From the NCBI GenBank assembly GCA_938018155.1, contig CALIIG010000129.1:1-18399 (forward strand): a stretch of 18,399 nucleotides of DNA, read 5' to 3'. Positions 1 to 18,399 of the stretch are shown one piece after another. Under the pieces are notes generated by a model that was given only the letters and a program-made list of their open reading frames with translations, was not told where the DNA came from and did not search any database. Origin of the DNA: an uncultured Prevotella sp. (GTDB lineage: Bacteria > Bacteroidota > Bacteroidia > Bacteroidales > Bacteroidaceae). Every line of letters begins with the position of its first letter. Position 1 is the first letter of the stretch. A program made the translations under genes and the position numbers.

Positions 1-2
1 TG

Positions 3-19
3 ATACTTTTAAAAAGTAT
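3..19. repeat. AT-rich inverted repeat
   Basis: ATACTTTT and AAAAGTAT are perfect reverse complements separated by one base. It could be a weak hairpin at the end of ysxC transcripts (minus strand), but it lacks a GC stem and sits about 55 bases past the ysxC stop. No function is assigned. Confidence 0.35.
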
Positions 20-77
20 TTGTGAACCAAAGGATTTTGTAAGATTTTGTACATCTAAAAAGGGAGTCATGATCTAA
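3..77 (+). CDS. Possible C-terminal end of an unidentified gene entering from the left edge
   Basis: One plus-strand frame is open from the left edge to a TAA at 75-77 and would encode 24 residues ending in KGVMI. If real, its stop overlaps the ysxC stop codon on the other strand, a convergent tail-to-tail arrangement. The fragment contains two cysteines and is basic, but it is too short to recognise a family. A frame this short can also stay open by chance, so this is only a suggestion; the bases left of the window would settle it. Confidence 0.3.
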
Positions 78-679
78 TCTTTTAGTTCGTTAATACATTG
101 TTCGATATAATCGAGAATATCATTGCGCCCAGTTTTGTCTTTAGAGCTTGATATAAAATAAGGTGGTAGTGTATCCCAGGTTACAAGGAGCTGCTCCATC
201 CATACCTTGGCATTCTGTTGCGCTTTAACACGTCCGAGCTTATCGGCTTTAGTAAAAATAATTGCAAATGGGATTTGGCTTGTGCCAAGCCAATCAACAA
301 ACTCACGATCAACTTTCTGCTGTTCATGCCTAACATCAATAAGAACAAAAAGATTGATGAGCTGTTTACGTAGAAGAATATACGAACGTATCATGCGATC
401 TAATTTCTCCTGCACTACTTTTGAACGCTTTGCATATCCATATCCCGGAAGGTCAACCAAATACCAGTCGGAATTGATAAGAAAGTGATTAATATTTAGT
501 GTTTTGCCTGGCGTCGCAGATATTTTTGCCAAGCCTTTATGGTTACAAATCATATTGATTAAGCTTGACTTTCCAACGTTACTTCGTCCAATAAATGCAA
601 ACTCGGTTTTTGTGTCATTAGGGCACTTCTCAATGCTTGGAGACGATATAATATACTTGGCTTTTTTAATTTCTAACAT
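74..679 (-). CDS. ysxC: Ribosome biogenesis GTP-binding protein YsxC/EngB (YihA)
   Basis: This is a small TRAFAC-class GTPase of 201 residues, the usual family length, known to help assemble the large ribosomal subunit. All G motifs are visible: P-loop GRSNVGKSS at residues 31-39, G2 TPGKT at 57-61, G3 DLPG at 76-79 followed by the family-typical YGYAK, G4 TKAD at 143-146, and G5 around SSSK at 177-180. The start at 679 places [15 protein letters not shown] as the expected N-terminus. Transcription should start from the -7 box at 697-704, giving a very short leader. The gene is divergent from ileS, so two translation-related genes share one intergenic region. Family assignment is firm; the ribosomal role is taken from the family. 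Confidence 0.96.
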
Positions 680-696
680 GGGAATCCGTTTTCGTG

Positions 697-704
697 CAAA
701 GATA
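697..704 (-). promoter_or_regulatory. Bacteroidetes-type -7 box for ysxC
   Basis: On the minus strand this reads TATCTTTG, an exact match to the TAnnTTTG -7 consensus of Bacteroidetes sigma factor. No clear TTG -33 element lies at the proper distance. The start codon is only 18 bases downstream, implying a leader of about 10 bases. Confidence 0.6.
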
Positions 705-713
705 TATATTTTC

Positions 714-744
714 TTGTTTATAATATATATTTTTTTTATCTTTG
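714..744 (+). promoter_or_regulatory. Bacteroidetes-type promoter for ileS
   Basis: A TTG at 714-716 and TATCTTTG at 737-744 are separated by 20 bases, matching the -33/-7 pattern of Bacteroidetes housekeeping promoters. The predicted start of transcription is near 750, downstream of the ATG at 746, which supports the ATG at 779 as the true ileS start. The -7 box, with one extra base, forms a 9-bp inverted repeat with the ysxC -7 box. Confidence 0.75.
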
Positions 745-778
745 CATGAAATTAATAATAAGGTATAAGTATTTTATA

Positions 779-3004
779 ATGTCTAAAAGGTTTACCGAGC
801 ATAATGGTCTTGACTTGACCAAGACTAATGAAGAGATATTGTCGTTGTGGAATAAAAATGATATTTTCCATAAGAGTATTGAAGAACGTAGAGGATGTCC
901 CAATTTTATCTTTTTTGAAGGGCCACCTTCTGCAAACGGTCATCCTGGCATTCATCATGTTTTAGCCCGTGCCATAAAAGATACTTTTAATAGGTACAAG
1001 ACCATGATGGGTTTCCATGTCTTGCGTAAAGCAGGCTGGGATACCCATGGCCTCCCCGTTGAATTGGGCGTTGAAAAAGAGCTTGGTATAACAAAGAAAG
1101 ATATTGATAATAAGGACTCTGATAAATATATTTCAGTAGAAGATTATAATCATAAGTGTCGTGAGAACGTCATGAAGTTTACACAAGAATGGCGTGAGCT
1201 TACAGAGAAGATGGGATATTTTGTGGATTTAGACCATCCTTATATTACTTATGATAACAAATATATTGAAACATTATGGTGGCTTTTAAAGCAACTTTAC
1301 AATAAGGGGCTGCTTTACAAAGGTTACACGATACAACCTTATTCACCTTCTGACGGTACAGGATTGTCGAGTCATGAATTAGCACAGCCTGGATGTTACC
1401 GGGATGTAAAAGATACTACGGTTACGGCACAATTCTTAATAAAAGATCCCAAACCATCTTGGAACAAAAATGGAAAACCATATTTTATAGCTTGGACAAC
1501 GACACCGTGGACACTTCCTTCAAATGTTGCACTATGTGTTGGCCCTAAGATAGACTATGTTGCTATTGAATCGTATAATCCTTATAATGGTGAACCGTTA
1601 ACAGTTATCATAGCAGAAAGTCGTGTTAATGCTTACTTCTCTCCTGAACAGGAAGTTAAGGATGGTAAGTTAGGAGCTTTTAATAAAGAAGAAAAAAAAT
1701 GTCCTTGGCGAATAGTTGACCATATGAAGGGTAAGGATCTTGAAGGTCTTCATTATGCTCAACTCATGCCATGGATAAAGCCATGTGAAAAGATAGGAGA
1801 GTATAGTTCTGCTTTTGTAAATGAATATGCTACAGCGCATCCGGATAAAGTGTTTAACGAACAAAATGGTGTAGATAAGTTCGTTGAAATGAGCGATAAT
1901 GCATTTCGAGTTATCTTAGGTGATTATGTAACGACCGAGGATGGAACAGGTATCGTTCATATTGCACCTACGTTTGGTGCAGATGATGCAAAGGTTGCTA
2001 AAGATGCTGGAATCCCTTCTTTGTATCTTATAAATAAAAAAGGAGAAACTCGTCCAATGGTAGACCTGCAAGGAAAGTATTATACCGTTGAAGAGTTGGA
2101 TTCTGCATTTATCAAATCTTGTGTTAATGTTGAATTATATAATCATCATGCTGGTGATTATGTGAAGAACTCCTATGCTCCCAAATATAATATTAATGGT
2201 GTTTGGAATAAAGAGCAGTCAGAGAAAGATGATGATTTGAATGTCATCATTTGTATGGAACTTAAACAGAATGGTCTTGCTTTTAAGATAGAAAAGCATA
2301 TACATAATTATCCTCATTCATGGCGTACAGACAAGCCCATATTATATTATCCTCTTGATAGTTGGTTTATTCGCGACACAAAGAAGAAGGATAGAATGGT
2401 TGCGCTGAATAAGACTATTCATTGGCATCCAGAATCAACCGGTACTGGCCGTTTTGGTAATTGGCTTGAAAATCTAAATGATTGGAATCTCTCTCGTTCA
2501 CGCTTCTGGGGCACTCCATTACCAATATGGCGAGATGAAGATAAGAATGAAAAGTGTATAGGTTCTATAGAAGAACTTTACACTGAAATTGAAAAGTCAG
2601 TTTCTGCAGGCGTTATGACTTCCAATCCATTAAAGGATAAAGACTTTATTGTGGGTGATTATAGTGAGAATAATTATAATAAGATTGATCTTCACCGTCC
2701 TTATATCGATTACGTTGTTTTGGTGAGTGATACAGGCAAGCCGATGTTTCGGGAAAGTGATCTTATTGATGTTTGGTTTGATTCTGGTTCAATGCCTTAT
2801 GCACAGTTGCATTATCCGTTTGAAGGTGACATTAACACAGAAGGACTCGAGAAAACAGGTTTGAAGGTGCCATTGATGAACCAGGGCTTAGGAGTACTGG
2901 ATTATCTGAAAATGAATACAGAGACGCACTTGTACATAGTTCTTATTCTGGTACTCCTATTGCCCCTGCATTCTTCCCTGCCGATTTTATTAATGAAGGA
3001 GTAG
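779..3004 (+). CDS. ileS: Isoleucyl-tRNA synthetase, N-terminal part (frame broken near 2894)
   Basis: This part encodes the catalytic Rossmann fold and the CP1 editing domain of isoleucyl-tRNA synthetase, which charges tRNA-Ile and hydrolyses mischarged Val-tRNA. From the ATG at 779 it starts MSKRFTEHNGLDL; the in-frame ATG at 746 lies upstream of the predicted transcript start. The class I signature is GPPSANGHPGIHH, with GIHH at residues 57-60 in place of HxGH, the altered form known in some eukaryote-type IleRS enzymes. The editing motif WTTTPWTLPSN is at about 239-249, and the core DVWFDSGSMPYAQ comes late. Authentic sequence runs to about residue 705 (GLG); the last ~36 codons to 3004 are an out-of-frame tail. 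The rest of the enzyme follows in another frame. Confidence 0.93.
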   Translation: MSKRFTEHNGLDLTKTNEEILSLWNKNDIFHKSIEERRGCPNFIFFEGPPSANGHPGIHHVLARAIKDTFNRYKTMMGFHVLRKAGWDTHGLPVELGVEKELGITKKDIDNKDSDKYISVEDYNHKCRENVMKFTQEWRELTEKMGYFVDLDHPYITYDNKYIETLWWLLKQLYNKGLLYKGYTIQPYSPSDGTGLSSHELAQPGCYRDVKDTTVTAQFLIKDPKPSWNKNGKPYFIAWTTTPWTLPSNVALCVGPKIDYVAIESYNPYNGEPLTVIIAESRVNAYFSPEQEVKDGKLGAFNKEEKKCPWRIVDHMKGKDLEGLHYAQLMPWIKPCEKIGEYSSAFVNEYATAHPDKVFNEQNGVDKFVEMSDNAFRVILGDYVTTEDGTGIVHIAPTFGADDAKVAKDAGIPSLYLINKKGETRPMVDLQGKYYTVEELDSAFIKSCVNVELYNHHAGDYVKNSYAPKYNINGVWNKEQSEKDDDLNVIICMELKQNGLAFKIEKHIHNYPHSWRTDKPILYYPLDSWFIRDTKKKDRMVALNKTIHWHPESTGTGRFGNWLENLNDWNLSRSRFWGTPLPIWRDEDKNEKCIGSIEELYTEIEKSVSAGVMTSNPLKDKDFIVGDYSENNYNKIDLHRPYIDYVVLVSDTGKPMFRESDLIDVWFDSGSMPYAQLHYPFEGDINTEGLEKTGLKVPLMNQGLGVLDYLKMNTETHLYIVLILVLLLPLHSSLPILLMKE
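2891..2896 (+). other. Frameshift point in ileS
   Basis: The protein reads sensibly in one frame through KVPLMNQGLG and in the next frame from TGLSENEYRDALVHSS onward. Restoring a single G so that GGAGT becomes GGAGGT joins both into GLGGTGLS and an open frame of about 1228 codons. No slippery heptamer or strong stimulatory hairpin is evident, so a lost base (real or a sequencing or assembly error) is more likely than programmed frameshifting. Confidence 0.8.
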
Positions 3005-4464
3005 ATCAAACTCGTGGATGGTTCTTTACGTTACATGCTATTGCAACTATGGTTTTCGATTCAGTTGCTTTTAAGAATGTAATTTCATCAGGACTTGTGC
3101 TTGATTCGAAGGGAAACAAAATGAGTAAACACGTTGGTAACGTTATCAATCCCTTTGAGATGATTGATAATTATGGTGCTGATGCTGTTCGATTTTATAT
3201 GTTGACTAACAGTGAGCCATGGGATAACTTAAAGTTCGATCAAAATGGTGTCGATGAATGCCGTCGTAAGTTTTTTGGTACATTATATAATACGTATAGT
3301 TTCTTTGCCCTTTATGCTAATGTTGATGGTTTTAATCCTAATCAACATACTTTTTCATCCTATATTAATGCCTTAACCGAAATAGATCGTTGGATTCTTT
3401 CAAGTCTTAATTCGCTGATTAAGCATGTTAAATGTGAATTAGACAACTACGATCCAACACGTGCTGGTCGTCTAATCGATTCCTTTGTGAATAACGATTT
3501 AAGTAATTGGTATGTCAGGCTTAATAGAAAACGTTTCTGGGGCAAAGAGATGAGTAATGATAAACTTGCTGCTTACTCTTCACTTTACACATGTTTACTT
3601 ACTATCTCAAAACTCCTTGCGCCTTTCGCACCTTTCTATGCGGATCAATTATATCATGATTTAGGAGGTAATAAAGAATCTGTTCATCTCGAAAAATTCC
3701 CGGAAATAGATTATACCCTTATTAATGAAGACCTTGAGAAGCGAATGGATATTGCGCAAAAAATTACATCTATGGTCCTTGCTCTTCGTAGAAAAGTGAA
3801 TATTAAAGTTCGGCAACCGCTACAACAAATTATGATTCCTGCAATAGATCAGGAACAGAAGGAACATATTGAAGCTGTAAAAGGCTTAATTCTGAACGAA
3901 GTAAATGTCAAAGAATTAAAGTTTGCAGAAGGCCAGGGGATTCTTGTTAAGAAAGTAAAGTGCAACTTCCGTATCATGGGTAAAAAATACGGCAGACAAA
4001 TGAAAGCCGTAGCAGCCAAGATGGAGAGCTTAACACAAGAAGAAATCACAGCCTTTGAAAAGCAGGGTACAATCTCTTTCCATGTAGATGATGATTTGAT
4101 TTCAGTTGATATTGATGATGTTGACATCATATCTGAAGATATTCCGGGTTGGCTTGTAAGTAACGATGGAAACATTACTGTCGCCTTAGAAGTAGAATTA
4201 ACTCCGGAACTCCGTAAGGAAGGTTTGGCTCGTGAGCTTATAAACCGAATACAGAATATGAGAAAAGATACGGGCTTAGATATTACGGATCGTATTGTTG
4301 TTACTGTAAGTCCATGTTCTGAAACTGACGAGGCTATAAAAGATTTCTCTAATTATATTATGTCTCAAGTTTTAGCCGATAATATCATTATTGCAAATAA
4401 CAAAGGTCCTGAAATAGAATTTGATCATTTTAATTTGAATATTCAAATTAGAAAAGTACAATAG
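2896..4464 (+). CDS. ileS: Isoleucyl-tRNA synthetase, C-terminal part (KMSKS region and anticodon-binding domain)
   Basis: This is the remainder of the enzyme in the -1 frame; the first ATG in this frame is at 3049, but IleRS sequence is recognisable from about 2896 (TGLSENEYRDALVHSS, then FFPADFINEGVDQTRGWFF). The second class I motif is KMSKH at 3118-3132, where KMSKS or KMSKR is usual. The anticodon-binding helical domain starts near DRWILSSLNSLIKHVK and includes NWYVRLNRKRFWG. A long C-terminal extension ends in NIQIRKVQ. Together with the upstream part the enzyme would be about 1228 residues, in the range of long Bacteroidetes IleRS proteins. As drawn it lacks a start codon; if the frameshift is genuine, neither piece alone would be an active synthetase. 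Confidence 0.9.
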   Translation, partial: TGLSENEYRDALVHSSYSGTPIAPAFFPADFINEGVDQTRGWFFTLHAIATMVFDSVAFKNVISSGLVLDSKGNKMSKHVGNVINPFEMIDNYGADAVRFYMLTNSEPWDNLKFDQNGVDECRRKFFGTLYNTYSFFALYANVDGFNPNQHTFSSYINALTEIDRWILSSLNSLIKHVKCELDNYDPTRAGRLIDSFVNNDLSNWYVRLNRKRFWGKEMSNDKLAAYSSLYTCLLTISKLLAPFAPFYADQLYHDLGGNKESVHLEKFPEIDYTLINEDLEKRMDIAQKITSMVLALRRKVNIKVRQPLQQIMIPAIDQEQKEHIEAVKGLILNEVNVKELKFAEGQGILVKKVKCNFRIMGKKYGRQMKAVAAKMESLTQEEITAFEKQGTISFHVDDDLISVDIDDVDIISEDIPGWLVSNDGNITVALEVELTPELRKEGLARELINRIQNMRKDTGLDITDRIVVTVSPCSETDEAIKDFSNYIMSQVLADNIIIANNKGPEIEFDHFNLNIQIRKVQ

Positions 4465-4480
4465 ATAAATTATGTTTTCC

Positions 4481-4531
4481 GTTTCCATTCTATCTTAGAA
4501 ATAGAATAGAAATGGAAACTTGTTTCTTTTT
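4481..4531 (+). terminator. Hairpin terminator after ileS
   Basis: GTTTCCATTCTAT (4481-4493) pairs with ATAGAAATGGAAAC (4506-4519) with one bulged A and a 12-base loop. A T-rich stretch TTGTTTCTTTTT follows. It ends 23 bases before the next gene, so that gene either has its own weak promoter or depends on read-through. Confidence 0.6.
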
Positions 4532-4554
4532 AAATCTTTGATTTAATATTTTAT

Positions 4555-4944
4555 ATGAGACTCAACAAACATTATTCAGACGAGGAGCTTGAAGAGTTTC
4601 GTCAAATAATTAATAGGAAGCTGTCAGTAGCTCGTCAAAGTTATAGTGAGGCAATGCAGGACTTGAGCAATGCCAACTCAAACACAGACGCTGATACGTC
4701 ATCATCCTATAATATATTGGAGGAAGGCACAGAGGTTATTACAAGAGAGAACCTTGTACAAAAGGCACAACGTGAATATAGATTTATCAAATCCTTAGAG
4801 GCTGCGCTTACCCGTATTGAGAATAAAACATATGGAATAGATCGTATTACAGGCGAACTTATCCCTAAAGAACGATTGCGTGTTGTACCACATGCTACGC
4901 TTAACGTTTCTACAAAAAAATCGAGAAAGAATATTAATGTATAA
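4555..4944 (+). CDS. DksA/TraR-family protein with cysteine-free C-terminal motif
   Basis: A 129-residue protein whose C-terminal region, YGIDRITGELIPKERLRVVPHATL (about residues 93-116 in two stretches: YGIDRITGELIPKERL then RVVPHATL), is recognisably the TraR/DksA zinc-finger signature. DksA-type proteins bind the RNA polymerase secondary channel and modulate transcription. The N-terminal two thirds is charged and helical, compatible with the coiled coil of the family. The odd point is that the whole protein has no cysteine, so it cannot hold zinc in the classical way; the position usually Cys after YGI is Asp. Its stop overlaps the lspA start by 8 bases, so the two are translationally coupled. 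A near-consensus -7 (AATCTTTG, 4533-4540) lies upstream but lacks a -33 partner. Confidence 0.82.
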   Translation: MRLNKHYSDEELEEFRQIINRKLSVARQSYSEAMQDLSNANSNTDADTSSSYNILEEGTEVITRENLVQKAQREYRFIKSLEAALTRIENKTYGIDRITGELIPKERLRVVPHATLNVSTKKSRKNINV

Positions 4945-5593
4945 GAAAATTACCGATAATAAAGGTATAGTAGCTTTGATTTTAATCATTGCTATTCTTA
5001 TTATAGACCAAACGATAAAGATATTGGTTAAGACATCAATGTCTATTGGCGAATCAATTCGTATAACAAATTGGTTTTATATTTATTTTATTGAGAATAA
5101 TGGTATGGCCTATGGTGTTACTTTGATTAACAAACTCTTTTTGAGTGTATTACGTATCATTGCAGTAACGGTTATAGGCTGGTATATTTATCAAGTTATT
5201 AAACAAAAGGGAAGGTTGCTGTATGTTATTCTTCTCTCAATGATTTTTGCTGGTGCGGTTGGCAATATATTAGACTCAATGTTCTATGGTCTGGTGTTTT
5301 CTTCTTCCACACCTTTTAATATTTCTACAATTGTAAATTTTGGAACAGGCTATTCTAAATTCCTAATGGGAAAGGTTGTTGATATGTTTTACTTCCCAAT
5401 TATCCATACAACATGGCCCATATGGGTTCCTTTTGTTGGTGGAAACGAATTTATCTTCTTTTCTCCTATATTTAATTTTGCAGATGCTGCGGTTACAACA
5501 GGAATTATTTGTTTGTTTCTGTTCTGCACTAAAGATATGAGTACGATGGGTGATACTTTCAGTAACGCCCTTAGACGTAGTAAGAAACGGTAA
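4937..5593 (+). CDS. lspA: Signal peptidase II (prolipoprotein signal peptidase)
   Basis: This inner-membrane aspartyl protease removes signal peptides from lipoproteins after lipidation. I chose the ATG at 4937, which gives MYKKITDNKG before the first membrane segment; a longer frame to 4880 would run far into the preceding gene. Family motifs are DQTIK (24-28), ENNGMAYG (53-60), GNILD (109-113), the first catalytic Asp in KVVDM (D149) and the second in FNFADAAV (D183). Four membrane segments fit at about 10-27, 66-88, 93-112 and 184-198. At 218 residues it is longer than typical LspA (about 160-170) because of extra loop sequence between GNILD and VVD and between the two catalytic Asp residues. 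The next gene encodes a likely substrate lipoprotein. Confidence 0.93.
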   Translation: MYKKITDNKGIVALILIIAILIIDQTIKILVKTSMSIGESIRITNWFYIYFIENNGMAYGVTLINKLFLSVLRIIAVTVIGWYIYQVIKQKGRLLYVILLSMIFAGAVGNILDSMFYGLVFSSSTPFNISTIVNFGTGYSKFLMGKVVDMFYFPIIHTTWPIWVPFVGGNEFIFFSPIFNFADAAVTTGIICLFLFCTKDMSTMGDTFSNALRRSKKR

Positions 5594-5624
5594 CTGGCAT
5601 TTTAATTCAGCTGTGTAATTGAGA

Positions 5625-6554
5625 ATGAAATATAAGAAATTTCTTTTTGGAATCATCTTCCTGATCGTTGGTATATTACAATTTACAGGGTGTAAGCCAT
5701 CTACTCCGTCCGAATTTATTTCGGCAGGAGATATGGAGAATCTACTGTACGACTATCATCTCGCTGATGCTATGGCAGGGCAAGCTAACGGGAATTATGA
5801 CGAAAACTTAGTTGCATATCGGTCTTTAGTGTTGGAAAAATATGGTGTAAGTAAGGAGAAGTTCGACACTTCAATGGTATATTATATGCGTCATACTGAT
5901 GAACTTCAGACTATATATAACCATATTGCTGAGCGAATGCAGAACGAAGCAAAGAAATATGGGTCACCTGAAGGACTTTATGCCGGTTCTTTTTCAGCAT
6001 CGGGTGATACGGCTGACGTTTGGAAGGCACAACGTTCTTTTATTTTAATTCCCAATCAGCCGTATAATCTTTATTCTTATTCATTTAAAACAGATTCTAC
6101 TTTCCACAAGGGCGATAAATTAATACTGAATTTTGATTGCGACTTTATTTTCCAGGATGGAATACGTAGCGGTGTCGCAACAATGGCTGTTGTATTAAAG
6201 AATGACAGTGTTATTTCACGAACAATACAGTTATCGTCTTCCATGTCACAGCGCATTGAGATTGAAGACAACAACAATATAGGCATGAAAGAGGTTAAGG
6301 GCTATTTTATATTGACGAAAGATAATAACAGTAATAGCTCACTTACAACTTTACGATTAATGAATATCAGTAATATTTACTTAATGCGGTGTCATGTCAG
6401 CCCGAAGTCTGCCAAGCCTAATCCTGTTGATAGTAAAATTCCTGTTGATAGTTCCCAACGCGATTCTCAGCGTATGCGTCCACAAGGAATGCCTGGCGAC
6501 AACAGTTCACCGTCTCTTCAGTCGCCAAAAATTGATGGCGTTAATTCAAAATGA
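5625..6554 (+). CDS. DUF4296-type lipoprotein
   Basis: This 309-residue protein begins with a lipoprotein signal peptide: basic MKYKK, a hydrophobic run, and FTGC with the lipidated Cys at residue 23. The ATG at 5625 is preferred over an in-frame TTG at 5619. The segment after the signal (ENLLYDYHLADAMAG) matches the DUF4296 pattern as I know it, a Bacteroidetes lipoprotein family of unknown function often found beside lspA. The middle is rich in beta-type polar sequence, and the last ~50 residues are Pro/Ser/Asn rich and probably disordered. It lies 31 bases after lspA with no terminator, so the enzyme and a substrate are likely co-transcribed. No enzymatic motif was recognised. Confidence 0.8.
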   Translation: MKYKKFLFGIIFLIVGILQFTGCKPSTPSEFISAGDMENLLYDYHLADAMAGQANGNYDENLVAYRSLVLEKYGVSKEKFDTSMVYYMRHTDELQTIYNHIAERMQNEAKKYGSPEGLYAGSFSASGDTADVWKAQRSFILIPNQPYNLYSYSFKTDSTFHKGDKLILNFDCDFIFQDGIRSGVATMAVVLKNDSVISRTIQLSSSMSQRIEIEDNNNIGMKEVKGYFILTKDNNSNSSLTTLRLMNISNIYLMRCHVSPKSAKPNPVDSKIPVDSSQRDSQRMRPQGMPGDNSSPSLQSPKIDGVNSK

Positions 6555-6627
6555 AGTCATAAAACTTGTAGGAGGGCATTTCATGTCAGCTCTTTAAGCA
6601 ATTTGATTTTAATACAATACATAATAG

Positions 6628-8274
6628 ATGAAACGATACTTGATATTTTCCATCTTCCTTTTGACAGGAGCAAAACTATCTGCTTGTACCAACTTTATTA
6701 TTGGAAAGAAGGCTTCTGTCGACGGTTCTGTTTTCTGTACTTATAATGCTGACGACTATGGTATGTTTCTTAGCCTTGCCCATTATTCCGCAGGGAAGCA
6801 TGCAAAAGGTGAAATGCGCGAAATCATTGATTGGGATACGCATCAATATCATGGGAAAATTCCAGAGGCTTCTGAAACTTATAATGTAATAGGCAACATG
6901 AATGAGTTTCAGGTTACCATTGCCGAGACAACCTATGGAGGACGCGAAGAAATGGTCGATCCGACAGGTTTAATTGATTATGGTTCTCTCATCTATATTG
7001 CTTTACAGCGTTCCAGAACGGCTCGCGAAGCAATAAATGTCATGACGTCTCTTGTACAAACCTATGGTTTTTGTTCTGAAGGCGAAACCTTTACGATATG
7101 CGATCCCAACGAAGCCTGGATTATGGAGATGCAAGGAAAGGGGCCTGGCTCGAAAGGTGTGGTATGGGTTGCACAGCGTATTCCCGATAATGCGATATGT
7201 GCACATGCTAATCAAAGCCGGATTGGTAAATTTAACATGAACGACAAGCATAATGTTATGTATGCTAAGGATGTTATTCTGTTTGCCCGCACGAAAGGAT
7301 GGTTTACGGGTAACGATAAAGATTTCAGCTGGAAACAGGTTTACGCTACGCCCAATTTTGAAGGACGACGTTTTTGTGACGCTCGTGTCTGGGCCTTTTT
7401 CAATCGTTTTAAGAAAGGATTCGAGCACTATTTACCCTGGGCTTTAGGCAAAGACAAAGATGCAGAAGACATGCCTTTGTGGATCATTCCTGATAAAAAG
7501 CTGTCTATACAGGATGTACAACAGGCCATGCGCGACCACTATGAAGGAACGCCTCTTGCACTCGATAGTACAAGTATCGGCGGAGGGGGGTGGCAAATGC
7601 CTTATCGTCCTACGCCATTAATTTTCTCATGCAATGGGAAAAAGTATTTTAACGAGCGGCCTGCAAGTACGCAACAAACAGCCTTTTCGTTTGTTTCTCA
7701 AATGAGGGACTGGCTACCCCGACAAATTGGTGGCATACTCTGGTTTGGAAATGACGATGGAAACATGGTCGCTTATACGCCAATATATTGTGGAAACACC
7801 GTACAGCCCGAGTGTTATAATACGCCAGGGGCTGATGCCGTAACGTTTTCTATGAAAAATGCCTATTGGGTTTGCAACTGGGTAAGCAATATGGTATACC
7901 CCCGTTATTCGTTAATGTTCCCAAGTCTTAAGCAAGTCCGCGACTCTTTAGAACAAAGTTACTTTGCCAGTCAAAAGGAAATTGAGGCAAAGGCTCTCCG
8001 GATTTATTCGTCTAATCGGGCAGAAGCATTGAAGTTCCTTAATGATTATAGCAATGAAAAGGCACAGCAGATGCTTTCCCGTTGGAAAGATTTGGCCTTT
8101 TTTCTTATTGTAAAATATAATGATATGATTGTTAAGCCCGATATTAACGGGCAGTTTAAGCGTACGCCAGAAGGAGTAGGCGATAAGGTTTCCCGCCCCG
8201 GCTATCCCGAATCGTTTCGTAAAATATTAGTTAACGAGACAGGAACCAAGTACGAATATCCAGCTGATAAATAG
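6628..8274 (+). CDS. Secreted C69-family (PepD-like) dipeptidase
   Basis: A 548-residue Ntn-hydrolase of peptidase family C69 (formerly U34), which cleaves dipeptides using an N-terminal Cys nucleophile exposed by processing. The N-terminus is MKRYLIFSIFLLTGAKLSAC followed by TNFIIGKKASVDGSV, so the predicted signal peptide ends exactly before Cys20, the expected nucleophile. Further family features are GYFTICDPNEAW-like text (FTICDPNEAWIMEMQGKGPGSKGVVWVAQRIPD, read in pieces) around 155-185 and CAHANQSRIGKFN. LSAC also satisfies a lipobox, leaving lipidation possible. It probably acts in the periplasm or at the surface in peptide nutrition. The 73-base gap upstream holds no consensus promoter, so co-transcription with the lipoprotein gene is possible. 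Confidence 0.9.
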   Translation: MKRYLIFSIFLLTGAKLSACTNFIIGKKASVDGSVFCTYNADDYGMFLSLAHYSAGKHAKGEMREIIDWDTHQYHGKIPEASETYNVIGNMNEFQVTIAETTYGGREEMVDPTGLIDYGSLIYIALQRSRTAREAINVMTSLVQTYGFCSEGETFTICDPNEAWIMEMQGKGPGSKGVVWVAQRIPDNAICAHANQSRIGKFNMNDKHNVMYAKDVILFARTKGWFTGNDKDFSWKQVYATPNFEGRRFCDARVWAFFNRFKKGFEHYLPWALGKDKDAEDMPLWIIPDKKLSIQDVQQAMRDHYEGTPLALDSTSIGGGGWQMPYRPTPLIFSCNGKKYFNERPASTQQTAFSFVSQMRDWLPRQIGGILWFGNDDGNMVAYTPIYCGNTVQPECYNTPGADAVTFSMKNAYWVCNWVSNMVYPRYSLMFPSLKQVRDSLEQSYFASQKEIEAKALRIYSSNRAEALKFLNDYSNEKAQQMLSRWKDLAFFLIVKYNDMIVKPDINGQFKRTPEGVGDKVSRPGYPESFRKILVNETGTKYEYPADK

Positions 8275-8280
8275 CTTTTG

Positions 8281-8314
8281 AACTGTCCCGGCCTTGTTAT
8301 GGTACAGGTTTTTT
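8281..8314 (+). terminator. Weak hairpin plus T-run after the dipeptidase gene
   Basis: AACTGTCC and GGTACAGGTT can pair with two bulged bases around a 12-base loop, followed by TTTTTT. The stem is imperfect, so efficiency is uncertain. Confidence 0.35.
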
Positions 8315-8507
8315 AAGAGATAATTTTTTTATTAATCCTGGTAATATATAACAGTTGAGGGGTGTATGGCATCTTTTCCCTTTAGGGTATAAATGGTTTG
8401 ACGAGAAGAAACGGTTACAATCTTATTTGTTAATTATTTTCGTTATTCATGAACATGCCCGAAATGGGAAAAGACGTTAAATGTGGCCGTAAACCGATTA
8501 TTTTGCG

Positions 8508-8515
8508 TACCTTTG
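8508..8515 (+). promoter_or_regulatory. Bacteroidetes-type -7 box for the transglycosylase gene
   Basis: TACCTTTG matches TAnnTTTG exactly. At the expected -33 distance only TGTGG (8482-8486) is present, a poor match to TTG. If used, the transcript would carry a leader of about 120 bases. Confidence 0.5.
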
Positions 8516-8603
8516 CAGAGATAAACGAGATGGCTTCATCTTTGTGGCTGTCTTTTGTCTAACGGAGTTCATACAGCATGCAACAGTTTCTCATAAAGCT
8601 GTA

Positions 8604-8622
8604 GGAAAATGAGATATTTTCC
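8604..8622 (+). promoter_or_regulatory. Leader hairpin upstream of the transglycosylase start
   Basis: GGAAAAT (8604-8610) and ATTTTCC (8616-8622) form a perfect 7-bp stem with a 5-base loop, ending 21 bases before the ATG. A competing stem, TCTCAT (8589-8594) with ATGAGA (8609-8614), shares bases with it. Two exclusive folds can be drawn, but neither has known function. Confidence 0.35.
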
Positions 8623-8643
8623 AGACTCCAGAAAACAATTATT

Positions 8644-9093
8644 ATGGAGAAAATATTAAAAGATTTAATTTTAAGAAAGTTATTATTTTTATTCTTTTTA
8701 GTACTATTGACGACGAATGCAGCGAGTGCATCCGATTATCCAACGTCAAACACCATTGTTAATTGGGAGCCTGTAATAGCAGCAATCATACAGGTTGAGA
8801 GTGGCGGAAACCCGCAAGCCGTGAGCGGTAACTCTGTAGGAGCAATGCAAATTACACCTGTTCTGGTTGCGGAATGCAACAATATTCTTAAGACTCGCAA
8901 AAGCAAGAAGAGGTTTAAATTATCTGACCGGCTTAGCATTCAGAAGTCGAAGGAAATGTTTTTACTTATTCAGTCGAAGTATAATCCTTTAAATAGTATT
9001 GAGCATGCAATACGTTCGTGGAACGGTGGCATGCGTTACAGTAAGAGGAAAACGCAACATTATTTCAATAAAGTGATGAACTTTTTGAAGTAA
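8644..9093 (+). CDS. Small secreted lytic transglycosylase (SLT/goose-lysozyme-like fold)
   Basis: A 149-residue protein with a long signal peptide (hydrophobic 13-25, likely cleavage after ASA at 27-29) and a single transglycosylase domain that cuts peptidoglycan glycan strands. The SLT hallmarks are IIQVESGGNPQAVSGNSVGAMQITP, read as VESGGN (catalytic Glu52), AVS and GAMQ, and later AIRSWNGG near residues 122-129. It lacks the LysM or long helical domains of larger enzymes, so it is near the minimum size for the fold. No lipobox is present, suggesting a soluble periplasmic enzyme. It is a single-gene unit with its own promoter and a strong terminator immediately after the stop. The substrate is inferred from the family. 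Confidence 0.88.
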   Translation: MEKILKDLILRKLLFLFFLVLLTTNAASASDYPTSNTIVNWEPVIAAIIQVESGGNPQAVSGNSVGAMQITPVLVAECNNILKTRKSKKRFKLSDRLSIQKSKEMFLLIQSKYNPLNSIEHAIRSWNGGMRYSKRKTQHYFNKVMNFLK

Positions 9094-9099
9094 AATTTT

Positions 9100-9140
9100 A
9101 AAAGGAGCCTGTCGTTACATGACAATGCTCCTTTTCTTTT
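9100..9140 (+). terminator. Strong intrinsic terminator of the transglycosylase gene
   Basis: AAAAGGAGC (9100-9108) pairs perfectly with GCTCCTTTT (9127-9135), with an inner TGTC/GACA extension, and TTTTCTTTT follows. It starts 7 bases after the stop codon. Confidence 0.85.
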
Positions 9141-9198
9141 GCCTGTTCTCTTAATGATTAAGCACTTTGTTGTGTGACAATTACGTAATAACGGTGGC

Positions 9199-9285
9199 TG
9201 TTCGACGGCCGTCAGCAGCGTTGCTGACGATCGTCGAACAATGCGTATGACGGCCGTCGTATGCGCTGCTGACGGCCGTCGAACA
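9199..9285. repeat. Regular cluster of four GC-rich palindromic cores inside a 22-bp inverted repeat
   Basis: Four copies of a 10-bp palindrome occur at 9204-9213, 9226-9235, 9249-9258 and 9271-9280. Three are GACGGCCGTC and the second is GACGATCGTC. Their starts are 22, 23 and 22 bases apart. Flanks are TGTTC/GAACA on one side and AGCA/TGCT on the other, so copies 2 and 4 are inverted relative to copy 1; copy 3 has CGTAT-type flanks. The outer 22 bases (9199-9220) are the exact reverse complement of 9264-9285, and 9199-9217 also pairs with 9222-9240 around a GCGT loop with only the two central core positions imperfect. It lies between two convergent terminators. Confidence 0.9.
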
Positions 9286-9304
9286 CTCAGAGAATTGATG
9301 TAAA

Positions 9305-9337
9305 GACAGAAAAAAGCAGGGATAATATCTCTGCTTT
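9305..9337 (-). terminator. Terminator of the glycine cleavage operon
   Basis: On the minus strand AAAGCAG pairs with CTGCTTT with an inner GAT/ATC extension after one mismatch, and the transcript continues into a run of six T. It lies about 33 bases past the lpd stop and faces the transglycosylase terminator. Confidence 0.75.
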
Positions 9338-9369
9338 CATAAGGTAATCTTTATTGAAACCGGATGTGC

Positions 9370-10659
9370 TTATTGCCGTGCAAGGTCCTGCAACACCTCG
9401 GCTATGGTAGGATGAATGTGCACAATATCGGCCAGACGGGTACGTGTAGCACCCAAATTCATCAAGCATGCCACCTCCTGTACAATATCTGCTGCATGGC
9501 AACCATAGGCATGACAGCCGATAATGGTATCGCTTTCATTGGTTACGAGTTTCACCATACCCTCATCAGCCTCCATGGCTACGGCTCTTCCGTTGGCCCT
9601 GTAAAAGCCTTTTCGTTCCTGCGCATTCAGCCCTTGTTCCTGCGCCATTTGCATGTTCATACCTGCGCATGCTGTTTCAGGATTGGTAAAAACGGCTGCG
9701 GGCATAATGTTTAAATTGATATGGTCGGCCTTTCCCAATATTGAATTAACGGCTTTAAATCCCTGAAAGGTCGCCGCATGGGCGAGGAGCTGACGCCCGT
9801 TGCAGTCGCCAATGGCGTAAATATGGGGTATATTTGTTCGCATATTGTCGTCAACAATTATCCCTTTGGGCGTAAAATCAATGCCAGTATTCTCAAGTCC
9901 TAAGTCCGTAAGGTTGGCAACACGGCCCGTTGATATCATCGTCAGATCGTTTTTTACGCTGTTTTCATGCCCCCTTTTGTCTTCAAAGTGCACCTCCGTT
10001 TCTGTAATTTGCGTTACTTTGCACGACAAATGGAAATCAATTCCACGCCGTTCCATCTGCTTTCTGACACGTTTTGCAATGTCATTATCGAAGTTATTGA
10101 GGCACTCTTTTAAGTATTCTATCACCGTTACCTTGCATCCGAAACGATTAAGCAAGGATGCAAATTCCATCCCTATAACTCCGGCACCAATGATACACAG
10201 GCTTTTGGGAAGCTCTTTGAGCGATAACAGCTGGTTGCTGGTGATGACATGGGGTAGCTCTGAGCCCGCTATCGGCGGGAGAGCCGGGCGTGAACCCGTT
10301 GCAATAATAATATTATGTGCGGTATATAACGCTTCACCCACCATAACGGTATGTGCATCTTTAAACCTGGCATGGCCATTGACCCGTGTTATTCCTTGTT
10401 GCGACAGTAAGCCTTCTACACCTTTTGCAAGCTGCTCAACCACCTCGTCTTTACGCCTTATGGCTTCAGCCCAGGTGCGTTTCTGCAAGTTTGCATCGTG
10501 TGCAAGGGCCTTGGTGGGAATGCATCCTGTGTTAAGGCAGGTACCTCCGGCCTGTTTACTTTCAATAATTGTGACGCTTAGGCCGTTACGTGCGGCGTAA
10601 TCGGCAGCGCGATAACCACCAGGACCGCTGCCGATAATAATTAAATCGGATGTAAACAT
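9370..10659 (-). CDS. lpdA: Dihydrolipoyl dehydrogenase (L protein)
   Basis: This FAD enzyme reoxidises the dihydrolipoyl arm of GcvH using NAD. I chose the ATG at 10659 because it puts DLIIIGSGPGGYRAAD at the very N-terminus as in homologues; a longer frame to 10695 adds 12 atypical residues. Visible are the FAD-binding GSGPGG (10-15), the redox disulfide in GGTCLNTGCIPTK (C41 and C46), the NAD-binding GAGVIGMEFA, the second FAD motif IYAIGD, and the C-terminal HIHPTIAE with the His-Glu active-site pair. At 429 residues it is shorter than the usual 460-475. Being last in the gcv operon, its main role is probably glycine cleavage, though it could also serve other 2-oxoacid complexes. Confidence 0.94.
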   Translation of the reverse strand: MFTSDLIIIGSGPGGYRAADYAARNGLSVTIIESKQAGGTCLNTGCIPTKALAHDANLQKRTWAEAIRRKDEVVEQLAKGVEGLLSQQGITRVNGHARFKDAHTVMVGEALYTAHNIIIATGSRPALPPIAGSELPHVITSNQLLSLKELPKSLCIIGAGVIGMEFASLLNRFGCKVTVIEYLKECLNNFDNDIAKRVRKQMERRGIDFHLSCKVTQITETEVHFEDKRGHENSVKNDLTMISTGRVANLTDLGLENTGIDFTPKGIIVDDNMRTNIPHIYAIGDCNGRQLLAHAATFQGFKAVNSILGKADHINLNIMPAAVFTNPETACAGMNMQMAQEQGLNAQERKGFYRANGRAVAMEADEGMVKLVTNESDTIIGCHAYGCHAADIVQEVACLMNLGATRTRLADIVHIHPTIAEVLQDLARQ

Positions 10660-10704
10660 TTGTGTTATGAAATGGGGAAAAGGATATGAAAACAAATATA
10701 AAAT

Positions 10705-12162
10705 TCAGGTATTGGGGAAGTGACAGGTCACAACGGGCTGTCTTGCAGCCTGCACATCGTTCACGCGACGGATGGGAGCATTATGAGGTGCCGATTTAAC
10801 GAGTTCCGGATTTTCACGGGCTTCGCGTGCAATGGTGTGCATAATGTGAATAAACTGGTCGAGCGTTATCTTGCTTTCATTTTCTGCAGGCTCAATCATC
10901 ATGGCCTCGTGGAAGAGCAACGGGAAGTAAATGGTAGGGGCGTGGAAGCCATAATCGAGCAGTCGCTTGGCTATATCCATCGTTGTTACACCGTTAGACT
11001 TGTCTTTTAAGCCGTTAAACACAAACTCGTGCTTGCATAATCCTTCAACGGGCAGTTCGTAATCGTCCTTTAAACATTCTTTAATGTAGTTGGCATTCAG
11101 CGTTGCCAGTGCACCTGCCTGGCTGATATGTTCTTTACCCAAGCTAAGAATATAAGCTAAAGCACGCAGCTCTACGGCGAAATTGCCATGGTAAGGGTGA
11201 ATAATAATGGGAGGGATGCGGTTGCCCGTCTGTTGACGTGCATCGTCGAAAGTGCCTCTGTAATTGTTTAATGGCAGAAAATTCTCAAGACCTTTACGTA
11301 CACCAACCGGTCCCGAACCGGGGCCTCCGCCGCCATGAGGCGTCGAAAAAGTTTTATGAAGATTGACGTGCATCACGTCAAAACCCATGTCACCCGGGCG
11401 GCATTGTCCAAGTAGCGGATTAAGATTAGCACCGTCATAATACATCAAACCACCGCAATCGTGAATCAATTGCGTAATTTCGGGAATATCATATTCGAAT
11501 AATCCAAGCGTGTTGGGGTTGGTCATCATCATGCCCGCAATGTTATTCGATAGCAGAGTCTTTAGATGTTCAACGTCAACGCGCCCGTCGGCGGTGCTCT
11601 TTACCTCAACAACCTCAAGTCCGCACATGGCTGCTGATGCCGGATTTGTGCCATGAGCCGAATCGGGAATAATAATTTTTGTGCGGCCTTTATCGTTTCT
11701 ACTCTCATGATATGCACAAATAATCATCAGCCCTGTAAGCTCACCGTGAGCACCTGCACAGGGATTAAGCGTAAACTTGCTCATGCCGGTAAGCTCAGAT
11801 AGGCAGCTACCCAATAGCTCATAGGCCTTTTCTGCCCCCTGCACAGTATCGGCAGGTTGCAAAGGATGCAGGTTTCTGAAGGCCGGATGCGAGGCAATTT
11901 CTTCATCAATAACAGGGTTATACTTCATGGTACACGAGCCAAGAGGATAGAAACCGTTGTTAACCCCGAAGTTGTTTGCACTTAGATTGGTATAATGACG
12001 CACCACGGTAAGCTCGTCACACTCGGGTAAACGCGCGTCGTTGCTACGGTATTTATCGGGAGATAATTCAAAATGAGGAAAGTGGCTTTTGGGCAAACTG
12101 CAGGCCTTTGAACCTGTATGTGACAATTCAAATATCAAATTGCCGTATAGTTTATTGTTCAT
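10705..12162 (-). CDS. gcvPB: Glycine dehydrogenase (decarboxylating) subunit 2, PLP-binding
   Basis: This is the C-terminal, PLP-carrying half of P protein, which decarboxylates glycine and passes the aminomethyl group to lipoyl-GcvH. Counting from the ATG at 12162 (MNNKLYGNLIFELSH) gives 485 residues, typical for the subunit; starting at 12207 would overlap gcvPA. The PLP lysine is in NLHKTFSTPHGGGGPG (K270), preceded by YYDGANLN with the Asp that contacts the pyridine nitrogen (D243). GFYPLGSCTMKYNP is a family signature. It lies 16 bases after gcvPA, and both halves are needed for activity. The two-subunit form contrasts with the fused ~950-residue GcvP found in many bacteria. Confidence 0.96.
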   Translation of the reverse strand: MNNKLYGNLIFELSHTGSKACSLPKSHFPHFELSPDKYRSNDARLPECDELTVVRHYTNLSANNFGVNNGFYPLGSCTMKYNPVIDEEIASHPAFRNLHPLQPADTVQGAEKAYELLGSCLSELTGMSKFTLNPCAGAHGELTGLMIICAYHESRNDKGRTKIIIPDSAHGTNPASAAMCGLEVVEVKSTADGRVDVEHLKTLLSNNIAGMMMTNPNTLGLFEYDIPEITQLIHDCGGLMYYDGANLNPLLGQCRPGDMGFDVMHVNLHKTFSTPHGGGGPGSGPVGVRKGLENFLPLNNYRGTFDDARQQTGNRIPPIIIHPYHGNFAVELRALAYILSLGKEHISQAGALATLNANYIKECLKDDYELPVEGLCKHEFVFNGLKDKSNGVTTMDIAKRLLDYGFHAPTIYFPLLFHEAMMIEPAENESKITLDQFIHIMHTIAREARENPELVKSAPHNAPIRRVNDVQAARQPVVTCHFPNT

Positions 12163-12178
12163 AGCAATAACTTTTATT

Positions 12179-13495
12179 TTATAAAATGGTCGAAACCAGC
12201 TTGTCAATCTGTTCCTTTGTGCGTTGTTCGGTTACGGCAAACAGCAAGTTATGCTCGCTCGTCCGGATGCCGCCAAAGAAACCTTCTTTTGTCCAGTTAT
12301 TTTGCAAAGCCTTTATATCACCATCATATTCAACGACAAATTCGTTAAAGAAAGGCTGATTGTATACGGGTTTGAATCGGCCTGTCTGCAACAATTGGTC
12401 ATAAAGATAGTGGGCTCCGTCGCATGAGAGGCGGGCAATATCCTTTAATCCTTCTTTGCCCATGATGCTGAGGTAGATGGTTACCCACAGTGCCATCAAA
12501 CTTTGGTTGGAGCAAATATTCGACGTTGCTTTCTGACGGCGTATGTGTTGTTCTCTTGCCTGCAAGGTTAATACAAAGCAACGCTGGCCGTTTTCGTCAA
12601 TTGTCTGGCCCACTATGCGCCCGGGCATTTTACGCATCAGCTTATCAGTGCAGCACATATAACCCACATAGGGACCTCCCCACGACATGGGGATGCCCAG
12701 TGACTGACCATCGCCTACGGCAACATCGGCGTTCCATTCGCCCGGCGACTTTAGCAAGGCGAGGTCTGACGGGTTGCAATTCATCACGAAAAGGGCACCA
12801 GCCTCGTGACAAATGTCAGCAAATCCCGTATAATCCTCAACTATTCCCCAATAGTCAGGCTGCTGAACGATGACGCCTGCCACACTATTTTCTGCTATTA
12901 TGGAGCGTAGATGTTCTTTGTCGGTGATGCCGTCACGTGACGGAATTGTTTTAAGGTCGACATGACAAAAGTGTGCATAAGTCTGCAAAACTGCCATTAT
13001 CTTTGGGTCTATGGTCTCACTTACAAGTACTGTATTGGCTTTTCGGCTCGCCGCTGCAGCCATAAGCATGGCCTCTGCCGTAGCAGTGGCACCATCATAC
13101 ATGGATGCATTGGACACGGGAAGGCCGGTAAGTTCGGCCATCATGGTTTGAAACTCAAAAATATAATGCAATGTTCCTTGCGAAACTTCGGCCTGATAGG
13201 GGGTGTAGCTCGTCAGAAACTCGCTGCGGTTAACCAATGAGGGGATAACGGCAGGCGTGTATTTATCGTAAACTCCTGCTCCTGCAAAGCACGTTAGCTG
13301 TCGGTTTTCTTTTCCCAAATTATCAAAAAATTGTCTGATTTCAATCTCGCTCTTTTCCTCCGGAATATGTAATTCCTGGCGAAAACGGACAGATTCGGGG
13401 ATCTCTGAGAAAAGATTGTCAATAGAATTTACACCGCATCGTGCAAGCATATCGTCGATATCCTGCTGCGTGTGTGGAAAATACTTATATGGCAT
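12179..13495 (-). CDS. gcvPA: Glycine dehydrogenase (decarboxylating) subunit 1
   Basis: This 438-residue protein is the N-terminal half of the split P protein. It has the aminotransferase-like fold without the PLP lysine and pairs with GcvPB. Family sequence includes MPYKYFPHTQQDIDDML at the start, FAGAGVYDKYTPAVI, TPYQAEVSQGTLHYIFEFQ, MYDGATATAEAMLMA, and SWGGPYVGYMCC. The start at 13495 is the natural one, 24 bases after the gcvH stop. Length and motif order are normal and no disruption is seen. It participates in the first step of the glycine cleavage system in the cytoplasm. Confidence 0.96.
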   Translation of the reverse strand: MPYKYFPHTQQDIDDMLARCGVNSIDNLFSEIPESVRFRQELHIPEEKSEIEIRQFFDNLGKENRQLTCFAGAGVYDKYTPAVIPSLVNRSEFLTSYTPYQAEVSQGTLHYIFEFQTMMAELTGLPVSNASMYDGATATAEAMLMAAAASRKANTVLVSETIDPKIMAVLQTYAHFCHVDLKTIPSRDGITDKEHLRSIIAENSVAGVIVQQPDYWGIVEDYTGFADICHEAGALFVMNCNPSDLALLKSPGEWNADVAVGDGQSLGIPMSWGGPYVGYMCCTDKLMRKMPGRIVGQTIDENGQRCFVLTLQAREQHIRRQKATSNICSNQSLMALWVTIYLSIMGKEGLKDIARLSCDGAHYLYDQLLQTGRFKPVYNQPFFNEFVVEYDGDIKALQNNWTKEGFFGGIRTSEHNLLFAVTEQRTKEQIDKLVSTIL

Positions 13496-13519
13496 ATTTC
13501 CGTTTATCTTGTATTTTAT

Positions 13520-13900
13520 TTATTTTCCGGTAAACTTTTTATACGCATTCACATCCATTAGCTGGTTAAGTTCGTCTTTATTAGTGAGCTTAACCTTAAC
13601 AATCCACGATGCAAACGCATCCTGATTGATGTGTTCGGGATTATCCTCCAAATCGTCATTGACGGCCGTTACTATACCACTAACAGGAGCCAAAAGGTCG
13701 CTGGCGGCCTTCACGCTTTCCACAGCACCGAACTCTTCACCCGCTACAAGTTCATCGTCTACATCGGGCATGTCAACATAAACCACGTTACCAAGCTCAT
13801 GTTGTGCATAATCAGTAATGCCGATATAAGCCTCGTTGCCTTCAACTTTAACGTATTCGTGTGACTCACTATAATAGAGTCCTTCTTCAAATTTGCTCAT
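13520..13900 (-). CDS. gcvH: Glycine cleavage system H protein
   Basis: The lipoyl carrier protein of glycine cleavage, 126 residues, the normal size. The lipoylated lysine is K64 in GAVESVKAASDLLAPVSG. Other family text is SHEYVKVEGNEAYIGITDYAQHELGNVVYVDMP. The swinging lipoyl arm shuttles the aminomethyl group from P to T protein and is reoxidised by Lpd. The lipoate ligase at the head of the same operon is the obvious candidate for loading it. A 78-base gap separates it from gcvT, the largest spacing inside the operon, and contains a small hairpin but no promoter match. Confidence 0.97.
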   Translation of the reverse strand: MSKFEEGLYYSESHEYVKVEGNEAYIGITDYAQHELGNVVYVDMPDVDDELVAGEEFGAVESVKAASDLLAPVSGIVTAVNDDLEDNPEHINQDAFASWIVKVKLTNKDELNQLMDVNAYKKFTGK

Positions 13901-13949
13901 ATTATTTGATTTTTAGGTGATTATTTGTATACTTTGATATGACGGAGTG

Positions 13950-13963
13950 GGGCAGATATGCCC
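13950..13963. repeat. Short hairpin between gcvT and gcvH
   Basis: GGGCA and TGCCC form a 5-bp stem around GATA. There is no T-run on the minus strand, so it is not a terminator; it might affect mRNA processing or stability between gcvT and gcvH, but this is a guess. Confidence 0.35.
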
Positions 13964-13978
13964 GATTTTACGATTAAA

Positions 13979-15070
13979 TTATGATTGGTGGTAGTGCTTA
14001 TCATAGAATTTTTTCCTGGCGATGATACCGGGGAAAGTCTTCTTTCTAATCTGAATTTCTACGGAATCGCCTAATTTAAGCGAGGCGTCAATGAGGGCAA
14101 CAGCACAGCTTTTGTTTGTAGAGATAAGTCGATAACCAGTAGTAACATATCCCACAACAACCCCATTCTTCAGTACATTATAGCCATGTCGCGGTATGGC
14201 ATTGTCGTTAAGCTCTATCCCTCGCAGGCGTTTTGTTACGCCTTCAGCCTTTTGGCGCAGTAGAGCTTCGCGCCCAATGAACTCTGTTTTGTCCAATTTG
14301 ACAAACATTCCCAATCCTGCCATAATGGGGTTTATTTCGGCAGATAGTTCGTTTCCATACAATGGAAGCCCCACTTCAAAGCGTAAAGTATCGCGGCATC
14401 CTAAGCCACAGGGCTTGCATTGTCCTGAATTTATCAGCTTATCCCATTGTGAGACAATAAACTTATGCGAGCCATACAGTTCAAATCCGTCCTCACCGGT
14501 GTAGCCTGTACGGGATATGACAATTTCTTCGCCATCCTTTTCGAGAGTCTTTACTTCATAAAAGTGCAGGTCGTAGCAGGATATTCCTGACACCTTGCTT
14601 ACAATTTCCTCCGACTCCGGCCCTTGAATGGCAAGCTGTCCATAGTATTCGCTCATGTCGATTATTTCAACATCATATCCTTTTGCATTCGTATTTATCC
14701 AGCTTATATCCTTTTCTATATTGGCCGCATTGACGGTCATGAAGTACGTTTCTTCCTCCATCCGGCATATGCAAGTGTCATCAACAGTGCCTCCATCGTC
14801 GTAACACATCATGCCATACATTACTTTCCCAACGGCTAAATGGTTTATATCGTTCGTAAAAATATGGTTAACAAACTCAGTTGCCTGTCTTCCCTTTATC
14901 ACAATCTCGCCCATATGGCTTACGTCAAAGACGCCACAGTGGTTGCGTACGGCTTTGTGCTCTTCTATAATAGAGGTATATTGTATGGGCATATCGAAAC
15001 CGCCGAATGGCGAAATGGTTGCTCCAAGTGCTATATGGCGGTCATAAAGGCATGTCTTTTTATTTTCCAT
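13979..15070 (-). CDS. gcvT: Aminomethyltransferase, glycine cleavage T protein
   Basis: A 363-residue tetrahydrofolate-dependent enzyme that releases ammonia from aminomethyl-GcvH and makes 5,10-methylene-THF. Length is standard. It opens LYDRHIALGATISPFGGFDMPIQY, with GVFDVSHMGEI at 46-56. The catalytic Asp is in GGTVDDTCICR (about 97-98), and VNAANIEKD, SRTGYTGEDGFELY and CGLGCRDTLRFEVGLPLYGNEL follow in pieces as expected. Its 5' end overlaps the lplA stop region by 11 bases, suggesting translational coupling with the ligase. Confidence 0.97.
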   Translation of the reverse strand: MENKKTCLYDRHIALGATISPFGGFDMPIQYTSIIEEHKAVRNHCGVFDVSHMGEIVIKGRQATEFVNHIFTNDINHLAVGKVMYGMMCYDDGGTVDDTCICRMEEETYFMTVNAANIEKDISWINTNAKGYDVEIIDMSEYYGQLAIQGPESEEIVSKVSGISCYDLHFYEVKTLEKDGEEIVISRTGYTGEDGFELYGSHKFIVSQWDKLINSGQCKPCGLGCRDTLRFEVGLPLYGNELSAEINPIMAGLGMFVKLDKTEFIGREALLRQKAEGVTKRLRGIELNDNAIPRHGYNVLKNGVVVGYVTTGYRLISTNKSCAVALIDASLKLGDSVEIQIRKKTFPGIIARKKFYDKHYHQS

Positions 15071-15773
15071 ATATAAATTTTCTTTTAAGATATTCCAGTT
15101 CTATGGCTTCAATTTCTTTTATATCACAACTATTTAAAGTGATGGTTTCGTCACAAAGGTGTTCCCTGATAAGGTGTCTTATCTCACTAAAGGGCAAATC
15201 TGTATAATCCTTAAGCAAACAAATGCGTTGTCTTACGCTTTCAATTCCATGTTTTGACAGCTTTTGTTTCGATGGCGTTATGGCGTGTAGCATGTGCTCC
15301 ATGTCCGTATCGTATAATAAAGTGCCGTGTGCAATAGTCTTCCCTGGCATGTGATAGATGGCGTTTCCGCTCACTTTCCGTTCACCAATCATAATATCAT
15401 TATGACCGCTTGGATGCACATCGGGCAGACCTATCGTCTTTAAGGTTTCGCAAATCATGTGCAGATAGCGCGAAAATATGGTATCAATATCTTCAGTATC
15501 TGTAATATACGAGAGCATAACATTGCTCATATCGGCATACACACAGCCGCCGCCGCTCTTCCTTCTGAACATTTTAATACCGTGTTGCCGGCAATATTCG
15601 AGGTTCACTTCGTTCTCAACAATCTGGTTACGGCCAAAAATGACGGTGGGTTCCACCTGCCACATAAAAAACTTATCGCCCTTTTGTTTCATGTTTCGGG
15701 CAACAAACTCTTCCATCGCAAGGTAAAAACTAAGCTGGCGTGGGCCTTTAAGGTTTAAGTCAATGTATGTCAA
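15060..15773 (-). CDS. lplA: Lipoate-protein ligase A family protein
   Basis: The 237-residue protein has the biotin/lipoate ligase catalytic fold: RRKSGGGCVYADMSNVMLSY (lipoyl-AMP binding loop, about residues 70-89) and GERKVSGNA (K in the active site) near 128-136. It probably activates free lipoate with ATP and attaches it to GcvH encoded two genes downstream. It lacks a clear C-terminal accessory domain of the E. coli LplA type (338 residues), so it could alternatively act as a transferase that moves lipoate or octanoate between carriers. It is the first gene behind the operon promoter and overlaps gcvT by 11 bases. Family certain; exact reaction inferred from context. Confidence 0.9.
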   Translation of the reverse strand: MTYIDLNLKGPRQLSFYLAMEEFVARNMKQKGDKFFMWQVEPTVIFGRNQIVENEVNLEYCRQHGIKMFRRKSGGGCVYADMSNVMLSYITDTEDIDTIFSRYLHMICETLKTIGLPDVHPSGHNDIMIGERKVSGNAIYHMPGKTIAHGTLLYDTDMEHMLHAITPSKQKLSKHGIESVRQRICLLKDYTDLPFSEIRHLIREHLCDETITLNSCDIKEIEAIELEYLKRKFIYGK

Positions 15774-15796
15774 CGTAGTTTTTAGGTTATATGAAG

Positions 15797-15827
15797 CAAA
15801 TATAATAAAATAAGTGACAGAAACAAA
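15797..15827 (-). promoter_or_regulatory. Near-consensus Bacteroidetes promoter of the lplA-gcv-lpd operon
   Basis: On the minus strand TTTG (15824-15827), 19 bases of spacer, and TATATTTG (15797-15804) match the TTTG / TAnnTTTG consensus. The predicted start near 15790 leaves a leader of about 17 bases, too short for a glycine riboswitch. Confidence 0.8.
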
Positions 15828-15935
15828 CTATATAAGATTCTTTTTTCAAAATATATGCAAATTATACGTTTTCTACATAACAGGGAGATAGCATATCATA
15901 AACCATTACACCTTATTATATTATAAACAGGTAGT

Positions 15936-15988
15936 AAAAATAATAGCCTTTATCATGCAGATGGTTTATCTTGCATCATAAAGACTAT
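15936..15988 (-). terminator. Long hairpin terminator after the TPR gene
   Basis: Arms at 15943-15959 and 15972-15988 match as 17-bp reverse complements with two mismatches and a 12-base loop. On the minus strand the stem is followed by TATTTTT. It lies 31 bases after the TPR gene stop and isolates that cluster from the gcv operon promoter. Confidence 0.75.
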
Positions 15989-16018
15989 AAAATTTTATTG
16001 TCATTTCAGTGTAAGGTT

Positions 16019-16705
16019 CTACCTTAGCTTATCATACCATTCCTTCAATGCAGCCTTGGGAGTTCCTGAGCGTACAATATTGTTAAGGTCGTTTCGGGCT
16101 TCTGAATATTTTTTTAGCCTTATTCTTATGTCGGCTCTGTTCAGCAAGTAGTGGGTATTTCCCTTATCGCGCTTCAGAGCTTCGCCGTAATCATATTCTG
16201 CCAACTCCAGCATGTGCTGCTCTTCCTCAATGCCAGCCCTGGCCGCCCAAGCCAAAGCTGAGTCAGGAAAAGCTGCAACCAAACGGTTTATACCATCTAA
16301 AGCCTCAGTGTAATGGCTGTCTTTCTGGTCAAGAAGTGCCAGTCCGAGGCGCGCTTCAAAGTTTCCAGGAATAATGATAAGCAGGTTTTGGTAGTCGAGT
16401 CGTGCAAAATTGTAGCGATGAAGACGTTCATTACAGTAGGCCCGATAATAGAGAGCTGCAATGTTTGTGGGTTGTTTGGCGAGCACATAATCGTATTCAT
16501 CCTTGGCATATTGCCACTCATCGAGCTGCATATTCCACGCAGCCTTACGCAAACGCAAGTCTGTTGAATCTGGGTGATAAGCTAAAGTGCGTGTTGCCAA
16601 CGCCAGGCTGTCACGTAGTGGGTTACCTTTACTTTGTGCGACTACTGGAAGGGGCAGTAGCAATACCAAGATAAAGAGCAGTGATTTTTGTTTGCTTTTT
16701 AACAC
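16019..16705 (-). CDS. Secreted tetratricopeptide-repeat protein
   Basis: A 228-residue protein with a signal peptide (basic MLKSKQK, hydrophobic 9-22, cleavage near VVA/Q at 23-24) followed almost entirely by helical TPR-type repeats at about 50-80, 84-114, 117-148, 151-181 and 185-212. Recognisable repeat text includes ALYYRAYCNERLHRYNFA and HYLLNRADIRIRLKKYSEA, with D/P at repeat ends. No enzymatic motif is seen, so it is probably a periplasmic protein-interaction scaffold. It starts 30 bases after the pseudokinase stop with no promoter between, so both are on one transcript. A partnership with the periplasmic tail of the pseudokinase is inferred from co-location only. Confidence 0.85.
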   Translation of the reverse strand: MLKSKQKSLLFILVLLLPLPVVAQSKGNPLRDSLALATRTLAYHPDSTDLRLRKAAWNMQLDEWQYAKDEYDYVLAKQPTNIAALYYRAYCNERLHRYNFARLDYQNLLIIIPGNFEARLGLALLDQKDSHYTEALDGINRLVAAFPDSALAWAARAGIEEEQHMLELAEYDYGEALKRDKGNTHYLLNRADIRIRLKKYSEARNDLNNIVRSGTPKAALKEWYDKLR

Positions 16706-16735
16706 GGTACTTACCGATTCTTTTAATCGTAACGT

Positions 16736-17896
16736 TTATTTTTTACTGTTATTATAATCGGCAAAGGCTTTGTCAAAAGCCCCAAGCTGTTCTGTTGACT
16801 TGTCTTTGAGCGTTGCTCTTAGGCCTTTATAATATCTTTTTACTTTGCGACGAACGACACTTTTTTTTGTACTCGAATTGTAAATTTTGTCTAAATCAAT
16901 CTGCATTTGCGGGACAATGTCGTTTAAATAAGCATTATTGCCGCTGAATTGATTGGCTGATGTTGTTGCTTTTACAACATCTTGCTGATTATTTTCTACT
17001 GTAACGCCATGGTCTCCGGCCTCTGAATTGGCAGTTATTTGTTCGTTCTGATTATGGGTAGAGTCTGCCATTTCGGTGTCAGAAGTTTGTGTTGCCTTAT
17101 TATTATCGCCGTTTTGCGAATAAAACAGTGCTGCAGCCACAATTACCAATACTCCAATAACAGCTGCGAAAACAGCCATTTGCTTGTTATTACCCGTCGT
17201 ATTGTGTGTCTTTTTGTCAGGCCTTGCCCCGCGTGGATGGTTGAAAACCTCCATTAGTTCTTCAACTGAAGTATAGCGTTCGTTGCGCCCGAAATGGGTA
17301 CATGTGGTAATAATGGGCTGGTATTCTGTACCCAACGCCATCTCTTTTATCAATACACCCAATGAGAATATATCAGCACGTGCATCTAATGCCACTGTAC
17401 CATCCCTGGTTTCTGGCGCAATAAACCTCAATTCTTCGACGGGACGTTTCAGGTTATCTGTATATCGAGGCCGAATGCTTAACAGCTTAACATCATCGTC
17501 TTTTGTTGTAATAAAAATGTTATGAGTATTGACAGCACCGTGCACATGGCCGTTCTCGTGCATATATCGCAGTGCGGCGGCCACGCCTCTAACCACGTGT
17601 TTCTTCTCGTCTGCGGAGTGTCCTTCCTCCAGATATTCTGCCAATGTACGGGCATCCTGCCATTCGGTCTCGATACAAGTGCCGTAACAGTCAACCTCTT
17701 TCAGGCTGTTGACTTTCAAAATATTCTCATGCTGCAGTTCTCTTGCACCCTCATATTCGCGCTTTAAGTAGCGTATATATTGTGGAGCACTTTGATAATT
17801 ACTCTTTAAAGCGATGAGTAAGACGGGTTGTCCACCGCTTTTCGACACAACAATCTCATTAATGCTCTCATTCTTTATTTCGATAGTGTCAGCCAT
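16736..17896 (-). CDS. Membrane-anchored Ser/Thr protein kinase-like protein, catalytically degenerate
   Basis: 386 residues in three parts: a kinase-like domain at about 1-225, one membrane segment at 240-259 (AVFAAVIGVLVIVAAALFY), and a polar C-terminal part that should be periplasmic, ending in a basic helical stretch. Kinase landmarks that remain are the ATP lysine (ALKS, K31), an alpha-C helix Glu near 49-53, APE at 160-162 and D175 in DIFSLGV. Lost are the Gly-rich loop, HRDxKPxN (here HGAVNTHN, 119-126, with Asp to Ala and Lys to Asn) and DFG (SIR, 140-142). By family knowledge this makes phosphotransfer unlikely, so I call it a pseudokinase. It sits between a deoxynucleoside kinase gene and a secreted TPR gene. 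Confidence 0.88.
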   Translation of the reverse strand: MADTIEIKNESINEIVVSKSGGQPVLLIALKSNYQSAPQYIRYLKREYEGARELQHENILKVNSLKEVDCYGTCIETEWQDARTLAEYLEEGHSADEKKHVVRGVAAALRYMHENGHVHGAVNTHNIFITTKDDDVKLLSIRPRYTDNLKRPVEELRFIAPETRDGTVALDARADIFSLGVLIKEMALGTEYQPIITTCTHFGRNERYTSVEELMEVFNHPRGARPDKKTHNTTGNNKQMAVFAAVIGVLVIVAAALFYSQNGDNNKATQTSDTEMADSTHNQNEQITANSEAGDHGVTVENNQQDVVKATTSANQFSGNNAYLNDIVPQMQIDLDKIYNSSTKKSVVRRKVKRYYKGLRATLKDKSTEQLGAFDKAFADYNNSKK

Positions 17897-17942
17897 AACT
17901 ATACTATTTATGTTAGGTTGTTGGAAGTTTCCGGTTTAAAAT

Positions 17943-18399
17943 TTATTTGTTTCCTTTACCCATGGGAAAAAGACCGTACAGACTTGCGTCAATCATATCG
18001 GTCACTTTCCTGAAGTCTTCGGGGGTATCTTCGAAGCTAATCTTGTCACCGTCAATAATGATAAGCTCGCCTTTATAGCTTTTTATCCAGTTCTCGTAAC
18101 GCTCCTGAAGTCCCGTCAGATAGTCAATGCGGATACTTTTCTCAAACGACCGTCCTCGCTTTTCAATGTGCTTGACGAGTGTCGGAATGCTCGAGCGGAT
18201 ATAAATCATCAATTGAGGCAACTTCACTAAGGACATCATCAGGTCAAACAAGTCGCTATAGTTCTGGAAATCACGGTCGCTCATGTAGCCCTGATCGTGC
18301 AGATTAGGTGCAAAGATGCGTGCATCTTCAAAGATAGTACGGTCCTGAATGATGGTCTCGGGGCTGTTGGCAATCTCTACTACTTCCTTAAAACGTTTG
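17943..18399 (-). CDS. Deoxynucleoside kinase (partial, N-terminus beyond the window)
   Basis: The frame is open from the right edge; 151 residues of a protein that should be near 200 are present. The visible part matches the dNK family that phosphorylates deoxynucleosides for salvage: QDRTIFEDARIFAPNL (the ERS-like DR motif and following helix), RDFQNYSDLFDLM, MIYIRSSIPTLVKHIEKRGR (LID-like basic segment), IDYLTGLQERYENWI and LIIDGDKISF. The P-loop lies outside. An ATG at 18284 is internal, not the start. It is followed 46 bases later by the pseudokinase gene with no promoter match, so co-transcription is likely. Substrate (dA/dG or other) cannot be told from this part. Confidence 0.9.
   Translation of the reverse strand, partial: KRFKEVVEIANSPETIIQDRTIFEDARIFAPNLHDQGYMSDRDFQNYSDLFDLMMSLVKLPQLMIYIRSSIPTLVKHIEKRGRSFEKSIRIDYLTGLQERYENWIKSYKGELIIIDGDKISFEDTPEDFRKVTDMIDASLYGLFPMGKGNK

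Follow-up and report, generated by a model that had tools for sequence, protein, structure and literature searches.

The 87-bp segment at 9199..9285 of the window (the whole 18,399-nucleotide stretch of DNA analysed here) is best explained as a copy of a non-coding element of the REP/BIME/MITE-like kind, dispersed between genes, the units of which would be phased dyad sites for a putative dimeric DNA-binding protein, acting at the DNA level. We put the probability of this reading at about 0.5. The helical phase, the palindromic cores, the mirror-image ends, the intergenic location and the dispersal in multiple copies are all observed. Each core would be a double-stranded DNA site for a dimeric protein of the TetR or HTH type, and the two-turn phase would place neighbouring dimers on the same helical face. 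As a whole, the array would serve either as a nucleoid or regulatory platform or as the ends of a non-autonomous mobile element, in each case as DNA and not as a folded RNA.

The array in the window, which has relatives with the same architecture, contains four cores found by pattern matching, all without strand assignment. Cores 1 (9204..9213), 3 (9249..9258) and 4 (9271..9280) are GACGGCCGTC, and core 2 (9226..9235) is GACGATCGTC. Starting at 9204, 9226, 9249 and 9271, all are perfect 10-bp palindromes, and they are spaced 22, 23 and 22 bp apart as had been described in an earlier reading made from the sequence alone (the sequence-only reading). The window has four matches to GACGNNCGTC against 0.09 expected, and none of 200 dinucleotide shuffles of the whole window reaches four. 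When the 87 nucleotides are shuffled, 10-bp palindromes number 0.28 on average, and at least four appear in 1 of 1000 shuffles. The outer 22 bases form an exact inverted repeat, also as described: the left terminal repeat (9199..9220, + strand) is 22/22 identical to the reverse complement of the right one (9264..9285, - strand), and the ends are the mirror-image pair TGTTCGACG/CGTCGAACA. The left arm can indeed pair with two right arms, exactly with 9264-9285 and, through 9199-9217, at 89% with 9222-9240. The orientation of copies 1, 2 and 4 had been called alternating; copy 1 is opposite to copies 2 and 4, but the latter two point the same way, so there is no strict alternation. The GC content is 0.58 at 9200-9299, higher than in the adjacent surroundings (0.39 at 9100-9199 and 0.41 at 9300-9399), as claimed; in the lpd gene beyond, it is about 0.5.

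The non-coding gap that holds the array lies between convergent genes, in agreement with the sequence-only reading. The left neighbour (8644..9093, + strand) encodes a transglycosylase SLT-domain protein, and the right neighbour (9370..10695, - strand) is a dihydrolipoamide dehydrogenase-like gene (lpd) beside gcvP/gcvH/gcvT. Outside the array, terminator-like hairpins with T-runs were recognised by eye downstream of the SLT gene (9100..9140, + strand; stem 9100-9108/9127-9135) and downstream of lpd (9310..9337, - strand; stem 9313-9319/9331-9337). A hairpin scan of the window lists neither of them because their loops exceed the accepted 3-8 nucleotides. As it sits between two terminators, the array is probably little transcribed.

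The window proteins reach 98-99% identity to proteins without an organism name. Among the matches listed, the five named ones to the SLT protein are from three Prevotella (64-67%), Marseilla massiliensis (63%) and Bacteroides heparinolyticus (77% over 83% of the query), and the seven named ones to GcvT are from six Prevotella (69-72%) and one Muribaculaceae (70%). No close relative was found: the nearest lpd among 393 genomes is 49-51% identical and the nearest SLT among 349 genomes is 66% identical. Based on these SLT, GcvT and lpd identities, the window lineage is considered to be Prevotella-like and close to no searched genome. The best SLT match in the 349 genomes is in G673, and the genus of G673 and G840 is for this reason taken to be Prevotella-like.

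In the other genomes (G numbers; loci are given as L numbers), the element usually consists of two to five units of 21-23 bp in a short array; every unit has a RACGNNCGTY palindromic core, and mirror-image half-units close the array. The arrays read in G770 and G791 have three units, some of them degenerate. Three units are also seen in 7 of 8 arrays in G840 (the other has four) and in 8 of 9 in G109 (the other has seven). G742 shows two to seven units, G766 two to four, and G156 up to twelve. Core and end sequences differ between species. The core is mostly GACGGCCGTC in G840, G791 and G920, GACGTAGGTC-like in G770, AACGNNCGTT in G766 and mostly AACGTTCGTT in G774. Most copies have mirror ends, TGGTCAAACG/CGTTTGACCA in G774, G811 and G742 and AATGTGAAACG/CGTTTCACATT in G766. 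Outer boxes near GGAAAGAG/CTCTTTCC were recognised by eye in G109, and all 10 arrays of G774 and G811 are flanked on one or both sides by a T-rich box 15 nt beyond the last CGTT. Of 55 cores in G766, 49 have a purine-pyrimidine step as the central dinucleotide, which the search pattern leaves free; TT/AA dominates in G774, and thus a purine-pyrimidine centre is not general. By eye, most of the changes in the degenerate cores at the G791 loci (L111-L116, L070 and L071) replace C by T or G by A at the two CpGs within GACGGCCGTC; deamination of methylated C could be the cause.

The family was counted with the reversed pattern as a control. The core motif is built into the search patterns, and core conservation is biased accordingly; the spacing and the central dinucleotide are free of this bias. 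Of the 393 genomes searched in the order, two contain the exact two-core GACGNNCGTC pattern, at five places in G033 and in one tandem repeat in G324, with no excess over the control (9 forward against 7 control matches). Among 150 genomes of the genus, with a gap of 9-16, there are 34 matches in nine genomes, 15 of them in G840, and 11 control matches, never more than two per genome. With a fixed 22-bp period and up to two mismatches in 15 genomes, forward matches exceed control matches in G840 (30 versus 3), G770 (24 versus 3), G742 (18 versus 4), G825 (12 versus 6) and G791 (11 versus 0); the remaining ten genomes, including G774 (7 versus 8), are not clearly above the control. From this set eight G840 loci, those from the exact two-core searches, were read, and three places in G770 and three in G825 (C41, C33 and C50:209) were left out as unlike arrays. 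Pairs of RACGNNCGTY with a gap of 9-15 occur at least once in 63 of 398 genomes, many with a single match, and the control also matches many genomes, up to seven times in one. The pairs are strongly multi-copy in G766 (39), G742 (22), G774 (17), G840 (15) and G811 (11), where the control gives 0 or 1. In this set, loci were read from G811, G920, G1037, G950 (2), G814 (2), G752 and G1109, and G784, G930, G1007, G835 and the single-match genomes were left unread. A three-core pattern in 157 genomes of the order was found in G840 (7), G109 (13, period 22) and G156 (23, period 21) alone, with a single control match apiece in two further genomes. Between 8 and 16 array loci were read per genome in the richest genomes. 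The motif is missing from most genomes searched, and a housekeeping role of the arrays is therefore unlikely.

Within one family of one genome, the cores keep a fixed helical phase. With any gap between 0 and 30 accepted, 100 relatives of G840 yielded 27 core pairs in six genomes, of which 22 were at exactly 22 bp, and the control gave 10 matches; the other five pairs, all in G033, were at 21 or 23 bp. In the 150-genome search, 27 of 34 pairs are at 22 bp. All 39 pairs of G766 are at 23 bp, with gaps of 9-15 allowed. G774 has seven pairs at 22 bp and ten at 23 bp, mixed within arrays like the 22/23/22 of the window. The period is not universal, being 21 bp in G950 and G156 and 23 bp in G821 and G766. 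A fixed spacing of whole turns is present without being imposed by the search, and families with 21 bp also exist. Outside the cores, autocorrelation indicates that further 22-bp units continue the phase in G770 (peaks at lag 22, z 3.5, and at 44). A weak peak at 22 (z 2.8) is seen in G791, where one of eight loci was misregistered by one unit (its register is correct in the arm-pairing test described below), and no such periodicity was seen in G840 or G742.

A phased protein-binding site was one of the proposals of the sequence-only reading, and a phased dyad site for a putative binder is the likeliest unit; the spacing is conserved in relatives. The nearest operator for comparison is that of TthPaaR, a TetR-family protein of Thermus. 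According to the accessible text of two reports (PMC9493321, PMC6651687), TthPaaR binds CNAACGNNCGTTNG at ~1 nM; this operator has the same AACGNNCGTT core with a free central dinucleotide. It differs in that the TthPaaR operators lie at two paa promoters and are not dispersed phased arrays. Several points count against the binding-site reading: tandem duplication of one unit alone could yield a fixed period, the window holds a single array copy, the period differs between genomes, and most genomes lack the motif. A more specific form can be conjectured, in which a rapidly co-evolving nucleoid or segregation protein loads or is anchored, across the genome, at the chromosomal phased-dyad arrays of Bacteroidales with their species-specific versions of the ACGNNCGT core, the place being kept and the core rewritten in concert across copies; we consider it distinctly unlikely.

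The position of 83 arrays was compared with simple longest-ORF calls, and 76 of them (40/43 plus 36/40) were classifiable: 36 are between tandem, 26 between convergent and 14 between divergent genes. Nine arrays were flagged as overlapping a called ORF. With 26 of 76 convergent, location between convergent genes, which the sequence-only reading had suggested looking for, is not the rule. The neighbouring genes are mostly ordinary ones such as thyA, ispH, cobS, an FtsZ-family gene and a VapE/HU-HIG pair. No shared function of flanking genes was seen; among 20 scanned proteins, 17 are above the Pfam cut-off and most are unrelated housekeeping proteins. Neighbours common to arrays of different species are ispH (three genomes), a PALP gene (two) and the SLT gene (the window and G1109), which we estimate to be about the chance level for so many pairs. 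In G1109 (C2, L183; a 772-kb contig), the array at 1216-1247 is followed by an SLT gene at 1790-2359, 54% identical to the left neighbour in the window. The array lies upstream of the gene there, not downstream, and the common neighbour may be a coincidence.

Two cases fit maintenance of place with change of the core. L063 in G840 and L071 in G791 are an orthologous place, where both flanks match and the shared neighbour is 82% identical. In the other case, arrays of G770 and G811 with different cores occupy the same gap between collinear genes, G770 having an additional gene there. L061/L115 was rejected as a second orthologous pair, as its shared neighbour is 42% identical compared with 82% for L063/L071, and is probably a paralogue; losing this pair made the conjectured genome-wide anchoring role less likely.

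The arrays could instead be non-autonomous mobile elements, MITEs or minisatellites within MITEs, whose ends are recognised by a transposase and whose units are expanded tandem repeats without a cellular role. The mirror-image ends with outer boxes (in G109, and the T-rich box in G774 and G811), the dispersed copies with varying unit numbers, and the 241 bp shared at 89% by two G770 copies are what such an element would leave. The orthologous place in G840 and G791 speaks against mobility, as does the window element, which has no match in plasmid or phage records; one G774 array has no match in plasmids and one G766 array none in phages. On this evidence we regard the mobile-element explanation as possible and somewhat unlikely.

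BrickBuilt, a minisatellite MITE of Porphyromonas gingivalis with 19 dispersed copies in ATCC 33277, appears to be the nearest described element found in the order. According to the portion of its description available to us (PMC4596501), it is likewise a Bacteroidales element, always intergenic, with a 23-nt period, inverted-repeat end segments and varying unit number; dispersed intergenic copies with inverted-repeat ends are found here, too. In that same portion, however, its unit AGAYCATARTATCCTCTCRTRTG lacks the ACGNNCGT palindrome, is repeated directly up to 22.8 times, and is accompanied by a long leader and tail, and its TIRs match IS5-family elements (PMC4596501). The unit AGAYCATARTATCCTCTCRTRTG has no exact match on either strand of the 285 sequences examined.

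Another explanation is a structured RNA, a transcription terminator or an mRNA-stabilising hairpin (a REP in the 3' UTR). The predicted fold of 9190-9295 is strong, -67 kcal/mol (z -8.9) as RNA and -38.1 (z -6.8) as DNA. Any mirror-symmetric sequence folds so. If pairing were selected, the own arms of an element should beat arms swapped in from other copies. In this comparison, from which L110 (G840, four units) and L278 (G109, seven units) were left out, there was no significant excess of own-arm covariation in G770 (11 arrays), G791 (8) or G840 (7/8), the best P value being 0.07 for core 1 with core 3 in G770. The spacer arms of G766 (39 spacers in 16 arrays) pair below swapped arms (P<=0.0016). 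This deficit is driven by one position: 24 of 39 spacers have C/C or G/G there, and 7 have a Watson-Crick pair compared with 17.1 expected; the whole G766 arrays are also lower, not significantly (P<=0.07 and 0.18). The arms of G109 (8 of 9 arrays) pair below swapped arms as well (P<=0.0072), and its outer box does not. Copies are mirror-symmetric on average and individually avoid perfect palindromes, although tandem duplication of an asymmetric unit gives the same sign of deficit, and this is no proof of selection against palindromes. The results argue against a selected RNA or cruciform stem, and the small structured RNA offered by the sequence-only reading is not borne out.

The ten arrays of G774 and G811 do fit terminators: 7 are convergent, 3 tandem and none divergent, and they are flanked by T-rich boxes. 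Divergent placement is nevertheless common in G791 (6/8) and G109 (5/9), and in the window the array itself lies between two terminators. Rfam searches at the gathering score gave no match in the window and seven relative loci, and Rfam and tRNA searches of the window overall gave none. As a general account the terminator reading was rejected, as it fits G774 and G811 only, and the RNA and hairpin explanations together are improbable.

The arrays share short, clustered and partly inverted intergenic palindromes with REP/BIME elements and with GTAG- and CGTC-tagged REPs, and many small intergenic palindromic units are present in the relatives. From what is accessible of the source on tagged REPs (PMC3733652), there are CGTC families without a transposase, in which heterodimers are often preferred over homodimers, resembling the imperfect self-pairing of the arrays. 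Those REPs are described there as an unpaired CGTC tag, an 8-9-bp stem, a 4-5-nt loop and a tail (PMC3733652), in contrast to the arrays, whose CGTC belongs to the core palindrome itself and whose hallmark is the fixed 22/23-bp phase. When units were inspected by eye for the tagged-REP structure, CGTC was within the core, spacers were 11-13 nt, and no CCA tail was seen.

A REP/BIME system mobilised by a RAYT (TnpA-REP) transposase would leave small, clustered, partly inverted intergenic palindromes, and the accessible part of one report (PMC6006769) describes a TnpA-REP subclass of Bacteroidetes whose flanking structures are atypical. A Y1_Tnp match lies on the same contig as an array in G825 (4.5 kb away) and in G742 (6.4 kb). 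However, 11 of 15 genomes have a Y1_Tnp match, array-poor ones among them, and array-rich G840 has none. Ten Y1_Tnp loci (L081-L090; eight further matches are outside this count) have no 21-23-bp phased cores; at L083, three loose core matches fall in a 24-bp tandem repeat. At L081, L083, L084, L088 and L089, one Y1_Tnp locus from each of five array genomes, there is no array copy, and the array matches are 12-23 nt only, to sequence outside the cores. Of the REP/BIME-like family in the sequence-only reading, the dispersed intergenic family with conserved core spacing in Prevotella-like genomes therefore stands, and the transposase partner does not, as no Y1 transposase locus read is flanked by arrays; a RAYT origin is very unlikely. 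A chance local duplication in one genome, which the single copy in 18.4 kb would allow and which the sequence-only reading would have favoured had the cluster been found nowhere else and its spacing not conserved, is extremely unlikely and is refuted as a general account, as other genomes carry many copies with the same core, spacing and mirror ends.

Prevotella-like bacteria are dominant in guts and rumens, and their intergenic repeats seem little described; among the titles listed in searches of the openly accessible literature, none describes such arrays. Repeats recognised by their helical phase and by a palindromic core peculiar to each species would be a bait for a new DNA-binding protein, and such arrays allow selfish elements to be tested against binding platforms.

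Similar palindromes are observed in viral sequences. In 58 uncultured viral stretches (L204-L261), AACGNNCGTT palindromes are repeated mostly at 11 or 22 bp, that is, at one or two helical turns, and the majority are 11-bp repeats. Two examples (L245:1529-1582 and L251:7633-7686) are inside near-identical ORFs, with a DUF1376 gene in L245. Phage initiator genes, lambda O for example, can contain replication iterons, and the viral palindromes are presumably iterons of this kind. They differ from the arrays in being coding at the two loci read and in having unrelated hosts. Five earlier viral matches were rejected as arrays; all are simple tandem repeats of 21-24 bp, and four are GC-rich.

Several minor features were observed along the way. 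In the window, ileS (746-4464) occupies two separate ORFs, at 746-3004 and at 3049-4464, which match consecutive parts of one synthetase; this is a frameshift or a sequencing error. A broken kinase gene was ruled out, as its frame is open to the edge of the window. Near many arrays of G840 (L061-L067 and L110) there is another dispersed palindromic repeat, GTCACGCCTAAC...GTTAGGCGTGAC. Contig C152 of G156 carries two long 21-bp arrays (L283 and L284) of at least 12 AACGTTCGTT/AACGAACGTT units, one near each end of the 55-kb contig and in opposite orientation.
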